NCBI RefSeq assembly: GCF_900188235.1
Contig: NZ_FZNT01000007.1
Coordinates: forward strand, 1-64,000
DNA: 64,000 nt
Direction: 5' to 3'
Source: Lutibacter agarilyticus
GTDB taxonomy: Bacteria; Bacteroidota; Bacteroidia; Flavobacteriales; Flavobacteriaceae
Shown: one piece after another, positions 1 to 64,000 of the stretch
How positions within the stretch are numbered: the first letter of the stretch is position 1
How the letters are laid out: every line of letters starts with the position of its first letter
Program-made: the position numbers and the translations under genes
The notes under the pieces: generated by a model
The model's database searches: none
Seen by the model: only the letters and a program-made list of their open reading frames with translations
What the model was told of the DNA's origin: nothing

Positions 1-1412
1 CAGAGTCAGACAGTTCAGTAGCAGGGTGTGGAAATTCAATGGTAATTACAAGAACTTGGACAGCAACAGATGCTTGTGGAAATGAAACAGCAGCAGATCA
101 AGTGATTACAATAGAAGATATGACACCACCAACATTGAGTGATATGCCAAGTGATATCTCTGTAACTTGTTTATCTGAAGTTCCAGGAGATCAAGGGGTA
201 ATTGCAACTGATAGTTGTGATGACAGTCCTATTGTAACATTTACACAAAGTGAGTCGCCTTCTTGTAATGGCCAAGTAGTTAACACTTGGACAGCGTCTG
301 ATGCTTGTGGCAATACAGTAGTTTACAATCAAACTATAACAATTAACGACGTAATTGCACCTGAATTTACTAGTGATTTACCTAATAATTTAACAACCGA
401 ATGTAATGAGATACCTATTGTAGGTGAAATAACAGCATCAGATAATTGTGGAGGAGACGTTGAAGTTCAATTTGAAGAAGAAATTATTACAAATGAAGGA
501 GGTTGTTCACAAAGCTATATTATAAAGAGAGTATGGGTAGCAGTTGATTGTGCTGGTAATTCAGTGTCTCATACACAGGAAATTACAGTTATAGATACAA
601 CTCCACCAACGATAATAGATGCACCAGAGATTGAAATTACGGTAGTATGCTCTGAAATTCCAGATCCAGCAGAGATTGTAGGAGTAGATAATTGTAGTTC
701 AGATATAAGTGTAATGTTTGAGGAGCAATCAACAGAGGCTGATGCTGAAGGTAATTATCAAATAATTAGAGTTTGGGTATTATTAGATGAATGTGAAAAT
801 GAAACTGCTTTTGTGCAAACATTAAATGTAATACCAATAGTGTATGATGAAGTTGAAACCTTTGATCTTTGTATAACAGAGACTCCTTTGGATCTTTTAG
901 TATTTTTATCAGGAGTTTCAGATACAACTGGAGTGTGGTCAGACGATGATAATTCAAATGCAATGAGTTCAGATATGTTATTAGATCCTTCTATGTTAGT
1001 TGAAGGCGATACCTATACATTTACTTATACAGCTGGAACGGATTGTGTTTCAAAAAGAAGTATAGCTATTAGAGCAACGAATGATTGTGTTGTTTTAGCT
1101 TGTGAATCACCTGAAACAATAGAGATTTCTAAAGTTGTAACAGCGAACAATGATGGTATTAATGATACATTTACAGTGTCAGATGTTTCTTCTTGTGGAT
1201 TTACAGCAGCAGTTAAGATATTTAACCGTTGGGGTAAACAAGTATATGAGTCCGATAATTATAGAAATAATTGGGGTGGTTATCATGATAATTCTGGACC
1301 TACTTTAGGGTCAGGAAATAAATTACCAACAGGAACCTATTATTATATTGTTAATATAATTGGAAGTGGTTTCCAACCAAGAACAGGATATATATATTTA
1401 GGAACTAACTAA
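1..1412 (+). CDS. HYR-like repeat adhesin with gliding-motility C-terminal domain (5' partial)
   Basis: The frame is open from the window's first bases, so only the C-terminal ~470 residues are seen; the ATG at 39 is internal. The protein consists of Cys-containing Ig/HYR-like repeats of roughly 85-90 residues, each with blocks such as TWTASDACGN and a closing D-x-TPP motif. The last ~90 residues (NNDGINDTF ... IFNRWG ... LPTGTYYYIV) match the gliding-motility-associated (CHU-type, type B) C-terminal domain that directs export through the type IX secretion system. It is inferred to be a large secreted or surface-anchored adhesin. The following gene is a PorP/SprF protein, the usual partner of this C-terminal class, as in SprB-SprF. 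The total length and the N-terminal signal cannot be judged from this window. Confidence 0.9.
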   Translation, partial: ESDSSVAGCGNSMVITRTWTATDACGNETAADQVITIEDMTPPTLSDMPSDISVTCLSEVPGDQGVIATDSCDDSPIVTFTQSESPSCNGQVVNTWTASDACGNTVVYNQTITINDVIAPEFTSDLPNNLTTECNEIPIVGEITASDNCGGDVEVQFEEEIITNEGGCSQSYIIKRVWVAVDCAGNSVSHTQEITVIDTTPPTIIDAPEIEITVVCSEIPDPAEIVGVDNCSSDISVMFEEQSTEADAEGNYQIIRVWVLLDECENETAFVQTLNVIPIVYDEVETFDLCITETPLDLLVFLSGVSDTTGVWSDDDNSNAMSSDMLLDPSMLVEGDTYTFTYTAGTDCVSKRSIAIRATNDCVVLACESPETIEISKVVTANNDGINDTFTVSDVSSCGFTAAVKIFNRWGKQVYESDNYRNNWGGYHDNSGPTLGSGNKLPTGTYYYIVNIIGSGFQPRTGYIYLGTN

Positions 1413-1427
1413 TTTTAAATTGAATCT

Positions 1428-2351
1428 ATGAAGCGTATAATTATAATATTAGTAATGTTGATTTTAGGGTTTGAGAATTCTAATGCACAACAAATGCCAC
1501 AGTTTACTCAATATATGTATAATACAATAGCTATTAATCCAGCATATGCAGGAAGTAGAGAAGTATTGAGTATTGTTGCTATGGGTAGAAACCAATGGGT
1601 AGGTTTTGATGGAGGTCCACAAACGCAAACTTTATCTATTAATTCTCCATTAAGAAATGAAAAAATTGGTTTAGGGTTGTCGTTAATAAATGATAAAGCT
1701 GGGTTTGAAAATTTCACATATGTATATGCAGATTTTTCTTATACTATAAACCTTGGAGATAAAACAAAACTAGCTTTTGGTGTAGATGCAGGAGCAACAT
1801 ATTATAAATTATCTGAGGATCTATATAATGGAGTAGAAGTTGGGCAAGATCCTTATTTTGATGAAAGATTAAATAGATGGAATCCCAATTTTGGTGCAGG
1901 TGTTTTATTTCATTCAGATAGATGGTATGCAGGTTTTTCAATTCCAAGGTTAATCAATCATGATGTTAATAATCAAACAGAATATGCCGCCTTAGAGACC
2001 GTTCACTATTATTTAATTGGAGGGTATGTTTTAGACCTATCAAAAGATGTTAAATTTAAACCTTCAGTTTTATGGAAGTATACAACTGGAGCTCCAATTT
2101 CCACGGATTTTACTGCAAACTTTTTATTTGTAGAAAAGTTTTGGTTAGGTGCATCTTATAGAGCAAATGGAAAGCAAGGGGCTTTTGGAGCATTGGTAGA
2201 TTTTCAAGTATCACCCCAATTCAGAATTGGTTATACTTATGAAATTCCAACAGGAGAAATTAAGCCATATACTTCAGGTTCTCAAGAAATTTTGTTAATG
2301 TATGAGTTTAGATATACTAAGAACAAGTTAAAATCACCTAGATATTTTTAA
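1428..2351 (+). CDS. PorP/SprF family type IX secretion membrane protein
   Basis: A 307-residue protein with an N-terminal signal peptide (hydrophobic core IIIILVMLILGF, processed near NAQQ). It is followed by the family's hallmark start QYMYNTIAINPAYAGSR and a beta-strand-rich body ending in an aromatic residue (RYF), as expected of an outer-membrane barrel. The family partners type B C-terminal-domain cargo in type IX secretion. It lies 15 bp after the adhesin stop and 19 bp before an OmpA-domain gene, so the three probably form one operon. Family assignment is firm; cargo specificity for the upstream adhesin is inferred from adjacency. Confidence 0.92.
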   Translation: MKRIIIILVMLILGFENSNAQQMPQFTQYMYNTIAINPAYAGSREVLSIVAMGRNQWVGFDGGPQTQTLSINSPLRNEKIGLGLSLINDKAGFENFTYVYADFSYTINLGDKTKLAFGVDAGATYYKLSEDLYNGVEVGQDPYFDERLNRWNPNFGAGVLFHSDRWYAGFSIPRLINHDVNNQTEYAALETVHYYLIGGYVLDLSKDVKFKPSVLWKYTTGAPISTDFTANFLFVEKFWLGASYRANGKQGAFGALVDFQVSPQFRIGYTYEIPTGEIKPYTSGSQEILLMYEFRYTKNKLKSPRYF

Positions 2352-2370
2352 CCAAATTAAGATAAAAACT

Positions 2371-4290
2371 ATGAATTATATAAAATTATTTATTGTTGCT
2401 TTTGTTTTGATAAGCACATCCATGTTTGGTCAAACTCAGAAACAAAAAAGAGCTGAAAAACATTTCAATAGTTTTTCATTTGTAAAAGCTATTGAAACTT
2501 ATGAAAAACTAGTTGATACTAGTTTTAATAAGCATTATGCAATGCGAAAATTAGGCGATGCTTATATTATGTTACGTAAGCCTGAAAAAGCGTTGCCAAT
2601 CTATGAAAAAGTAGTTGAGCAAGAAAATGTACCATCTGAGTATTTTTTGTACTATGCACAAACATTGCGTGCTACGGGAGATTATAAAGCTTCTAAAGAA
2701 TGGATGAAACGGTATAGAGATGCAGGTAACAAAGAAGATTCTAGGGTGAAAGAATTTTTTAAAAATGATGATTTAGCAAGTGCAATTTTTAATTCTCACG
2801 AACAAAATACACTTAAAAAACTGAAAATCAATTCTAAGTATAATGATTTTGGAGCTGTAGAAGTAAATGGTCAAATATTTTTTACTTCTTCACGAAATGA
2901 AGGTGTGTCTGTAAAAAGAGTCTATGGATGGGATAACCAACCTTTATTAGATATGTATCAATTAGGGGCTGAAGATGAAGTACCTACGGATAATACATTT
3001 AGTTTAAAAGGGGATGTTAATACGATTCATCATGATGGCCCTGCAACATTTAATGCTGATGGAACTAAAATGTATTTTTCTAGAAATAATTATCATGAAG
3101 ATAAGAAAATAGAAGATGAAAAAGGAGTGATGCAAGTTGCAATTTTTAGTGCAGATTTAGTTGATGGAAAATGGGTTAATGTAAAGCCGGTTTCTTTAAA
3201 TAAACCTGATTATATTGTTTACCATCCTTCATTGAGTGCTGATGGTAAAAAAATATATTTTTCTTCAGATATGCCTGGAGGTTATGGAGGAACTGATATT
3301 TATGTTTCAGAAATAAGTGTTGATGGAGTTATAGGTGAGCCTGTAAATATGGGAGGTGTTGTAAATACAGAAGGAAATGAAGCTTTCCCATTTATTCATG
3401 CAGACGGGATTTTGTATTTTTCTTCTGAAGGTCATGTTGGATTAGGGTTAATGGATGTCTTTGCATCTATTTTAGATGAAAATAACAAAGTTGTAAACGT
3501 AATTAATTTAGGAGAACCTATTAATAGCAAAAAAGATGATTTTGCGTATTTTTTAGATAAAGATGGTTTTAAAGGTTATGTTTCTTCAAATAGAAAAGGA
3601 GGAATGGGAGGGGATGATATTTATGCTTTTACCAGAATTCCACCATTGACTCTAAAGGGGCAAATATTTGATGCTGTTAATAATGAACCTGTAGAGGGGG
3701 CTAAAGTTGTTCTAGCACGTGAAAATGGAGAAGAAATAGCTTATTTTATTACAGGAGCTAATGGAGCTTATACACATTTGATTTCTAGAGATGAGAAATT
3801 TATATTAAAAGGATCTAAAGAAAAATATCAAGGCGTTGAACAAAGTTTCAGTTCATTTGGTTTAGAAAAAGAAAAAGAGATATTAGTTGATTTAAATATT
3901 GCATTAGCACCAATAGAGAATGTTGTTGTTTTAGCGGATTTAGAAACTATTTATTTCGATTTGGATAAATCTAATATTAGACCTGACGCAGCATTAGAAC
4001 TTGATAAAGTTGTAACCTTAATGAATAAATACCCTGAAATGGTAATTAGGCTTGAATCACATACTGATAGTAGAGCTAATGATGAATATAATATGGCGCT
4101 TTCAAACCGTAGAGCAAAATCTACATATGATTATATAATTTCAAAAGGTATTGATCCAGCTAGAATTCCAAAATATGAAGGCTTCGGTGAAACTCAATTA
4201 ATTAATAAATGTTCAAATGGTGTAAAATGTACTAAAGAAGAACATCAAATGAATAGAAGAACAGAATTTGTGATTATAAAAATGAAATAA
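2371..4290 (+). CDS. PorE-like TPR / beta-propeller / OmpA protein
   Basis: This 639-residue exported protein has a signal peptide (LFIVAFVLISTSMFGQ). The order of parts is TPR-like helices (about 30-150), PD40/WD40-like propeller blades (about 170-420, repeats like DGTKMYFSR and DGKKIYFSSDMPGG), a carboxypeptidase-regulatory beta-sandwich (about 428-510), and a C-terminal OmpA peptidoglycan-binding domain (about 530-639, with IRLESHTDSR and NRRA). This is the architecture of Porphyromonas PorE, a type IX secretion component linked to peptidoglycan. The placement after a type B adhesin and PorP/SprF supports a role in export or anchoring. Several paralogues of this architecture usually exist per genome, so I call it PorE-like and do not claim orthology. 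Confidence 0.88.
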   Translation: MNYIKLFIVAFVLISTSMFGQTQKQKRAEKHFNSFSFVKAIETYEKLVDTSFNKHYAMRKLGDAYIMLRKPEKALPIYEKVVEQENVPSEYFLYYAQTLRATGDYKASKEWMKRYRDAGNKEDSRVKEFFKNDDLASAIFNSHEQNTLKKLKINSKYNDFGAVEVNGQIFFTSSRNEGVSVKRVYGWDNQPLLDMYQLGAEDEVPTDNTFSLKGDVNTIHHDGPATFNADGTKMYFSRNNYHEDKKIEDEKGVMQVAIFSADLVDGKWVNVKPVSLNKPDYIVYHPSLSADGKKIYFSSDMPGGYGGTDIYVSEISVDGVIGEPVNMGGVVNTEGNEAFPFIHADGILYFSSEGHVGLGLMDVFASILDENNKVVNVINLGEPINSKKDDFAYFLDKDGFKGYVSSNRKGGMGGDDIYAFTRIPPLTLKGQIFDAVNNEPVEGAKVVLARENGEEIAYFITGANGAYTHLISRDEKFILKGSKEKYQGVEQSFSSFGLEKEKEILVDLNIALAPIENVVVLADLETIYFDLDKSNIRPDAALELDKVVTLMNKYPEMVIRLESHTDSRANDEYNMALSNRRAKSTYDYIISKGIDPARIPKYEGFGETQLINKCSNGVKCTKEEHQMNRRTEFVIIKMK

Positions 4291-4310
4291 TCATATTAAA
4301 ATAATAAGCT

Positions 4311-4391
4311 AGCAGTCGATTAATACTTCTTGATTATACTACCGTTGTGGGGACGACAATTTTCTCAAGTTATTAATTTCGGCTGCTTTTT
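4311..4391 (+). ncRNA. Unrecognised structured RNA-like element, copy 1
   Basis: An ~80-nt element lies just after the PorE-like gene. The ends AGCAGTC (4311-4317) and GGCTGCT (4381-4387) pair with one G-U. ATTAATA (4319-4325) pairs with TATTAAT (4371-4377). CTTGA (4329-4333) pairs with TCAAG (4365-4369). An apical TTGT/ACAA hairpin encloses the loop GGGGACG (4349-4355). A short T-run follows the closing stem, so it could also act as a terminator. The element is almost identical to 4551-4630. I do not recognise the family. Confidence 0.55.
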
Positions 4392-4550
4392 CTATGTCTG
4401 AAAATTAAATTTATGTAGTTGTAGATATTGAGCCTAAAGCTAAGGTGTTTAGTTTTTTAAGAGTTTTAAATTTTAATAATTAACCAAAATAGATAGTTAA
4501 TATTTACTATATTTATAACTTGCTTTAAAACAGATATAAAATATTAAAAT

Positions 4551-4630
4551 AAGCAGTCGATTAATACTTCTTGAATATACTACCGTTGTGGGGACGACAA
4601 TTTTCTCAAGTTATTATTGGCTGCTTTTTT
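4551..4630 (+). ncRNA. Unrecognised structured RNA-like element, copy 2
   Basis: Second copy of the 4311-4391 element, 240 bp downstream. The closing stem is AGCAGTC (4552-4558) with GGCTGCT (4619-4625), and here one further A-T pair extends it. The apical hairpin TTGT-GGGGACG-ACAA lies at 4586-4600, and a run of six Ts ends at 4630. Differences from copy 1 fall mostly in the 3' internal strand. No TAnnTTTG promoter is visible directly upstream, so it may be part of a long 3' UTR and not an independent transcript. Confidence 0.55.
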
Positions 4631-4756
4631 GTGTTTGTTAAATTAATTTTGTGGTAAACAACAAGCCTTGTTTAAAAGCAGAAAAAGTATCCATAAGAAT
4701 ACTTTATTATTTTGTTTTATTGTAAATGTTTAAATAATATTTATTGAACTATTATA

Positions 4757-4794
4757 TGATTGTTATTATGTGGGGACGACATTTTTTTCAATCA
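4757..4794 (+). ncRNA. Third, divergent copy of the GGGGACG hairpin element
   Basis: A shorter relative of the two elements above. TGATTG (4757-4762) pairs perfectly with CAATCA (4789-4794). Inside, ATGT (4768-4771) pairs with ACAT (4779-4782) around the same GGGGACG loop (4772-4778). The hairpin's outer base pair is T-A in copies 1 and 2 but A-T here, a compensatory change that supports a selected RNA fold. The AGCAG/CTGCT closing stem is absent. Confidence 0.45.
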
Positions 4795-4814
4795 ATAAGT
4801 ATATAGTAAGTATT

Positions 4815-4985
4815 TTAAAGGTTTACATGGTTTTTAGGTGAAACAATTTCTCCTTTTGTATTTGTATATGTAAACTTAGGATGTAGCGTATTAATAGGAT
4901 TATCCAGACTTTTTGTGTTGTTATTATTGTTTTTAATTACATTTAAATGTAATTTATTTTCTGGCTTTAATAATGCTGTTTTCAT
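4815..4985 (-). CDS. Small hypothetical ORF (56 aa)
   Basis: A 56-codon frame, starting MKTALLKPENK and ending PKNHVNL, lies 43 bp downstream of the CAP-domain lipoprotein on the same strand. It is Asn/Lys/Thr-rich, with no signal peptide, membrane segment or motif I recognise. No clear ribosome-binding site precedes it, which is common in this phylum. Base composition is not distinct from the surrounding gap. It is either a small peptide cotranscribed with the lipoprotein or a chance frame; I cannot decide. Confidence 0.3.
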   Translation of the reverse strand: MKTALLKPENKLHLNVIKNNNNNTKSLDNPINTLHPKFTYTNTKGEIVSPKNHVNL

Positions 4986-5028
4986 GATACAAAAATTTTA
5001 GGTGAGTACTAACTTTATATAAAATCCT

Positions 5029-5535
5029 TTATTTATTAATAAACATATGTGTGAAATAATTTCTACCTTCTGAATTACACTCTGTAGAAATTCCAAAATG
5101 TGTATATTTTGTACTTTCAATAACCTCGCGGTGACCTTCACTATTCAACCAACCATTAACAACTGCTTCAGCTGAGCCATATCCATAAGCTACATTTTCA
5201 CCAACAGCCTTTGCTTTTGCATTTTTAATTAAAACTTCTGATCTTTTTGGAAAATTATCATGGCTTATTTGACCAGTTTCAATCATATAATTTGTGTGCC
5301 CTTCAGCTACACCTGATACAATATCTAAAGTTTTTAAAGTTTGAAGATCTATACTTTGTCTATGTGCATTCACTAAATCTAAAATTTCTAATTCAATAGT
5401 TGAATATTGTATTTTTTCAACAATAGTAATTTCAGAAGTTTCATCAAAATAAATACCATCTTCATCATTTGAACAAGAAAATAAGGCGATACTTAAAATA
5501 AGAACGGCGATAAGCTTTGGGGTAAGTGATTTCAT
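5029..5535 (-). CDS. CAP (SCP/PR-1) domain lipoprotein
   Basis: A 168-residue protein with a lipoprotein signal peptide: hydrophobic LIAVLILSIALFS followed by the lipobox cysteine C21, then the acidic linker SNDEDG. The rest is a CAP domain: helix with NAHRQ, then GHTNYMIETGQISHDNF (first conserved His), GENVAYGYGSAEAVVNGWLNS with EGHRE (second His), and THFGIS near the end. Bacterial CAP proteins are secreted or surface proteins, some binding lipids or acting as proteases, and function varies. It is probably anchored to the outer membrane. The gene is isolated, with repeat-bearing gaps on both sides. Confidence 0.85.
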   Translation of the reverse strand: MKSLTPKLIAVLILSIALFSCSNDEDGIYFDETSEITIVEKIQYSTIELEILDLVNAHRQSIDLQTLKTLDIVSGVAEGHTNYMIETGQISHDNFPKRSEVLIKNAKAKAVGENVAYGYGSAEAVVNGWLNSEGHREVIESTKYTHFGISTECNSEGRNYFTHMFINK

Positions 5536-5537
5536 CT

Positions 5538-5760
5538 TTGTGGGGTATTTGGGGTTGATAGTCTTTTTTTAAGAAGTGGCACGCTTTAATTTAAACTAGC
5601 CAAACAAACTAAAGCGTAACCACATCTGAACGTGGGATTGTTTATTTTGTTTTTAAGGATATGTTTTTTTTGAGAAGCTCATTTTGTGGGGTTTATGAGG
5701 TTTATTTTTTATTTAGAAGGCTACGCTTTAATTTATTGGGTTGATGAACTAAAGCGCAAC
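5538..5760. repeat. Two similar hairpin units upstream of the CAP lipoprotein gene
   Basis: Each unit holds a G-rich stretch (TTTGTGGGG...) followed by a hairpin. Unit 1 pairs ACGCTTTA (5581-5588) with TAAAGCGT (5610-5617). Unit 2 pairs CGCTTTA (5724-5730) with TAAAGCG (5750-5756). Flanking bases (AACTAAAGCG then AACC) are also shared, so this looks like a duplicated block of ~110 bp. On the minus strand it lies in the leader or promoter region of the CAP gene. No ORF fits here. Confidence 0.5.
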
Positions 5761-5905
5761 CTTATCTAAAATTGGGGTTATGGGGTTGCGGGGTTGTTTA
5801 TTTATTCCTGTTCGATATTTTTTATTACTTAAATACATCTTTTTGTATTGTGGGGTTTATTTTAATCTCTATTCAAATTTAAGAATTAAATTCGATTCAG
5901 CAAGC

Positions 5906-6033
5906 AAATAACACAATAAAATTACCATTTATTTATATAAACATACCATTTATTGGAAAAAACACACCTTTTGAAAGGTTAAACATTACTTTTGAAAGGA
6001 AAAACATTACTATTTATAGGTTATAATAACCCG
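5906..6033. repeat. Degenerate tandem array with ~21-nt period
   Basis: About six imperfect units of 21-22 nt run head to tail: 5906-5926, 5927-5947, 5948-5968, 5969-5989, 5990-6011 and 6012-6033. The best pair (5969 and 5990) shares TTTTGAAAGG and AAACATTAC. The other units keep the 3' part (AAACAyACC). A 21-bp period is two helical turns, so protein-binding sites on one DNA face are possible. The array ends just before the terminator at 6056. Confidence 0.5.
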
Positions 6034-6055
6034 TTTATTAATGAAAAAGAGCATA

Positions 6056-6091
6056 AAAAAAGCGAATCCATACACAGATTCGCTTTTTTTA
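6056..6091. terminator. Bidirectional intrinsic terminator
   Basis: Fourteen-base arms (A7-GCGAATC at 6056-6069 and GATTCGC-T7 at 6078-6091) pair perfectly around an 8-nt loop. It has a U-tract in both orientations. It lies 14 bp beyond the stop of the M3 peptidase gene, which it should terminate on the minus strand. Confidence 0.9.
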
Positions 6092-6104
6092 AGGTTAAAT
6101 ATTG

Positions 6105-8135
6105 CTATTTTAAGAGTCCAGCTCTTTTTAGTAATGCATTGTTAGTAGGCTTTTTACCTCTGAAATTTTCATATAATTTCATTGGTTTTTCAGTCCCCCC
6201 TTTTTCAAGAATATTAGTTTTAAATTTTAAAGCGATTCCTTTATCAAAAATTCCATTTTCTAAAAAAGCCTCAAAAGCATCGGCATCTAATACTTCAGCC
6301 CATTTGTATGAATAATACCCAGAAGAGTATCCACCTTGAAAAATATGTGAAAATGAAGTACTCATACAATTTTCTTCAACTTCAGGAAATAATTGGGTGC
6401 CTTTAAAAGAGTTAGTTTCAAATTCTTTAACATTAGTTATTGTGGAAGGATTTTTACCGTGCCAATCTAAATCTAATATTCCAAAACTAAGTTGTCTTAA
6501 TGTTTGCATACCTTCTAAAAAGTTTGAAGACTTTTTAATTTTAGTGATAAAGTCCATTGGAATTAGTTCCTTTGTTTCAAAATGCTTGGCAAATAAACTC
6601 AACGCTTCTTTTTCGTAACACCAGTTTTCTAATAACTGACTTGGCAGCTCCACAAAATCCCAAAACACATTTGTGCCTGATAAGCTAGGGTATGTTGTGT
6701 TTGCAAGCATTCCGTGTAATGCATGTCCAAATTCGTGAAAGAGTGTTGTAACTTCATTAAAAGTAAGTAAAGACGGTTTTGTTTCAGTAGGTTTTGTGAA
6801 ATTACAAACTATTGAAATATGTGGTCTTGAATTTTCACCATCTTTTATCCATTGGTTTTTAAAAGAAGTCATCCAAGCACCATTTCTTTTTCCTTCTCTC
6901 GGAAAAAAGTCGGCATATAAAATGGCAATATAGTTTCCAAAGGTGTCTGTAACTTTATATGTTTTTACATCTTCATGATATTTGTCAATTGTATTAATTT
7001 CCTCAAAAACTAAATCGAATAATTTATTAGAAATCGTAAACACACCTTCAATCACATTTTCTAATTTAAAATAAGGCTTCAACTGCTCTTGGTCCAAATC
7101 GAACAATTGTTTTTTTAACTTTTCAGAATAATACGCACTGTCCCATTTTTGCAATGTTTCAACACCATCTTTTTTAGCAAGCGCTTCAAGTTGTTTAAAT
7201 TCTTTTTCAGCAGCTGGTTTAGCTTTGGGAAGCAAATCGTTTAAAAAGTTAGTTACGGTTTCAGGTGATTCAGCCATACGTTCTTCTAATACAAAATGTG
7301 CATGAGTTTTGTAACCTAATAAATTAGCGCGTTTATAACGTAATTTAACAAGGTCTAAAATAATTTGCTGATTATCGTTTTCATTATTTTGAAAGGCTTT
7401 AGCACCAAAAGCCAAGGCCATTGTTTTTCTAAGATTTCGATTATCGGCATAGGTTAAAAAAGGAATGTAACTAGGATAGTCAAGGGTAAATACCCATCCG
7501 TCTTTATTTTTTTGTTTGGCAACCATTTTAGCTGCTTCAATTGCGCTTTCGGGAAGTCCTTTTAAATCATCTTCATTTGTTAAATGAAGTTCGTATGCAT
7601 TTGTTTCAGCCAATACATTTTCACCAAACGTTAATTTTAGTTTTGAAAGTTCTGAATCTATTTTTCGTAATTCAGTTTTGTCTACTTCATTTAAATTAGC
7701 GCCATTACGTACAAAACTTTTATATTTTTTTGTTAATAAAGTGTCTTGTTCAGTAGTTAAATTTAATTCATCTTTTTTCTTATAAACCGTTTTAATACGT
7801 TTAAAAAGTTTTTCATCTAATGTAATGTCATTTGCAAATTCAGAAAGCATAGGAGAAACTTCTTGTGCTATTTTTTGAATTTCATCATTTGTTTCGGCAG
7901 AATTTAAGTTGAAGAAAATACTTGAAATTCTATCAAGTGTTTGTCCGCTAAAATCTAAAGCTTCAATTGTATTTTTAAATGAAGGAGCTTCTGAGTTATT
8001 TGTAATAGCATCAATTTCAAGTTTTGCTAATTTTATACCTTCAATAAATGCGGGCTTAAAATGCTTGTTTTTAATTTTAGAAAAAGGCGCTGTTTGAAAT
8101 GGTGTATCAAATGATTTTAGTAATGGGTTACTCAT
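6105..8135 (-). CDS. M3 family metallopeptidase (peptidyl-dipeptidase Dcp / oligopeptidase A type)
   Basis: A 676-residue cytoplasmic-type peptidase without a signal peptide, of usual family length. The zinc-binding HEFGHALH motif lies near residue 463, and the third ligand region (FWDFVELPSQLLENW) follows about 25 residues later. C-terminal blocks (GGYSSGYYSYKWAEV) are those of the M3 neurolysin-like fold. The enzyme clips short oligopeptides or dipeptides inside the cell. I cannot tell Dcp from oligopeptidase A specificity from sequence alone. A -7-like box TATATTTG (minus strand, 8156-8163) lies just upstream, and the terminator at 6056-6091 follows. Confidence 0.92.
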   Translation of the reverse strand: MSNPLLKSFDTPFQTAPFSKIKNKHFKPAFIEGIKLAKLEIDAITNNSEAPSFKNTIEALDFSGQTLDRISSIFFNLNSAETNDEIQKIAQEVSPMLSEFANDITLDEKLFKRIKTVYKKKDELNLTTEQDTLLTKKYKSFVRNGANLNEVDKTELRKIDSELSKLKLTFGENVLAETNAYELHLTNEDDLKGLPESAIEAAKMVAKQKNKDGWVFTLDYPSYIPFLTYADNRNLRKTMALAFGAKAFQNNENDNQQIILDLVKLRYKRANLLGYKTHAHFVLEERMAESPETVTNFLNDLLPKAKPAAEKEFKQLEALAKKDGVETLQKWDSAYYSEKLKKQLFDLDQEQLKPYFKLENVIEGVFTISNKLFDLVFEEINTIDKYHEDVKTYKVTDTFGNYIAILYADFFPREGKRNGAWMTSFKNQWIKDGENSRPHISIVCNFTKPTETKPSLLTFNEVTTLFHEFGHALHGMLANTTYPSLSGTNVFWDFVELPSQLLENWCYEKEALSLFAKHFETKELIPMDFITKIKKSSNFLEGMQTLRQLSFGILDLDWHGKNPSTITNVKEFETNSFKGTQLFPEVEENCMSTSFSHIFQGGYSSGYYSYKWAEVLDADAFEAFLENGIFDKGIALKFKTNILEKGGTEKPMKLYENFRGKKPTNNALLKRAGLLK

Positions 8136-8297
8136 GATTTTAGGTGATTTTTAAGCAAATATATTATTAAATGTGACTTGTTATGAGGCTTGGTGTCTTA
8201 AAAATAGAACATAATATGTTAAATTTTTGTTTTCCTATTTTAAGAAATACTAATTCAGTATTTAAGGCGTTTTCAAAATAGAATAAATATACAATGT

Positions 8298-8432
8298 ATG
8301 GAAACTACACGAGTGCAATTGCAAGAAGAAAATAAAACGATTATAAATATTAATACAATAATCCCTTATTTTAGTTATAAAAATAACCAAGGAATTATTG
8401 TAGAAGATGCTGTGTCGGCATTAAAATTATAA
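8298..8432 (+). CDS. Small hypothetical ORF (44 aa)
   Basis: A 44-codon frame (METTRVQLQEENK ... EDAVSALKL) lies between the divergent M3 peptidase and the end of purE, overlapping the purE stop region by 6 bp. It has ordinary protein-like composition with no membrane or metal-binding motif. A second ATG at 8294 in another frame gives only 13 codons. Nothing identifies it. It could be a real small protein conserved beside purE or a chance frame. The rest of 8136-8426 shows nothing more than the peptidase promoter. Confidence 0.3.
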   Translation: METTRVQLQEENKTIININTIIPYFSYKNNQGIIVEDAVSALKL

Positions 8433-8918
8433 GTTGTTTTTTACATTTTCAGCAGCCTTATAAACTTTAAGTTTTAGGCTTTCTTTAAATTCAATAATTT
8501 TAGTTAAAATTTCAGGATTGGAACAACCAATAATTTGTGCGGCTAAAATACCTGCATTTTGTGCGCCATCTAAAGCAACAGTTGCAACAGGAACACCTCC
8601 TGGCATTTGCAAAATTGATAGGACAGAATCCCAACCGTCTATAGAATTTCTAGATTTTACAGGAACTCCAATTACAGGTAGCGGACTCAATGAAGCTACC
8701 ATTCCAGGTAAGTGCGCTGCACCACCAGCACCAGCAATAATTACTGAAACGCCTCTTTTATGTGCGCTGTTAGCATAATCAAATAATTTTTCAGGAGTAC
8801 GGTGTGCTGAAACAATATCAACTTCAGTTTCAATATCAAAACCTTTTAAAATATCAATGGCTTGTTGCATAATTGGAAGATCTGAATCACTTCCCATAAT
8901 AATTCCTACTTTGTTCAT
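8427..8918 (-). CDS. purE: N5-carboxyaminoimidazole ribonucleotide mutase PurE
   Basis: A 163-residue class I PurE that converts N5-CAIR to CAIR in purine biosynthesis. It shows the N-terminal phosphate-binding GSDSDLPIM, the SAHRTPE block and the glycine-rich AGAGGAAHLPGMVAS, with GVPVKS further on, all in family order. It starts 7 bp after purK ends on the same strand, so purK-purE is an operon in the usual order. Length is typical. No unusual residues noted. Confidence 0.97.
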   Translation of the reverse strand: MNKVGIIMGSDSDLPIMQQAIDILKGFDIETEVDIVSAHRTPEKLFDYANSAHKRGVSVIIAGAGGAAHLPGMVASLSPLPVIGVPVKSRNSIDGWDSVLSILQMPGGVPVATVALDGAQNAGILAAQIIGCSNPEILTKIIEFKESLKLKVYKAAENVKNNL

Positions 8919-8925
8919 AATTTAA

Positions 8926-10071
8926 TTATTTACTAATTACTCTAATTGTGTTTTTTACTTTTTCGGCTGTTTTTCTAGCTTCAGCTAAATTATTATTTAC
9001 AATGGTTACATGACCCATTTTTCGGAAAGGGCGCGTTTCTTTTTTTCCATAAATATGAGGTGTAACACCATCCATTTTTAGAATTTCTGCCATATTTTCG
9101 TAAACTACATTGCCCGAAAATCCTTCTTCACCCACTAAATTTACCATAATACCGGCAACTTTGCTTTCGGGATTACCTAAAGGAAGATTTAAAATACTAC
9201 GTACATGTTGTTCAAACTGACTGGTGTAAGATGCTTCAATGCTATAATGGCCACTATTATGTGTTCTTGGAGCAACTTCATTTACAATAATTTCATCGTT
9301 TGCTGTTTGAAATAATTCAACAGCCAATAAACCAATATGTTCAAAAGATTCTGCAACTTTTAATGCAATTGCTCTAGCTTTTAATGCAACTTCTTCAGAA
9401 ATTCTTGCCGGACATATTACATATTCAACCTGGTTTGCTTCTGGGTGAAATTCCATTTCAACAACAGGATATGTTTTTATTTCGCCACTTTTATTACGTG
9501 CCACAATTACAGCTAATTCATTTTTAAAAGGAATCAATTCTTCAACAATACAATCTGTATCTGCTAAAAGATTAATGTCGCTTTCGCTTTTAACTATTTT
9601 TACTCCTGTTCCATCATAACCAAATTGAGCAGATTTCCACACAAAAGGAAAATTGAATTGCTCTTTTTTTAATTCGGCTAAACTTGAAAATCGTTTGTGT
9701 GGTGAAGTAGGAATGTTATTTTTAACAAAGAAATCTTTTTGTTTTCCTTTGTGTTGAATAATTTTTAAAACGCTTGGTTGCGGATAAATTTCTAAACCTT
9801 CAGCTTCTAATTTAATTAGCGCATCAATATTTACGTGTTCAATTTCAATAGTTAAAAGGTCTACTTTTTTACCAAAATTATAAACAGTATCAAAGTCCAT
9901 TAAACTACCTTGATGAAATTCATTGCATATTTGTGCGCAAGGAGCATCGGCAGCGCCATCCAAAATTACGGTATAAATATCGAATTTTTGAGTTTCAGTT
10001 AGCAACATTTTTCCTAACTGACCGCCTCCTAAAACGCCTAATCTAAAATTTGATGAGAAATAATTTTTCAC
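8926..10071 (-). CDS. purK: N5-carboxyaminoimidazole ribonucleotide synthase PurK
   Basis: A 381-residue ATP-grasp enzyme that carboxylates AIR with bicarbonate and ATP to make N5-CAIR, the substrate of the adjacent PurE. N-terminal LGVLGGGQLGKML, the ATP-grasp core (FVWKSAQFGYDGTGVKIV) and the metal/phosphate block NEVAPRTHNSGHYSIEA are all present. It is the first gene of the purKE pair. A TATTTTTG -7-like box lies at 10088-10095 on the minus strand. Confidence 0.97.
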   Translation of the reverse strand: MKNYFSSNFRLGVLGGGQLGKMLLTETQKFDIYTVILDGAADAPCAQICNEFHQGSLMDFDTVYNFGKKVDLLTIEIEHVNIDALIKLEAEGLEIYPQPSVLKIIQHKGKQKDFFVKNNIPTSPHKRFSSLAELKKEQFNFPFVWKSAQFGYDGTGVKIVKSESDINLLADTDCIVEELIPFKNELAVIVARNKSGEIKTYPVVEMEFHPEANQVEYVICPARISEEVALKARAIALKVAESFEHIGLLAVELFQTANDEIIVNEVAPRTHNSGHYSIEASYTSQFEQHVRSILNLPLGNPESKVAGIMVNLVGEEGFSGNVVYENMAEILKMDGVTPHIYGKKETRPFRKMGHVTIVNNNLAEARKTAEKVKNTIRVISK

Positions 10072-10118
10072 TTTTATTGCTTTCGCACAAAAATAGTAAT
10101 CTGTTTTTAATTAGCGAG

Positions 10119-10544
10119 TTAATAATTGGTAATATTTATTGTAGTAGCATTTAATTCAAGAACGCGGTACTCTCTTGCGTATTGCGAATTTCCTGAAGTT
10201 TGAGGGGCTCCATCAATTACACTATATTCACTATTATCACAAGCGCATTTGAATTTTAAACTACCGTCAAAAGTCATGGGAGCATTACAATCGTTATTTG
10301 GGCAGGCGCGTTCAAAAGCTTTATAAGCTGGAGTTCCGCCAGTATACTGTACCCAAATTCCTTTAACACCATCCATTCCACTTGAAGTATATACCCAGCC
10401 TGTTGGTATTTGTAAATCAATATATTCAGGTAAATTTAAATTGATGGTTACATCAACAGGTACATTTGGTAACAAATCTATGGTATCATTTTTTTCGCAT
10501 GAAAATAATGAGATCAGTGAGCAAATAAAAAATAATTTTCGCAT
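10119..10544 (-). CDS. Lipoprotein with degenerate Rieske-like domain
   Basis: The start is placed at MRKLFFICSLISLFSC because a lipoprotein signal begins there (lipobox C16); a longer frame to 10616 adds 24 residues in front of the signal and is unlikely. The 141-residue protein carries a Rieske-like core: ACPNNDC (C81, C86), CAC (C100, C102), then EYSVIDGAPQTSG. In a true Rieske centre the motifs are C-x-H and C-x2-H. Here the histidine positions are Asn83 and Asp103, so a normal [2Fe-2S] Rieske cluster is not expected. The four cysteines could form disulfides or bind metal. Cell-envelope location is likely and function unknown. Confidence 0.7.
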   Translation of the reverse strand: MRKLFFICSLISLFSCEKNDTIDLLPNVPVDVTINLNLPEYIDLQIPTGWVYTSSGMDGVKGIWVQYTGGTPAYKAFERACPNNDCNAPMTFDGSLKFKCACDNSEYSVIDGAPQTSGNSQYAREYRVLELNATTINITNY

Positions 10545-10664
10545 AAGTTTACTATCAAGTTTATGTATTAACGGGCGCAATTTACAAATATTTTGTACAT
10601 TTGTAATGAATCTCATACTGGATACCAGTTTTGAGATTTTTTGTCTTTATTAAAATGATAACTT

Positions 10665-11141
10665 ATGAGTAAAATATCTTATTATTCCGAAGAGGGAATG
10701 AAAAAACTAAAAGCTGAATTAGAGCATTTAGAAACGGTTGATCGTCCTAGAGTAAGTAATGATATTGCAGAAGCACGTGATAAAGGAGATTTAAGTGAGA
10801 ATGCAGAATATCATGCCGCAAAGGAAGAGCAATCATTATTAGAATTAAAAATAGCAAAATTAAAAGAGGTTGTTTCTAACGCCAGAATTATTGATGAATC
10901 TTTATTAGATAATTCAAAAATTTTAATTCATTCCATAGTGAAAATTAAAAATACGGTTAACAATATGGAATTTACCTATACATTGGTGGCTGATTCTGAA
11001 ACCAATATAAAAGAAGGTAAACTTTCTGTAAATTCTCCTATAGGAAAAGGATTGTTAGGAAAGTCTCTTGGTGATGTTGTTGAAATTCAAGTGCCAAGTG
11101 GTATTATGAAGTTTGAAGTTTTAGAGATTTCGAGAAGTTAA
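10665..11141 (+). CDS. greA: Transcription elongation factor GreA
   Basis: A 158-residue GreA, rescuing backtracked RNA polymerase by stimulating transcript cleavage. The N-terminal coiled coil carries the acidic tip (ARDKGDLSENAEYHAAKEEQ), and the C-terminal FKBP-like domain includes SPIGKGLLGKSLGDVVEIQVPSG. Length and residues are typical. A -7-like box TACATTTG lies at 10596-10603, about 60 bp upstream, without a clear TTG partner. An intrinsic terminator follows at 11164-11199. Confidence 0.97.
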   Translation: MSKISYYSEEGMKKLKAELEHLETVDRPRVSNDIAEARDKGDLSENAEYHAAKEEQSLLELKIAKLKEVVSNARIIDESLLDNSKILIHSIVKIKNTVNNMEFTYTLVADSETNIKEGKLSVNSPIGKGLLGKSLGDVVEIQVPSGIMKFEVLEISRS

Positions 11142-11163
11142 AAATTAACTATAAAATTTAGAG

Positions 11164-11199
11164 AACCCTTTTCAGTTTTTTAATTGAAAAGGGTTTCTT
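11164..11199 (+). terminator. Intrinsic terminator after greA
   Basis: AACCCTTTTC (11164-11173) pairs with GAAAAGGGTT (11186-11195) and is followed by a short T-rich tract. It lies between greA and the HIT gene. Confidence 0.8.
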
Positions 11200-11220
11200 A
11201 TTTTTGAAATAAAAAATAAT

Positions 11221-11610
11221 ATGAGTTCAATATTTACGAAAATAATTAGTGGAGAAATTCCATCGTACAAAGTAGCTGAAAACGAAGATTTTTATGCTTT
11301 TTTAGATATCAACCCTAATGCAAAAGGGCATACATTGGTAGTTCCTAAAAAAGAAGTAAATAAATTGTTTGATTTAGACGAAGCAATGTACAATAGCTTA
11401 ATGAGTTTTTCAAGAGAAATTGCATTGGCTATGGAAAAAGCAATTCCTTGTGAACGCATTGGAATGTCGGTTATTGGCTTAGAAGTGCCACATGTACATG
11501 TGCATTTAATTCCGTTGCAAAAAATGGAAGACATTCAATTTATAAAAAAAGTAACATTGCAGCCAGAAGAATTTGAAGCAGTTTCAAAAGCAATTTCAGC
11601 TAATTTATAG
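11221..11610 (+). CDS. HIT family nucleotide-binding protein
   Basis: A 129-residue histidine-triad protein. The catalytic HxHxHxx motif appears as HVHVHLIPL near residue 90, preceded by GHTLVVPKKE, as in HinT/Fhit-type nucleotide hydrolases acting on AMP-linked substrates. Length is normal. Its stop is 2 bp from the converging end of the sensor kinase gene, leaving no room for a separate terminator. In this phylum it commonly follows greA, as here. Confidence 0.95.
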   Translation: MSSIFTKIISGEIPSYKVAENEDFYAFLDINPNAKGHTLVVPKKEVNKLFDLDEAMYNSLMSFSREIALAMEKAIPCERIGMSVIGLEVPHVHVHLIPLQKMEDIQFIKKVTLQPEEFEAVSKAISANL

Positions 11611-11612
11611 GT

Positions 11613-12761
11613 TTATTTTTTTAGAGAAATAGTAAAAGTAGTTCCTATTTCTATTTCAGATTTTGAAACGAAAATTTTTCCATTGTGATAATCTTCAATA
11701 ATACGTTTGGCCAGTGATAAGCCCAAGCCCCAACCACGTTTTTTTGTTGTGTGTCCTGGTGAAAATATTTTTTGATGCAGGTTTTTAGGAATCCCTTTAC
11801 CTGTGTCTGAAATGTTTATTTTAACATGGTTGGTAGTTTCAGAAATGGTTAGTTCAATGTTACCTTTTCCTTCCATTGCATCAATAGCATTTTTTACTAA
11901 ATTTTCAATAACCCAACTAAACAGTTGTAAGTTAATATTACAATAAATAAGAGTGTTAGAAGTGTTGAAGTTAAAGAATACTTGTTTAGAACTTCTAGAT
12001 TTTAAATAATTGAAAGCTATTTCTGTAGCTTCAACAATATTTTCTTGTTTTAAAACCGGAACCGAACCAATTTTTGAAAATCGTTCAGCAATAATATTTA
12101 GACGCTCAACATCTTTTTCAATTTCTTCAACGGTTGTTTTGTCGATGTTTTCTAAGCGTAAAATTTCAACCCAACCTAATAATGAAGATAAAGGTGTGCC
12201 TATTTGATGGGCCGTTTCTTTAGCCATTCCTGTCCATAATTTATTTTGATCGGCTATTTTATTGGATTTGAAAAACAGGTAAATAACACTCGCAAATAGC
12301 ACCAATATTAAAACCAACGCAATAGGGTAATACTTTAATTTCGTTAATAAATCAGAATCTCTGTAATGAATAAATTGATTGATGTTTGCATTTTTGTAAC
12401 TGATAGTAATTGGCGAATTCTGACTTTTCATAATCGCCAATTGCTCCTTTAAATACGTTGTTTTTTTAACCTTTAAAGAGTCTAAGTTAGACCAATCGGT
12501 AATACTGTCTTTTTCATTGGTAACAATCATAGGTATGTTATGATTGTTACCAATAATTTTATATTCTAAGGAAATGTCAGCATTTAAGTCCGCACTGCTT
12601 AATCTTTCATAGGCCTTGGCTAAAACTTCCATTTTGGCACGTTCTTCCGTTTTAAATTTCATAAAGAAATCGTACGTATTCCACAAAATAAGCGCTACTA
12701 TAATAAAAGAAGCGACCAATACCAACCAACGAATTATTTGTGTGTTTTTGTATGAAGCCAT
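11613..12761 (-). CDS. Sensor histidine kinase (orphan)
   Basis: A 382-residue membrane kinase. TM1 lies at about residues 10-32, an extracytoplasmic sensor region of ~110 residues follows, then TM2 (YYPIALVLILVLFASVIYLFF, split here as one helix near 143-163). The phosphoacceptor His sits in ETAHQIGTPLSSLLGW, near residue 186. The ATPase domain has NLVKNAIDAMEG (N box), DTGKGIPK (G1) and WGLGLSLAKRI (G2). No HAMP or PAS domain is evident, and no response regulator gene adjoins it. The signal is unknown. A TATATTTG -7-like box lies at 12766-12773 (minus strand). Confidence 0.92.
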   Translation of the reverse strand: MASYKNTQIIRWLVLVASFIIVALILWNTYDFFMKFKTEERAKMEVLAKAYERLSSADLNADISLEYKIIGNNHNIPMIVTNEKDSITDWSNLDSLKVKKTTYLKEQLAIMKSQNSPITISYKNANINQFIHYRDSDLLTKLKYYPIALVLILVLFASVIYLFFKSNKIADQNKLWTGMAKETAHQIGTPLSSLLGWVEILRLENIDKTTVEEIEKDVERLNIIAERFSKIGSVPVLKQENIVEATEIAFNYLKSRSSKQVFFNFNTSNTLIYCNINLQLFSWVIENLVKNAIDAMEGKGNIELTISETTNHVKINISDTGKGIPKNLHQKIFSPGHTTKKRGWGLGLSLAKRIIEDYHNGKIFVSKSEIEIGTTFTISLKK

Positions 12762-12888
12762 GATTCAAATATAAAATATATGTTGTTATAACTAATAAAT
12801 TAAATTGATATTATTTTTTAGTACAATTATTTGTGATTGATTATTGGCTTTGATGTTGATAAGTTTACAAAATAACCTACAGAATATT

Positions 12889-12920
12889 TTGGAATTGATG
12901 CCTTAAAAAAATTACATTTG
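12889..12920 (+). promoter_or_regulatory. Bacteroidota-type promoter of the DUF3127 gene
   Basis: TTG (12889-12891) is separated by 21 bp from TACATTTG (12913-12920), matching the TTG-N19-21-TAnnTTTG consensus. The leader to the ATG at 12993 would be about 65 nt. The rest of the 231-bp gap shows nothing further. Confidence 0.7.
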
Positions 12921-12992
12921 CGAAAGCATATTTTTAAAATAAAGAAATAATAAGCACTATAAAAAGTGTTTTTTAATGAAATAAAGTGAAAC

Positions 12993-13364
12993 ATGGAAGT
13001 TACAGGGAAAATTAAAAAAATTGACGAAACTAAAACTTTTGGAGCAAGCGGTTTTAGAAAAAGAGAAATGGTAGTTACAACAAATGAGCAATATCCTCAA
13101 ATGTTAATGATTGAATTTGTTCAAGACAAATGCGATTTATTAAACAGCTATCAAGTTGGACAAGATGTGAAAGTTTCTATCAATTTAAGAGGTAGAGAAT
13201 GGATAAACCCACAAGGTGAAGCTGTGTATTTTAACTCTATACAAGGATGGAGAATTGAAGCAGCAGCAGCTGAAGGAGCAGGAGCACCAACAGCACCTCC
13301 AGTTGATAGTTTTGAAAAAACTGCTGATGTTAGTGATAGTGAACCAGACGACTTACCATTTTAA
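12993..13364 (+). CDS. DUF3127 protein with SSB-like C-terminal tip
   Basis: A 123-residue soluble protein. The first ~85 residues (MEVTGKIKKIDETKTFGASGF ..., GQDVKVSINLRGREW, YFNSIQGWRIE) match the DUF3127 family and look like an OB-fold of beta strands. A low-complexity Ala/Pro linker follows, and the chain ends in the acidic tip DSEPDDLPF. This resembles the C-terminal tip of single-stranded DNA-binding proteins (consensus DDDIPF), which recruits repair and replication partners. Fold plus tail suggest a nucleic-acid-binding role, an inference only. It has its own promoter and terminator. Confidence 0.85.
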   Translation: MEVTGKIKKIDETKTFGASGFRKREMVVTTNEQYPQMLMIEFVQDKCDLLNSYQVGQDVKVSINLRGREWINPQGEAVYFNSIQGWRIEAAAAEGAGAPTAPPVDSFEKTADVSDSEPDDLPF

Positions 13365-13382
13365 GTAAGTTTTATAATATAT

Positions 13383-13417
13383 AAAAAAGAGAAAAGCGAA
13401 AGTTTTTCTCTTTTTTT
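13383..13417 (+). terminator. Intrinsic terminator after the DUF3127 gene
   Basis: An A-rich arm ending GAGAAAA (13383-13395) pairs with TTTTTCTC (13403-13410), followed by seven Ts. The loop is GCGAAAG. Confidence 0.85.
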
Positions 13418-13447
13418 GTTTAGTTATATTTGTAGAAATTAGCAGTT

Positions 13448-14083
13448 ATGTTTTTACTTTCAAAAGAACTTTTTTTTCCGCCAGTAACGTATGCCAATGA
13501 AGATGGTTTGTTGGCTGTTGGAGGAGATTTATCGGTTGAAAGATTAGAGTTGGCTTACAAAAATGGAATTTTTCCTTGGTTTAATGAAGGTGAACCAATT
13601 ATTTGGTATAGTCCCAATCCTAGAATGGTGTTGTTTCCAAAAGACTTGAAAATTTCAAAAAGTATGAAGCAAGTCATAAGAAAAGGTGCATTTAAAGTAA
13701 CATTCAATCAAAATTTTTCAGAAGTTATTGCGAATTGTAAAAATGTATACAGGCCAGATCAAGGAGGAACTTGGATTACCAATGAAATGCAGCAAGCTTA
13801 TATTGAATTGCATAATAAAGGAATAGCAAAATCCGTAGAGGTTTGGTTGAACAATGAATTGGTAGGTGGTTTATATGGAATAGATTTAGGAACTGTTTTT
13901 TGTGGTGAAAGTATGTTTAGCACAGTAAGTAACGCTTCAAAATTGGCGTTTATTTATTTGGTTCAAAAATTAGAAAAAGAAAATTATAAACTAATAGATT
14001 GCCAGGTGTATAACAATCATTTAGCCAGTTTAGGGGCTGATGAGATTTCAAGAGATGCGTTTTTGAAATATTTAGAAAATTAA
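13448..14083 (+). CDS. aat: Leucyl/phenylalanyl-tRNA-protein transferase
   Basis: A 211-residue enzyme that transfers Leu or Phe to N-terminal Lys/Arg of proteins to mark them for Clp degradation (N-degron pathway). Family blocks are intact: [69 protein letters not shown] and [15 protein letters not shown] (each cited here only as short matches). A TATATTTG box at 13425-13432 sits 16 bp before the ATG, implying a very short leader. Confidence 0.96.
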
Positions 14084-14091
14084 TTATATGA

Positions 14092-14114
14092 GAAGTTCAG
14101 TATATTTGAACTTC
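14092..14114. other. Short palindrome between aat and the MazG-like gene
   Basis: GAAGTTCA (14092-14099) and TGAACTTC (14107-14114) pair perfectly around a 7-nt spacer. It overlaps a -7-like box TATATTTG (14101-14108). No T-run follows, so it may be an operator and not a terminator. Confidence 0.4.
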
Positions 14115-14130
14115 AATAAAAAGGAATACA

Positions 14131-14457
14131 ATGGATTTAAAAGATGGACAATTAGTAGTTGATAATTGGATTAAGGAACACGGCGTTCGTTATTTTAATG
14201 AACTAACAAATATGGCGCAATTAACGGAGGAAGTTGGTGAAGTTGCACGTATTATAGCACGTAGATATGGTGAGCAAAGTGAAAAAGAAAGCGATAAAAA
14301 TAAAGATTTAGGCGAAGAATTAGCCGATGTTGTTTTTGTTGTGTTGTGTTTAGCCAATCAAACGGGCATTGATTTACAAGCTGCTTTTGATAAAAAAATG
14401 GATGTAAAAACAAAACGTGATCACGATCGCCATCATAACAATCAAAAATTAAAATAA
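14131..14457 (+). CDS. MazG-like nucleotide pyrophosphohydrolase
   Basis: A 108-residue protein of the all-alpha NTP pyrophosphatase fold. Metal-binding acidic residues appear as QLTEEVGEVARII (EExxE type) and LGEELADVVFVVLCLA. Such enzymes cleave (d)NTPs to NMP and pyrophosphate, often as housecleaning. It is shorter than full-length MazG, matching single-domain relatives. The stop is immediately followed by the next ATG, so the two genes are translationally linked. Confidence 0.88.
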   Translation: MDLKDGQLVVDNWIKEHGVRYFNELTNMAQLTEEVGEVARIIARRYGEQSEKESDKNKDLGEELADVVFVVLCLANQTGIDLQAAFDKKMDVKTKRDHDRHHNNQKLK

Positions 14458-14697
14458 ATGAATCAATACAAAAGTCAGTCGTTTATAAAGTTAACCATCC
14501 GATTTGGATTGCTATTTTTAATTACCGTTTCAATTATAAAAATATTCATGGCTATTTTTAACACAGGAAGTTTTGATGGAATGATAGCGCTTTATTTTGG
14601 TAAAGATACTTTCTTGCAATTCTTTGAAATTCAGTTAGGTATGTCTTTGTTGTACGGTTTGTTTATGGCAGGCTATTATAAGTTTATTAAAAAATAA
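14458..14697 (+). CDS. Small two-helix membrane protein, unknown
   Basis: A 79-residue protein whose ATG directly abuts the stop of the MazG-like gene. Two hydrophobic helices are visible: about residues 10-32 (IRFGLLFLITVSIIKIFMAI) and about 53-75 (IQLGMSLLYGLFMAGYY), with Lys-rich ends. It is predicted to be an inner-membrane protein. I do not recognise a family. Cotranscription with the MazG-like gene is likely. Confidence 0.7.
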   Translation: MNQYKSQSFIKLTIRFGLLFLITVSIIKIFMAIFNTGSFDGMIALYFGKDTFLQFFEIQLGMSLLYGLFMAGYYKFIKK

Positions 14698-14786
14698 GTT
14701 TTAAATTTAAACCTATCAGGGATACAGAATCTATTAGATTAGCAACTTTTCTCTTGTATTAAAATGCCTAATATTGCTCACTAAAT

Positions 14787-14816
14787 TTGGATACTATTTT
14801 TTGAGCATTAACTTTG
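14787..14816 (+). promoter_or_regulatory. Bacteroidota-type promoter of aroA
   Basis: TTG (14787-14789), a 19-bp spacer, and TAACTTTG (14809-14816) fit the consensus. The leader to the aroA ATG at 14866 is about 43 nt. Confidence 0.75.
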
Positions 14817-14865
14817 TGGCCTGAAAATAAAATATTTTTTAATTAAGTTGCTAAAGCGCTATTGT

Positions 14866-16080
14866 ATGGAATTATTAAAGATTGATAAAATAACTAAAAC
14901 TGTAAGTGGAACTATTGAAATTACAGGCTCAAAAAGTGAAACAAACAGATTGTTGGTTTTACAACAATTTTATCCAAATTTAAAAATTGAAAACACCTCA
15001 AATTCTGATGATGCTATTTTAATGCAAAAAGCATTGGTAAATACTACTTCTGAAGTAAATATTGGTCATGCAGGTACGGCTATGCGTTTTTTAACAAGTT
15101 ATTTTTCAGTAAAAGAAAATTCTGAAGTTATTTTAACGGGATCGCATAGAATGAAAAATAGACCTGTTAAAATTTTGGTTGATGCCTTAACCTCATTAGG
15201 TGCAGATATTCAATATGTTGAAAAAGAAGGTTATCCTCCGTTAAAAATTAAAGGAAAAAAATTAACGAAAGGTGTTGTTGAAATTGAAGGGAATGTAAGT
15301 TCTCAATATATTTCTTCATTATTGTTAGTTGCACCAACGTTACAAAACGGACTAAAATTAAAGTTTAAAGGTGAAATTACTTCGGTTCCTTATATAAAAA
15401 TGACATTGGCTTTGTTAGCTGAATTAGGAGTTGAACTTTCTTGGGATGATGATACTATTTTAATTCAACCAAAACCAACAATTGAAGATAAAACTGTAGT
15501 AGTAGAATCAGATTGGAGTTCGGCATCGTATTATTACAGTTTGGTTGCATTAAGTCCTAATTCTGAAGTAAAACTTTCTTCCTATAAGCAACATAGTTTG
15601 CAAGGTGATTCGGTTTTAGCAAATATTTATAAAAATTTAGGTGTTGAAACTACTTTTGAAAACAATTCAATAATATTAAAAAATACAGGACATTTAAATC
15701 CTTCAAAATTGATGGATTTAAACTTAATAGGTGCTCCAGATATTGCACAAACAATTGTTGTAACCTGTTTTGGATTGGGTATGGAATGTTATTTAACCGG
15801 GCTTCATACTTTAAAAATTAAAGAAACTGATAGATTGGTTGCTTTAAAAACTGAAATTGAAAAATTAGGTGGCAAAGTTGAAATTACCAACGAAACGTTA
15901 CAATTAGCTTCTTCAAAAATAATAAACGAAAATATTAGTATTGCAACCTATGATGATCATAGAATGGCAATGGCATTTGCGCCTTTGGCAACAAGGGTTT
16001 CAATTGCAATTGAAGAGGCAAATGTAGTGTCAAAATCGTACCCAACTTTTTGGGAAGACTTTAAAAAAGTAACATCGTAA
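14866..16080 (+). CDS. aroA: 3-phosphoshikimate 1-carboxyvinyltransferase (EPSP synthase)
   Basis: A 404-residue enzyme joining shikimate-3-phosphate and phosphoenolpyruvate in the chorismate pathway. Visible blocks: ITGSKSETNRLL (substrate Lys/Ser), GHAGTAMRFLTSYF, HRMKNRPVKILVDAL, KETDRLVALKTEIEKLGG and YDDHRMAMAFAPLA. I start at the ATG of MELLKIDK (14866); an in-frame TTG at 14848 would add six residues but lies close to the promoter at 14787-14816. It is somewhat shorter than the E. coli enzyme (427), as usual in this phylum. Confidence 0.95.
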   Translation: MELLKIDKITKTVSGTIEITGSKSETNRLLVLQQFYPNLKIENTSNSDDAILMQKALVNTTSEVNIGHAGTAMRFLTSYFSVKENSEVILTGSHRMKNRPVKILVDALTSLGADIQYVEKEGYPPLKIKGKKLTKGVVEIEGNVSSQYISSLLLVAPTLQNGLKLKFKGEITSVPYIKMTLALLAELGVELSWDDDTILIQPKPTIEDKTVVVESDWSSASYYYSLVALSPNSEVKLSSYKQHSLQGDSVLANIYKNLGVETTFENNSIILKNTGHLNPSKLMDLNLIGAPDIAQTIVVTCFGLGMECYLTGLHTLKIKETDRLVALKTEIEKLGGKVEITNETLQLASSKIINENISIATYDDHRMAMAFAPLATRVSIAIEEANVVSKSYPTFWEDFKKVTS

Positions 16081-16113
16081 AAGACTCTTTAACAAACTTT
16101 TATTGCAAATCAC

Positions 16114-16145
16114 TTGACAACGCCTATGCCGATGTTGTATATTTG
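16114..16145 (+). promoter_or_regulatory. Bacteroidota-type promoter of queA
   Basis: TTG (16114-16116), 21 bp, then TATATTTG (16138-16145). The queA ATG lies at 16169, giving a short leader. Confidence 0.75.
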
Positions 16146-16168
16146 CGCTCATTCTATAAAAAAAATAC

Positions 16169-17218
16169 ATGAAATTATCACATTTTAAATTTGAATTACC
16201 TGAAGATTTATTAGCAGAATATCCTGCGGAACACAGAGATGAATCTAGACTAATGGTGTTAAATCGAAAAGAGAAAACTATTGAACATAAGCAGTTTAAA
16301 GATTTAATCAATTATTTTGATGAAGGTGATTTAATGGTGTTGAATAACACAAAAGTTTTTCCTGCACGTATGTATGGTGAGAAAGAAAAAACGGGAGCAA
16401 GAATTGAAGTTTTTTTATTGAGAGAATTAAATGCCGAAAGCAGGTTATGGGATGTTTTGGTAGATCCTGCAAGAAAAATTAGAATTGGAAATAAATTATT
16501 TTTTGGTGATGACGAAAGTTTAGTTGCTGAAGTTATTGATAATACTACTTCAAGAGGAAGAACGTTGCGTTTTTTATATGATGGTTCTTATGAAGAATTC
16601 AGAAAAAAATTAGAAGAGTTAGGAGAAACTCCACTTCCAAAATACATTAAAAGAGAAGTTGAAGCTTCAGATGAGGAGCGTTATCAAACAATTTACGCTA
16701 AAGAAGAAGGCGCTGTAGCTGCACCAACTGCAGGTTTACACTTTTCTAAACATTTAATGAAACGTTTAGAAATTAAAGGTGTTGATTTTGCAGAGGTTAC
16801 TTTACACGTTGGTTTAGGAACTTTTAGTGCTGTTGAAGTTGAAGATTTATCAAAGCATAAAATGGATTCTGAACAGTGTGTCGTTTCTCAAGAAACAGCC
16901 GATGTAGTAAACAACGCAATTGATGCAAAAAAACGTGTGTGTGCTGTAGGTACTACTGTTATGCGTGCTGTTGAAAGTTCAGTTTCATCAAATCATCGTT
17001 TAAATTCTTACGATGCTTGGACAAATAAATTTATTTTTCCTCCGTATGATTTTAGCATTGCAAACTGTATGATTACTAATTTTCACACACCAAAATCTAC
17101 TTTAATGATGATGGTTGCTGCTTTTGCTGGTTACGATTTTTTAATGGAAGCCTATGACGAAGCTGTAAAAGAAGGATACAAATTTTACTCGTATGGAGAT
17201 GCGATGTTAATTATATAA
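16169..17218 (+). CDS. queA: S-adenosylmethionine:tRNA ribosyltransferase-isomerase QueA
   Basis: A 349-residue enzyme that adds the ribosyl part of SAM to preQ1 in tRNA to make epoxyqueuosine. Typical blocks are [53 protein letters not shown] and [18 protein letters not shown]. Length matches the family. It is monocistronic, between its own promoter and the terminator at 17246-17272. A queuosine-precursor-type transporter lies at 22850-23542, consistent with an active queuosine pathway. Confidence 0.97.
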
Positions 17219-17245
17219 ACTATACTATTTTTTTTGAATATACCT

Positions 17246-17272
17246 GATTCCCGCTCATGCGGGAATCTTTTT
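17246..17272 (+). terminator. Intrinsic terminator after queA
   Basis: GATTCCCGC (17246-17254) pairs with GCGGGAATC (17259-17267) around TCAT and is followed by five Ts. Confidence 0.9.
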
Positions 17273-17288
17273 ATAAACTTGTGAGATA

Positions 17289-18326
17289 ATGGATAAGAAA
17301 AAAGACATACGATCATTAACAAAAGAAGAATTAAGAGCTTTTTTTGTTGCTCAAAATGATAAAGCTTTTAGAGGTAACCAAGTTTATGAATGGCTGTGGG
17401 CAAAAAGCGCACATTCTTTTGAAGATATGACCAATATTTCAAAAGAAACGCGTCAAATGCTAGAAGAAAATTTTGTAATCAATCATATTGAGGTTGATCA
17501 AATGCAGCGCAGTTCAGACGGAACGGTTAAAAACGCTGTACGTTTACATGATGGTTTAATTGTAGAGTCGGTGTTAATTCCAACAGGAACAAGAACTACA
17601 GCTTGTGTTTCTAGCCAGGTTGGTTGTAGTTTAGATTGTAGTTTTTGTGCAACAGCACGTTTAAAGAAAATGAGAAACTTAAACCCTGACGAAATTTATG
17701 ACCAGGTGGCTGCAATTAATAAAGAAAGTTTACTGTATTACAATCGCAAACTTTCAAACATTGTTTATATGGGAATGGGTGAACCCTTAATGAATTACAA
17801 CAATGTATTAAAATCTATTGAAAAAATTACTTCACCAGAAGGTTTAGGAATGTCGCCAAAAAGAATTACAGTTTCTACTTCAGGAGTGCCAAAAATGATT
17901 AAAAAATTAGCTGATGATGAAGTTAAATTTAATTTGGCGGTATCATTACACTCAGCTATTGATGAAGTTAGATCTAAAATAATGCCTTTTAGTAAAGCTT
18001 TTCCTTTGGAAGAATTAAGAGAAGCTATAGAATATTGGTACGAGAAAACGGAGAGCAGAGTTACGTATGAATATGTGGTTTGGAACGGAATAAATGATAC
18101 TAAAGAAGCCATACAAGCTTTAGTAAAGTTTTGTAAATACGTGCCTTGTAAGGTAAATTTAATAGAATACAACCCAATTGATGATGGTGAATTTCAACAA
18201 GCAAAACCAGATGCTATTAATAATTATATTTCTAATTTAGAAATGAATGACATTATTGTAAATGTTAGAAGAAGCAGAGGTAAAGATATTGATGCTGCTT
18301 GCGGGCAATTAGCCAATAAAAGTTAA
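17289..18326 (+). CDS. rlmN: Dual-specificity 23S rRNA/tRNA adenine C2-methyltransferase RlmN
   Basis: A 345-residue radical SAM enzyme methylating A2503 of 23S rRNA and A37 of some tRNAs. The radical SAM cluster motif C-x3-C-x2-C reads CSLDCSFC at about residues 114-121. The catalytic cysteine near the C terminus is in DIDAACGQLA (about residue 338). MGMGEPLMNY and VSTSG are further family blocks. Length is normal. Confidence 0.96.
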   Translation: MDKKKDIRSLTKEELRAFFVAQNDKAFRGNQVYEWLWAKSAHSFEDMTNISKETRQMLEENFVINHIEVDQMQRSSDGTVKNAVRLHDGLIVESVLIPTGTRTTACVSSQVGCSLDCSFCATARLKKMRNLNPDEIYDQVAAINKESLLYYNRKLSNIVYMGMGEPLMNYNNVLKSIEKITSPEGLGMSPKRITVSTSGVPKMIKKLADDEVKFNLAVSLHSAIDEVRSKIMPFSKAFPLEELREAIEYWYEKTESRVTYEYVVWNGINDTKEAIQALVKFCKYVPCKVNLIEYNPIDDGEFQQAKPDAINNYISNLEMNDIIVNVRRSRGKDIDAACGQLANKS

Positions 18327-18363
18327 TCTTCGCCTTGTATTTTTTCTTATTTTTGATTTCTTA

Positions 18364-19341
18364 ATGAAACCCGTAGAACAAATAAAGCAACCAATTCTAA
18401 AAGAAATGGAACTCTTTGAATCAAAATTCAAAGAAGCCATGGTAACCAAGGTTCCTTTATTAAATAGAATTACCCATTATATTGTTCGAAGAAAAGGAAA
18501 ACAAATGCGACCAATGTTTGTTTTTTTGGTGGCTAAAATGGTTTCTGGCGGAAGGTTTGAAGACAGAACTTATAGAGGAGCTTCAGTAATCGAATTAATT
18601 CATACCGCTACGTTAGTTCATGATGATGTTGTGGATGATAGCAACCGCAGAAGAGGTTTTTTCTCAATAAATGCTTTATGGAAAAATAAAATAGCCGTTT
18701 TAGTAGGTGATTTTTTATTGTCGAAAGGTTTATTACTTTCAATTGATAATAACGATTTTGATATTTTGAAATTAATTTCAATAGCTGTTCGTGAAATGAG
18801 CGAAGGTGAATTGTTGCAAATTGAAAAAGCTAGAAAGTTAGATATTACAGAAGACGTTTATTTTGAAATTATTCGTCAAAAAACTGCCACTTTAATAGCT
18901 GCTTGTTGTGGAATTGGAGCTGCATCAGTAGGAAGTTCAGAAGAAGAAATTCAAAAAATGAGAAAATTTGGAGAGCTTATTGGAATTGCTTTTCAAATTA
19001 AAGATGATTTGTTTGATTATACCGATGCAAAAATTGGGAAACCTACAGGTATTGATATTAAAGAACAAAAAATGACATTGCCATTAATTTATACGTTGAA
19101 TATTTGTTCGAATTCGGAGCGTAAATGGTTGTTAAATTCTGTAAAAAAATACAATAAAGATAAAGGTCGCGTAAAAGAAGTGATTGCATTTGTAAAAGAA
19201 AAAGACGGTATTAAATATACAATCGCTAAAATGAAAGACTACCAAGAACAAGCATTGCAAATTCTACAAACCTACCCAGATTCTGAGTATAAAGCATCTT
19301 TATTAACAATGGTTAATTACGTTATTGAACGTAAAATTTAA
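18364..19341 (+). CDS. Polyprenyl diphosphate synthase (long-chain trans-prenyl transferase)
   Basis: A 325-residue all-alpha prenyl transferase. The first Asp-rich motif is HDDVVDD (about residues 85-91) and the second is KDDLFDY (about 213-219), with KQMRPMFV near the start and GELLQIEKAR between. It condenses isopentenyl diphosphate units to make the isoprenoid tail, most likely of menaquinone in this phylum. Product length cannot be read reliably from sequence. It converges with the GH3 gene, 19 bp apart. Confidence 0.93.
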   Translation: MKPVEQIKQPILKEMELFESKFKEAMVTKVPLLNRITHYIVRRKGKQMRPMFVFLVAKMVSGGRFEDRTYRGASVIELIHTATLVHDDVVDDSNRRRGFFSINALWKNKIAVLVGDFLLSKGLLLSIDNNDFDILKLISIAVREMSEGELLQIEKARKLDITEDVYFEIIRQKTATLIAACCGIGAASVGSSEEEIQKMRKFGELIGIAFQIKDDLFDYTDAKIGKPTGIDIKEQKMTLPLIYTLNICSNSERKWLLNSVKKYNKDKGRVKEVIAFVKEKDGIKYTIAKMKDYQEQALQILQTYPDSEYKASLLTMVNYVIERKI

Positions 19342-19360
19342 GCAACCAAATCTAAAAAGT

Positions 19361-20890
19361 TTAGTGTAAAACTTCTTGTTTATCTAATGCTAACAATTCT
19401 TCTATATGTTTCCTTGAGTTACACAATCTTGGTACTTTATGCTGTCCTCCTAATTTCCCTTTTTGTTTAAGCCAATGGTAAAATAAACCTTTTGAAGCGA
19501 TGTTTATTTTCGGCATGGCTAAGGTCATATTATTATATCGTTTTGCTTCGTAATCTGAATTGATAGCTTTTAACGAATTGTCAAGTATTTCAGTGAAATA
19601 ATCAATATTTTCGGGTTGTTTTTTAAATTCAATAATCCACTCGTGACCACCACTTTTTTTATCTTCCATAAAAATTGGAGCAGCAGTAAATTCACAAACT
19701 TCAGCACCTGTTTTTAAACAAGCCTTATTTAAAGCTTCAGAAGCATTTTCAATAATTAATTCTTCTCCAAACACATTTATAAAATGTTTGGTTCTTCCTG
19801 TAATTTTTATTCTGTAAGGATCTAATGAGGTGAATTTTACCGTATCTCCAATTAAATAACGCCATAAACCGCTATTTGTAGTAATTACAAGCGCATAATT
19901 TGTGTTTAATTGCACTTCTTCAAGTGCTATGGCTTCAGAATTTTCACCATTAAATGTATCCATTGGAATAAACTCGTAAAAAATTCCATAATCTAACATT
20001 AACAACATATCAGTTCCGTAGTTTGTATCTTGAATAGCAAAAAATCCTTCCGAAGCATTGTAGGTTTCAAAGTATTTAAACTCTTTTTTCGGAATTAATT
20101 TTTTGAATTGTTCTCTATATGGATTGAAACTTACGCCTCCATGAAAATAGACTTCTAAATTAGGCCAAACTTCTAAAATATTGTTTTTTCCTGTTTTTTC
20201 TAAAACGCGATTTAAAAATACCATCATCCAAGAAGGAACACCAACCAAACTAGTAATATCTTCTTCAATAGTTTCTTCAACCATCGCTGTCATTTTAGTC
20301 TCCCATTCGCCCAATAAAGCAGTTTCCTGTTTAGGAGTACTGCTGAAATCAGCCCAAAAAGGCAAATTTTCAATAATTATAGCTGATAAATCACCAAAAT
20401 AAGTATGATTGTCTTCGTAAACAGCACTGCTTCCTCCAAGTCGTAAACCTTTTCCCGTAAATAGCTGTGCGTCTTCATTATTGTTAAAGTACAAACACAA
20501 CATATCTTTGCCGGCTTTAAAGTGGCAATCTTCCAAAGCTTCATCGCTTACCGGTATAAATTTGCTTTTGGCATTTGTTGTACCACTAGATTTAGCAAAC
20601 CATTTTATAGGTGTTGGCCAAAACACATTTTGTTCACCTTTTCGGGTTCGTTCTATCAAATATTCAAAAGATTCGTACTGTTGTATAGGGATTTTTTGTT
20701 TAAAATCGTTGTAACATTTTATTTCAGAAAAATGATATTTCTGTCCTATTTCAGTGTCTTTTGCTTTTTGAAGCAACCTGTAAAGTAACTCTTTTTGAAC
20801 TTCAATTGGATATTTCAAAAAAAGTTCTACTTGGTGTATTCTTTTTTTTAGAAACCATGAAATTATTGAATTTACTATTGGAAATGGCAT
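19361..20890 (-). CDS. GH3-family acyl-adenylate/amidosynthetase-like protein
   Basis: A 509-residue protein of the GH3 family, relatives of plant auxin-conjugating enzymes in the ANL adenylating superfamily. The ATP-binding P-loop-like motif is visible as KSSGTTNAKSKFIPV, followed by YNASEGFFAIQD and LYRITGRTKHFINVFGEEL-like blocks toward the C-terminal subdomain. Bacterial GH3 substrates are mostly unknown, so no reaction is assigned. It is divergent from the DUF2797 gene, with 45 bp between starts. Confidence 0.88.
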   Translation of the reverse strand: MPFPIVNSIISWFLKKRIHQVELFLKYPIEVQKELLYRLLQKAKDTEIGQKYHFSEIKCYNDFKQKIPIQQYESFEYLIERTRKGEQNVFWPTPIKWFAKSSGTTNAKSKFIPVSDEALEDCHFKAGKDMLCLYFNNNEDAQLFTGKGLRLGGSSAVYEDNHTYFGDLSAIIIENLPFWADFSSTPKQETALLGEWETKMTAMVEETIEEDITSLVGVPSWMMVFLNRVLEKTGKNNILEVWPNLEVYFHGGVSFNPYREQFKKLIPKKEFKYFETYNASEGFFAIQDTNYGTDMLLMLDYGIFYEFIPMDTFNGENSEAIALEEVQLNTNYALVITTNSGLWRYLIGDTVKFTSLDPYRIKITGRTKHFINVFGEELIIENASEALNKACLKTGAEVCEFTAAPIFMEDKKSGGHEWIIEFKKQPENIDYFTEILDNSLKAINSDYEAKRYNNMTLAMPKINIASKGLFYHWLKQKGKLGGQHKVPRLCNSRKHIEELLALDKQEVLH

Positions 20891-20935
20891 ATTTTATTAA
20901 GTATCTTTAACAAGTTAAAAATAAGAAAAACTTTT

Positions 20936-21733
20936 ATGCAATATCAAACTGTTTTAAAAAAAATGATGACGGAGTTAAATAATGAGGTTTCTTATTATTT
21001 AGATGTGGAAAACGATTTTCTAAATATGAATCAATTATTAGATCGTGAACTTGAAATTAGCTTTGAAGGGTATCAATGTTTGTGTTGTGGAAAAGAAAAA
21101 AAAATATTTAGACAAGGCTTTTGTTATGAATGTTTTTACGACAGTGCAGCGGTAGGAGATTGGATTATGAACCCTGAATTAAGTAAAGCCCATTTAGATA
21201 TTGAAGACCGCGATTTAACCTATGAAAAAAAGGTACAATTAAAACCACATGTTGTTTATTTAGCATTATCAAGTAACGTGAAAGTTGGTGTTACCCGAAA
21301 AACTCAAGTTCCAACTCGTTGGATTGATCAAGGAGCAAGTAAAGCTATTGAAATTGTTGAAGTTCCTAATAGATACCTAGCCGGAATTACAGAAGTTGCA
21401 CTAAAAGAATACGTGGCTGATAAAACTGTTTGGCAAAAAATGCTGAAAAATGAAGTATCGGATGCTGATTTAATTGAAGAACGTGAAAAATTAAAGGCAT
21501 ACATTCCTGATGAGGCAAAGGAGTACTTTTTGGAAAATAATGGAAAAATTACAGAAATTAATTATCCCGTCCACCAATATCCAACCAAAATTAAAACCTT
21601 AAATTTAGAAAAAACACCTTTGTATTCAGGGAAATTAAAAGGCATTAAAGGTCAATATTTATTGTTTGAAGATAACACTGTGTTTAATGTTCGAAATAAT
21701 GAAGGGTATAGAGTTATAATAACAATTAAATAG
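20936..21733 (+). CDS. DUF2797 protein (zinc ribbon plus GIY-YIG-like region)
   Basis: A 265-residue protein. An N-terminal cysteine cluster (CLCCGKEKKIFRQGFC then YECFY, about residues 48-68) looks like a zinc ribbon. The central block YLALSSNVKVGVTRKTQVP with RWIDQGA resembles the GIY-YIG-like part of DUF2797. No function is established to my knowledge. The next gene starts 11 bp downstream on the same strand, so they may be cotranscribed. Confidence 0.83.
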   Translation: MQYQTVLKKMMTELNNEVSYYLDVENDFLNMNQLLDRELEISFEGYQCLCCGKEKKIFRQGFCYECFYDSAAVGDWIMNPELSKAHLDIEDRDLTYEKKVQLKPHVVYLALSSNVKVGVTRKTQVPTRWIDQGASKAIEIVEVPNRYLAGITEVALKEYVADKTVWQKMLKNEVSDADLIEEREKLKAYIPDEAKEYFLENNGKITEINYPVHQYPTKIKTLNLEKTPLYSGKLKGIKGQYLLFEDNTVFNVRNNEGYRVIITIK

Positions 21734-21744
21734 TTGAAATTAGT

Positions 21745-22707
21745 ATGATTAATTTTTTTCATAAAATAATTGTTGGGACTGTAAAGCGCAGGCTTCAAAA
21801 AAACAAAGGAACCAAAAAAAGATTATCAGAAGAAGTAACGAAGGTTGAGGTTAGTATTTCCCATACGATTAGTGAAGTTGTTTTTATTGTAATTGGAGTT
21901 TTTTCTGCAGGTTTTGGCTTAAAAGGCTTTCTGTTGCCCAATTTGTTTATTGATGGTGGTGCTATGGGAATTTCATTGCTTATCTCTGAAACAACCAGTT
22001 GGTCTTTATCAGTTTTAATTGTGGTTGTTAACTTTCCGTTTATCATTCTAGGTTATTCAAACATTGGAAAACAATTTGCAATTAAAAGTATTTTGGCCAT
22101 TATAGCACTGGCATTGGTGGTGCATTTTGTGCCGTATCCTTTAATTACTTCTGATAAATTGTTAATAGCTGTATTTGGCGGTTTTTTTCTTGGAGGTGGT
22201 ATAGGAATGGCAATACGTGGTGGAGCAGTTATTGATGGAACTGAAGTACTAGCCATTTTTTTAAGTAAAAAAACAGGATTAACAATAGGTGACGTTATTT
22301 TGATTTTTAATATCATAATATTTTCATTTGGTGCTTATATTTTATCTATTGAAGTTGCTTTGTATGCCATGTTAACTTATATGGCTGCATCAAAAACAAT
22401 AGATTTTATTATTGAAGGTGTTGAAGAATATACCGGGATTACCATTATTTCGGAGCATAGCGAAAAAATTAGGTTGATGATAACCGAAGATTTAAGAAGA
22501 GGTGTTACTATTTATACAGGTAAGGGTGGTTTTAAGAAAAACGGGACAGATTTTAATGAATTTAATATTATTTATACCATTGTAACTAGACTTGAGATTG
22601 CTAGATTAAAAACTGAAATTGATAAAATAGATAAAGATGCCTTTATTATAATGAATAGCATTAAAGACACTAAAGGTGGAATGATTAAAAAACGCCCTTT
22701 AAAATAA
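21745..22707 (+). CDS. YitT family membrane protein (DUF2179 C-terminal domain)
   Basis: A 320-residue protein with five or six transmembrane helices from about residue 40 to 215, starting VVFIVIGVFSAGFGLKGFLLPN. The conserved FIDGGAMGISLL and RGGAVIDGTEVLAIFLSKKTG are YitT family signatures. The C-terminal soluble DUF2179 domain (about 235-320) has RGVTIYTGKGGF. Substrate is unknown. A basic cytoplasmic N-terminal stretch of ~35 residues precedes the first helix. Confidence 0.9.
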   Translation: MINFFHKIIVGTVKRRLQKNKGTKKRLSEEVTKVEVSISHTISEVVFIVIGVFSAGFGLKGFLLPNLFIDGGAMGISLLISETTSWSLSVLIVVVNFPFIILGYSNIGKQFAIKSILAIIALALVVHFVPYPLITSDKLLIAVFGGFFLGGGIGMAIRGGAVIDGTEVLAIFLSKKTGLTIGDVILIFNIIIFSFGAYILSIEVALYAMLTYMAASKTIDFIIEGVEEYTGITIISEHSEKIRLMITEDLRRGVTIYTGKGGFKKNGTDFNEFNIIYTIVTRLEIARLKTEIDKIDKDAFIIMNSIKDTKGGMIKKRPLK

Positions 22708-22849
22708 GTCCTAAATTATAAGTTTCAAGATGAAATTTAGAATTAAGATGTTTGAAGATTGAAATCTGTTTACTGATCCTCTCGGTTACGAATAAGATAA
22801 ACTATAACGAAGCGATAATTTTGGAATTAATAATTTTTTGGTTGAAAAT

Positions 22850-23542
22850 CTAATTAAACAATTTAATTTCTTCACCATCTTTTAGATGAAACCTACTTCG
22901 GAAAAGATATACAATAAAATAAAGGATTGGCGTATCTAACAACGCTATTAAAATTTTAAATAAGAATCCGCTTAAAACTAAGGAAGTAAACATACTCCAA
23001 GGTAAAACACCAAAAACAGATAACAAGGTAACAACAGTTAAGGTGTCAATAAGTTGAGATGAAAACGTAGAGAAATTATTTCGTAGCCATAAATGTTTTC
23101 CATTTGTTTTTCGTTTCCAAAAATGAAAAATCCTAATATCAATAAATTGGGCAAATAAATATGCTAACATAGAAGCCAACACTGCAATTGGAGATAGTCC
23201 AAAAACCTTAGAAAATAATTCATTGTTAATTGGTGAGTTTTCAATGGCGGGTGTGTAATTTGAAGCTAAAATAATTCCCATAGAAAAAAACGAAGCAAAT
23301 ATCCCGGCAATAACTACTTGATTGGCTTTCTTTTTACCGTAAATTTCAGAAATAATATCGGTAATTAGAAAGGTGATAGGATAGGGTAAAATACCTACAG
23401 ATAATTCAAAGCGAAAGAACCCAAAGGGGTTCCAGTAAAAGAATTTTTGAAAAATTAAATTTGAAGCAACCAATGCCGCAATAAACATTGATGCCAAAAT
23501 CAGGTAAATAGTAAATGCTTCTGATTTTTGTTTTGAATTCAT
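22850..23542 (-). CDS. Queuosine precursor transporter-type membrane protein (YhhQ/VUT family)
   Basis: A 230-residue multi-pass membrane protein of the VUT/YhhQ (DUF165) family. The start at MNSKQKSEAF (23542) is chosen because the longer frame to 23629 adds 29 residues that overlap the fabD start region. Family signatures include FPITFLITDIISEIYGKKKANQVV (cited in part) and the later FAQFIDIRIFHFWKRKT. YhhQ imports queuosine precursors, and QueA is encoded at 16169-17218, which fits. It is divergent from fabD. Confidence 0.88.
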   Translation of the reverse strand: MNSKQKSEAFTIYLILASMFIAALVASNLIFQKFFYWNPFGFFRFELSVGILPYPITFLITDIISEIYGKKKANQVVIAGIFASFFSMGIILASNYTPAIENSPINNELFSKVFGLSPIAVLASMLAYLFAQFIDIRIFHFWKRKTNGKHLWLRNNFSTFSSQLIDTLTVVTLLSVFGVLPWSMFTSLVLSGFLFKILIALLDTPILYFIVYLFRSRFHLKDGEEIKLFN

Positions 23543-23619
23543 TCTTAGTAAGTTGGTACGAATATAGCAAATTATTACTATTTTTGCGTTTTCAAAATTA
23601 ATACAATAAACAATTAAAA

Positions 23620-24507
23620 ATGAAAGCATATATTTTTCCAGGTCAAGGAGCGCAATTTACAGGTATGGGTTTAGATTTATACGAAAACTCACCTATAGCT
23701 CAAGAATTGTTTGAAAAAGCAAATAAAATTTTAGGATTCAATATTACAGATGTGATGTTTGAAGGAACTGCTGACGAGTTAAAGCAAACAAAAGTAACGC
23801 AACCAGCTATTTTTTTACATTCAGTAATTTTAGCAAAAGTATTAGGTGATGATTTTAAACCAGAAATGGTGGCAGGTCATTCTTTAGGGGAACTTTCTGC
23901 ATTAGTTGCAAACGGTGTTTTAACTTTTGAAGACGGATTGTTATTAGTTTCTAAAAGAGCGTTAGCTATGCAAAAAGCTTGTGAAGCACAAGAATCTACA
24001 ATGGCAGCTGTTTTAGGTTTAGACGATGCTATTGTTGAAGAAGTTTGCGCAAGTGTTGATGGAGTTGTGGTTGCAGCAAACTATAATTGTCCTGGGCAAT
24101 TAGTAATTTCTGGAGAAATTTCAGCAATTGATAAAGCCTGTGAATTGTTAACTGAAAAAGGGGCAAGACGTGCATTGAAATTACCTGTGGGTGGAGCGTT
24201 TCATTCACCATTAATGGAACCTGCTCGTGAAGAGTTAGCAGCGGCAATTGAAGCAACAACTTTTAGTGAGCCAACCTGTCCTGTATACCAAAACGTAGTA
24301 GCAAAAGCAGTTACAAGTCCTGATGAAATTAAAGAGAATTTAATTTCACAATTAACAGCGCCAGTACGTTGGACACAATGTGTGCAAGCGATGGTAGCTG
24401 ATGGCGGAACTGAGTTTGTTGAAGTTGGTCCTGGTAAAGTATTACAAGGGTTAATGCGTAAGATTGATAGATCAGTTGCGGCAAGTGGAGCGTCATTTTC
24501 AGCATAA
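23620..24507 (+). CDS. fabD: Malonyl-CoA:ACP transacylase FabD
   Basis: A 295-residue enzyme that loads malonyl groups on acyl carrier protein for fatty acid synthesis. The N-terminal FPGQGAQFTGMG, nucleophile motif GHSLGELSAL (Ser near residue 88), the catalytic His in GGAFHSPLM and the C-terminal VEVGPGKVLQGLMRKI are all present. Length is typical. It is followed by a strong terminator and appears monocistronic. Confidence 0.97.
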   Translation: MKAYIFPGQGAQFTGMGLDLYENSPIAQELFEKANKILGFNITDVMFEGTADELKQTKVTQPAIFLHSVILAKVLGDDFKPEMVAGHSLGELSALVANGVLTFEDGLLLVSKRALAMQKACEAQESTMAAVLGLDDAIVEEVCASVDGVVVAANYNCPGQLVISGEISAIDKACELLTEKGARRALKLPVGGAFHSPLMEPAREELAAAIEATTFSEPTCPVYQNVVAKAVTSPDEIKENLISQLTAPVRWTQCVQAMVADGGTEFVEVGPGKVLQGLMRKIDRSVAASGASFSA

Positions 24508-24530
24508 ACAAAATAACTATTATATAAAAG

Positions 24531-24557
24531 CCTCTGATTTGTCAGAGGTTTTTTTTT
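24531..24557 (+). terminator. Intrinsic terminator after fabD
   Basis: CCTCTGA (24531-24537) pairs with TCAGAGG (24542-24548) around TTTG, followed by nine Ts. Confidence 0.9.
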
Positions 24558-24622
24558 GATAAAAATTTAATATTTCTGTAAGTAATTAGTTTTGTTGCGA
24601 CCAAAAGTTAAAACTTATTAAA

Positions 24623-25051
24623 ATGAAAAAAATAGTTACGTTACTTTGTTTAGGGATTTTATTGGTTAACTGTTCAAACAATGATGATGAAATGGATATT
24701 GAAAACAGTACCGAAATAGTTGTAGATGAAACTCAAGAAATGGGTACCGATATGTATGTTGGTAATTTTGTTTCACTAGCACATCCAACATCTGGGGTTG
24801 TTTCGGTAAGTGATGATATGTCACGATTAGATTTTAAAAATTTCAAAACCGATAATGGTCCTAAATTATTGGTTTATTTAACAACTGATACGGATGCTAC
24901 GGAGTATGTAAACTTAGGTGATTTAAAAGGGATTGAAGGAGATTATAATTATACAATTCCTGATGGAACAGATATTGGAAAATATAAATTGGTCAACATT
25001 TGGTGTGTAGATTTTTCGGTTAGTTTTGGTTATGCTGAATTAAAAAAATAG
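24623..25051 (+). CDS. DM13-domain lipoprotein
   Basis: A 142-residue lipoprotein with signal KKIVTLLCLGILLVN and lipobox cysteine C17, then an acidic linker SNNDDEMD. The remaining ~95 residues form a DM13 domain: GNFVSLAHPTSGVVSV, LDFKNFKTDNGPKLLVYLTT and NIWCVDFSVSFGYAEL near the end, including the conserved domain cysteine. DM13 domains are proposed to carry a redox-active cysteine, but the function here is unknown. Location is probably the periplasm or outer membrane. Confidence 0.85.
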   Translation: MKKIVTLLCLGILLVNCSNNDDEMDIENSTEIVVDETQEMGTDMYVGNFVSLAHPTSGVVSVSDDMSRLDFKNFKTDNGPKLLVYLTTDTDATEYVNLGDLKGIEGDYNYTIPDGTDIGKYKLVNIWCVDFSVSFGYAELKK

Positions 25052-25061
25052 GTAACAATTG

Positions 25062-25091
25062 TTGCATATTAAAAAAATGTGATTACATTTG
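25062..25091 (+). promoter_or_regulatory. Bacteroidota-type promoter of the metY leader
   Basis: TTG (25062-25064), a 19-bp spacer, and TACATTTG (25084-25091) match the consensus exactly. Transcription should begin a few bases later, about 15 nt before the first leader ORF. I find no second promoter between the two leaders. Confidence 0.75.
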
Positions 25092-25111
25092 CATCAATAA
25101 AAATCGAAAAA

Positions 25112-25180
25112 ATGACAATTAAGTTTAATATTATGTACCGTATGATGTGTAAAATTTACACAGAGGCTGCTATTGTTTAA
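25112..25180 (+). CDS. Methionine-rich leader peptide 1 (22 aa)
   Basis: A 22-codon ORF between the promoter and the terminator at 25204. Four of its codons are ATG (positions 1, 8, 11, 12), followed by a Cys codon at 13 (block MYRMMCK, 25133-25153). Downstream of these codons, CAGAGG (25161-25166) is complementary to CCTCTG (25207-25212) in the 5' arm of the terminator. A ribosome stalled at the Met/Cys codons would leave CAGAGG free to form an antiterminator. A ribosome reaching the stop would mask it and let the terminator form. This is the logic of classical amino-acid attenuation. Translation is inferred. Confidence 0.65.
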   Translation: MTIKFNIMYRMMCKIYTEAAIV

Positions 25181-25203
25181 AACTTAATAACATAAACATA
25201 TAG

Positions 25204-25233
25204 AAACCTCTGAGAAATCAGAGGTTTTTTTTT
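25204..25233 (+). terminator. Attenuator terminator 1 upstream of metY
   Basis: AAACCTCTGA (25204-25213) pairs with TCAGAGGTTT (25218-25227) around a GAAA loop, and the T-run extends to 25233. It lies between the two leader ORFs. The arm CCTCTG can alternatively pair with CAGAGG inside leader 1. Confidence 0.85.
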
Positions 25234-25250
25234 ACAAAATAATTAGAAAA

Positions 25251-25343
25251 ATGAATTTTACTTTCCAAAAAAACATGACAAACCAATGTATAATGTGTAT
25301 GCAAATGATGCGTAGCACAATGATATGGTATTGCCAAAAATAA
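25251..25343 (+). CDS. Methionine/cysteine-rich leader peptide 2 (30 aa)
   Basis: A 30-codon ORF following the first attenuator. Seven codons are ATG and three encode Cys. The dense block CIMCMQMMRSTM spans 25287-25322. A start at the second ATG (25275) gives a 22-residue peptide, the same length as leader 1. A second terminator follows at 25371 and then metY at 25449. The CCAAA at 25334-25338 can pair with TTTGG (25377-25381) in the terminator's 5' arm, a weaker candidate antiterminator than in leader 1. The codon content matches the product of the downstream gene. Confidence 0.65.
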   Translation: MNFTFQKNMTNQCIMCMQMMRSTMIWYCQK

Positions 25344-25370
25344 AAGGAAATGAATATCTAAATAGATAAG

Positions 25371-25409
25371 AGTCCCTTTGGTAATACCTAATGCCCAAGG
25401 GACTTTTTT
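25371..25409 (+). terminator. Attenuator terminator 2 directly upstream of metY
   Basis: AGTCCCTT (25371-25378) pairs with AAGGGACT (25397-25404), with GG/CC extending it past a bulge, followed by a T-run to 25409. It is 39 bp before the metY start, so it must be read through for expression. Confidence 0.85.
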
Positions 25410-25448
25410 ATTTTAAAAATTAAAAAAAAACATTAAAAATATAGCATT

Positions 25449-26723
25449 ATGAGTACTCAAAAAATTTCAACACAAGCATTACACGCAGGTCACGATACAA
25501 CACAAACTTCAGGAACTAGGGCTGTTCCAATTTATCAATCATCATCGTATGTGTTTAATGATACTGAACACGCTGCTAATTTATTTTCATTAAAAGAATT
25601 AGGTTTTATTTATACCCGATTAAACAATCCAACAAACGATATTTTACAACAACGTTTGGCAGCTATTGAAGGTGGTGTAGGGGCAGTTGTTTTTGCTTCG
25701 GGAACTTCAGCAATTTCAACAGGATTACTAACATTATTAAAAGCAGGAGATCATATTGTAGCTTCTAGTAGTTTGTACGGAGGAACTTTTACTTTGTTAA
25801 ATGTTACTTTACCAAGATTAGGAATTACAACTACGTTTGTTGATGCTTCAAACCCTGAGAATTTTAAAGATGCTGTTCAAGACAATACTAGAGCATTTTT
25901 TGTAGAATCTTTAGGAAATCCAAAATTAGATGTATTAGATTTAGAAGCAATTGCTGAGCATTCAAAAGCAGCAGGTGTACCATTTATTGTAGATAATACA
26001 GTAGCAAGTCCGGCTTTATTAAATCCAATTAAGCACGGTGCTAACTTAGTTATTCATTCATTAACAAAATATATTGGCGGACAAGGGAATTCATTAGGAG
26101 GCGCTATTATTGATGCAGGTACTTTTGATTGGACTAGTGGAAAATTCCCTGAATTTACGGAGCCTTCAGCTGGTTACCACGGCTTGGTTTATAGTGAGGC
26201 TTTAGGAGTAGCAGCATTTACGTTTAAATTAATTTTAGAAGGATTACGTGATTTTGGTGGCGCTTTAAGTCCGTTCAACGCATTTCAAATTATTCAAGGG
26301 TTAGAAACTTTACCAGTTCGTATCAAACAACACAGTGCAAATGCATTGGAATTAGCACAATGGTTAGAAAGTAAAGAGGAAGTTGCTTGGGTAAATTATC
26401 CAGGATTAGAAAGTAGTAAATACAATGAGTTGGCTAAAAAATATCTACCAAAAGGACAAAGTGGTTTGGTAACTTTTGGTTTGAAGGGTGGTTTTGAGGC
26501 GGCTAAAAAAGTAACTGATGCAACTAAACTATTTTCATTATTAGCAAATATTGGCGATACAAAATCATTAATTATTCACCCAGCAAGTACAACACATCAG
26601 CAATTAACTAATGAGCAACAAGAAGCATCAGGAGTAACGCAAGATTTAATTCGTTTATCTGTTGGTTTAGAAGATATAGAAGATTTAAAAGCAGATTTAG
26701 AAGCAGCATTTACAACAATTTAA
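25449..26723 (+). CDS. metY: O-acetylhomoserine sulfhydrylase (aminocarboxypropyltransferase)
   Basis: A 424-residue PLP enzyme of the Cys/Met metabolism family that makes homocysteine from O-acetylhomoserine and sulfide. The PLP lysine is in SLTKYIGGQGNSLGG (about residue 206). Other blocks are YTRLNNPTNDILQQRLAA-like near the start, FASGTSAIST and the C-terminal HPASTTHQQLT. The ~425-residue length and the long insert before SGKFPEFTEPS favour MetY over MetB or MetZ. Expression is probably controlled by the two leader attenuators upstream. The next gene encodes the MetX that makes its substrate. Confidence 0.94.
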   Translation: MSTQKISTQALHAGHDTTQTSGTRAVPIYQSSSYVFNDTEHAANLFSLKELGFIYTRLNNPTNDILQQRLAAIEGGVGAVVFASGTSAISTGLLTLLKAGDHIVASSSLYGGTFTLLNVTLPRLGITTTFVDASNPENFKDAVQDNTRAFFVESLGNPKLDVLDLEAIAEHSKAAGVPFIVDNTVASPALLNPIKHGANLVIHSLTKYIGGQGNSLGGAIIDAGTFDWTSGKFPEFTEPSAGYHGLVYSEALGVAAFTFKLILEGLRDFGGALSPFNAFQIIQGLETLPVRIKQHSANALELAQWLESKEEVAWVNYPGLESSKYNELAKKYLPKGQSGLVTFGLKGGFEAAKKVTDATKLFSLLANIGDTKSLIIHPASTTHQQLTNEQQEASGVTQDLIRLSVGLEDIEDLKADLEAAFTTI

Positions 26724-26802
26724 CAAAGGATTATTGTGAAAGTATTGTGTGAGAATTTTAAATTGCGTTAATTTGCGTTTTAGTTCATAAACTTATAGAC
26801 TA

Positions 26803-26903
26803 TTGTTATCAAGAAAGGCAGAGGGAATAGACCCGTTGAAGCCTTAGCAACCCTTTATTTTTAAAGAAGGTGCTAAATTCTACCCATTATGGATAGATAA
26901 CGA
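26803..26903 (+). ncRNA. SAM-I (S-box) riboswitch
   Basis: The sequence follows the S-box consensus. P1 is TTGTTATC (26803-26810) with GATAACGA (26896-26903). The core has AAGAAAGGCAGAGGGA, then GACCCGTTGAAGCC, TTAGCAACCC and GGTGCTAAATTCTACC. SAM binding should shut off the metX-thrA fusion 97 nt downstream. A possible switch: TATTGTTAT (26801-26809), the 5' side of P1, is also perfectly complementary to ATAACAATA (26938-26946) near the start codon. Confidence 0.93.
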
Positions 26904-26999
26904 AACGTAATTACTACAGGTAATTTCTGCATTTCTCATAACAATAATTTTTTAAGTACAAACAAGCCTGAAAAGGAAGCTATTTTTAAATAATTATTG

Positions 27000-29900
27000 A
27001 TGAATCAATTAAAACAAATAACACTCACTAATTTTATTTCTGAAAAAGGAATTAAAAATGAACACATTCAACTTTCCTATGAAGTATTTGGGCAAGAATT
27101 ATATACGGCGCCTATTATTTTAGTGAATCATGCATTAACAGGTAACAGCAATGTTGCTGGTGATAATGGTTGGTGGATAGATTTAGTGGGTGAACATAAA
27201 GTAATTGATACTAATTTTTATACAATTATTTCATTCAATATTCCTGGGAATGGTTATGATGGTTTTTTGATTGAAAATTACAAAGATTTTGAAGTACGTG
27301 ATATTGCAAATATCTTTTTATTAGGATTGAAAGAATTAAAAATTGAAGGACTTTTTGCACTTATTGGAGGTTCTTTAGGTGGAGGAATTGCTTGGGAAAT
27401 GGCTGTAATTAAGCCAAATATTACAGCGCATTTAATTTTAGTAGCTACCGATTGGAAATCTACAGATTGGTTAATTGCAAACTGTCAAATTCAAGAGCAA
27501 TTTTTAACTAACTCTAGTAATCCTGTGCACGATGCGCGTATGCACGCCATGTTGTGTTACAGAACTCCTGAATCTTTTAAAGAGCGTTTTCAACGTTCAA
27601 AAAATGATGAATTAGAGATTTTTAATGTTGAAAGTTGGTTGCTACATCACGGTAAAAAATTACAAGAACGTTTTCAATTATCGGCCTATAAATTAATGAA
27701 TCAGCTGTTGAGATCTATTGATGTAACTAAAGGACGAGACGAACATGTTTTAGATACTATCAAAGCAAATATTCATATAGTTGGTGTTGATTCTGATTTA
27801 TTTTTTACGGCAGAAGAAAACAAAGAAACGCACAAACAATTAGCACTTACGCATCCCAATGTTACGTACAACGAAATTAATTCGGTACACGGACACGATG
27901 CATTTTTAATAGAGTACAAACAATTAGGAAAAATTATAGAACCAATTTTTAATAAAAGTTCTAAAAATAAAAATATGAAAGTAGTAAAATTTGGAGGAAA
28001 ATCGTTAGCGAGCGGTAAAGGTTTAGATAGTGTTTTAAGCATTATTGCAACTAAAGTCAAAAATAATGAAAAAATAGCTGTTGTTGTTTCAGCAAGAGGT
28101 AAAACTACCGATCATTTAGAATCTATTTTAGAAAAAGCAAAGAGCAGTTTACCATATAAAGAAGAGTTTGAATTGGTGAAAAATTACCAGTTAGATGTTG
28201 CTTCTGATATTGATTTATCTTCGGAGTTTCAATTGTTAGATGAAATTTTTAGAGGGGTAAATTTATTGGGAGATTACAGTGCTAAAGTAAAAGACCAAGT
28301 GTTGGCTCAAGGTGAAATAATGTCGGCTAAAACAATTGCTTTTTTATTAAACAAGCAAGGCGTAAATGCTACTTTTGCTGATACGCGTAAGCTGATTAAA
28401 ACAAACAATCAATTTGGAAATGCACAGCCTTTTGAAACAACTTCAGAAGAAAATGTGATCGAATATTTTAGAACACAGCCTGAAGATACTACTCAAATTA
28501 TTACTGGTTTTATTGGTTCAACTTTACAAGGTGAAACAACTACCTTAGGAAGAAATGGAAGTAATTATTCAGCTTCATTAATTGCTAATTTTTTGAATGC
28601 TCAAGAATTTCAAAATTACACGCATGTTGATGGTATTTACACGGCAAACCCTGATTTAGTTGAAAATGCTCAAAAAATTGAAAAATTAAGTTATCAAGAA
28701 GCCAATGAAATGGCCAATTTTGGAGCAAACATTTTACACGCAAAAACAATTATTCCGTTAATTGAAAAAAATATTCCGTTAAGGATTTTAAATACGTTTA
28801 ACAATGATAATACGGGAACTTTAATTGGTTCTGAAACAGAGCGTGGCGGAATTAAATCATTATCAGTTGAGCAAGATGTAGCTTTGGTAAATTTAATTGG
28901 GCGAGGATTGTTAGGTAAAGTTGGTGTTGATGGTAGAATTTTTGGAGCTTTAGGAAAAGAAAAAATTAGTGTTAGTATTATTTCTCAAGGTTCTTCGGAA
29001 AGAGGAATTGGGTTTATTGTTGACGCTAAAGATGGTTACAAAGCAAAAAGAGTTTTAGAAGAAGAGTTTAAAACAGAGTTTCAAAGTAAAGATGTAAGTC
29101 AGATTTATATTACAGAAAATGTGTCGGTAATTTCAATTGTAGGGCAAAGCTTACACTCTTTCAATCAGCCGTATAGCGCTTTAATTAAAAACCATATTAC
29201 ACCAATATTAATTAACAATACGGTTACTGGTGAAAATGTATGTTTGGTGGTAAAGAAAACCGATTTAAATAAAGCGGTAAATGTAATTCACGGTGAAATT
29301 TTTGGAGTATCAAAAAATATTAACATAGCTATTTTTGGTAAAGGATTAGTTGGTGGAACGTTGATTAACCAAATCTTAAAGAGCAAAGAAAATATTATAA
29401 AAAGAAAGAACATCAGCTTAAATATTTTTGCTGTGGCAAATTCTTCAAAAGTGTTGTTGAATAAAAATGGAGTGGACCAAAACTGGGAGCAAGATTTAGC
29501 AAATGCTTCTGAAGACAATAATGTTCAAACAATTATAGATTACGCAGAGAAAAATCATTTAGAAAATTTAATTGCCATTGACAATACGGCAAATAGTGCC
29601 TTTGTTCAAAATTATATTGATTTAGTTGAAAACGGGTTCGATTTAATTTCTTCAAATAAAATTGCCAATACATTAGATTATGAGTTTTATAAAGAATTGC
29701 GTAAAAAATTAAAGGAAAATAAAAAAGCATATTTATACGAAACCAATGTTGGCGCAGGTTTGCCATTAATTGATACTATAAAGTTATTACACGATTCTGG
29801 TGAAAATATTACGCAAATTAGAGGTGTGTTCTCTGGTTCGTTAAGTTATTTGTTTAACAATTTTTCAGTGCAAGACAGACCTTTTAGTGAGGTGTTAAAA

Positions 29901-30389
29901 GAAGCTATTGAAAAGGGTTATACAGAACCTGATCCGCGTGAAGATTTATGTGGAAATGATGTTGGACGTAAATTATTGATTTTAGCTCGTGAATTGGATT
30001 TGCAAAATGAGTTTACCGATGTGAAAATTGAAAACTTGATTCCTGAAGATTTAAGAGAAGGTTCTTCAGAAGAGTTTTTAGGTAAATTAGCTGAAATGGA
30101 TGCGCCTTATAAAGCAATAAAAGATGCTCAAAAAGAAGGTCATGTGCTGCGATATATTGGTGACTTGTCTGGGGATTTACAACAAGATAAAGGAGTGTTA
30201 GAAGTGAAATTAATTTCAGTACCTGCGAATAGTGCTTTAGGTCAAATTCAAGGTGCCGATGCTATTTTTGAAGTATTTACAGAATCGTATGGAGAAAAAC
30301 CAATTGTAATTCAAGGAGCCGGAGCCGGAGCTGCAGTTACTGCAAGAGGTGTATTTGGTGATATTTTACGATTGGCAGAAAAAAATTAA
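27000..30389 (+). CDS. Fused homoserine O-acetyltransferase / aspartokinase / homoserine dehydrogenase
   Basis: A 1129-residue fusion; I start at the ATG at 27000, not the adjoining TTG. Residues 1-~320 form an alpha/beta-hydrolase MetX domain with nucleophile GGSLGGG, acid VGVDSDLFF and His in VHGHDAFL. Residues ~326-770 are aspartokinase (KFGGKSLASG, TLGRNGSNYSAS, two ACT domains). Residues ~773-1129 are homoserine dehydrogenase (IAIFGKGLVGG, GAGLPLIDTIK, GVFSGSLSYLFN, PDPREDLCGNDVGRK). One polypeptide thus covers aspartate phosphorylation, aspartate-semialdehyde reduction and homoserine acetylation. The kinase motif has Lys where KFGGTS is usual. A SAM-I riboswitch controls it. Confidence 0.93.
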   Translation: MNQLKQITLTNFISEKGIKNEHIQLSYEVFGQELYTAPIILVNHALTGNSNVAGDNGWWIDLVGEHKVIDTNFYTIISFNIPGNGYDGFLIENYKDFEVRDIANIFLLGLKELKIEGLFALIGGSLGGGIAWEMAVIKPNITAHLILVATDWKSTDWLIANCQIQEQFLTNSSNPVHDARMHAMLCYRTPESFKERFQRSKNDELEIFNVESWLLHHGKKLQERFQLSAYKLMNQLLRSIDVTKGRDEHVLDTIKANIHIVGVDSDLFFTAEENKETHKQLALTHPNVTYNEINSVHGHDAFLIEYKQLGKIIEPIFNKSSKNKNMKVVKFGGKSLASGKGLDSVLSIIATKVKNNEKIAVVVSARGKTTDHLESILEKAKSSLPYKEEFELVKNYQLDVASDIDLSSEFQLLDEIFRGVNLLGDYSAKVKDQVLAQGEIMSAKTIAFLLNKQGVNATFADTRKLIKTNNQFGNAQPFETTSEENVIEYFRTQPEDTTQIITGFIGSTLQGETTTLGRNGSNYSASLIANFLNAQEFQNYTHVDGIYTANPDLVENAQKIEKLSYQEANEMANFGANILHAKTIIPLIEKNIPLRILNTFNNDNTGTLIGSETERGGIKSLSVEQDVALVNLIGRGLLGKVGVDGRIFGALGKEKISVSIISQGSSERGIGFIVDAKDGYKAKRVLEEEFKTEFQSKDVSQIYITENVSVISIVGQSLHSFNQPYSALIKNHITPILINNTVTGENVCLVVKKTDLNKAVNVIHGEIFGVSKNINIAIFGKGLVGGTLINQILKSKENIIKRKNISLNIFAVANSSKVLLNKNGVDQNWEQDLANASEDNNVQTIIDYAEKNHLENLIAIDNTANSAFVQNYIDLVENGFDLISSNKIANTLDYEFYKELRKKLKENKKAYLYETNVGAGLPLIDTIKLLHDSGENITQIRGVFSGSLSYLFNNFSVQDRPFSEVLKEAIEKGYTEPDPREDLCGNDVGRKLLILARELDLQNEFTDVKIENLIPEDLREGSSEEFLGKLAEMDAPYKAIKDAQKEGHVLRYIGDLSGDLQQDKGVLEVKLISVPANSALGQIQGADAIFEVFTESYGEKPIVIQGAGAGAAVTARGVFGDILRLAEKN

Positions 30390-30422
30390 GAAATAAAATA
30401 TAGAACCTAACAGGTTTAAAAT

Positions 30423-30507
30423 GCGTTAGCGATAGGAGTGATATCCTTTTTTGATGTGTAACGTAAAAAAAGATTTAACGGATAGCGCGACCTGAAAGGG
30501 AACGCCC
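30423..30507 (+). other. Structured intergenic element between the metX-thrA fusion and metZ
   Basis: GCGTT (30423-30427) pairs with AACGC (30501-30505) as an outer stem. CTTTTTT (30446-30452) pairs with A7-G (30465-30472) as an inner arm. CCT-GAAA-GGG (30491-30500) makes a small tetraloop hairpin. The layout resembles intergenic elements I associate with flavobacterial genomes, but I cannot verify this. It may be a dispersed repeat or an RNA control element for metZ. Confidence 0.5.
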
Positions 30508-30527
30508 AAAAAAAGTAATAGATTAAA

Positions 30528-31697
30528 ATGGATAGCAAAAATTTTGAAACAGAGGCGATACGTACGCAAATAGAACGATCTCAATTTCAGGAGCATACAA
30601 CACCAATGTATGTAACTTCAAGTTTTGTGTTTGATGATGCTGAAGATATGCGAGCTTCGTTTACTGAAGAAAAAATTAAAAATATTTATTCGCGTTATAG
30701 CAATCCAAATACTTCTGAATTTGTTGAGAAAGTAATGAAAATGGAAGGTGCAGAAGATGGTTATGCGTTTGCTTCAGGTATGGCAGCTATTTATTCAACC
30801 TTTGCTGCGTTGTTAAGTAGCGGAGATCATATTGTTTCGGCACGTTCAATTTTTGGTTCAACACATACGTTGTTTACCAAGTATTTTCCGAAGTGGAATA
30901 TTTCAACATCTTATTTTGATATTAATAATCCTGATGAAATTGAAGCGCTAATTACGCCTTCAACAAAAATATTATATGCAGAATCTCCAACAAATCCTGG
31001 AGTTGATATTATAGATTTAGAGTTGTTGGGTGCAATTGCTAAAAAACACAATTTATTATTAATTATTGATAATTGTTTTGCAACACCTTACATTCAGCAG
31101 CCTATAAAATATGGTGCAGATTTAGTGGTACATTCTGCTACCAAATTAATGGATGGACAAGGAAGAGTTTTGGGAGGAGTAACCGTTGGAAAAGCTGATT
31201 TGATTCGTGAAATTTATTTATTTGCGCGTAATACGGGTCCGTCATTAGCGCCTTTCAACGCTTGGACCTTGAGTAAAAGTTTGGAAACATTGGCAGTTCG
31301 TGTTGATAGGCACTGTGAAAATGCGTTAAAAATTGCCGAGGTTTTAGAAAATAATGAATTTATTTCAAAAGTAAAATACCCGTTTTTAAAATCGCATCCA
31401 CAATATGAAATTGCTAAAAAGCAAATGAAATTAGGTGGAAATATTATTGCTATTGAGGTAAAAGGAGGTATTGAAGCTGGTCGTAAATTTTTAAACAGTA
31501 TTAAAATGTGCTCATTGTCGGCTAATTTAGGAGATACCAGAACTATTGTTACGCACCCAGCATCGACTACGCATAGTAAATTAAGTGAAGATGAACAGCT
31601 TGAAGTAGGTATTACGCCAGGTTTGGTTCGTATTTCAGTTGGGTTAGAAAATGTAAATGATGTAATTGAAGACATTACTCAAGCGTTAAAATCGTAA
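30528..31697 (+). CDS. metZ: O-succinylhomoserine sulfhydrylase-type PLP enzyme
   Basis: A 389-residue Cys/Met metabolism PLP enzyme. The PLP lysine lies in HSATKLMDGQGR (about residue 205). Other blocks are IYSRYSNPNTSEFVEK, FASGMAAIYSTFAALL and HPASTTHSKL. The shorter length and N-terminal pattern (TEAIRTQIERSQFQEHTTPMY, partly shown) fit MetZ better than MetY. Substrate choice (O-acetyl- or O-succinyl-homoserine, cysteine or sulfide) is not certain. Because the upstream MetX makes the acetyl ester, both MetY and MetZ may use it. Confidence 0.87.
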   Translation: MDSKNFETEAIRTQIERSQFQEHTTPMYVTSSFVFDDAEDMRASFTEEKIKNIYSRYSNPNTSEFVEKVMKMEGAEDGYAFASGMAAIYSTFAALLSSGDHIVSARSIFGSTHTLFTKYFPKWNISTSYFDINNPDEIEALITPSTKILYAESPTNPGVDIIDLELLGAIAKKHNLLLIIDNCFATPYIQQPIKYGADLVVHSATKLMDGQGRVLGGVTVGKADLIREIYLFARNTGPSLAPFNAWTLSKSLETLAVRVDRHCENALKIAEVLENNEFISKVKYPFLKSHPQYEIAKKQMKLGGNIIAIEVKGGIEAGRKFLNSIKMCSLSANLGDTRTIVTHPASTTHSKLSEDEQLEVGITPGLVRISVGLENVNDVIEDITQALKS

Positions 31698-31754
31698 ATT
31701 TTTAGGGATATTTATGTAGATATGTTAAAACTTACACAACTAATAATCTAAAAG

Positions 31755-31794
31755 CCTATCGAGTTGGTAGGGTAATAAAAAAAGTGTATGTTTG
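31755..31794 (+). promoter_or_regulatory. Promoter with overlapping palindrome upstream of the cys operon
   Basis: TTG (31764-31766), 20 bp, TATGTTTG (31787-31794) form a consensus promoter. An inverted repeat CCTATC (31755-31760) / GGTAGG (31766-31771) straddles the -33 TTG, as a repressor or activator operator would. The first gene starts at 31822. Confidence 0.65.
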
Positions 31795-31821
31795 TACCCG
31801 AAAAAATAGTTAATAAATAGA

Positions 31822-32091
31822 ATGGTGTTAGATCAATTTTTTATTTCAAACAAAAACAACAAAGAGGAAGATTCATTTAAAAGTGATAAATCTTCTGAAA
31901 AACCTGCAAGAAGTATTGTAAAGGCTATAAGCTGGAGGATATTAGGTACTATAGATACTATTGTTATTTCTTGGATTATAACAGGGGAAATTACCTTGGC
32001 ATTGTCTATAGGGTCAATTGAGGTGTTAACAAAAATGGTATTGTACTTTTTTCATGAAAGACTTTGGAATATTGTAAAATGGGGCAAATAA
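31822..32091 (+). CDS. DUF2061 membrane protein
   Basis: An 89-residue protein whose last ~60 residues match DUF2061 (AISWRILGTIDTIVISWIIT, SIGSIEVLTKMVLYFFHERLWN), a two-helix membrane domain. The first 30 residues are charged and cytoplasmic. DUF2061 genes often accompany assimilatory sulfate reduction genes, as here, but the role is unknown. Its stop overlaps the cysH start (TAATG), so translation is coupled. Confidence 0.88.
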   Translation: MVLDQFFISNKNNKEEDSFKSDKSSEKPARSIVKAISWRILGTIDTIVISWIITGEITLALSIGSIEVLTKMVLYFFHERLWNIVKWGK

Positions 32092-32708
32092 TGGAGAATT
32101 TAGATATAGAACAAATAAATAAAGATTTAAAAGGGAAATCACCTGAGGAAATAATTACTTGGGCTTTAAGTATTGCTAAAAATCCTTTGGTAACTACAAA
32201 TTTTAGACCTTATGAGGTGGCAATTTTAAGTGCTTGTACACAAGTAGATTCAGAATTAAAAGTGATTTGGTGTGATACGGGGTATAACACACCTCAAACG
32301 TATAAGCATGCAAATGAATTGATTAATTCTTTAGAATTAAATGTGCATTTATATGTGCCAAAACAAACATCATCTTACAGAGATGCTGTAATGGGAATTC
32401 CTCAAATTGAAGATCCTAACCACGCTATTTTTACAGAACAAGTAAAGTTAGAACCTTTTAATAGAGCAATGGCAGAGCATAAGCCTGATGTTTGGTTTAC
32501 AAACTTAAGAGCAGGCCAAACAGCATTTAGAAACAGTATTGATATTGTTTCTATGAGTAAAGACGGTTTGTTAAAAGTTAGCCCTTTTTATCATTGGTCA
32601 GATGAACAATTAGATACTTATTTAGAAGAGCGTAATTTGCCAAATGAGTTTAAGTATTTTGACCCAACAAAAGTATTATCGAATAGAGAATGTGGATTGC
32701 ATTCATAA
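32091..32708 (+). CDS. cysH: Phosphoadenosine phosphosulfate reductase CysH
   Basis: A 205-residue reductase forming sulfite from (P)APS. I start at the ATG overlapping the DUF2061 stop (32091); an in-frame upstream ATG lies inside that gene. The catalytic cysteine is in the C-terminal SNRECGLHS. TNLRAGQTAFR and LLKVSPFYHWSDEQL are family blocks. The paired cysteines that bind the [4Fe-4S] cluster in APS reductases are not present, so it looks like the PAPS-dependent type. No APS kinase (cysC) is visible in this window. It is immediately followed by cysD. Confidence 0.9.
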   Translation: MENLDIEQINKDLKGKSPEEIITWALSIAKNPLVTTNFRPYEVAILSACTQVDSELKVIWCDTGYNTPQTYKHANELINSLELNVHLYVPKQTSSYRDAVMGIPQIEDPNHAIFTEQVKLEPFNRAMAEHKPDVWFTNLRAGQTAFRNSIDIVSMSKDGLLKVSPFYHWSDEQLDTYLEERNLPNEFKYFDPTKVLSNRECGLHS

Positions 32709-32718
32709 AAATAGAATA

Positions 32719-33618
32719 ATGACAGATACGTTACAAATAAACGCATTAGAGAACGAAGCAATTTATATTTTTAGAGAAGTTGCAGCGCAATTTAAAAAAC
32801 CAGTATTATTATTTTCTGGTGGAAAAGACTCAATTACTTTAGTAAGATTGGCTCAAAAAGCATTTTATCCTGCTAAAATTCCTTTTCCATTAATGCATAT
32901 TGATACAGGACACAATTTTCCTGAAACTATTGAATTTAGAGATCGTTTGGTTGAAGAATTAGGCTTAGAATTAATTGTACGAAATGTACAAGATTCTATT
33001 GATGAAGGAAAAGTGAAGGAAGAGTCAGGAAGATATTCAAGTAGAAATATGTTGCAAACGACCACTTTATTAGATGCTATTGAAGAGTTTAAATTTGATG
33101 CTTGTATTGGTGGTGCACGTCGTGATGAAGAAAAAGCAAGAGCTAAAGAGCGTATATTTTCAGTGCGTGATGATTTCGGGCAATGGGATGAAAAAAACCA
33201 ACGTCCTGAATTATTTGATATGTTAAACGGTGAAATTGACTTTGGACAAAATGTTCGTGTTTTTCCAATTTCAAATTGGACAGAATTAGATGTGTGGACG
33301 TATATTGAACGTGAAGATTTAGAAATTCCTTCAATTTATTTTGCACACAAACGTCAAGTGTTTTTAAGAGACGGACTTATTTGGTCAGCATCAGAATACG
33401 TTTATAGAGATGAAGAAGAGGAAGTTGAAGAGCGTATGGTTCGTTTTAGAACGGTTGGAGATATGAGTTGTACAGCAGCTGTAGATTCTTATGCAACTAC
33501 AATTAGTAAGGTAGTTGAGGAGATTAGAGATTCAAGTATTTCAGAACGTGGTGCTAGAATTGATGATAAAAGATCTGAAGCAGCAATGGAAGAGCGCAAA
33601 CAACAAGGGTATTTCTAA
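32719..33618 (+). CDS. cysD: Sulfate adenylyltransferase subunit 2 CysD
   Basis: A 299-residue PP-loop ATPase that, with CysN, makes APS from ATP and sulfate. The PP motif LLFSGGKDSITLVRLA is at about residues 30-45. Downstream are MHIDTGHNFPET, IGGARRDEEKARAKER and RFRTVGDMSCTAAV. I start at MTDTLQINAL (32719); the longer frame from 32644 overlaps the cysH coding end. Length is typical. Confidence 0.96.
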   Translation: MTDTLQINALENEAIYIFREVAAQFKKPVLLFSGGKDSITLVRLAQKAFYPAKIPFPLMHIDTGHNFPETIEFRDRLVEELGLELIVRNVQDSIDEGKVKEESGRYSSRNMLQTTTLLDAIEEFKFDACIGGARRDEEKARAKERIFSVRDDFGQWDEKNQRPELFDMLNGEIDFGQNVRVFPISNWTELDVWTYIEREDLEIPSIYFAHKRQVFLRDGLIWSASEYVYRDEEEEVEERMVRFRTVGDMSCTAAVDSYATTISKVVEEIRDSSISERGARIDDKRSEAAMEERKQQGYF

Positions 33619-33639
33619 AATTTTCGAAAGAAAATTTTG

Positions 33640-33725
33640 CCTTTAGCTAGTGGCTTTTAGCCTTTAGCAAATTAAAAAAAACATAAAATTAAGCCAATAG
33701 CCAAGAGCGAATGGTAAAAAGCTAA
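33640..33725. repeat. Degenerate GCYTTTAGC-type short repeats between cysD and cysN
   Basis: The gap holds repeated GCCTTTAGC / GGCTTTTAGCC words (33639-33668) and, further on, reverse-type words (AGCCAATAGCC, AAGAGC, AAAAAGCT). GGCT-TTT-AGCC makes a short hairpin. The two halves are partly complementary. No promoter with both boxes is clear. Confidence 0.35.
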
Positions 33726-33733
33726 ACAAGAAA

Positions 33734-34981
33734 ATGGAAGTTTTAAAAATAGCAACAGCAGGAAGTGTAGATGACGGAAAGAGTACTTTAATAGGACGTT
33801 TGTTGTACGATACAAAATCGTTAACAAGTGATAAATTAGAAGCAATAGAACGTAGTTCAAAACAAAAAGGATACGATTATTTAGATTTTTCTTTAGCAAC
33901 AGACGGTTTGGTAGCTGAGCGTGAGCAAGGAATTACAATTGATGTAGCTCATATTTACTTTTCAACAGCAACAAAAAGTTACATTATTGCTGATACTCCA
34001 GGACACGTAGAGTACACAAGAAATATGGTTACAGGAGCATCCACTTCACAAGTAGCTATTATTTTAATTGATGCGCGTCACGGTGTTATTGAGCAAACAT
34101 ATCGTCACTTTTTTATCAATAATTTATTGAGAATTAAAGATGTAATTGTTGCGGTTAATAAAATGGATTTAGTTGATTTTTCTGAAGAAAGATACAATGA
34201 AATTAAAGCCGATTTTCAAAAAGTAGTTGAAAAAAGTGATTACGAAGATCAACAAATTACATTTATTCCAGTAAGTGCTTTAAAAGGTGATAATGTTGTT
34301 GAAGGATCAACTAGTATGAATTGGTATGATGGAGAAACATTATTACAACATTTAGAAAAAATTGACACAAAAGATGTGTATAATAGCGGAAGAACACGTT
34401 TCCCTGTTCAATATGTAATTCGTCCAAAAACTGAAGAATACCACGATTATAGAGGGTATGCAGGTAAAGTTTATGGTGGAGATATTTCAGTAGGAGATGA
34501 AATTGTAGTGTTACCTTCAGAAACAAAATCAAAAGTAAAAGAAATTTACTTCTACGATAAAAAATACGAAACGGCAGCACGCAGATCTTCCATCACATTA
34601 ACATTAGAAAATGATGTAAATGTAAGTAGAGGAGATATGATTGTAAAAGCTAATGAATTGCCAAAAGTTGATAAGAAATTTACAGCTACCATTTCTTGGA
34701 TGGATGGGAAACAATTGGAAGCTGGTTCAAAATATATTTTACAGCATGGCGTAAATAAAGTATTAACCAAAGTGAGTGCAATTCACAATAAAATTCATCC
34801 AGATTATTCTGGAATTGAAGAAGGGGTTTCAAGTTTGCAAATGAACGATATTGCATCGGTTTCATTTCAATTAAACAAGCCAATTTTCTTTGATTCATTT
34901 AAAGAACACAGAACAAATGGGGCGTTTATTTTAATTGATCCACAAAGTAATAATACCGTTGGGGTAGGTTTTATTGACTAG
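33734..34981 (+). CDS. cysN: Sulfate adenylyltransferase subunit 1 CysN (GTPase)
   Basis: A 415-residue EF-Tu-like GTPase that drives APS synthesis together with CysD. G1 is GSVDDGKSTLIGRLLYD (about residues 10-26), the switch region EREQGITIDVAHIYF, G3 DTPGHVEYTRNM and G4 NKMDLVDF. Two beta-barrel domains follow. There is no C-terminal CysC (APS kinase) fusion; the chain ends soon after the second barrel at VGVGFID. Confidence 0.96.
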   Translation: MEVLKIATAGSVDDGKSTLIGRLLYDTKSLTSDKLEAIERSSKQKGYDYLDFSLATDGLVAEREQGITIDVAHIYFSTATKSYIIADTPGHVEYTRNMVTGASTSQVAIILIDARHGVIEQTYRHFFINNLLRIKDVIVAVNKMDLVDFSEERYNEIKADFQKVVEKSDYEDQQITFIPVSALKGDNVVEGSTSMNWYDGETLLQHLEKIDTKDVYNSGRTRFPVQYVIRPKTEEYHDYRGYAGKVYGGDISVGDEIVVLPSETKSKVKEIYFYDKKYETAARRSSITLTLENDVNVSRGDMIVKANELPKVDKKFTATISWMDGKQLEAGSKYILQHGVNKVLTKVSAIHNKIHPDYSGIEEGVSSLQMNDIASVSFQLNKPIFFDSFKEHRTNGAFILIDPQSNNTVGVGFID

Positions 34982-35079
34982 GTTAATTATCTAAAAATCA
35001 ATTACATATATTTTATTTTGGCTCATATTTAGGTGTGGGCTTGGGATACAACAATTACTAACTAAAAAAATCACATACA

Positions 35080-37173
35080 ATGCAAAGCTTTAGAAGCGAG
35101 ATCGAAAATCCGATCGTCGAAAAGGATATTATTGACTTAGAGAAAAAAATTCAACTGTTTTACAAAGGTGAAATAGATGAAGAACGTTTTAGAAGTTTAC
35201 GTTTGGCTCGTGGTGTTTATGGGCAACGTCAGTTTGGTGTTCAAATGATTCGTATTAAGTTGCCTTACGGTAAATTAACAAGCGAACAGCTGCATAGAAT
35301 AGCCAATGTTTCTGATGAATATTCTAGAGGAAGATTGCATATTACTACGCGTCAAGATATTCAAATTCACCATGTAAGTTTAGATAGAACACCTGAACTT
35401 TGGGCAGAACTAGAAAAAGACGATATTACTTTACGTGAAGCTTGTGGTAATGCAGTTAGAAATGTAACAGCAAGTGAAACAGCTGGTATTGACAAAGACG
35501 AGCCTTTTGATGTTTCTCCTTACGCACATGCAGTTTTTGAATTTTTTTTAAGAAATCCTATTTGTCAAGAATTAGGGCGTAAGTTCAAAATTTCATTTTC
35601 AGGAACTGATAAAGATACGGCATTGAGTTTTATGCACGATTTAGGTTTTATAGCTAAAATTGAAAATGGAACTATAGGATTTAAAGTGATGATTGGTGGT
35701 GGTTTGGGTTCTCAAGCTAGATTGGCGGATACCTTATTTGAATTTATTGAAGCTGATAAAATTATTCCAGTTACTGAAGCTGTATTGCGTGTATTTGATA
35801 GGTATGGAGAGCGTTCAAAAAGAGCCAAAGCCAGATTGAAATTCTTAATTAAAGATATTGGTTTTGAGGCATTTGTAAAATTAGTTGAAGAAGAGCAAAA
35901 AGCATTGTCAATAACTACATTTCCAATTGACACAACTGATTTTGATTCAGAAATAAATTTAGATCATATTAAAGAAATTCCTGTAGTAGTAATTGAGGAT
36001 GAGGCTGCATTTGAAGCTTGGAAAACAGCAAACGTAATTGCGCAAAAACAAGAAGGATTTAGTGCTATTGGAATCAAAGTACATTTAGGCGATTTTTACA
36101 CAGATAAAGCACGAATTTTAGCAGATTTAGTTAAGAATTATGCGGGGAATGAAATTCGTTTGTCATTGCGTCAAAACATATTAATTCGTCACGTAAAAAA
36201 TGAATTATTGCCATTTTTTTATGTTGAATTGCAAAAGTTAGGTTTTGTTGATGTAGGTTATGAAAGTACCTTAGATATTACCTCTTGCCCAGGAACAGAT
36301 ACGTGTAACTTAGGTATAGCAAGTAGTACCGGTGTTTCTGCAGAGTTAGAAAGAGTGTTAAAAGTAGAGTTCCCTCAATATGCAAATAACAAAGATATTA
36401 CCATAAAAATTAGTGGCTGTATGAACTCTTGTGGGCAACATACAATGGCGCATATTGGTTTTCAGGGCATGTCTATTAAATCTGGAAATTACGTTGCTCC
36501 TGCTTTGCAAGTGTTGTTAGGTGGAAGTGTGTTAGGAAATGGTGAAGGAAGAATTGCAGATAAAGTGTTAAAAATTCCAAGTAAACGAGGGCCGCAAGCT
36601 TTACGTTCTATTTTATTTGATTATCAAGAAAATGTTGCGGTAGGTGAATCGTTTATAAATTATTACGATCGTCAAGGAGAAAAGTATTTTTATGATTTAT
36701 TAAAATCATTATCAGATACCACAAATTTAGAGCAATCAGATTTTATTGATTGGGGAAGCGAACAAGCTTACGAAAAGGCGGTTGGAGTAGGTGAATGTGC
36801 TGGTGTTGTAATAGATTTAATTGCAACACTGTTATTTGAAAGTGAAGAAAAGTTAGATAATTCAGCAGCATCATTAAATTTAAACCAATATTCAGATAGT
36901 ATTTATTACGCTTATTCAAGTATTGTAAATACAGCAAAAGCATTGTTAATTTCAGAAGGGAAAAAAACAAATACGCACGCTGGAATTATTGCTGATTTTG
37001 AAGCGATTTTTAGCGATAAAATTGATTTAGGAGTGCCATTTTCTGAATTCATTTTTCAAATAAAAAATAATGAGCCAACTCAAGAATTTGCACAAAATTA
37101 TTTGATAGATGCTCAATTGTATTATAAAAAGGTAGATGCATACAGAGCACAAGTGATTACTGATGGAAAATAA
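35080..37173 (+). CDS. Siroheme-containing sulfite/nitrite reductase with C-terminal helical extension
   Basis: A 697-residue reductase. Two ferredoxin-like half domains (for example GRLHITTRQDIQIHHV) and the catalytic domain are present. The [4Fe-4S]-siroheme ligands are TSCPGTDTC (C-x5-C, about residue 402) and SGCMNSC (C-x3-C, about residue 446). About 140 extra residues at the C terminus (roughly 555-697) are helical and resemble a HEPN-like domain. The context between cysN and siroheme genes points to sulfite as substrate, producing sulfide for MetY/MetZ. Its 3' end overlaps cobA by 11 bp. Confidence 0.9.
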   Translation: MQSFRSEIENPIVEKDIIDLEKKIQLFYKGEIDEERFRSLRLARGVYGQRQFGVQMIRIKLPYGKLTSEQLHRIANVSDEYSRGRLHITTRQDIQIHHVSLDRTPELWAELEKDDITLREACGNAVRNVTASETAGIDKDEPFDVSPYAHAVFEFFLRNPICQELGRKFKISFSGTDKDTALSFMHDLGFIAKIENGTIGFKVMIGGGLGSQARLADTLFEFIEADKIIPVTEAVLRVFDRYGERSKRAKARLKFLIKDIGFEAFVKLVEEEQKALSITTFPIDTTDFDSEINLDHIKEIPVVVIEDEAAFEAWKTANVIAQKQEGFSAIGIKVHLGDFYTDKARILADLVKNYAGNEIRLSLRQNILIRHVKNELLPFFYVELQKLGFVDVGYESTLDITSCPGTDTCNLGIASSTGVSAELERVLKVEFPQYANNKDITIKISGCMNSCGQHTMAHIGFQGMSIKSGNYVAPALQVLLGGSVLGNGEGRIADKVLKIPSKRGPQALRSILFDYQENVAVGESFINYYDRQGEKYFYDLLKSLSDTTNLEQSDFIDWGSEQAYEKAVGVGECAGVVIDLIATLLFESEEKLDNSAASLNLNQYSDSIYYAYSSIVNTAKALLISEGKKTNTHAGIIADFEAIFSDKIDLGVPFSEFIFQIKNNEPTQEFAQNYLIDAQLYYKKVDAYRAQVITDGK

Positions 37174-37939
37174 AATAACACCTAAAGTAACCTTAATAGG
37201 TGCAGGTCCAGGAGATCCAGATTTAATAACTGTGAAAGGTGTAAAGGCGTTGGCAAAAGCGAAGGTGGTTTTATACGACGCCTTAATAAACCGTGAATTG
37301 TTAGCGTATGCTCCAAATGCAGAAAAGATTTTTGTAGGAAAAAGAAAAGGTTTTCACAGATATTCACAAGATGAAATAAATGAATTAATTGTAAAAAATG
37401 CTTTTGAATATGGTGAAGCTGTTCGTTTAAAAGGAGGTGATCCTTTTGTATTTGGAAGAGGTTCTGAAGAGATTGATTATATTGAATCTTTTGGGATAGA
37501 AACTGAAGTGATTTCAGGTATTTCGTCATCAATGGCGGTACCTGCAAGTCAAGGTATTTCTTTAACCAAAAGAGGTGTCTCAGAAAGTTTTTGGGTAATT
37601 ACAGGAACTACTTCAGAACGGAAATTATCTAATGATGTGTGTTTAGCGGCGCAGTCAACAGCTACAGTAGTAATTTTAATGGGAATGAGCAAGTTGAACG
37701 AGATTGTTGCTATTTTTAAAAAGTACAATAAATCTGAAGTGCCAACGGCTATTATTCAAAATGGTACTACCAAAAGTGAAAAGTTAGGTTTAGGGACTAT
37801 TGATACGATTGAAGCGGTGGTTGCTCAAAAACAATTAACATCTCCTGCAATAATTGTAATTGGTGAAGTGGTGAAAGAAAGTGCCAAACTTCGTTCGTTT
37901 TATGAAAATATTCATGCAGAAGTTTTAAATTCAAAATAA
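37163..37939 (+). CDS. cobA: Uroporphyrinogen-III C-methyltransferase (sulfate cluster copy)
   Basis: A 258-residue SAM-dependent enzyme making precorrin-2 on the way to siroheme, the cofactor of the preceding reductase. Blocks: TLIGAGPGDPDLITVKGVKA, VRLKGGDPFVFGRGSEE, SGISSSMAVPASQGISLTKR-like and VVILMGMSKL. It overlaps the reductase gene by 11 bp, so coupling is tight. A second copy lies at 62365-63141 in the nitrate cluster. Confidence 0.95.
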   Translation: MENKITPKVTLIGAGPGDPDLITVKGVKALAKAKVVLYDALINRELLAYAPNAEKIFVGKRKGFHRYSQDEINELIVKNAFEYGEAVRLKGGDPFVFGRGSEEIDYIESFGIETEVISGISSSMAVPASQGISLTKRGVSESFWVITGTTSERKLSNDVCLAAQSTATVVILMGMSKLNEIVAIFKKYNKSEVPTAIIQNGTTKSEKLGLGTIDTIEAVVAQKQLTSPAIIVIGEVVKESAKLRSFYENIHAEVLNSK

Positions 37940-37984
37940 ATTAATAATCATTACTATATTTGTTTCTTGTTGAACTAATTTATT

Positions 37985-38566
37985 ATGAGTCAAAACGAAT
38001 TATACCCAATATTTCTGAAAGTAGCGCAGTTAAATGTTTTAATTGTTGGAGGGGGAAATGTTGGACTTGAGAAATTAACATTCTTGTTAAAGTCTAGTCC
38101 AAATGCAAAGGTTACAGTTGTAGCTCCAGAATTTCATCCAGAATTGATTGAGTTAGCGCAAAAACATGCTATTGAATTAATTGAAGATGTATACAAGGTT
38201 TCCTACCTAAAAGGACGGCATATGGTAATTGCTACGACTGATGTTGTGCCTGTTAATATTGAAGTGTATAATGATTGTAAAGAGCGTTGTATTTTGGTAA
38301 ATGTAGCTGACAATCCACCTTATTGCGATTTTTATATGGGTGGAATTGTAACCAAAGGGAATATTAAAATAGCCATTTCAACCAATGGTAAATCACCAAC
38401 TTTGGCAAAGCGTTTACGTCAGTTTTTTGAAGAAGTAATTCCAGAAAATATAGATGAATTGGCTCAAAACTTAAATGCTTTCAGAAAAACAATAAAAGGC
38501 GACTTTCAAGAAAAAGTTGACACTTTAAACACACTTACTAAAGGAATCATTAACAAGAATGAATAA
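37985..38566 (+). CDS. Precorrin-2 dehydrogenase / sirohydrochlorin ferrochelatase (Met8/CysG-N type)
   Basis: A 193-residue Met8-like enzyme that oxidises precorrin-2 and likely inserts iron to form siroheme. The NAD-binding motif is LNVLIVGGGNVGLEKL. ADNPPYCDFYMGGIVTKGNIKIAISTNGKSP (cited in part) is the family core. It corresponds to the N-terminal half of E. coli CysG, without the methyltransferase half, which the adjacent cobA supplies. Confidence 0.92.
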   Translation: MSQNELYPIFLKVAQLNVLIVGGGNVGLEKLTFLLKSSPNAKVTVVAPEFHPELIELAQKHAIELIEDVYKVSYLKGRHMVIATTDVVPVNIEVYNDCKERCILVNVADNPPYCDFYMGGIVTKGNIKIAISTNGKSPTLAKRLRQFFEEVIPENIDELAQNLNAFRKTIKGDFQEKVDTLNTLTKGIINKNE

Positions 38567-38612
38567 TTTCCCTCTTATTAACTGAATTAAAAATCTTCGT
38601 ATTTTATAATTA

Positions 38613-38654
38613 CTTCAATATACATGAATTTAAATTCTGATATTGAGGTTTTTT
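38613..38654 (+). terminator. Intrinsic terminator of the cys operon
   Basis: CTTCAATAT (38613-38621) pairs with ATATTGAGG (38640-38648, one G-U), with an inner GAATT/ATTC stem, followed by six Ts. Confidence 0.75.
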
Positions 38655-38757
38655 ATGTGAATTAATTATCGTTTTTAGTGATTTGTTTAAAAATACAATA
38701 TTATGTTTAGTAAAAACTTGTTTTTGTTGAAATATTGTTAATTTTAAAAAATCTGTA

Positions 38758-38777
38758 TTTTGTGAAATTTCACAAAA
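38758..38777. promoter_or_regulatory. Perfect 20-bp palindrome upstream of the transglutaminase operon
   Basis: TTTTGTGAAA joined to TTTCACAAAA forms an uninterrupted inverted repeat 38 bp before the ATG at 38815. It contains TGTGA and TCACA separated by 4 bp (CRP sites have 6). It is probably an operator. No TAnnTTTG box is clear nearby. Confidence 0.5.
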
Positions 38778-38814
38778 AATAGCGTCTAATAAACAATGTT
38801 TTTAAATAAATCTT

Positions 38815-41800
38815 ATGGCTTTAAAAATTGTAATTTCTCATAAAACAACCTATAAATACGACAGACCAGTATCTTTATCTCCTCATATTTTTAGATTAAG
38901 ACCTGCACCGCATAGCAGAACTCCAATAGAATCCTATTCTATAAAAATTAAACCTGAAAATCAGTTTTTAAATTGGCAGCAAGATCCTTTTGGAAATTAT
39001 ATGGCACGTTTAATTTTTCCTGACAAAACAACAGAATTATCTGTTGATGTTGAAATTATTGCAGATTTAAAAACCATAAACCCCTTTGATTTTTTTGTTG
39101 AAGAATCTGCTGAAGAATATCCATTTGAATATTCAGAAACCATAAAAAAAGAATTGTCACCATATTTAGAGGTAACTGAAAGAGGAAAGCTTTTAGAAGG
39201 GTTTTTAAAAACAATTGATGTTACTCCTAGAAAAACTATTTATTTTTTAATAGATATCAATAGAAAAATTTATGAATATTTAAACTATAATATTCGCTTA
39301 GATCCTGGTGTGCAAACTTGCGAAGAATCTCTAGAGAAAAAAAGTGGTTCGTGTAGAGACTACGCTTGGTTGTTTGTACAAACATTGCGTCATTTAGGTT
39401 TTGGAGCACGTTTTGTATCAGGTTATTTAGTGCAATTAAAGTCTGATGAAAAATCATTAGATGGTCCTTCAGGTCCTGAAGAAGATTTCACCGATTTACA
39501 TGCATGGGCAGAAGTTTATTTGCCCGGTGCTGGTTGGATAGGTTTTGATGCTACTTCGGGCTTGTTAGCGGGTGAAGGTCATATACCTTTAGCTTGTACT
39601 CCAAATTTTGAAAGTGCAGCTCCTGTTGAAGGAATGACGGATGTTTGTGAAACTGAATTCTTTTTTGAAAATTCAGTAAAACGAATTTTTGAATCGCCAC
39701 GTGTTACAAAGCCATATACCGATGAGCAATGGAGTGAGATTTATAAACTAGGTTTTAAAGTTGAAAAGCAATTAGAAAAAGGAGATGTTAGATTAACAAT
39801 GGGAGGTGAGCCAACCTTTGTTTCTATTGATGATATGGAGTCTCCCGAATGGAATACAGATGCTGATGGAGCGCATAAAAGAGCATTGGCAGCAAATCTT
39901 ACAAAAAGATTCTATGATAAGTTTGCTAAGGGAGGCGTGTTGCATCAGGCACAAGGTAAATGGTATCCAGGTGAGCCTTTGCCTCGTTGGCAATTTGAAT
40001 TGTGTTGGAGAAAAGATGGTAAGCCTATTTGGCATAACGAAAAATTATTAGCGGCATTTTCAGACGCTTATGTGTTACCCGAGAATGCTGCCAATCGGTT
40101 TCTAGAAAAACTCACAAATTATTTAAAAATAACCAACGAGTTTATTATTCCTACTTATGAAGATTCTTTTTATTTTTTATGGGAACAAGGAAAATTGCCT
40201 GTTGATTTTGATCCATCAAAAGATAAAGATGGCTCATTGGTTCGAAAAAAATTAAATGAGATTTTAGAAACAGGAACATCAGACCCTGTAGGCTATGTTT
40301 TACCTTTAAATAATTCAGGCGGACAATGGTACACAAATCAATGGGAGTTTAGAAGACAGCATATATTTTTAACACCCGGAAATTCTCCAGTTGGATTAAG
40401 GTTGCCTTTAGATTCGTTAATTGAGAAGCCAGGAAGTGAGTTTCCTAAGTATGATCCAGATAATTTTTCGAAAAAGAAAAAATTACCAAGTTTTAAAAGA
40501 TTAGCTTTAATAAGGTATAAAGCTTTTTTAAATGAAGGTGTTTCAGAAAATACGCATGATTATTTTGTGAGAACAGCCATGTGTGCCGAGGTTAGAGAAG
40601 GTAAATTATATTTATTTTTACCACCATTAGATAGTGCTGAAATATTTTTAGATTTAATTGCTTCCATAGAATTAACAGCGAGAGATTTAAAAATACCTGT
40701 AATTTTAGAAGGCTATGATCCTCCTAAAGATCATAGATTAGAATCTATGAAGATTACTCCTGACCCTGGGGTAATTGAGGTGAATGTGCATCCAACAAAT
40801 AATTGGAAAGAACTTACTGAAAATACATTCACTATTTATGAGGAAGCTAAAAAGGCGCGTTTAGGTACTGAAAAATTTATGCTAGATGGTAAGCATACCG
40901 GTACAGGTGGAGGAAATCATGTAACCTTAGGAGGAACATCTCCTGCAGATAGTCCGCTGTTAAGAAAGCCAAGCTTACTGCAAAGTTTATTAACGTTTTG
41001 GCAACATCATCCAGGATTATCTTATTTGTTTTCAGGTGCATTTGTAGGGCCTACAAGTCAGGCACCAAGAATAGATGAGGCGCGTATGGAAAACCTATAC
41101 GAACTAGAAATAGCATTCAGCCAAATACCAAAAGATGGTGAAGTTCCATTTTGGTTGACTGATCGTTTATTTAGACATTTATTAACCGATTTAACAGGGA
41201 ATACACACCGTGCAGAGTTTTGTATTGATAAATTATATTCACCAGATTCTTCCTCAGGAAGATTAGGTATTTTAGAGTTGAGAGGTTTTGATATGCCTCC
41301 CCACCCACAAATGAGCTTAATGCAAATGTTGTTGGTGAGAACCTTGGTTGCTTGGTTTTGGAAAAAGCCATATCAGCATGATTTAGTGCGTTGGGGAACA
41401 GAGTTACACGATAAATTTTTAATTGAACATTATGTACGTGAGGACATTAAAGATATAGTTGCACAGTTAAATAAAGCAGGTTATAAATTTAAAGAAGATT
41501 GGTTCAATCCGTTTTTTGAGTTTAGATTTCCGTTGCATGGAATGGTTGATATTAACAATATCCATATTGAATTGCGTTCGGCAATTGAGCCTTGGAATGT
41601 GTTGGGTGAAGAAATGACAGGTGGAGGAACAGCAAGGTATGTAGATTCTTCATTAGAAAGAATTCAAGTGAAAGTATCTGATTTTAATGATGATAGATAT
41701 GTGTTAACGTGTAATGGTGTAAAAGTATTATTGAATAGTACTACGGTGAAAGGTGAATATGTTGCTGGTATCCGTTACAAAGCTTGGGATCCTTATTCAG

Positions 41801-42144
41801 CATTGCATCCAACTATTGGCGTAGATACACCATTGGTGTTTGATATTGTTGATACTTGGAATAGACGTTCTATTGGAGGTTGTACTTATTTTGTGGCACA
41901 TCCGGGAGGAAGATCTTATGATACATACCCCGTGAATAGTAATGAAGCAGAGTCAAGAAGAATTAATCGTTTTTGGGAATTTGGACATACGCAAGGTGAA
42001 ATAGATCCAATTGAAGAAACGATTCAAGATGATGATAATTCAACTAGAAGTGTTCAAGAAAAAGAAAGTTCTAAAAAGTTTAGATATAAAGAAATTCCTG
42101 TTAATTTTGAATTTCCAAATACGCTAGATTTAAGAAAAAAATAA
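38815..42144 (+). CDS. Transglutaminase-like / DUF2126 protein
   Basis: A 1109-residue cytoplasmic-type protein. The N-terminal ~280 residues form a bacterial transglutaminase-like module (beta-sandwich, then a papain-like core with catalytic Cys in KSGSCRDYAWLFVQTLRHLG, His in DLHAWAEVYLPG and Asp in GWIGFDATSG). The remaining ~800 residues are DUF2126 (MGGEPTFVSID, GGGNHVTLGGTSPADSPLLR, ELRGFDMPPHPQMSL). This family accompanies circularly permuted ATP-grasp and alpha-E genes in a predicted peptide-modification system. The actual substrate is unknown. It is the first gene of an operon. Confidence 0.88.
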   Translation: MALKIVISHKTTYKYDRPVSLSPHIFRLRPAPHSRTPIESYSIKIKPENQFLNWQQDPFGNYMARLIFPDKTTELSVDVEIIADLKTINPFDFFVEESAEEYPFEYSETIKKELSPYLEVTERGKLLEGFLKTIDVTPRKTIYFLIDINRKIYEYLNYNIRLDPGVQTCEESLEKKSGSCRDYAWLFVQTLRHLGFGARFVSGYLVQLKSDEKSLDGPSGPEEDFTDLHAWAEVYLPGAGWIGFDATSGLLAGEGHIPLACTPNFESAAPVEGMTDVCETEFFFENSVKRIFESPRVTKPYTDEQWSEIYKLGFKVEKQLEKGDVRLTMGGEPTFVSIDDMESPEWNTDADGAHKRALAANLTKRFYDKFAKGGVLHQAQGKWYPGEPLPRWQFELCWRKDGKPIWHNEKLLAAFSDAYVLPENAANRFLEKLTNYLKITNEFIIPTYEDSFYFLWEQGKLPVDFDPSKDKDGSLVRKKLNEILETGTSDPVGYVLPLNNSGGQWYTNQWEFRRQHIFLTPGNSPVGLRLPLDSLIEKPGSEFPKYDPDNFSKKKKLPSFKRLALIRYKAFLNEGVSENTHDYFVRTAMCAEVREGKLYLFLPPLDSAEIFLDLIASIELTARDLKIPVILEGYDPPKDHRLESMKITPDPGVIEVNVHPTNNWKELTENTFTIYEEAKKARLGTEKFMLDGKHTGTGGGNHVTLGGTSPADSPLLRKPSLLQSLLTFWQHHPGLSYLFSGAFVGPTSQAPRIDEARMENLYELEIAFSQIPKDGEVPFWLTDRLFRHLLTDLTGNTHRAEFCIDKLYSPDSSSGRLGILELRGFDMPPHPQMSLMQMLLVRTLVAWFWKKPYQHDLVRWGTELHDKFLIEHYVREDIKDIVAQLNKAGYKFKEDWFNPFFEFRFPLHGMVDINNIHIELRSAIEPWNVLGEEMTGGGTARYVDSSLERIQVKVSDFNDDRYVLTCNGVKVLLNSTTVKGEYVAGIRYKAWDPYSALHPTIGVDTPLVFDIVDTWNRRSIGGCTYFVAHPGGRSYDTYPVNSNEAESRRINRFWEFGHTQGEIDPIEETIQDDDNSTRSVQEKESSKKFRYKEIPVNFEFPNTLDLRKK

Positions 42145-42152
42145 GAACTCGA

Positions 42153-44708
42153 ATGCCAATTAGTACAAACACGTTATTTAAAGATTATTTTAAAGATTTT
42201 AAAGGATATGATGAGGTGTTTTCATCAGACTTAGGTATTGATAAAAATTGGGATAAACTACTAGATAATCTTTCAAATATTGGTGCTGAAAAGTTAAAAG
42301 AGAAGGAAGGTGAGATAGATTGGTTGTTGGCTGAAAATGGAGTTACCTATAATGTTTATAACGACCCAAAAGGATTAAATCGTCCGTGGAAGTTAAATAT
42401 TGTTCCTTTTATCATTCAAAAAAAAGAATGGGAAACCATTGAAAAAGGAATTCAACAACGATCTGAAGTGTTGAATCTTTTATTGAAAGATATTTATGGA
42501 AAACGTGAATTAATTAAAAAAGGAATTATTCCTTTTGAAGTGATATTTTCACATAGAGGTTTTTTACGTGATTGTGATCAAATTCAATACAAAACAGCCA
42601 AACAGTTATTAATTCATTCTGCAGATTTAGCTAGAGGTCCTGATGGACGTATGTGGGTTGTAAATGATAGAGCTCAAGCACCTTCAGGAATGGGGTACGC
42701 CTTAGAAAATAGGCTTTCAATAAATAAGGTGATTCCTGAGGTTTTTGGAGATATAAATGTTGAGCAAACTTCTTCTTTTTTTAAAGACTTTAATCAATTA
42801 TTGTTAAAAGCAGCACCAACAAATAAGGAAAATCCTACGGTTGTAATTTTAACTCCAGGTCCTCATAATGAAACTTATTTTGAGCACTCTTATTTGTCTT
42901 CATTTTTAGGGTATCCTTTAGTAAAGGGAAGCGATTTGGTGGTGCGAGATGGCAAGTTGTGGATGAAATCTTTAAAAGGATTAAAGCAAATTGATGTAAT
43001 TTATAGAAGAGTTGATGATGTTTTTATGGATCCTCTAGAGTTAAGAGAAGATTCGTATTTAGGAGTTGCAGGGTTGTTAGAAGTTGTAAGGCTTCAAAAT
43101 ATAGCAATTGTGAATCCAGTTGGAAGCGGAATTCTTGAAAATCCAGGATTAATTCCTTTTTTAAACAGTGTTTGCAAATATTTTTTAAATGAAGATTTAA
43201 TATTACCTCAAATTGCATCTTGGTGGTGCGGACAAGAAAAAGAGTTGAAATATGTATTAAATCATCTTGCATCACTGGTGGTTAAAAGAATTGATCGTAC
43301 GCATAGAGAGCATATTTATTTTGGAGAATTTCTATCCAAAAAAGAACTTCAAGATCTTAAAAAGGAAATTTTAAAAGCACCGTATCAATTTGTGGCGCAA
43401 GAGAATATTAATTTTTCTACGGCTCCCAATTTTGTAGATGGGCATTTAGAGCCTCGTAAAATAGTTTGCCGTACTTTTTCAGTGGCTAAAGATGATGGAT
43501 ATAGTGTAATGCCAGGTGGCTTAGTGCGTGTTGCTGCAGAGCGAGAAGAATTGTTGGTGTCTAATCAAAAAGGAGGAACTAGTAAAGATTTTTGGGTGGT
43601 AAGCGATAAAAAGCAGCACAATATTCAACGTTATTCATGGCATAAAACAACAGGAAGTTTATCTACAGGGATTAATGATGTATCAAGTAATACTGCAGAA
43701 AATTTATTTTGGTCAGGCAGGTATTTAGGAAGAACTATTGTAACTGCAAGATATTTACGAATGGTGTTAAATCAAATGGCAAATGTTCAGTTTAATGACC
43801 GGAAATCTGAATCAGAGAGTTTAAGGATTTTATTTCAGTCTATTACAAATATTACATCTACATTTCCTGGTTTTACTGGTAAAAATGAAGAAGCAGCTTT
43901 GCTGAATCCTTTGAAAGAAATAGTATCTGTAATTTTAGACGAAAATAAAGTAGGGAGTTTTGCGCAAACCATTTCAAGTTTTACCTATTCTTACTATTCG
44001 CTTAGAAATTTATGGTCTAGAGATATGTGGCGCGTTTTTGATAGTATTCAAAAATTATTGAAAAATTTAAAAGATGAAGAAATACATACAATTCCGGTTT
44101 TAGTTAAATTTTTTGATAGAATTATTACACGATTAATTGCCTTTATGTCGCTTACCGAAGAAAGTATATTGGTGAAACAAGGGTTGTTGCTTTATTTTAT
44201 AGGTCTTCAAATGGAAGAAGCTACAATGACTATTGCAAAGTTTAGATCCCTAGTTATAGTACAGCATAATCAAGAGTTGGAGTATGAGGTTTTAGAATCA
44301 TTATTAAGTAGCCACGAGAGTTTAAATATTTACAGACATAGTTACAGATCATATTTAAGTTTAGAAAACGTAATTAGCCTAATTTTATTAGATAAAGAAT
44401 ACGCAAAGTCACTTGCGTATCAAATTAAAAGGTTGAAAAAAGATATAGATCAATTACCAAATAATAGTAATAATGAGTTTTCAGAATGTCAAAAAAACAT
44501 TGCTAAAGCTTTTGAAAAGATTCAAAGTTTAAGTGTTGAAGAATTGATACGTGTTAATTCAGAGTCAAATATGCGATTATTACTCGATGCGTTTTTAGAG
44601 GAGTTAAGTGATGTGCTTCATGAAACTTCATTGTCTATCTCAAACACTTATTTTAATCATATGTATCAGCAAAATCAGTTGATAAATAAAACAAATGAAG
44701 CAAGTTAA
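42153..44708 (+). CDS. Circularly permuted ATP-grasp / alpha-E fusion protein
   Basis: An 851-residue protein. Residues 1-~500 are a circularly permuted type 2 ATP-grasp domain (NRPWKLNIVPFIIQKKEW, RPDGRM-type loop ARGPDGRMWVVNDRAQAPSG, EPRKIVCRTF, MPGGLVRVA). From about 510 (NLFWSGRYLGR) an alpha-E (DUF403) helical domain follows. The glycine-rich segment DESGGYGI of the separate paralogue (46641-48107) is replaced here by DRTHREHI. It starts 8 bp after the DUF2126 gene and its stop overlaps the next ATG. It is predicted to form amide bonds; target unknown. Confidence 0.87.
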   Translation: MPISTNTLFKDYFKDFKGYDEVFSSDLGIDKNWDKLLDNLSNIGAEKLKEKEGEIDWLLAENGVTYNVYNDPKGLNRPWKLNIVPFIIQKKEWETIEKGIQQRSEVLNLLLKDIYGKRELIKKGIIPFEVIFSHRGFLRDCDQIQYKTAKQLLIHSADLARGPDGRMWVVNDRAQAPSGMGYALENRLSINKVIPEVFGDINVEQTSSFFKDFNQLLLKAAPTNKENPTVVILTPGPHNETYFEHSYLSSFLGYPLVKGSDLVVRDGKLWMKSLKGLKQIDVIYRRVDDVFMDPLELREDSYLGVAGLLEVVRLQNIAIVNPVGSGILENPGLIPFLNSVCKYFLNEDLILPQIASWWCGQEKELKYVLNHLASLVVKRIDRTHREHIYFGEFLSKKELQDLKKEILKAPYQFVAQENINFSTAPNFVDGHLEPRKIVCRTFSVAKDDGYSVMPGGLVRVAAEREELLVSNQKGGTSKDFWVVSDKKQHNIQRYSWHKTTGSLSTGINDVSSNTAENLFWSGRYLGRTIVTARYLRMVLNQMANVQFNDRKSESESLRILFQSITNITSTFPGFTGKNEEAALLNPLKEIVSVILDENKVGSFAQTISSFTYSYYSLRNLWSRDMWRVFDSIQKLLKNLKDEEIHTIPVLVKFFDRIITRLIAFMSLTEESILVKQGLLLYFIGLQMEEATMTIAKFRSLVIVQHNQELEYEVLESLLSSHESLNIYRHSYRSYLSLENVISLILLDKEYAKSLAYQIKRLKKDIDQLPNNSNNEFSECQKNIAKAFEKIQSLSVEELIRVNSESNMRLLLDAFLEELSDVLHETSLSISNTYFNHMYQQNQLINKTNEAS

Positions 44709-45634
44709 TGGTTTTTGATATTGTACATACTACTCGTTATAAATATGAGAATGGAGCTTCATTTTGTCATAATTTAGCAACGTTAAAACCTAAAAGTTTT
44801 TTTGGGCAATCTTTATTAGATTATAACTTAGAAATTAGTCCCGTACCTACAGATATTTCACATAGAGTTGATTTTTTTGGGAATACAATTACTCGATTTT
44901 CAATTCAACAATATCACGAAGAATTAGAGGTGACAGCACGTAGTAAAGTTTTTAGAGATTATAGCAAACAGAATTCTATTACAGACTTTAATGCATCAAA
45001 TAAAGTAACTTTAAAAGATGCTATTAAAAAGTTAAAAGGTATTCAGCCTGAAATTTTAGAGATAAAACAATTTAAGTTAGATTCTCCTCTAATTTCAAAT
45101 ATTTCCAAGGAAATTAAAAAATATGCTCAGGTTTCATTCAAACCAAATCGAGCTATTTTTGAAGCTTCTTATGAGTTAACGCAACGCATATTTTCTGATT
45201 TTGATTTTGATTCGAGTTTCTCAACTATTGCAACACCACTAAATGAAGTGATGGGAGAAAAGAAAGGTGTTTGTCAAGATTTTGCTCAAATAGCGATTGC
45301 CTGTTTAAGGTCAGTTGGTTTGGCTTCAAGATATGTAAGTGGCTATATTGAAACTTTACCTCCTGAAGGTAAAGAAAAATTAGTTGGAACTGATGCTTCT
45401 CACGCTTGGTTTTCAGTTTATATTCCCGCTTTTGGTTGGGTTGATTTTGATCCTACAAATAATCAGATTCCAAAAAATCAACATATTATAGTTGCGCATG
45501 GTAGAGATTATTTGGATGTGCCTCCTTTGAAAGGAGTAACTTATAGTTCGGGAGAAAATAATATGGAAGTTTCTGTAGATATAAGACCAAGTTTAGAGCA
45601 AACACAAAGTCAAAGCCAAACACAAAGTCAGTAA
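44708..45634 (+). CDS. Transglutaminase-like protease-fold protein
   Basis: A 308-residue protein with an N-terminal beta-sandwich (VFDIVHTTRYKYENG) and a papain-like core. The catalytic Cys is in KKGVCQDFAQIAIACLRSVG (about residue 190), His in ASHAWFSVYIPA and Asp in GWVDFDPTNN. The start overlaps the preceding stop by one base. The C terminus is a Gln/Ser repeat ending TQSQ, encoded by a duplicated CAAACACAAAGTC word that also forms half of a palindrome with the convergent gene. It may act as a peptidase or transferase in the same pathway as its ATP-grasp neighbours. Confidence 0.88.
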   Translation: MVFDIVHTTRYKYENGASFCHNLATLKPKSFFGQSLLDYNLEISPVPTDISHRVDFFGNTITRFSIQQYHEELEVTARSKVFRDYSKQNSITDFNASNKVTLKDAIKKLKGIQPEILEIKQFKLDSPLISNISKEIKKYAQVSFKPNRAIFEASYELTQRIFSDFDFDSSFSTIATPLNEVMGEKKGVCQDFAQIAIACLRSVGLASRYVSGYIETLPPEGKEKLVGTDASHAWFSVYIPAFGWVDFDPTNNQIPKNQHIIVAHGRDYLDVPPLKGVTYSSGENNMEVSVDIRPSLEQTQSQSQTQSQ

Positions 45635-45654
45635 TTATTTATTGACTTTGTGTT
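45619..45654. other. Palindrome spanning both stop codons of the convergent genes
   Basis: AACACAAAGTCA (45619-45630) and TGACTTTGTGTT (45643-45654) pair perfectly over 12 bp around a 12-nt loop holding both stop codons. Each arm encodes the C-terminal TQSQ of its gene. No T-run follows inside, so it may serve as a transcription roadblock or mRNA 3' end in both directions. Confidence 0.7.
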
Positions 45655-46634
45655 GAAACAGATATGCTTTTTATAATTGAATAATTTGTTGTTTTAAAAT
45701 AATTTTCATCTAATTTTTCACCAATAATTACTAATTTATTGATTAAGTCGCTGATAAAAACTTGTATGTTTTCTTCAATATCTTCAATTATTTTATATTT
45801 AAATTCGGCATTGAGCCTTCTAATTAAAAAAGCTGCAGAATTGTTTTCAATTTTATGGTGTTTCACAAGAATGTTCACATAAGTTTCTATTTGATTTAAG
45901 CAACTTTTAATAGATCTTGGGCAGTCTTCATTTAAAATTAAAAATTCTAATGTTGTATTTCTTGTAGGTGTTTTTTTGTAAAATCTTCTCATCATATCGT
46001 ATGATGCAATACATTTTAATAATGTTGACCATTGATGTGTGTTTCCTTTAATATCCTGATGCTTCATGTTTTCAACAGAGGCATCGCTACATTTTGAATT
46101 TATGATCCTTGTAACTTGTAAAGCTCGTTCTAAATAAATACCTAACATTATTACTGCGTACAGTTCATCATGTAAAATAGTTCCTTGTATTTTACTTCGT
46201 AATTCGGGAGTTGATTTTGTAATCATAGAAGTAAAATCGTATAAGCCGTTCTTTACGAAAGTTTTGGCGCAATAATTTTTTATCTTATGATTGATGGTGT
46301 TTAAAGACTCAAAAAGTTCTGTTGAAATTAAATCTCGAGAACTTCGCGCATTTTCATGTGCAAAATTGAAGGATGAAATTATTGAGTAAGGTTTTTTAAT
46401 ATTTAATCCAATATTAAATAATACATCTTCTTCTTTAAGTTTTACATCTGATTTAGGTATTTCATTACTTGCCATAAATAGAATAGACCTTAAAACAAAT
46501 TGTCTTGATTGCGACAACTCGCTAGGTGCATCTAATGATGAAAAATAATTAACACTTAAATATCTTGCCAAGTGTTCTGAACGCTCTATATAACGTCCCA
46601 TCCAAAATAGGTTATTTGCTACTCTTGCTAACAT
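45639..46634 (-). CDS. Alpha-E (DUF403) domain protein
   Basis: A 331-residue all-helical protein starting MLARVANNLFWMGRYIERSEHLARYL, the alpha-E family signature. It is homologous to residues ~510-850 of the fusion at 42153-44708. It starts 6 bp after the ATP-grasp gene at 46641-48107 ends, so the pair is an operon converging on the transglutaminase set. Alpha-E domains are always found with these ATP-grasps and may hold or act on their product; biochemistry is unknown. Its C terminus also ends in TQSQ (shared palindrome). Confidence 0.88.
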   Translation of the reverse strand: MLARVANNLFWMGRYIERSEHLARYLSVNYFSSLDAPSELSQSRQFVLRSILFMASNEIPKSDVKLKEEDVLFNIGLNIKKPYSIISSFNFAHENARSSRDLISTELFESLNTINHKIKNYCAKTFVKNGLYDFTSMITKSTPELRSKIQGTILHDELYAVIMLGIYLERALQVTRIINSKCSDASVENMKHQDIKGNTHQWSTLLKCIASYDMMRRFYKKTPTRNTTLEFLILNEDCPRSIKSCLNQIETYVNILVKHHKIENNSAAFLIRRLNAEFKYKIIEDIEENIQVFISDLINKLVIIGEKLDENYFKTTNYSIIKSISVSTQSQ

Positions 46635-46640
46635 ATTACA

Positions 46641-48107
46641 TTATTTTTTTAAAACCCAAGTGTCTTTTGAACCGCCGCCTTGAGATGAGTTTACTACTAA
46701 ATTTCCTTTGCTAAGTGCTACTCTTGTTAAGCCTCCTTTTAAAACGAATTCTTTATCTTTTCCTAATAGTGTAAAAGTTCTTAAATCAACATGTCGAGGT
46801 TCAAAAGACTCACTTTCTTCAATGTAAGTTGGGTGAGTTGAGAGGGACATAATGGGTTGAGCAATATATTTTCGTGGATTTGCTTTAATGGTTTCTTTTA
46901 CTTTTTGAATTTCTTCTTTGGTTAATTTGTTTCCAATTGAAATTCCATACCCTCCAGATTCATCTACAGGTTTCACAACTAATTTGTCTATGTTTTCTAA
47001 AACATAACTTAACTCCTTTTCTCTACTGCAATGGTAAGTGTGAACATTATTTAAAATTGGGTCTTCGTCTAAATAATATTTAATTATTTCAGGCATATAC
47101 GTGTAAACGGCTTTGTCATCAGCTACACCAGTTCCGGGAGCATTTACTAAAGATACATTGCCTTTTTTGTAAACTGAAAATAAACCTGGTACTCCTAAAA
47201 CAGAATCTTCTCTAAATTCCAAGGGATCAATAAATAAATCGTCTATTCTTCTATAAATAACATCTACTTTAACAGGACCGTAAATTGTTTGTTTGTATAG
47301 AAAATCATTTTCAACAAATAAATCTCTACCTTCAACTAAATCAATCCCCATTTGTTTAGCTAAAAAGGAATGTTCATAATAAGCCGAATTGTAAACGCCA
47401 GGAGTAATAATAACGCAAACAGGGTTGTCAACACCTTTTGGTTTTACAGACTCCATAATATCTAATAAATTAGCGCCGTAATCTACAACGGTATGTGCAT
47501 TGTATTTGTTAAATACACCAAATAAAGCATGTTTAACAGCGGCTCTATTTCCAACTACGTAGCTAACACCCGATGGGCAACGTATATTATCTTCCAATAC
47601 ATAATAATTTCCGTCAGAATGCTTAATTAAATCGGTTCCAGAGATATGGTTGTATATGCCTTCTGGTGGATCTAAATTTACCATTTGAGAAAGAAAGTTT
47701 TCCGAAGAGCTTATTAAATCTAGAGGAACAATTCCTTGTTTGATAATTTTTTGGTCGTGATATACATCCCATAAAAAATGATTCAATGCTTTGCTTCTTT
47801 GAAGCGCTCCTTTTTCTATGGTAGTCCATTCCTTATTATTAATAATTCTCGGGAATAAATCAAAGGGGAATATTTTTTCAGAAACTTGGTCGGAGTTGTA
47901 AACTTGAAAAGTAATTCCGTTGTTGAAAAAAGATTCTTTAGCTCTGTTGTTTAAAGCGTTAAATTCTGTGACAGAATATTGGCTAAAGAGTTTGAAGAGT
48001 CTCTTGTAAATTTCTCTCGTTTCTTTGTTTTCTTTAAAAAGTTCATCATAGAATTTTGAATTAAATTCATAAGAGGAAAATAACGGAAGTTGGGTTGTTT
48101 TTTTCAA
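46641..48107 (-). CDS. Circularly permuted type 2 ATP-grasp protein
   Basis: A 488-residue stand-alone ATP-grasp of the DUF404/407 type. Features are KIFPFDLFPRIINNKEWTTIEKG-like start, RCPSGVSYVVGNR, VIYRRIDDLFIDPLEFR, the glycine-rich VVKPVDESGGYGIS and EPRHVDLRTFTLLG with GGLTRVAL. All ATP-binding elements look intact, unlike the fused paralogue. It is first in a two-gene operon with the alpha-E gene. The 217-bp gap upstream (48108-48324) shows no clear promoter or terminator. Confidence 0.88.
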   Translation of the reverse strand: MKKTTQLPLFSSYEFNSKFYDELFKENKETREIYKRLFKLFSQYSVTEFNALNNRAKESFFNNGITFQVYNSDQVSEKIFPFDLFPRIINNKEWTTIEKGALQRSKALNHFLWDVYHDQKIIKQGIVPLDLISSSENFLSQMVNLDPPEGIYNHISGTDLIKHSDGNYYVLEDNIRCPSGVSYVVGNRAAVKHALFGVFNKYNAHTVVDYGANLLDIMESVKPKGVDNPVCVIITPGVYNSAYYEHSFLAKQMGIDLVEGRDLFVENDFLYKQTIYGPVKVDVIYRRIDDLFIDPLEFREDSVLGVPGLFSVYKKGNVSLVNAPGTGVADDKAVYTYMPEIIKYYLDEDPILNNVHTYHCSREKELSYVLENIDKLVVKPVDESGGYGISIGNKLTKEEIQKVKETIKANPRKYIAQPIMSLSTHPTYIEESESFEPRHVDLRTFTLLGKDKEFVLKGGLTRVALSKGNLVVNSSQGGGSKDTWVLKK

Positions 48108-48324
48108 ATTTTAATTTTCTATAAATATATAAATAATACGATAAAAATGCTTATTCGTTGAGTAAAAAACATTAAAATTAACTTATTGAAATAAAAACGA
48201 CACTAAAAATAGATAAATGATAATAATATAATAATATTGAGTTGAGGAATTGATAAGATTGTATATTTACATAGTTTTTATACTTTACTTTATTGATAAA
48301 TATTGTTTTAAATTGGGTGTTGGT

Positions 48325-49755
48325 TTAAATCTTTACCAAAGTATAGCTCTCTTTTGATGTTTCGCAAACGGAACATCTGTAGTGTGTAGGAAGATCAGTA
48401 AATAAAATTCCAGCAGAAATATGTGCTTTGGCATCTCCATAATCACTATCGTACACAGTTAAGCATTCAGAACATTGGTAAACTTCTTTCTCGATTTTAG
48501 CATCTTCAATTTGCTTCTTTTCAGAATCGTCTACTTCACCTAATTTTTCAAAATACAATTTACTCAATTCCATTAATAAGCCGGGTAATTCCATTTTATC
48601 AACATCTTGAGCGTACATTAAATACTCTTTAGTATTAGGGTTGAAGTTTTTACAATACAATACATTAAATGTAGGTCTAACATTGTATTCTTTTACAATA
48701 GTTGGTACTTGGTTTTTTTCAATAACTGCGGAAGTAAAATAGGTTTCATTTTTAATTCGGTCTGAAATACTGAAATTTAAACCATAAGTGCTAATATCAT
48801 TTTGATCAAAATTTCGAACAATAGATTTTTTTAATTCTAAAGCTTCTGTATTGTTTACAGGTAAGTGCCAGTTTAATTCTAATGATGAGTGTCGAACGTT
48901 GATTCCTTTTTTTCCTAAAAATTTTTCTAAACTTAGTTTGTATTTTCGGTTAATCCCTTTAATTATGAAAGATTTCCAAGGTGTAATACAAATTTTACCA
49001 ATGCTACTTTCTAAACAGAAATCACAAAAATCTTTTAAGAAATCAACGTTATATTCATTGTTTCTCCAGTACAATCCCAGCCAATATTCATTATCGCCCA
49101 TTTTATTCATTCCTTCATAATAAGGAAATGGGTGAAACGGAATTTCTAGTTGCTGTTTTATGGTTCTACTATTTGTATCAATTTTTTCGTTTATTAAATC
49201 GAATAATAATGAAATATCTGTAGTTTCTTCATAAAATTCTTCAATAGCCTCTGCAATTTTTGGAATATCCCAACTGTAAACTAATACAGGGAATTCAATG
49301 TCATTTTCCCAACCTGGAAGATTTAAATTTAAATGCCAATAATCTTCGTTTTCTGAAGCAATAAAATTTAATTGTCCGTTAAATAACGGAACTAATTGTT
49401 GTTTAGGGTCACTAATATTAATTTTTAGTGTGGGCTTGAAACGAAATTGTTCTAAAATATATAAATAAGTAGATCCTTTTAACCAATCTGTTGACGGGAA
49501 AATATCAGATGAAACATACGAGCATACAATATTTTGAAAATCGTGCTGTTGATTGTAGTCAATGTTAATTGTTGGGTATAAATTGGTAATTTTTTTATTT
49601 GATTCTTTATACGGAATTAAAATATCTTGCCTTGAGCCAAATTTAATGGTAGATAGCCCTAACTCTTCAGTCATTCTCAAGATTTGTTTTAATTCTCCTG
49701 GAGATAAAACACCACCTTTAATAAAAATACGTTGTAATTTTTGTGTTGTATCCAT
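48325..49755 (-). CDS. NiR/SiR-like half-domain protein with C-terminal rubredoxin
   Basis: A 476-residue protein. Two segments resemble the ferredoxin-like half domains of siroheme nitrite/sulfite reductases (IKFGSRQDILIP near residue 40 and GKICITPWKSFIIKGI in the middle). The siroheme/[4Fe-4S] cysteine motifs (C-x5-C, C-x3-C) are absent, so it should not be a reductase itself. The last ~55 residues are a rubredoxin: QCSECLTVYD and YRCSVCETSKESY supply the four iron-ligating cysteines. Its ATG directly follows the nitrate reductase stop with no gap. It is likely an electron carrier or assembly partner for nitrate reduction. Confidence 0.8.
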   Translation of the reverse strand: MDTTQKLQRIFIKGGVLSPGELKQILRMTEELGLSTIKFGSRQDILIPYKESNKKITNLYPTINIDYNQQHDFQNIVCSYVSSDIFPSTDWLKGSTYLYILEQFRFKPTLKINISDPKQQLVPLFNGQLNFIASENEDYWHLNLNLPGWENDIEFPVLVYSWDIPKIAEAIEEFYEETTDISLLFDLINEKIDTNSRTIKQQLEIPFHPFPYYEGMNKMGDNEYWLGLYWRNNEYNVDFLKDFCDFCLESSIGKICITPWKSFIIKGINRKYKLSLEKFLGKKGINVRHSSLELNWHLPVNNTEALELKKSIVRNFDQNDISTYGLNFSISDRIKNETYFTSAVIEKNQVPTIVKEYNVRPTFNVLYCKNFNPNTKEYLMYAQDVDKMELPGLLMELSKLYFEKLGEVDDSEKKQIEDAKIEKEVYQCSECLTVYDSDYGDAKAHISAGILFTDLPTHYRCSVCETSKESYTLVKI

Positions 49756-52700
49756 TTATTTAGCCTTTTTTAAAAGTTCACTTATTTCAGGTTTGCAACT
49801 TCCACAGCCCAATCCTGCTCCGGTTTGGGAGCACAATTCATTAAAATCTGTACAGCCATTATTTATGGTTTCTAATAGGTTTCCTTCACCAACTTGGCTA
49901 CAGGAACAAATTAGTTTTCCCAACACAGGTTTTGTTTCATTTTTTCCTCGTAGTAGCTCGGTCCGCTTTTCTGACAATTCAATTTTTTCTTCAATAAATC
50001 GCTTAAATTCTGCAAATTCATTTTTATCACCCATTAAAATAGCACCGACTAAAAGATCATTTTTAATAATACATTTTTTATAAAAATGTTGGTTGACATC
50101 TTTTAAAACTACTTCTTCATAAGACGGGTCGTTTTTTGGGATAGAAACCATTCCAATACTGCAAAGGTCTAAATCTTCAAATTTTAAAATATTCATTAAA
50201 ACAGATCCTTTGTAAATACTATTTAAATCGCCTAGCATAAATTTTGCAGCAATATCAGCTTGTTGTTCAGCAGCCGAAGTAATTCCGAACAAAGCGTTTT
50301 CAAACTCAGCAATTTCACCCAAAGCAAATATTTTAGGATTGCTTGTTTGTAGGTATTGATTTACAATTACACCTCTTCCGTACTTTATATGTGTACCTTT
50401 AACTAGTTCAATGTTTGGTAATGTTCCAATGGCATACACAATGGCATTAGCATTTATAATTCTACCAGTTTTTAATGATATTGAAAGTTTGTTAGGGATG
50501 TCTTCATCTTCAAAAACTGTACTTACTTCATTATTAAAATAGATTTGAATTCCACGCTCTTGAACATTTTCAGCCAATAGTTCACTAGCTATTCTATCCA
50601 ATTGACGTTCCATTAAACGTGGAGCTCTTTGAATAATGGTGATATTTATGTTTTTCTTTTTAAGTGAAGCTGCTAATTCTAAGCCTAATAAACCACCACC
50701 AACAATAACAACGTTTTGTTCGTTTGCAGGTAGTCCTGTTTTAGCTAAATAATTTCTTAAACTATCGGCATCATTTTTATTACGCATTGTGAACCTGCCA
50801 GGTAAATGCAGCGGTACGTCATTAGGTACAAACGCACGGCTACCTGTAGCCATTATTAAGGTGTCAAAATAATGTTTCTTGCTATTACTATCTATAATGT
50901 ATTTTTCTTCTGAATTTACTTTTGTAATGTGAACTCCAGTATGAAGGTCTAGCTTTAATTTTTCAACCTCTCCTTTTTTTAATTTTTGAAGTTGCTCCCA
51001 AGTTAAATCTTCACTCACATACTCGGGCAATAAAACCCTGTTGTAAAAAGGGTTTTCCTCTTTTGAAAAAATAGAGATTTCATCTACTAAATTTAAAGAT
51101 CTGTACGTTTGTACAAATCTGTATGCCGCTGCTCCTGCACCAATTACACATATTTTTTCTTTTTCTTTTTTATGTTTTGAAACTTGTACCGCTGCAAATT
51201 TAAAATCGGGTTCTTTTGAAGTAGGGTCAATTAAATTGTTGGTTAAGTTGTTGGCTCTTCCAAAATCGTTTCCTTGAATTTTTCCCCAGTGCATTGGTAA
51301 AAAAACAACACCTTCTTTTATATCAAAATTCAATTTTACTTTTACTTTTACAATACCTCTTTTGTTGTAAATATCAACAATATCACCATCGTTAATATTT
51401 CGTTCCATCGCATCAATTTTATTCATTTCTAAATAAGGTGATGGAATATGAGTGGTTAATCTGTTTACTTTTCCGGTTTTAGTTCTAGTGTGCCATTGAT
51501 CTCTAACTCTTCCAGTAGTTAGTATTAATGGTAATTCTTCTGAAACTTTTTCTGATAAATTTAAGATGTTTTGAGGTGTGGTTATGTGTGCTTTTTTGTC
51601 TGAAGTTTCATATTTGTGATCTTCAAAAAGACGCGGAGTCCCTGGGTGTGTTTCATGCGGAACTGGCCACTGAAAACTGCCTTCTTCAATCAATCTTTTG
51701 TGTGATAATCCTGAAATATCAATATTGGTTCCTTTAGTTAAAGCGCAGTGTTCGTCATAAACGTCGCTTATGCTTTCATATTCAAAACCTTGAAAATTCA
51801 TTTTTTGAGCGAATTTCCATATTATTTCGGCGTCATGAAGTGCTTCGCCTGGGGCGTCAATTACTTTAGGTAAATAACTAATTCTTCTTTCAGAATTGGT
51901 CATGGTGCCTTCTTTTTCAATCCATCCTGCAGCTGGCAGTAATAAATCTGCATATTTCGTAGTTTCAGAATTATGAGAAATGTCTTGAACAACTACAAAA
52001 TTAGCCTTTTCTAAGGCGCGTTCTACTTTTTTTGCATCAGGTAAACTAACTACGGGATTTGTACAAATAACCCAAATAGCTTTTAATTTTCCGCTGTCTA
52101 AAGCATCAAACATTTCTGTAGCTGTTAATCCAGGTTTTGGTGAAATAGGTTCGCTTCCCCAAAAATTAGCAACATCAATTCGGTCTTGTTCGTTTAATAA
52201 ATTTCTATGAGCAGCTAATAAATTGGCCATTCCACCAACTTCACGACCTCCCATGGCATTTGGTTGTCCTGTTAATGAAAACGGCCCAGCTCCAGGTTTT
52301 CCTATTTGTCCTGTAATTAAGGAAAGGTTTATTAAAGAAACATTTTTATCAACTCCAATTACACTTTGGTTCAGCCCCATCGTCCACATATTTATAAAGC
52401 CAGTTGCTTTTCCAATATATTGGGCTGCTTTTTTAATATCACTTATTTCTACTCCGCAAATTTTTGCTGCGTCCTTGTATGAAGTTTGGTAAACTAATTC
52501 TCTTAGTTGTTGTATTCCTGTGGTATGTTTTTCAATATAACTTTTGTCGATTCTTTTTTTATCAAATAATCTCCGAGCAATGGCATTGTATAAAACAACA
52601 TCAGTACCAGGATTTATTTGTAAATGTAAATCGGCTATAGATGCTGTTTGAGTTTTTCTAGGATCAACAACTACAATTTTTACATTTGGATTTTTTTGTT

Positions 52701-53274
52701 TATGATTTTCTAATCTTCTGAAAAGAATAGGGTGGCACCAAGCAGGGTTTGCACCTGCAATTAAAAATGTATCTGCTAATTCAATGTCTTCATAAGAGAT
52801 TGGCACATTGTCATCTCCAATTGTTTTTTTATAACCAACAACTGCTGAACTCATACAAAGTCTAGAGTTGGTGTCAATATTATTGGTTCCTAAAAAACCT
52901 TTGGTCAATTTATTTACTAAGTAGTATTCTTCAGTTAAACACTGTCCTGAAACGTAAAACGCAACACTATCTGGGCCGTGTTTTTCAATAATGCTTTTAA
53001 AAACTGCAGCGGCTCTGTCCAAGCCTTCATCCCAAGATACTTTTTGCATGGGGTGATTTTTGCTCCACCTCATTTCAGGATATAAAATTCTATCTGAAGT
53101 TTCTTGCGCTACATAATTCAAATTCATTCCTTTTGAACAAAGCATTCCTTTGTTAACTGGGTAGTCTGAATCGCCTTCTACAGTTATCTTTCCGTTTGAA
53201 TCTTGGTTGACTAAAATTCCACAACCTACTCCGCAATAAGAGCAAATAGTTTTGTGTGGTTTTGATTTTGACAT
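49756..53274 (-). CDS. Assimilatory nitrate reductase fused to an FAD/NAD(P)H oxidoreductase and BFD [2Fe-2S] domain
   Basis: A 1172-residue fusion. Residues 1-~690 are a molybdopterin (bis-MGD) oxidoreductase with N-terminal [4Fe-4S] cysteines in CSYCGVGCGILV and MLCSKG, and the dinucleotide-binding domain (TTGRVRDQWHTRTKTG). Residues ~700-1110 are a NirB/NasB-like FAD-NAD(P)H reductase (CVIGAGAAAYRF, VIVGGGLLGLELAASL). Residues ~1120-1165 are a BFD-like [2Fe-2S] domain (ICSCSQVGEGN, GLGCGSCKPEI). It thus appears to carry its own route from NAD(P)H to nitrate. The promoter has three TACGTA boxes and a -7 box without a -33. Confidence 0.92.
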   Translation of the reverse strand: MSKSKPHKTICSYCGVGCGILVNQDSNGKITVEGDSDYPVNKGMLCSKGMNLNYVAQETSDRILYPEMRWSKNHPMQKVSWDEGLDRAAAVFKSIIEKHGPDSVAFYVSGQCLTEEYYLVNKLTKGFLGTNNIDTNSRLCMSSAVVGYKKTIGDDNVPISYEDIELADTFLIAGANPAWCHPILFRRLENHKQKNPNVKIVVVDPRKTQTASIADLHLQINPGTDVVLYNAIARRLFDKKRIDKSYIEKHTTGIQQLRELVYQTSYKDAAKICGVEISDIKKAAQYIGKATGFINMWTMGLNQSVIGVDKNVSLINLSLITGQIGKPGAGPFSLTGQPNAMGGREVGGMANLLAAHRNLLNEQDRIDVANFWGSEPISPKPGLTATEMFDALDSGKLKAIWVICTNPVVSLPDAKKVERALEKANFVVVQDISHNSETTKYADLLLPAAGWIEKEGTMTNSERRISYLPKVIDAPGEALHDAEIIWKFAQKMNFQGFEYESISDVYDEHCALTKGTNIDISGLSHKRLIEEGSFQWPVPHETHPGTPRLFEDHKYETSDKKAHITTPQNILNLSEKVSEELPLILTTGRVRDQWHTRTKTGKVNRLTTHIPSPYLEMNKIDAMERNINDGDIVDIYNKRGIVKVKVKLNFDIKEGVVFLPMHWGKIQGNDFGRANNLTNNLIDPTSKEPDFKFAAVQVSKHKKEKEKICVIGAGAAAYRFVQTYRSLNLVDEISIFSKEENPFYNRVLLPEYVSEDLTWEQLQKLKKGEVEKLKLDLHTGVHITKVNSEEKYIIDSNSKKHYFDTLIMATGSRAFVPNDVPLHLPGRFTMRNKNDADSLRNYLAKTGLPANEQNVVIVGGGLLGLELAASLKKKNINITIIQRAPRLMERQLDRIASELLAENVQERGIQIYFNNEVSTVFEDEDIPNKLSISLKTGRIINANAIVYAIGTLPNIELVKGTHIKYGRGVIVNQYLQTSNPKIFALGEIAEFENALFGITSAAEQQADIAAKFMLGDLNSIYKGSVLMNILKFEDLDLCSIGMVSIPKNDPSYEEVVLKDVNQHFYKKCIIKNDLLVGAILMGDKNEFAEFKRFIEEKIELSEKRTELLRGKNETKPVLGKLICSCSQVGEGNLLETINNGCTDFNELCSQTGAGLGCGSCKPEISELLKKAK

Positions 53275-53309
53275 GTGAATAGCGTTTTAAGTCCGTAAGT
53301 TGAACATTA

Positions 53310-53351
53310 CAAAGATAGTAAAATACGTATAAATACGTAGTAAAATACGTA
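53310..53351 (-). promoter_or_regulatory. Nitrate reductase promoter with TACGTA operator
   Basis: On the minus strand a -7 box TATCTTTG lies at 53310-53317, 35 bp before the start codon. No TTG occurs at the -33 position. Instead TACGTAT-AA-ATACGTA (53324-53339) and another TACGTA (53346-53351) occupy that zone, as expected of an activator-dependent promoter. Confidence 0.65.
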
Positions 53352-53396
53352 TTTTTTTAATAAATTGTAATTTTCGCTATTTAAGTGAAGTGTTTT

Positions 53397-54083
53397 TTAA
53401 ATAAAACCTTGCTCTTTTGCCTTGCTTGAAAGTTCAATTAGGTTTTTTACATCCATTTTTTTCATCAAGTTAAAACGGTGAGTTTCAATGGTTCTTTTGC
53501 TTTTATTTAACTCTTCTGAAATTTCTTTATTTGTTTTTCCTAAAAGTACTAATTGAAGAATTTCAATTTCTTTTTTAGTAAGGTTGTAGGTGTTTTTTGA
53601 ATTTTCTTCCGAAGGGATTGAAGTATCGCTTGGTGTAGTGATTTGAGATGAAGATTTTTTGAGCAAATTATTTACGATAATATTACTAATGTCTCCGCTA
53701 AAAAATTTTTCACCCTGATAAACAGTATATATTGCCTTTAAAACTTCTGCTTTACTGGCGTCTTTTAAAAGGTAACCCATTGCTTTGGCATCAATTGATT
53801 CTAAAATATACTCTTCAGAATCATGCATGGATAATACAATAGATTTGGTTGTTGTAGGTTGACTGTTTATGATTTTTAAAGCCTCAATACCACTCATTTC
53901 GGGCATTCTAACATCAATAATCAATAAGTCGGGTTGTAGGTTTTTAACCAATTCAATTGCTTCAAGACCATTAGATCCTTCACCAATAATTGTTAATTTA
54001 TCATCTTCTTCTAATAAATACTTTATTCCGTCACGTACAATAGCGTGATCGTCAACTAAAACAATGCTAATTTTATCTTTCAA
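53397..54083 (-). CDS. NarL/LuxR-family response regulator
   Basis: A 228-residue response regulator. The receiver has acidic residues in VLVDDHAIVRDG and phosphoacceptor Asp57 in LLIIDVRMPEMSG. The C-terminal LuxR-type HTH (about 160-225) has LTKKEIEILQLVLLGKTNKEI and the recognition region KRTIETHRFNLMKKM. No partner kinase is adjacent. It sits inside the nitrate region, and the TACGTAT-N2-ATACGTA sites there have the 7-2-7 geometry of NarL operators, so it is the leading candidate regulator. Its own promoter has TACGTA boxes at 54122 and 54139, suggesting autoregulation. Confidence 0.9.
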   Translation of the reverse strand: MKDKISIVLVDDHAIVRDGIKYLLEEDDKLTIIGEGSNGLEAIELVKNLQPDLLIIDVRMPEMSGIEALKIINSQPTTTKSIVLSMHDSEEYILESIDAKAMGYLLKDASKAEVLKAIYTVYQGEKFFSGDISNIIVNNLLKKSSSQITTPSDTSIPSEENSKNTYNLTKKEIEILQLVLLGKTNKEISEELNKSKRTIETHRFNLMKKMDVKNLIELSSKAKEQGFI

Positions 54084-54121
54084 AGGTTAGGTTTTTTGTA
54101 GTTACGAAGATACAGTTTAAA

Positions 54122-54144
54122 TACGTAATTTTAAAATATACGTA
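54122..54144 (-). promoter_or_regulatory. TACGTA boxes upstream of the response regulator gene
   Basis: TACGTA at 54122-54127 and 54139-54144, 17 bp apart, 39-61 bp before the start codon. A weak -7-like box (TATCTTCG, one mismatch) lies at 54105-54112 on the minus strand. Confidence 0.45.
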
Positions 54145-54170
54145 GAAGATTATAAGTGTTGTATAAAATC

Positions 54171-54217
54171 AAAAAAACAGTTTAAAAGTTTACGTAATTG
54201 TGTACACTTTTAAACTG
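54171..54217 (-). terminator. Intrinsic terminator of the nrt operon
   Basis: CAGTTTAAAAGT (54178-54189) pairs with ACTTTTAAACTG (54206-54217), 12 bp. On the minus strand the stem is followed by seven Ts. It lies 23 bp beyond the porin stop. The TACGTA at 54191-54196 is in its loop and probably incidental. Confidence 0.9.
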
Positions 54218-54240
54218 CTTTTGATTAATTGCTTCAGTTT

Positions 54241-55506
54241 TTATAAAAATTTTGGTTTGAAAACTAGCATTGCCCAAGCCCAATTTTGAGTATTTGCAGC
54301 TAAGTTTTTGTCTAATCCTTTTAACTCGTACATTCCATCACTTTCAAACATCTGAGAATATCCAGCTTTAAATGTAAACCCATTTAATTTTAAAGCATAT
54401 ACTATATCAAGTTCTGTTCCTAATGATTTTTCACCGCTAAGTAGTTCTTGTTCGCCTGAAAAGTTTAATACTTTAACCAATAAGCTAGATTTTTTATTTA
54501 AGGTAAAATTAGCACTTACGTGGAAATCAACTAAACCAATTGAGTTTGCGTGGTTTCCAACGTAAAAATAATCCATAAAACCATTGAATTTATGGTTGGT
54601 TCCGTATAGAGGGAAGAATGCACCGGTTTCTCCTGCGTCTCCATCGTTTCCACTAATTATTTCTGCACCTAATCCAAAATTAACTAGGGTGTTAGTTTTG
54701 AATGTGAAATCTAAACTTGCTAAATAAGCGCCTTTTACGTCAATTTCACCTTGTCGTTCACCAGTTTGCATATATAAATTACCTGCTACTCCAAGTAGTT
54801 TTTTACCATAATTTAAATGAACTCCAAAAGTTTGTAAATTGCTAATTCCGTCTTGGTTGTCTAAAACGTCATAGTTTTGAAAACCATTGTTTAAGAGCAA
54901 TAAGCTTCCTGAAAAATCACCCCAAGTATTTTTAAAATACCCATATTGCATGGTTTTGTAAGAGAAGAAGCCTTTGGTGTAATAAGTATTGTCTGAAGAT
55001 TGAAACCCTGAAATGTTGTCATAATCTTGGTTGAATGCAAACCCAAGATCGAATAAAAATTTATTTTTATTGTATTTTAAAAGTATTGCATCATGATTTC
55101 TACCTTGTTGTGCCCAATCTAGTCCTCCCATAATTCGTTGGTCGTCATAAGATAAAACTTGCCTTCCTAGTTTTGTAGACATGTTTTCGCCTAATTTAAT
55201 GTTTGCCCAAGCTTGAAAAATAGCAAACGAGTTGTTTAGATCTTTTGGTAAAATTTGTCTGTTTTCTCCCCAAACCATCACGTCTTGCATACTCATAAAA
55301 ATTTCATAAGCATCAGCTTTGTATCCAAAGTTTAAGCGCGCTCTTGTTGAAATACCGTATCCTGGTTCTGCGTCTTTGGCTATTAATGTTCCAAATCCGT
55401 GGCGATACTCAGTTCTAGGTCTTAATTCTGCATCAATTGAGAATTGTGCTTTACTAGATATTGTAAATAAAACTAGTAGTGATAAAAGTGTAAATTTAAG
55501 TTTCAT
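54241..55506 (-). CDS. Outer-membrane porin-like protein of the nitrate transporter operon
   Basis: A 421-residue protein with signal peptide (KFTLLSLLVLFTISSKA) and a beta-barrel body similar to the alginate-export family (ELRPRTEYRHGFGTL, STRARLNFGYKADAYEIFMSMQDV in part, LGRQVLSYDDQRIMGGLDWAQQGR in part). It ends in the aromatic residue-rich MLVFKPKFL, suited to outer-membrane insertion. As the last gene of the nrt operon it is inferred to admit nitrate across the outer membrane. Direct evidence of substrate is lacking. It is followed by the terminator at 54171-54217. Confidence 0.85.
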   Translation of the reverse strand: MKLKFTLLSLLVLFTISSKAQFSIDAELRPRTEYRHGFGTLIAKDAEPGYGISTRARLNFGYKADAYEIFMSMQDVMVWGENRQILPKDLNNSFAIFQAWANIKLGENMSTKLGRQVLSYDDQRIMGGLDWAQQGRNHDAILLKYNKNKFLFDLGFAFNQDYDNISGFQSSDNTYYTKGFFSYKTMQYGYFKNTWGDFSGSLLLLNNGFQNYDVLDNQDGISNLQTFGVHLNYGKKLLGVAGNLYMQTGERQGEIDVKGAYLASLDFTFKTNTLVNFGLGAEIISGNDGDAGETGAFFPLYGTNHKFNGFMDYFYVGNHANSIGLVDFHVSANFTLNKKSSLLVKVLNFSGEQELLSGEKSLGTELDIVYALKLNGFTFKAGYSQMFESDGMYELKGLDKNLAANTQNWAWAMLVFKPKFL

Positions 55507-55537
55507 GTGTAATTGTATTTGTTGTTAATAGTAATTT

Positions 55538-56368
55538 TTAATGTTCAAGAAAATCAATTAAATGTTTTCTGTATTTATAGTAATCGTCGTGTTCAATAAT
55601 TGATTTTCTTGATCGTGGTCTTTGAAAATCAATATCTAAAATATCTCCAATTTTTGCGCTTGGGCCGCTGGTCATCATTACAACTCTGTCGGCTAAAAAA
55701 ATAGCTTCATCAACATCGTGGGTAATCATAACGGCAGTGATTTTTTCTTTGTTCCAAATTTCAATGAGTACATCTTGTAATTCGCCTCTGGTTAATGAGT
55801 CTAGCATTCCAAAGGGTTCATCTAATAGTAATACTTTTGGCTTTATGGCAAATGCTCTTGCAATTCCTACGCGTTGTTGCATTCCTTGTGAAAGTTCACT
55901 TGCTTTTTTATGAAATGAGCCATCCAAACCAACTTTGCTTAAATAGTATTTGCAAATGTCTTCGCGTTCTTTCTTTTTTGCATGTGGAAAAACTTGTCGA
56001 ACGCCTAACATTACATTTTCTAAAGTAGTTAGCCAAGGCATTAAGCTAGGTGATTGAAAAATAACACCTCTGTCTGGTCCAGGTCCTTTAATTGGGTTGC
56101 TTAGTACTGAAATGCTTCCGCCAGAAATTGGATTTAATCCTGCAATCATTGAAAGCATGGTGGTTTTTCCGCAACCTGAATGACCAATAATAGTTACAAA
56201 TTCTTCCTTCATAATTTGAAGATTTAAATTTTCAAGCACCACATAATCTCCATTCGGGGTTGGATATACTTTCTTTAAATCATTTAAATCAAGCATTACT
56301 TTTGAAGTGTATTGAATACCGTTTTCAATAATAATGTCAGGTCTTTTATGTTGTGTTTTTAATGCCAT
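55538..56368 (-). CDS. nrtD: Nitrate-type ABC transporter ATP-binding protein (second)
   Basis: A 276-residue ABC ATPase of the nitrate/sulfonate/taurine group. Walker A is GHSGCGKTT, the signature [14 protein letters not shown] (Gln in place of the usual Gly) and Walker [10 protein letters not shown], with a switch His in ITHDVDEA. It lies 32 bp downstream of a second ATPase gene, so the transporter probably uses a heterodimer like NrtC/NrtD, but without NrtC's solute-binding extension. The symbol is by analogy. Confidence 0.88.
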
Positions 56369-56400
56369 AGTTTTAAGTTTAACAGATAAAATCTACTGAA

Positions 56401-57237
56401 TTAATCAAAATATTTTGGTTCTAAATCGGGTAGTGTGTACTCAATAGTTTCAGTTGTTGTTCTTTCTTCTCCAATTTCCATGAGGTATTCAATAATTCCA
56501 TTTCTAGTTTTCTTGAATTCAGGGTCGTCATTTAACGATGTTTTGTCTCTAGGTCTGTCAATATTAATTTTAAACTCAGGACCTAAAGTTGCATTTGGTC
56601 CCGGGCGAAGTGGAATAATCCTGTCTGCCATATAAATACCTTCATCAACATCGTTGGTAATTAATAGCGCTGTACGTTTGTCTTTATTCCAAATGTTTAA
56701 AATTTCATCTTGTAAATTACCTCTTGTTAAAGCATCTAAAGCACCTAAAGGTTCGTCCATAATTATCATTTCAGGATCCATTGCCAAGGCTCTTGCAATA
56801 GAAACCCTTTGGCGCATTCCTCCAGATAATTCTTTTGGTCTTTTATGGATGGCAGGAGTTAAATTTACCATATTTATATATTCTTTAACTCTATTTTCTC
56901 TAAATTTTTTGTTTTCCTTCGGAAATGTTTCTTTTACTGCCACACTCACATTTTGGTATACAGTTAGCCAAGGTAAAAGTGAGTAGTTTTGGAAAATTAC
57001 GCCACGTTCATGACTTGTTCCTGTGATCGGGTTTCCTTTAAATATAACTTCTCCGCTAGTTGGTTGTAATAGTCCGTTTATAAGGTTTACTAAAGTTGTT
57101 TTTCCACTTCCTGAAAACCCTACAATTGCTACAAATTCTCCTTCTTCAATTTGAAGGTTGATGTTAGAAAGTACTTCCGTTGCATTTGCACCCTTTCCGT
57201 AAGTTTTACTTACATTGTTCAATTCTAAATAAGCCAT
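56401..57237 (-). CDS. nrtC: Nitrate-type ABC transporter ATP-binding protein (first)
   Basis: A 278-residue ABC ATPase. Walker A is GFSGSGKTT, signature [14 protein letters not shown], Walker [10 protein letters not shown], and the switch position reads ITNDVDEG (Asn where His is usual). The missing His suggests its own site may be weak and that the partner ATPase does the main hydrolysis. It lies between the permease (18 bp) and the second ATPase (32 bp). The nrtC symbol is by operon analogy only; there is no C-terminal substrate-binding domain. Confidence 0.86.
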
Positions 57238-57255
57238 AAATAGTTGGTTTTAGGG

Positions 57256-58347
57256 TTAATCTTTGTTGAAAGACACAAATTTTTGAATGGTTAGCATAAT
57301 CCTGTCTAATAAGAATCCTATGATTCCAATAACAAACATGGCTACAATAATTTTTGAATTTGAATCGTTGGCTCCGTTTTGAAATTCTTCCCAAACAAAT
57401 GAACCTAATCCCGGACTTTGCGCTAATAATTCAATGGCAATTAATACCATCCAAGCTACAGAAAGTGTAATTCTTAATCCTGTGAAAATTAATGGAAGTG
57501 ATGAAGGTAAAATCACTTTAAATACTTTTTGAATAGGTCCTAATTTCAACACTTTTGCAACATTTAAAATGTCTTTGTCAACTGTTGAAACTCCCATTAC
57601 GGTATTTACCAATGTAGCCCACATAGAGCATAGTCCAACACTAATAAATGAGATGATAAAAGAAGTGTCGCTCTCTGAATCTTTCGTCAATGTTTTTACG
57701 ATCATAAAAACTAAAAGCAGCCAAACTACTGGTGAAACAGGTTTAAATATTTGAATTAACCAGTTGATAGAACTTCTTAAAGTGTCGCTTAATCCAATTA
57801 CAACTCCAATTGGTACAGCAATAAAAATGGCCAATAAAAAACCGGCAAACACTGTTTTAATACTGGTAATAATCTGATCTACAAATGACGGTCTACCGGT
57901 ATAAGTTATTGGTTTTTCTCCTGCTGCCTTTCGTTGCTTATTTAATGTGGCAGTTTTTTCTTTAAAAGCCTTTTTATCTGCACTTATAATTTTGTGATCT
58001 TCAAGTAATGAGTAAAACGAAGCTTTTACTTGTGAAGGAGAAGGTAGTGTATTTGGTTGGCAGCTCACATCTCCAGATGCTATACAGGCAGCCATTTTAT
58101 CTGCACCTTCTTGTCCTTGTTCATTAAATGCTTTTTCTATTCTGTACTCAGCTTCAGTATTGTATAAAGCTGTTGCTCCACCTTGCCATAGCAAAATAAA
58201 AAGTAAAATAGATGCTAAAGGAGCAACAATCTTTTTTAAGATCTCTGTTAAATTCTTTTTGGTTTCCTCTCCTCTTGAAAGTCTGATTACTGGTTCTAAA
58301 AAACCTAATCCAATAAACCGTACTATTTTTATTAATTTATCACTCAT
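57256..58347 (-). CDS. nrtB: Nitrate-type ABC transporter permease
   Basis: A 363-residue inner-membrane permease of the NrtB/SsuC type. A first helix (about 35-57, IVAPLASILLFILLWQGG) precedes a periplasmic loop of ~100 residues containing two cysteines (CIASGDVSCQ). The transport core follows with the EAA-like loop (LNVAKVLKLGPIQKVFKVILPSS, in part) that contacts the ATPases. It lies 80 bp downstream of the binding-protein gene, with a hairpin between them. Confidence 0.9.
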   Translation of the reverse strand: MSDKLIKIVRFIGLGFLEPVIRLSRGEETKKNLTEILKKIVAPLASILLFILLWQGGATALYNTEAEYRIEKAFNEQGQEGADKMAACIASGDVSCQPNTLPSPSQVKASFYSLLEDHKIISADKKAFKEKTATLNKQRKAAGEKPITYTGRPSFVDQIITSIKTVFAGFLLAIFIAVPIGVVIGLSDTLRSSINWLIQIFKPVSPVVWLLLVFMIVKTLTKDSESDTSFIISFISVGLCSMWATLVNTVMGVSTVDKDILNVAKVLKLGPIQKVFKVILPSSLPLIFTGLRITLSVAWMVLIAIELLAQSPGLGSFVWEEFQNGANDSNSKIIVAMFVIGIIGFLLDRIMLTIQKFVSFNKD

Positions 58348-58390
58348 TTTTAAAGTTTTTAAACAAATAATGTTTCATTTTTTTGTGATT

Positions 58391-58415
58391 CCTCTTTTCG
58401 TTTTATTTCAAGAGG
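58391..58415 (-). other. Hairpin between nrtA and nrtB
   Basis: CCTCTT (58391-58396) pairs with AAGAGG (58410-58415). On the minus strand there is no U-tract after it, so it is likely an mRNA-stability or processing element giving more binding protein than permease, as known for other ABC operons. Confidence 0.45.
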
Positions 58416-58427
58416 AGAAGAAGTTAG

Positions 58428-59804
58428 TTAGTTTTTGTTTCCAATTTTAAAGCTGTTTATATAGCCAATTGGATCTTTTGCGTTGAATGATTTTCCATCA
58501 ATAAATTCTGTAGTTGCGGGTTTGTAACCATCAGTTGTAGGAATATCAGTTGCAGGTATCAAACCTTCAGTAACTAATAAGTCTGCTGCTTTTTCCCAAA
58601 TATCAGGTCTGTAAATTTCTTTGATTTTAGCATCGTACCAAGCAGCTGGTTTTTCTTCTGGAATTTGTCCCCAACGTCTCATTTGAGTTAAAAACCAAAC
58701 ACCGTCTGAGTAGAATGGGTAAGTTGCATTGTATCTGTAGAACACATTAAAATCTGGCATTTCTCTTTTATCTCCTTTTTCGTATTCAAAGGTACCTGTC
58801 ATAGAGTTGGCTAATACTACCTCGTCAGCTCCAACATATTGCGACATTGATAAAATTTTAACAGCCTCTTCTCTGTTTCCAGGTGTGTCTAGCCATTTTC
58901 CTGCTCTAATTAAAGCTTTGGTAACTGCTACTGCTGTATTTGGGTTTTCTTCAACAAACTTCTTGGTCATTACAAATACTTTTTCAGGGTTGTTTTTCCA
59001 TATGTCGTAGTTGGTTACAACGGGAACTCCAATGCCTTTAAATACAGCTTGTTGATTCCAAGGTTCTCCAACACAATATCCGTAAATTGTTCCTGCTTCT
59101 AGGGTTGCAGGCATTTGTGGTGGAGGTGTTACAGATAATAATACTTCGGCATCAATTTGTCCTTGAATATTTTCTTTTGTGTACAATCCAGGGTGAATTC
59201 CTGCTGCTGCTAACCAATATCTAATTTCGTAATTATGTGTTGAAACAGGAAACACCATTCCCATTTTAAACGCTTTTCCGTCAGCTTTATAACCTTCAAT
59301 TACTGGTTTTAAGGCGTCAGCTTTAATTGGATGTACGGGTTTTCCATCTCCATTTAGAGGAATGTTTGGTTTCATTTTGCTCCAAACATCATTTGAAACC
59401 GTAATTCCATTTCCATTTAAATCCATTGAGAAGGCTGTAACTAACTCAGCTTGTCTTCCAAATCCTGCTCCTGCAGCAATTGGCTGACCAGCTAACATAT
59501 GTGAGCCGTCTAATTGACCGTCAATAACACGATCTAAAATATTTTTCCAGTTAGATTGTGCTTCCACAGAAACAAATAATCCTTCATCTTCAAAAAAACC
59601 TTTTTCTTTTGCAATAGCTAATGGAGCCATATCTGTTAGCTTAATGAAACCAAAAGTTAATTGTGGTTTTTCAATTGTTAATTTGTTTGTTTTTGCTACT
59701 GCTGCTTTTGGTACTGTAGTTTCTTTTTTCTTTTCAGAACTTCCGCATGCACTTAGCGTAAGTAAGGCGATAGCTGCGAGTGTTTTAAATAAATTTGCTT
59801 TCAT
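58428..59804 (-). CDS. nrtA: Nitrate ABC transporter substrate-binding lipoprotein
   Basis: A 458-residue periplasmic binding protein of the NrtA/CmpA family. The signal ends in a lipobox (LLTLSAC, C20) followed by a Lys-rich linker. [27 protein letters not shown] (in part) and [20 protein letters not shown] are family blocks. It is the first gene of nrtABCD-porin. Upstream lie four TACGTA boxes. Substrate could be nitrate, nitrite or cyanate; the surrounding genes favour nitrate. Confidence 0.9.
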
Positions 59805-59835
59805 AATTATTGATTTTAATAGTTGTTTAATTGAA

Positions 59836-60015
59836 TACGTATAAATACGTAGTTATATTGCAAATATATAGGTATGAGGCTTAGTGAGGTATGTAAAATG
59901 ACTTGTTTTGAAGTGTTTTTAAAACAGATTAATAGCTGCGTAAAAACATAAAATAAACATAAGTACCTGATATTTAGTGAATAAAAAATACGTAGACAAA
60001 TTAATGTGCTACGTA
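59836..60015 (-). promoter_or_regulatory. TACGTA operator region upstream of nrtA
   Basis: TACGTAT-AA-ATACGTA at 59836-59851, plus TACGTA at 59989-59994 and 60010-60015. The only TAnnTTTG box I find on the minus strand (TATATTTG, 59861-59868) lies upstream of the first pair, so the geometry differs from the nitrate reductase and narK promoters. The rest of the 237-bp gap is AT-rich with no ORF. Confidence 0.55.
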
Positions 60016-60041
60016 TTTTATAAGTGGAGTTGGGAGTTGGT

Positions 60042-60761
60042 TTAGCTGTCTATAAAGTAGTTATGTTCTGAAATTTCTTTTCTCAAATTTATTAAATCTG
60101 ATATCTTAATTTTTTTTCCTTGTGTTTGAATTAGTTTGTCTTTTTTTAAGAATGAAATAGTTCTGATAACTTGTTCCTCTGTAGTTCCTGCAAAATCTGC
60201 AATTTCTTTTCTACTTAATTGAATGTTGATAAATCCTTTCGGGTTTTCTTTAAATTTCCGATGAATATATAATAGGGAGTCAATTACTTTTTCACGAACT
60301 GTCATTTGAGCAATTGTCTTTACTTTGGTTTCAGACCGGTTTAATTCTTCGGCGTAGAATAGCATAAACTCATAGGTTAAACTCGGAATTGTGTGTAGCA
60401 TTTTTTTTAGTGTTTCATTTGAAAAATTACATAAAACAGTATCTTCTATGCTTGATGCGCTAATGGAGTAATTTTTGCTAATTGCAAATCCTCGGTGACC
60501 TATAATTTCACCATCAGTTACAAAGCGTAATATTTGTTCTTTTCCGTAAATTCCAGTTTTTAAAACTTTCGCTTTTCCTTTCTGAATAAAAAATAGACCA
60601 TTAACAGGTGTTCCTTCTAAAATAAAATGCTGTCCTTTTTTACTGATGAGCGTGTTTTTTTCTTTTGCTAATTCTTGCAATAATTCAGAAGAAAGGCTTT
60701 GCTTTATAATGCATTTTTCATTACTACATAATTCACATGATATTTTATTTTTTAAAACCAT
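60042..60761 (-). CDS. FNR-type Crp-family regulator with four cysteines
   Basis: A 239-residue Crp/Fnr regulator: N-terminal cyclic-nucleotide-fold sensor and C-terminal winged HTH (SRKEIADFAGTTEEQVIRTI). It has exactly four cysteines: C9, C12, C17 and C111. E. coli FNR binds its oxygen-sensing [4Fe-4S] cluster with C20, C23, C29 and C122, so spacing is nearly the same (C-x2-C-x4-C, then 93 residues). An oxygen- or NO-responsive cluster is therefore likely. The recognition helix keeps the Glu and Arg common to Crp/FNR but has Ile at FNR's Ser212 position. Its stop is 7 bp after narK ends, so they may be cotranscribed. Confidence 0.9.
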   Translation of the reverse strand: MVLKNKISCELCSNEKCIIKQSLSSELLQELAKEKNTLISKKGQHFILEGTPVNGLFFIQKGKAKVLKTGIYGKEQILRFVTDGEIIGHRGFAISKNYSISASSIEDTVLCNFSNETLKKMLHTIPSLTYEFMLFYAEELNRSETKVKTIAQMTVREKVIDSLLYIHRKFKENPKGFINIQLSRKEIADFAGTTEEQVIRTISFLKKDKLIQTQGKKIKISDLINLRKEISEHNYFIDS

Positions 60762-60768
60762 ATAAATT

Positions 60769-62187
60769 TTATTTATCAGCTAAAATTAATGTTGGTTCTG
60801 TTTTAAGTTCTGTGGTTTCGGTTTCTTCTTCAGTTGAAAATTTAATTGCAAGTGTAATTGCTGAAGCTGCTAAAATAACACCTCCAATTATAAAATAACC
60901 ACTCGAGACTGCTGTTGATGATGCGGCAGATTGGGCGGCTTCTATAATGTCCTGACTCATTCCTTGGTTGGCTGCTATCGCAGTTTTTTCAGCAATTGCA
61001 GATTTTGATTTTAGCAGCATAGCTGCAAAAAAAGCGCCGACATTTCCTCCAGCTCCTACTATTCCTGAAATCGAACCAATTGCTTTTTTATTAATGAATG
61101 GAACTACGGAGAATGTGGCGCCTTCTGCCATTTGTACTGTTAAACTAAATGCAATTAAAAATGCAATTCCTACTGATAATATGGTGATGCTTGAAAAAGT
61201 TGCTAACATAATACCTTCTAAAGCAAGAATCAATGCTAGAAAAATTACACGACCTCTTAAGCCGTATTTATTACCAAATCTGTCGCCAAAAAAACCGCCT
61301 AATGTTCTTGCGAAAATATTCATTAATGCAAATGATAAAACAATGTTTCCTGCGGTAACTCTTTTTAATTGAAAAGTGTTTTGAAGGTAGTCATCCATAG
61401 TTCCGTAAACGGTTAGTTCAATTCCGAAACTTGCGGCATATACAAAAAACAGGATCCAAACTCTATAATCTTTTAATACTTCTAAAAATCCAACTTGATC
61501 TTTTTTTGCTGTTGGCATTTGCCCTTTTGCTTTCAAATCTTTAAAATTTCCGTTTAAAGTGTCTTGCGTAAAAAAGTAATAAACAATACCCATTAAAAAG
61601 CAAATGATTCCTGCGATAATCATAGAGTATCTCCAGGCATCTGCTTGTTCAGCAATTCCAAAGCTAACTACTGCGGCTGCAATTATTGGCATTCCTAACC
61701 TGTTGGCTCCACCTCCTAAATTACCCCATCCGGCAGATGTTGCGTTTGCAGTTCCAACAATGCTTGGGGCAAACATGATTGAAGTGTGTACTTGCGTAAT
61801 TACAAACGAAGCACCAATAAAACCGATAAATAATCTACAAATTAAAAATTGAAGTGGCGTTTGTACAAAGCCAATTAATATAACTGGAATGGCACCTATT
61901 ATTAAAAGCCAAGTATAACATAATCTTGGTCCGTATTTATCTGTTAATTTTCCAATTAATAAACGAGCAAAAACGGTACCTGAAACTGCTAATATAATTG
62001 AGTTCCATTTTTGATCAGGGGTTAATCCTAAATCTTTAACCACATCTGGCATAAAAGGTACAATACCAAACCAGGCGAAAAAGCATAAGAAAAAAGAAAT
62101 GGAAGTAATCCAAAAAGTTCTGGTTGCTGGTTTACTGAATTTTAGTAATTCTAATTTGGTTGCCTTGTTTAGTGTGATAATGCTCAT
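60769..62187 (-). CDS. narK: NarK-family nitrate/nitrite transporter (MFS)
   Basis: A 472-residue major facilitator with 12 predicted helices. NarK signatures include FFLCFFAWFGIVPFMP near residue 35, LIGKLTDKYGPRL, GWGNLGGGANR (nitrate signature, first half) and GIVGAGGNVGAFFAAML (second half). It carries nitrate in or nitrite out across the inner membrane. Together with the ABC system it gives two uptake routes. The promoter carries a -7 box with three overlapping TACGTA boxes. Confidence 0.93.
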   Translation of the reverse strand: MSIITLNKATKLELLKFSKPATRTFWITSISFFLCFFAWFGIVPFMPDVVKDLGLTPDQKWNSIILAVSGTVFARLLIGKLTDKYGPRLCYTWLLIIGAIPVILIGFVQTPLQFLICRLFIGFIGASFVITQVHTSIMFAPSIVGTANATSAGWGNLGGGANRLGMPIIAAAVVSFGIAEQADAWRYSMIIAGIICFLMGIVYYFFTQDTLNGNFKDLKAKGQMPTAKKDQVGFLEVLKDYRVWILFFVYAASFGIELTVYGTMDDYLQNTFQLKRVTAGNIVLSFALMNIFARTLGGFFGDRFGNKYGLRGRVIFLALILALEGIMLATFSSITILSVGIAFLIAFSLTVQMAEGATFSVVPFINKKAIGSISGIVGAGGNVGAFFAAMLLKSKSAIAEKTAIAANQGMSQDIIEAAQSAASSTAVSSGYFIIGGVILAASAITLAIKFSTEEETETTELKTEPTLILADK

Positions 62188-62203
62188 AATAATTGGTTTT
62201 GAG

Positions 62204-62259
62204 CAAATGTACGTATTTATACGTATTAATACGTAGTTTTATATATTGAATAATACGTA
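62204..62259 (-). promoter_or_regulatory. narK promoter with overlapping TACGTA operators
   Basis: Minus-strand -7 box TACATTTG lies at 62204-62211. TACGTA occurs at 62210, 62220, 62230 and 62254. Boxes 1-2 and 2-3 both make TACGTAT-N2-ATACGTA (62210-62225 and 62220-62235). No -33 TTG is present. Confidence 0.65.
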
Positions 62260-62364
62260 GGTGTGTGATTATTGTGAATCTACTATTTTTTAGTTAAATA
62301 ATTTTTGAATATTTCAAATTGAAGGTAGGGAATTTGTGAAGTGTGTATTTTTTTGGTTTTGTGT

Positions 62365-63141
62365 TTAAAAAGAGGAATTTAATACACGTTGGATTTCTTC
62401 GTCTAAATATGAAGAATGTTCTGCTACAACATCACCTATTACTATAATTCCAGGTTTATTATAATCTATGAAGCCTAGCGCATTTTTATAATTATTGATA
62501 GTTTCAATTGTTATTTTTTCATCGGGTAGTGATCCATTTTGAATAATAGCAAATGGCGTGTATTTATGTCTGCATTTTTTTATTTCTTCCATAATTAATG
62601 AAAAATTACGTAGCCCCATTAAAATTACTAAAGTAGCTGAAGATTGCGCTCCTAATTTAATGTCTTTTGAAATGTTTCCGTTGGAGGTTGTTCCGGTTAT
62701 TACCCAGAAACTTTCATTTACGGTTCTTTTGGTTAAAGGAATTCCTTGCAATGCAGGTACTGCTAATGCACTGCTAATTCCTGGGATAATTTCAGTTGGA
62801 ATGTTGAAAGATTCTACGTGCTCAATTTCCTCGCTTCCTCTTCCAAATACAAAAGAATCTCCGCCTTTAAGTCGAACTACATGTCCGTGTTCTGAAGCTT
62901 TTTCAACTAGAAGCGTGTTTATTTCTTCTTGTGTTAATCTATGATTGTTAAATCTTTTCCCTACATAAATACAAGGTGTATCTTTTTTTGCATATTTTAA
63001 AATTTCTGGATTTACCAAGGCATCATATAGTATGCAATCTGCATTTTTTATGGCGTTCAAACCTTTTATAGTTATTAAGTCTATGTCTCCTGGTCCTGCG
63101 CCAACTAGTGTGACTTTTGTGCTGTTGTTTTGATTCTTCAT
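62365..63141 (-). CDS. cobA: Uroporphyrinogen-III C-methyltransferase (nitrate cluster copy)
   Basis: A 258-residue enzyme homologous to the product of 37163-37939: VTLVGAGPGDIDLITIKGLNA, VRLKGGDSFVFGRGSEE, SALAVPALQGIPLTKRT and LVILMGLRNF. It makes precorrin-2 for siroheme, here needed by NirB. It is divergent from nirB, with the TACGTA array between them, so both may be induced together. Confidence 0.94.
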   Translation of the reverse strand: MKNQNNSTKVTLVGAGPGDIDLITIKGLNAIKNADCILYDALVNPEILKYAKKDTPCIYVGKRFNNHRLTQEEINTLLVEKASEHGHVVRLKGGDSFVFGRGSEEIEHVESFNIPTEIIPGISSALAVPALQGIPLTKRTVNESFWVITGTTSNGNISKDIKLGAQSSATLVILMGLRNFSLIMEEIKKCRHKYTPFAIIQNGSLPDEKITIETINNYKNALGFIDYNKPGIIVIGDVVAEHSSYLDEEIQRVLNSSF

Positions 63142-63183
63142 ATGTAGACTTTTTTAGTTTTAAATAGTATAATAATGCAATAA

Positions 63184-63237
63184 TACGTAAAAAAAATAAA
63201 AATACGTAGTTATATTACGTAAAAATACGTAGTTTTG
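63184..63237. promoter_or_regulatory. TACGTA operator array in the cobA-nirB divergent region
   Basis: TACGTA occurs at 63184, 63203, 63216 and 63226. The last two form TACGTAA-AA-ATACGTA (one mismatch from the 7-2-7 repeat). A plus-strand -7-like box TAGTTTTG (63230-63237) overlaps the last box. The nirB ATG is at 63347. Confidence 0.6.
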
Positions 63238-63346
63238 TATTTGTAATACTTAATGCGTAAAGATAAGAAATGAGCATTGTACAAGTTTTGATTAAAATTA
63301 AAAGTAGTGTTTTGCGAATTCCATCTGACAAATAAAAATAAATAAA

Positions 63347-64000
63347 ATGAAGCAGATAAAATCAATTTTAGTAATAGGAAACGGAATGGTTGGTTATAAA
63401 TTTTGTGAGAAATTTGTAGTAAAAGAAGCAGCTGAAAATTTTAAGATTACGGTTTTTGGTGAAGAGCCAAGACCTGCTTATGACAGAGTTCATTTAAGTG
63501 AGTTTTTTGAAAATGGCGATGCTAAAGCATTAGAAATGGCTCCGCGTTCTTGGTATGAAGAACATAATATTGAATTAATTACCAATGAAAGAGTAACAGA
63601 TATTCATAGAGCTTCAAAAACAATTACTACTATCAACGATAAAACATTTAGTTATGATTATTTGGTGTTAGCTACAGGGTCTTCTGCTTTTGTGCCAGCT
63701 ATAAAGGGTGTTGAAAAAGAAGGTGTTTTTGTGTATAGAACTATTGAGGATTTGGAGGGAATGATGGCGTATGCTGATAAACTTAAAAAGAGCAATCCTG
63801 ATGCAAAAGCCGCTGTTTTAGGTGGTGGACTTTTAGGTTTAGAGGCTGCGAAAGCTGTGATGGATATGGGGTTAGAGCCGCATGTGGTAGAGTTTGCTTC
63901 AAAGTTAATGCCGCGTCAGTTAGATACTAGGGGAAGTAGCGTTTTGAAAAATAAGTTGGAAACAATGGGAATTCATATTCATTTGTCAAAAGCTACTAAT
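63347..64000 (+). CDS. nirB: Nitrite reductase [NAD(P)H] large subunit NirB (3' partial)
   Basis: The first 218 codons are in the window; the frame is open at the right edge. The N terminus is an FAD-dependent reductase: ILVIGNGMVGYKFCEKF (FAD), PRPAYDRVHLSEFFE, LVLATGSSAFVP and the NAD-binding VLGGGLLGLEAAKA with FASKLMPRQLD. This matches NirB, which reduces nitrite to ammonium with siroheme supplied by CobA. The siroheme domain lies outside the window, so a stand-alone NasB-like reductase cannot be excluded. Confidence 0.88.
   Translation, partial: MKQIKSILVIGNGMVGYKFCEKFVVKEAAENFKITVFGEEPRPAYDRVHLSEFFENGDAKALEMAPRSWYEEHNIELITNERVTDIHRASKTITTINDKTFSYDYLVLATGSSAFVPAIKGVEKEGVFVYRTIEDLEGMMAYADKLKKSNPDAKAAVLGGGLLGLEAAKAVMDMGLEPHVVEFASKLMPRQLDTRGSSVLKNKLETMGIHIHLSKATN

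Follow-up and report, generated by a model that had tools for sequence, protein, structure and literature searches.

In the trp, his, leu and thr attenuators of Proteobacteria, an open reading frame (ORF) carrying codons for the product amino acid is combined with a 1:2 hairpin, a 2:3 antiterminator and a 3:4 terminator followed by a U-run. For the sulfur amino acids, the searchable text of the respective papers describes metL of Streptomyces lividans, a predicted Met/Cys-rich short ORF located before metNIQ and without a typical Rho-independent terminator (PMC8079986), uORFC-8-2, a Cys-codon attenuator before cysS in Rhodobacterales (PMC8632094), and the leader peptides of Actinobacteria, which carry runs of Cys codons before cys genes and have no conserved terminator hairpins (PMC1262725). 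According to a paper of 2010, its authors knew, ermC apart, of leader peptide systems demonstrated only in Proteobacteria and Actinobacteria until their own Firmicutes case, as far as its searchable text goes (PMC2965389). Leader-like short ORFs have been noted in Bacteroides, again judging from searchable text (PMC7366714). Our literature search, in which subscription papers were mostly unsearchable, returned, among the papers listed, no Met attenuator with a terminator and an antiterminator and no Met leader from Bacteroidota. This agrees with an earlier reading of the DNA analyzed here (hereafter, the sequence-only reading), which knew of no described methionine attenuator of this type in the phylum, and general clues do exist for flavobacteria: the searchable text on Flavobacterium psychrophilum mentions clues for leader-peptide attenuation in the 5' regions of amino acid biosynthesis operons (PMC9723704).

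Here, we analyze the region upstream of metY in a 64,000-nt stretch of the Lutibacter agarilyticus genome (positions 1 to 64,000 of contig NZ_FZNT01000007.1, assembly GCF_900188235.1; hereafter, the window). Judging from comparative sequence analysis, this region very probably regulates metY through two ribosome-mediated transcription attenuators in tandem, which respond to the supply of charged tRNA-Met.

Two leader ORFs and two terminators upstream of metY

Between positions 25062 and 25448, the forward strand carries, in this order, a promoter, a 22-codon ORF, a terminator, a 30-codon ORF and another terminator, followed by metY. The sequence-only reading had described all these features, including the consensus promoter and the Met and Cys codons of the two ORFs, and all of them were confirmed. 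The promoter (25062-25091), which we take to be of the Bacteroidota -33/-7 type, consists of TTG at 25062-25064 and, after 19 nt, TACATTTG at 25084-25091; the TTG and TAnATTTG elements are invariant among 8 aligned sequences, and the pattern TTG-N17-22-TAnnTTTG occurs at most 110 nt from leader 1 at 28 of 66 loci, compared to 0.5 expected from mononucleotide shuffling. A later promoter bypassing the terminators, considered in the same reading, did not emerge from a pattern search, in which no TTG-N16-23-TAnnTTTG was found between leader 1 and metY. The metY gene itself (25449-26723, + strand) encodes O-acetylhomoserine aminocarboxypropyltransferase, a homocysteine synthase (TIGR01326, 622 bits at a cut-off of 495). 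Generic scans were uninformative for this leader: a sigma-70-like scan of the window returned 6 sites vs 9.1 expected, the metY-leader promoter not being among them, and a simple terminator scan listed neither leader terminator on the + strand, with the terminator 1 stem listed on the - strand.

The first leader ORF (MTIKFNIMYRMMCKIYTEAAIV; 25112-25180, + strand) contains 4 Met codons and 1 Cys codon among its 22 codons and is conserved in the genus and the family. Codon conservation places the predicted stall site at its two regulatory Met codons, ATG ATG (25142-25147, + strand). A hairpin of the 1:2 type inside the ORF, P1 (25146-25162, + strand), overlaps the start of the antiterminator 1 strand, CAGAGG at 25161-25166 (+ strand), for which the sequence-only reading had already proposed pairing with CCTCTG at 25207-25212; the two segments are indeed present and complementary. 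Folding also suggests, tentatively, an upper antiterminator helix (25170-25203, + strand) in which 25170-25177 pairs with 25195-25203 and the stop codon lies in the loop. The intrinsic terminator 1 (25204-25231, + strand) comprises a stem at 25204-25227 and a U-run (-13.5 kcal/mol). A nearly identical stem, CCTCTGA/TCAGAGG, is found at 24526-24553, in the terminator 3' of the upstream gene, and the terminator and antiterminator of the leader may thus derive from a common genomic terminator type.

The second leader ORF (MNFTFQKNMTNQCIMCMQMMRSTMIWYCQK; 25251-25343, + strand), likewise conserved, contains 7 Met and 3 Cys codons among 30, and is followed by intrinsic terminator 2 (25371-25408, + strand; stem 25371-25404 plus U-run, -16.2 kcal/mol). 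The sequence-only reading had this ORF and this terminator right and overlooked antiterminator 2, the 5' strand of which (GGTATTGCCAAA; 25327-25338, + strand; codons WYCQK) forms 12 bp with TTTGGTAATACC at 25377-25388, that is, with an arm and the loop of terminator 2. The leader 1 model weakly matches second leaders at six loci (L286, L254, L246, L243, L238 and L102; E = 3e-5 to 5e-4), a hint that leader 2 originated by tandem duplication of leader 1.

Met accounts for 19-21% of the residues in both leaders (start excluded), compared to a background of 1.75% in window ORFs of at least 150 aa, in which Cys makes up 0.97%. The Met/Cys composition of leader 2 would be reached by chance with P = 5e-8, and of the 355 window ORFs that start with ATG and span 15-40 codons, only 1 equals its richness. 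For leader 1, the corresponding values are P = 0.0023 and 10 of 355, so that its composition alone is not very unusual and its reality is decided by conservation. Among known RNA families, neither a SAM-I or SAM-II aptamer nor a T-box was found in the metY leader at gathering scores, and no SAM family or T-box appeared at E <= 1; the best Rfam leader families were PyrG_leader (27.1 bits, 65 needed) and Phe_leader (23.0 bits, 55 needed). Searches of NCBIfam with the leader peptides were negative, and none of their Pfam matches exceeded a curated cut-off. In a search for further leader 1 copies in the same genome, the metY site scored E = 1.4e-16 and the next of the 19 matches E = 0.04; thus, no additional copy is claimed.

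Conservation, downstream genes and exchange with riboswitches

In a first set of 80 metY loci, both leaders were present in six Lutibacter loci (L006, L007 and L009-L012) and in Lutimonas (L060), and Flavicella (L014) had one leader. One more locus (L008) had leader 2 only, because its contig (SDWL01000024.1) starts at leader 2; positions 1-19 of this contig, presumably derived from a Nextera transposon adapter, give the leader 2 ORF a spurious start there. At the remaining 71 of the 80 loci, three of which (L067, L073 and L075) have less than 330 nt upstream, no such leader passed the filter (at least 4 Met plus Cys), and unrelated ORFs passed in seven. Across the genus, metY was detected in 28 of 38 genomes (E <= 1e-150), with both leaders in 27 of the 28 and leader 2 alone, on a truncated contig, in the remaining one. 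A covariance model of leader 1 (R1) matched 27 of 299 family genomes, representing 17 of 203 genera, at E <= 2.4e-5. Thus, the short ORFs and their Met codons are retained in relatives, as the sequence-only reading had anticipated. At E <= 0.01, R1 matched 84 of the 299 genomes; of three matches weaker than 2.4e-5 that were read, one was a good leader (L254, E = 1.5e-4) and two were not leaders (L255 and L256), and given this mixture, the remainder was not counted.

The genes following the leaders were identified at 27 loci (L228-L254), namely, the 26 strong matches besides the window's own plus that of genome G227 (E = 1.5e-4): metY at 22, metX-thrA at 2, a metB-like gene at 1, a gene for a TonB-dependent receptor at 1 and a transposase gene at 1. 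The peptides at the family loci include MYQTIFNMMRMMMWKASAAHSIE together with MKKAMNNMMMRDMMMSMMMRHMNRYCQNRI; a core NM..MM[CWP] recurs among the leader peptides. The transposase gene (L242, 2111-2455) follows two leaders at a contig end and perhaps represents an insertion between the leaders and their target gene. Another apparent insertion, of ~225-250 nt, separates leader 2 from metY at three loci (L103, L107 and L104); at L103, it contains palindromic GATGGGGC-type repeats, and both leaders are intact.

In a search of the order (393 genomes), strong matches concentrated in a single genus with dense sampling (g111, probably Flavobacterium), some of whose genomes had two or three. In this genus, a TonB-receptor-like long ORF follows leader 1 at L250, L272, L277-L282, L284 and L288, the plug domain being confirmed in L250 and L272 only; in the genome of L250, leader 2 and metY follow the receptor gene, an order recorded for genome G305 (L199). 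It is possible that the methionine regulon includes the TonB-dependent receptor. Outside the family but within the order, a Met-rich leader with a terminator precedes a metX-thrA relative at L291 (f3) and metY at L297 (f4), whereas several other matches fetched from these families had no Met-rich leader. Beyond the order, matches in the phylum search were weak (best E = 1.6e-5), and the two fetched (L303 and L314) lacked a Met-rich leader; thus, no spread beyond the order is claimed. Three additional loci carry leaders before other genes. At L296, a Met/Cys-rich leader and a terminator precede a gene with a PAPS-reductase domain and then a second gene with such a domain (CysD-like), so that the same control may extend to sulfur assimilation there. 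A leader-1-like ORF and a terminator are followed by a gene without a Pfam match and an ABC transporter ATPase gene at L293, and by an OsmC-like gene and a long ORF resembling an ABC transporter ATPase at L321.

The pattern of insertions and deletions is of the coding type. Counted per sequence against the window, so that shared events count repeatedly, and omitting L060, L134, L147 and L008, all indels inside the ORFs were multiples of 3 (4 of 4 in leader 1 and 7 of 7 in leader 2), compared to 16 of 82 downstream of the stops (leader 1, 13 of 47; leader 2, 3 of 35). Substitutions mildly favour the third codon position in leader 1 (55/96/121 by position, with L201 and L204 omitted as well), and no such excess exists in leader 2 (116/217/214). 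Frame-true indels combined with little third-position excess indicate that selection acts on the Met codons and the reading frame and that the peptide as a whole is not kept. Both the Met-codon enrichment and the frame-keeping indels are what a leader ORF of an attenuator would be expected to display.

Where the leaders are missing, metY is typically preceded by another regulator. Among a further 80 family loci, taken from the metY matches listed below the first 30 and regardless of leaders, 74 upstream regions contain a SAM-I riboswitch on the metY strand. Leaders are present in four of the 80 (L147, L199, L201 and L204), none of which has SAM-I. At L193, a SAM-II riboswitch (170-229, - strand) stands before metY in place of SAM-I and is a third regulator type at metY; at L206, metK is located directly upstream of metY, leaving no room for a regulator. 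In the window itself, a SAM-I riboswitch (26803-26903) precedes the ORF at 26997-30389, which encodes a MetX-like domain and aspartokinase/homoserine dehydrogenase (metX-thrA); thus, a SAM sensor and Met-codon leaders are combined within one gene cluster. A Flavo-1 RNA (RF01705, 30414-30496) is located directly before an O-succinylhomoserine sulfhydrylase-like gene at 30528.

In a different family, the Met model matched three loci from a single genus (L310, L316 and L317; first 330 nt, in match orientation), which encode MNFTTTTTIS[TI]TTTI[RS]SCRK[AV]CL, followed by a terminator and by a gene related to aspartokinase/homoserine dehydrogenase (Pfam domains, L310). We take this leader for a probable threonine attenuator built on the same plan: Thr and Ile codons stand before a threonine-pathway gene, as attenuation predicts. 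The observation suggests that leader codons follow the pathway of the controlled gene.

Competing helices and ribosome geometry

The sequence-only reading had proposed that terminator and antiterminator arms would covary among relatives. The 32 close sequences vary too little to address this (for antiterminator 1, 37 of 500 shuffles reach the observed count, which is not significant), and a wider leader 1 set was therefore assembled from loci chosen for a readable leader or a strong model match: of 74 matches of model R2, 8 were dropped (six second leaders and two reverse-strand palindromes), leaving 66. In an alignment of these 66 sequences fitted to the two helices, terminator 1 is paired in 99.2% of cells, with 75 cells changed on both sides vs 13.9 after shuffling, and P1 in 89.1%, with 26 vs 7.3; neither count was reached in 500 shuffles. 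The alignment was not fitted to antiterminator 1, although the strands of this helix overlap P1 and terminator 1. Nevertheless, the helix (25160-25166/25207-25213) is paired in 88.9% of cells, with 29 both-side changes vs 4.6 shuffled (0 of 500), and sliding the partner reduces pairing to 36-48%. The upper antiterminator helix (25170-25203) is unsupported by pair counts, being paired in 48.1% of cells, equal to the shuffled value. Among 30 leader 2 sequences, antiterminator 2 is paired in 92.2% of cells, with 11 both-side changes vs 3.8 shuffled (0 of 500), which fall on 2 pairs, a number of pairs reached by 68 of 500 shuffles; with the partner slid, pairing does not exceed 51%. For terminator 2, the values are 97.0% and 7 vs 0.8 (0 of 500), with slides reaching up to 69%.

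Because shuffles ignore relatedness, slides and arm swaps weigh more. The leader 1 swap set comprised 55 rows minus L249 (unparsed) and 22 Lutibacter relatives, that is, 32, with the mis-parsed L147 kept; pairing with the own arm averaged -15.9 kcal/mol vs -10.9 kcal/mol with arms of other species (0 of 20,000 permutations), and 29 of the 32 segments beat their own shuffles at p <= 0.05. For 37 second leaders, own arms also paired better than swapped ones (-12.3 vs -10.3 kcal/mol; 0 of 20,000 permutations); taken singly, 11 of the 37 beat their shuffles at p <= 0.05, and those of L251, L262, L286 and L290 scored below most shuffles, without a good partner. Thus, the terminator located between leader and gene is conserved and covarying, and covariation backs an antiterminator exclusive with it, more weakly in some second leaders. 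From these comparisons, the antiterminator appears strongly supported in leader 1 and, among close relatives of the window, in leader 2, with a weaker case for second leaders elsewhere.

The position of the Met codons relative to these helices is constant. In the 66 leader 1 sequences, which were found with models derived from leaders of this kind so that Met conservation partly reflects selection by the search, the last core codon is Met in 64 and the preceding one in 53, and Met never occurs at the eight codons downstream. The codon right after the last core one specifies Trp in 24 sequences, Pro in 15 and Cys in 14; the gene-based surveys of metY upstream regions are unaffected by this bias. 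Because the key codon is Met in 64 sequences and the following one is Cys in only 14, leader 1 would be a Met sensor. Of the alternatives in the sequence-only reading, in which leader 1 senses Met or Cys, the former thus stands, whereas the latter is at odds with the lack of Cys conservation at the stall site. The distance from the last core Met codon to the antiterminator strand is 14, 15, 17 or 18 nt in 9, 47, 1 and 9 sequences, respectively, and that from the antiterminator start to the stop codon is 15-24 nt in 64 sequences and 7 nt in 2. Given common values for the ribosome footprint, a ribosome at the control codons is predicted to leave the antiterminator strand accessible and a ribosome at the stop codon to cover it.

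Masked folding, with the transcript ending at the terminator's 5' arm, agrees in part with this geometry. Antiterminator 1 is the predicted fold (-14.4 kcal/mol) when the ribosome is placed at Met 11, Met 12 or Cys 13, and antiterminator 2 (-17.7 kcal/mol) when it is placed at Met 25305 or 25308; with the ribosome at the stop codons, neither forms. In the full transcript with a stalled ribosome, the terminator is the minimum-energy fold for both leaders, so that antitermination would have to rely on kinetics. For both leaders, ribosome-free RNA ending at the 5' arm likewise adopts the antiterminator fold (-19.2 kcal/mol for leader 1 and -28.0 kcal/mol for leader 2), and P1 plus the terminator appears only in the full leader 1 RNA (-31.3). 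Because the ribosome-free partial RNA folds as the antiterminator, folding alone does not predict default termination.

Proposed attenuation, its alternatives and described systems

We propose that, with plentiful Met-tRNA, the ribosome translating the leader would reach the stop codon and mask the antiterminator strand, so that the terminator forms and metY is off. With scarce Met-tRNA, the ribosome would wait at the Met codons 14-18 nt before this strand, which, left free, would capture the terminator's 5' arm while the 3' arm is still untranscribed, allowing RNA polymerase to continue. Leader 2, richer in Cys codons and equipped with an antiterminator of its own, would repeat the switch, possibly adding Cys sensing, and both gates would have to open. 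The proposal of the sequence-only reading that ribosome stalling attenuates metY thus gains support from conservation, covariation, arm swaps and the Thr-rich analogue. A point against it is that Met shortage also lowers initiator tRNA, so that fewer ribosomes would load on the leaders; if the lack of initiator tRNA emptied the leader, readthrough would be a useful outcome for a Met sensor. More broadly, and tentatively, the leaders might belong to a large, as yet undescribed family of tandem attenuators of methionine genes in Flavobacteriaceae, in which gate 1 reads Met-tRNA and gate 2 Met- and Cys-tRNA, which has repeatedly been exchanged with SAM-I, and the scaffold of which has been re-coded for Thr in a sister family.

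The division of labor between the gates could be sharper, with gate 1 reading Met-tRNA and gate 2 mainly Cys-tRNA, so that the two form an AND gate. Cys indeed makes up 12.8% of leader 2 residues vs 6.2% in leader 1 and, in the codon bin at 16-18 nt from the antiterminator, reaches 42% among 33 second leaders, with Met down to 24%. However, Cys is equally frequent (45%) in the bin just before the antiterminator, where a stall would mask the strand, Met dominates the bins at 19-21 nt (73%) and 28-30 nt (76%), and leader 2 of the window has Met (25305 and 25308), not Cys, at stalling distance, which together make a mainly Cys-reading second gate rather unlikely. A TnaC-like nascent-peptide arrest, in which the leader peptide in the exit tunnel senses Met, SAM or a metal, would fit the recurrent core, the capacity of Cys and Met to bind metals and the conserved C-terminal part. 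This part, however, is largely the antiterminator strand and changes with its RNA partner, residues other than Met vary widely, and the Thr-rich version preserves the layout with the amino acid exchanged; we therefore regard arrest as improbable. Action in trans, by the leader RNA as a small RNA or by a functional Met/Cys-rich peptide, has in its favor that short terminated transcripts would arise and that a leader peptide working in trans is on record, as far as the searchable text goes (PMC7298713), but is highly improbable given that the leaders precede Met genes at 25 of 27 loci, that the competing helices point to action in cis, and that the peptide is poorly conserved outside Met. Finally, chance ORFs between ordinary terminators, with the metY promoter below both, are hardly credible: the unexceptional composition of leader 1 and the similar terminator stem at 24526 are outweighed by conservation over 17 genera, frame-keeping indels, covariation and the lack of a second promoter of the same type before metY.

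If the tandem Met-tRNA attenuator is real, attenuation would be widespread in a phylum where it is barely described, and methionine would be an odd choice of signal, since its shortage also hits initiation. Furthermore, with metY of close relatives under either a SAM aptamer or tRNA charging, one could ask what each signal buys and how regulators swap, and the tandem form would offer a multi-gate logic open to simple reporters. In many flavobacterial genomes, the motif can guide the annotation of methionine and sulfur genes.

Attenuation as such is known; its Met version, the tandem form and the exchange with SAM-I appear to be undescribed in the searchable literature. SAM-I (RF00162) occupies the same regulatory position before metY in other Flavobacteriaceae, but its aptamer senses SAM and is absent where leaders stand (0/4). 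As far as the searchable text of the sources cited above goes, the Cys leaders of Actinobacteria resemble the metY leaders in their runs of sulfur amino acid codons (Cys), but are without terminator hairpins and involve no Met genes, whereas uORFC-8-2 shares sulfur amino acid codons, attenuator characteristics and comparative evidence, but relies on Cys only, precedes an aminoacyl-tRNA synthetase gene and comes from Alphaproteobacteria. With the same limitation to searchable text, metL is also a predicted short Met/Cys-rich ORF before methionine genes, whereas the metY leaders possess two terminators, covarying antiterminators and a biosynthetic target gene; the F. psychrophilum clues concern the same family as the window and the 5' regions of amino acid biosynthesis, but pheA and hisG, and no methionine gene, are among those named (PMC9723704). 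The metY leaders fit the trp/his/leu/thr type in element order and spacing, and differ from it in using Met, the initiator amino acid, in having two attenuators in series, in their A-rich start and in belonging to Bacteroidota.
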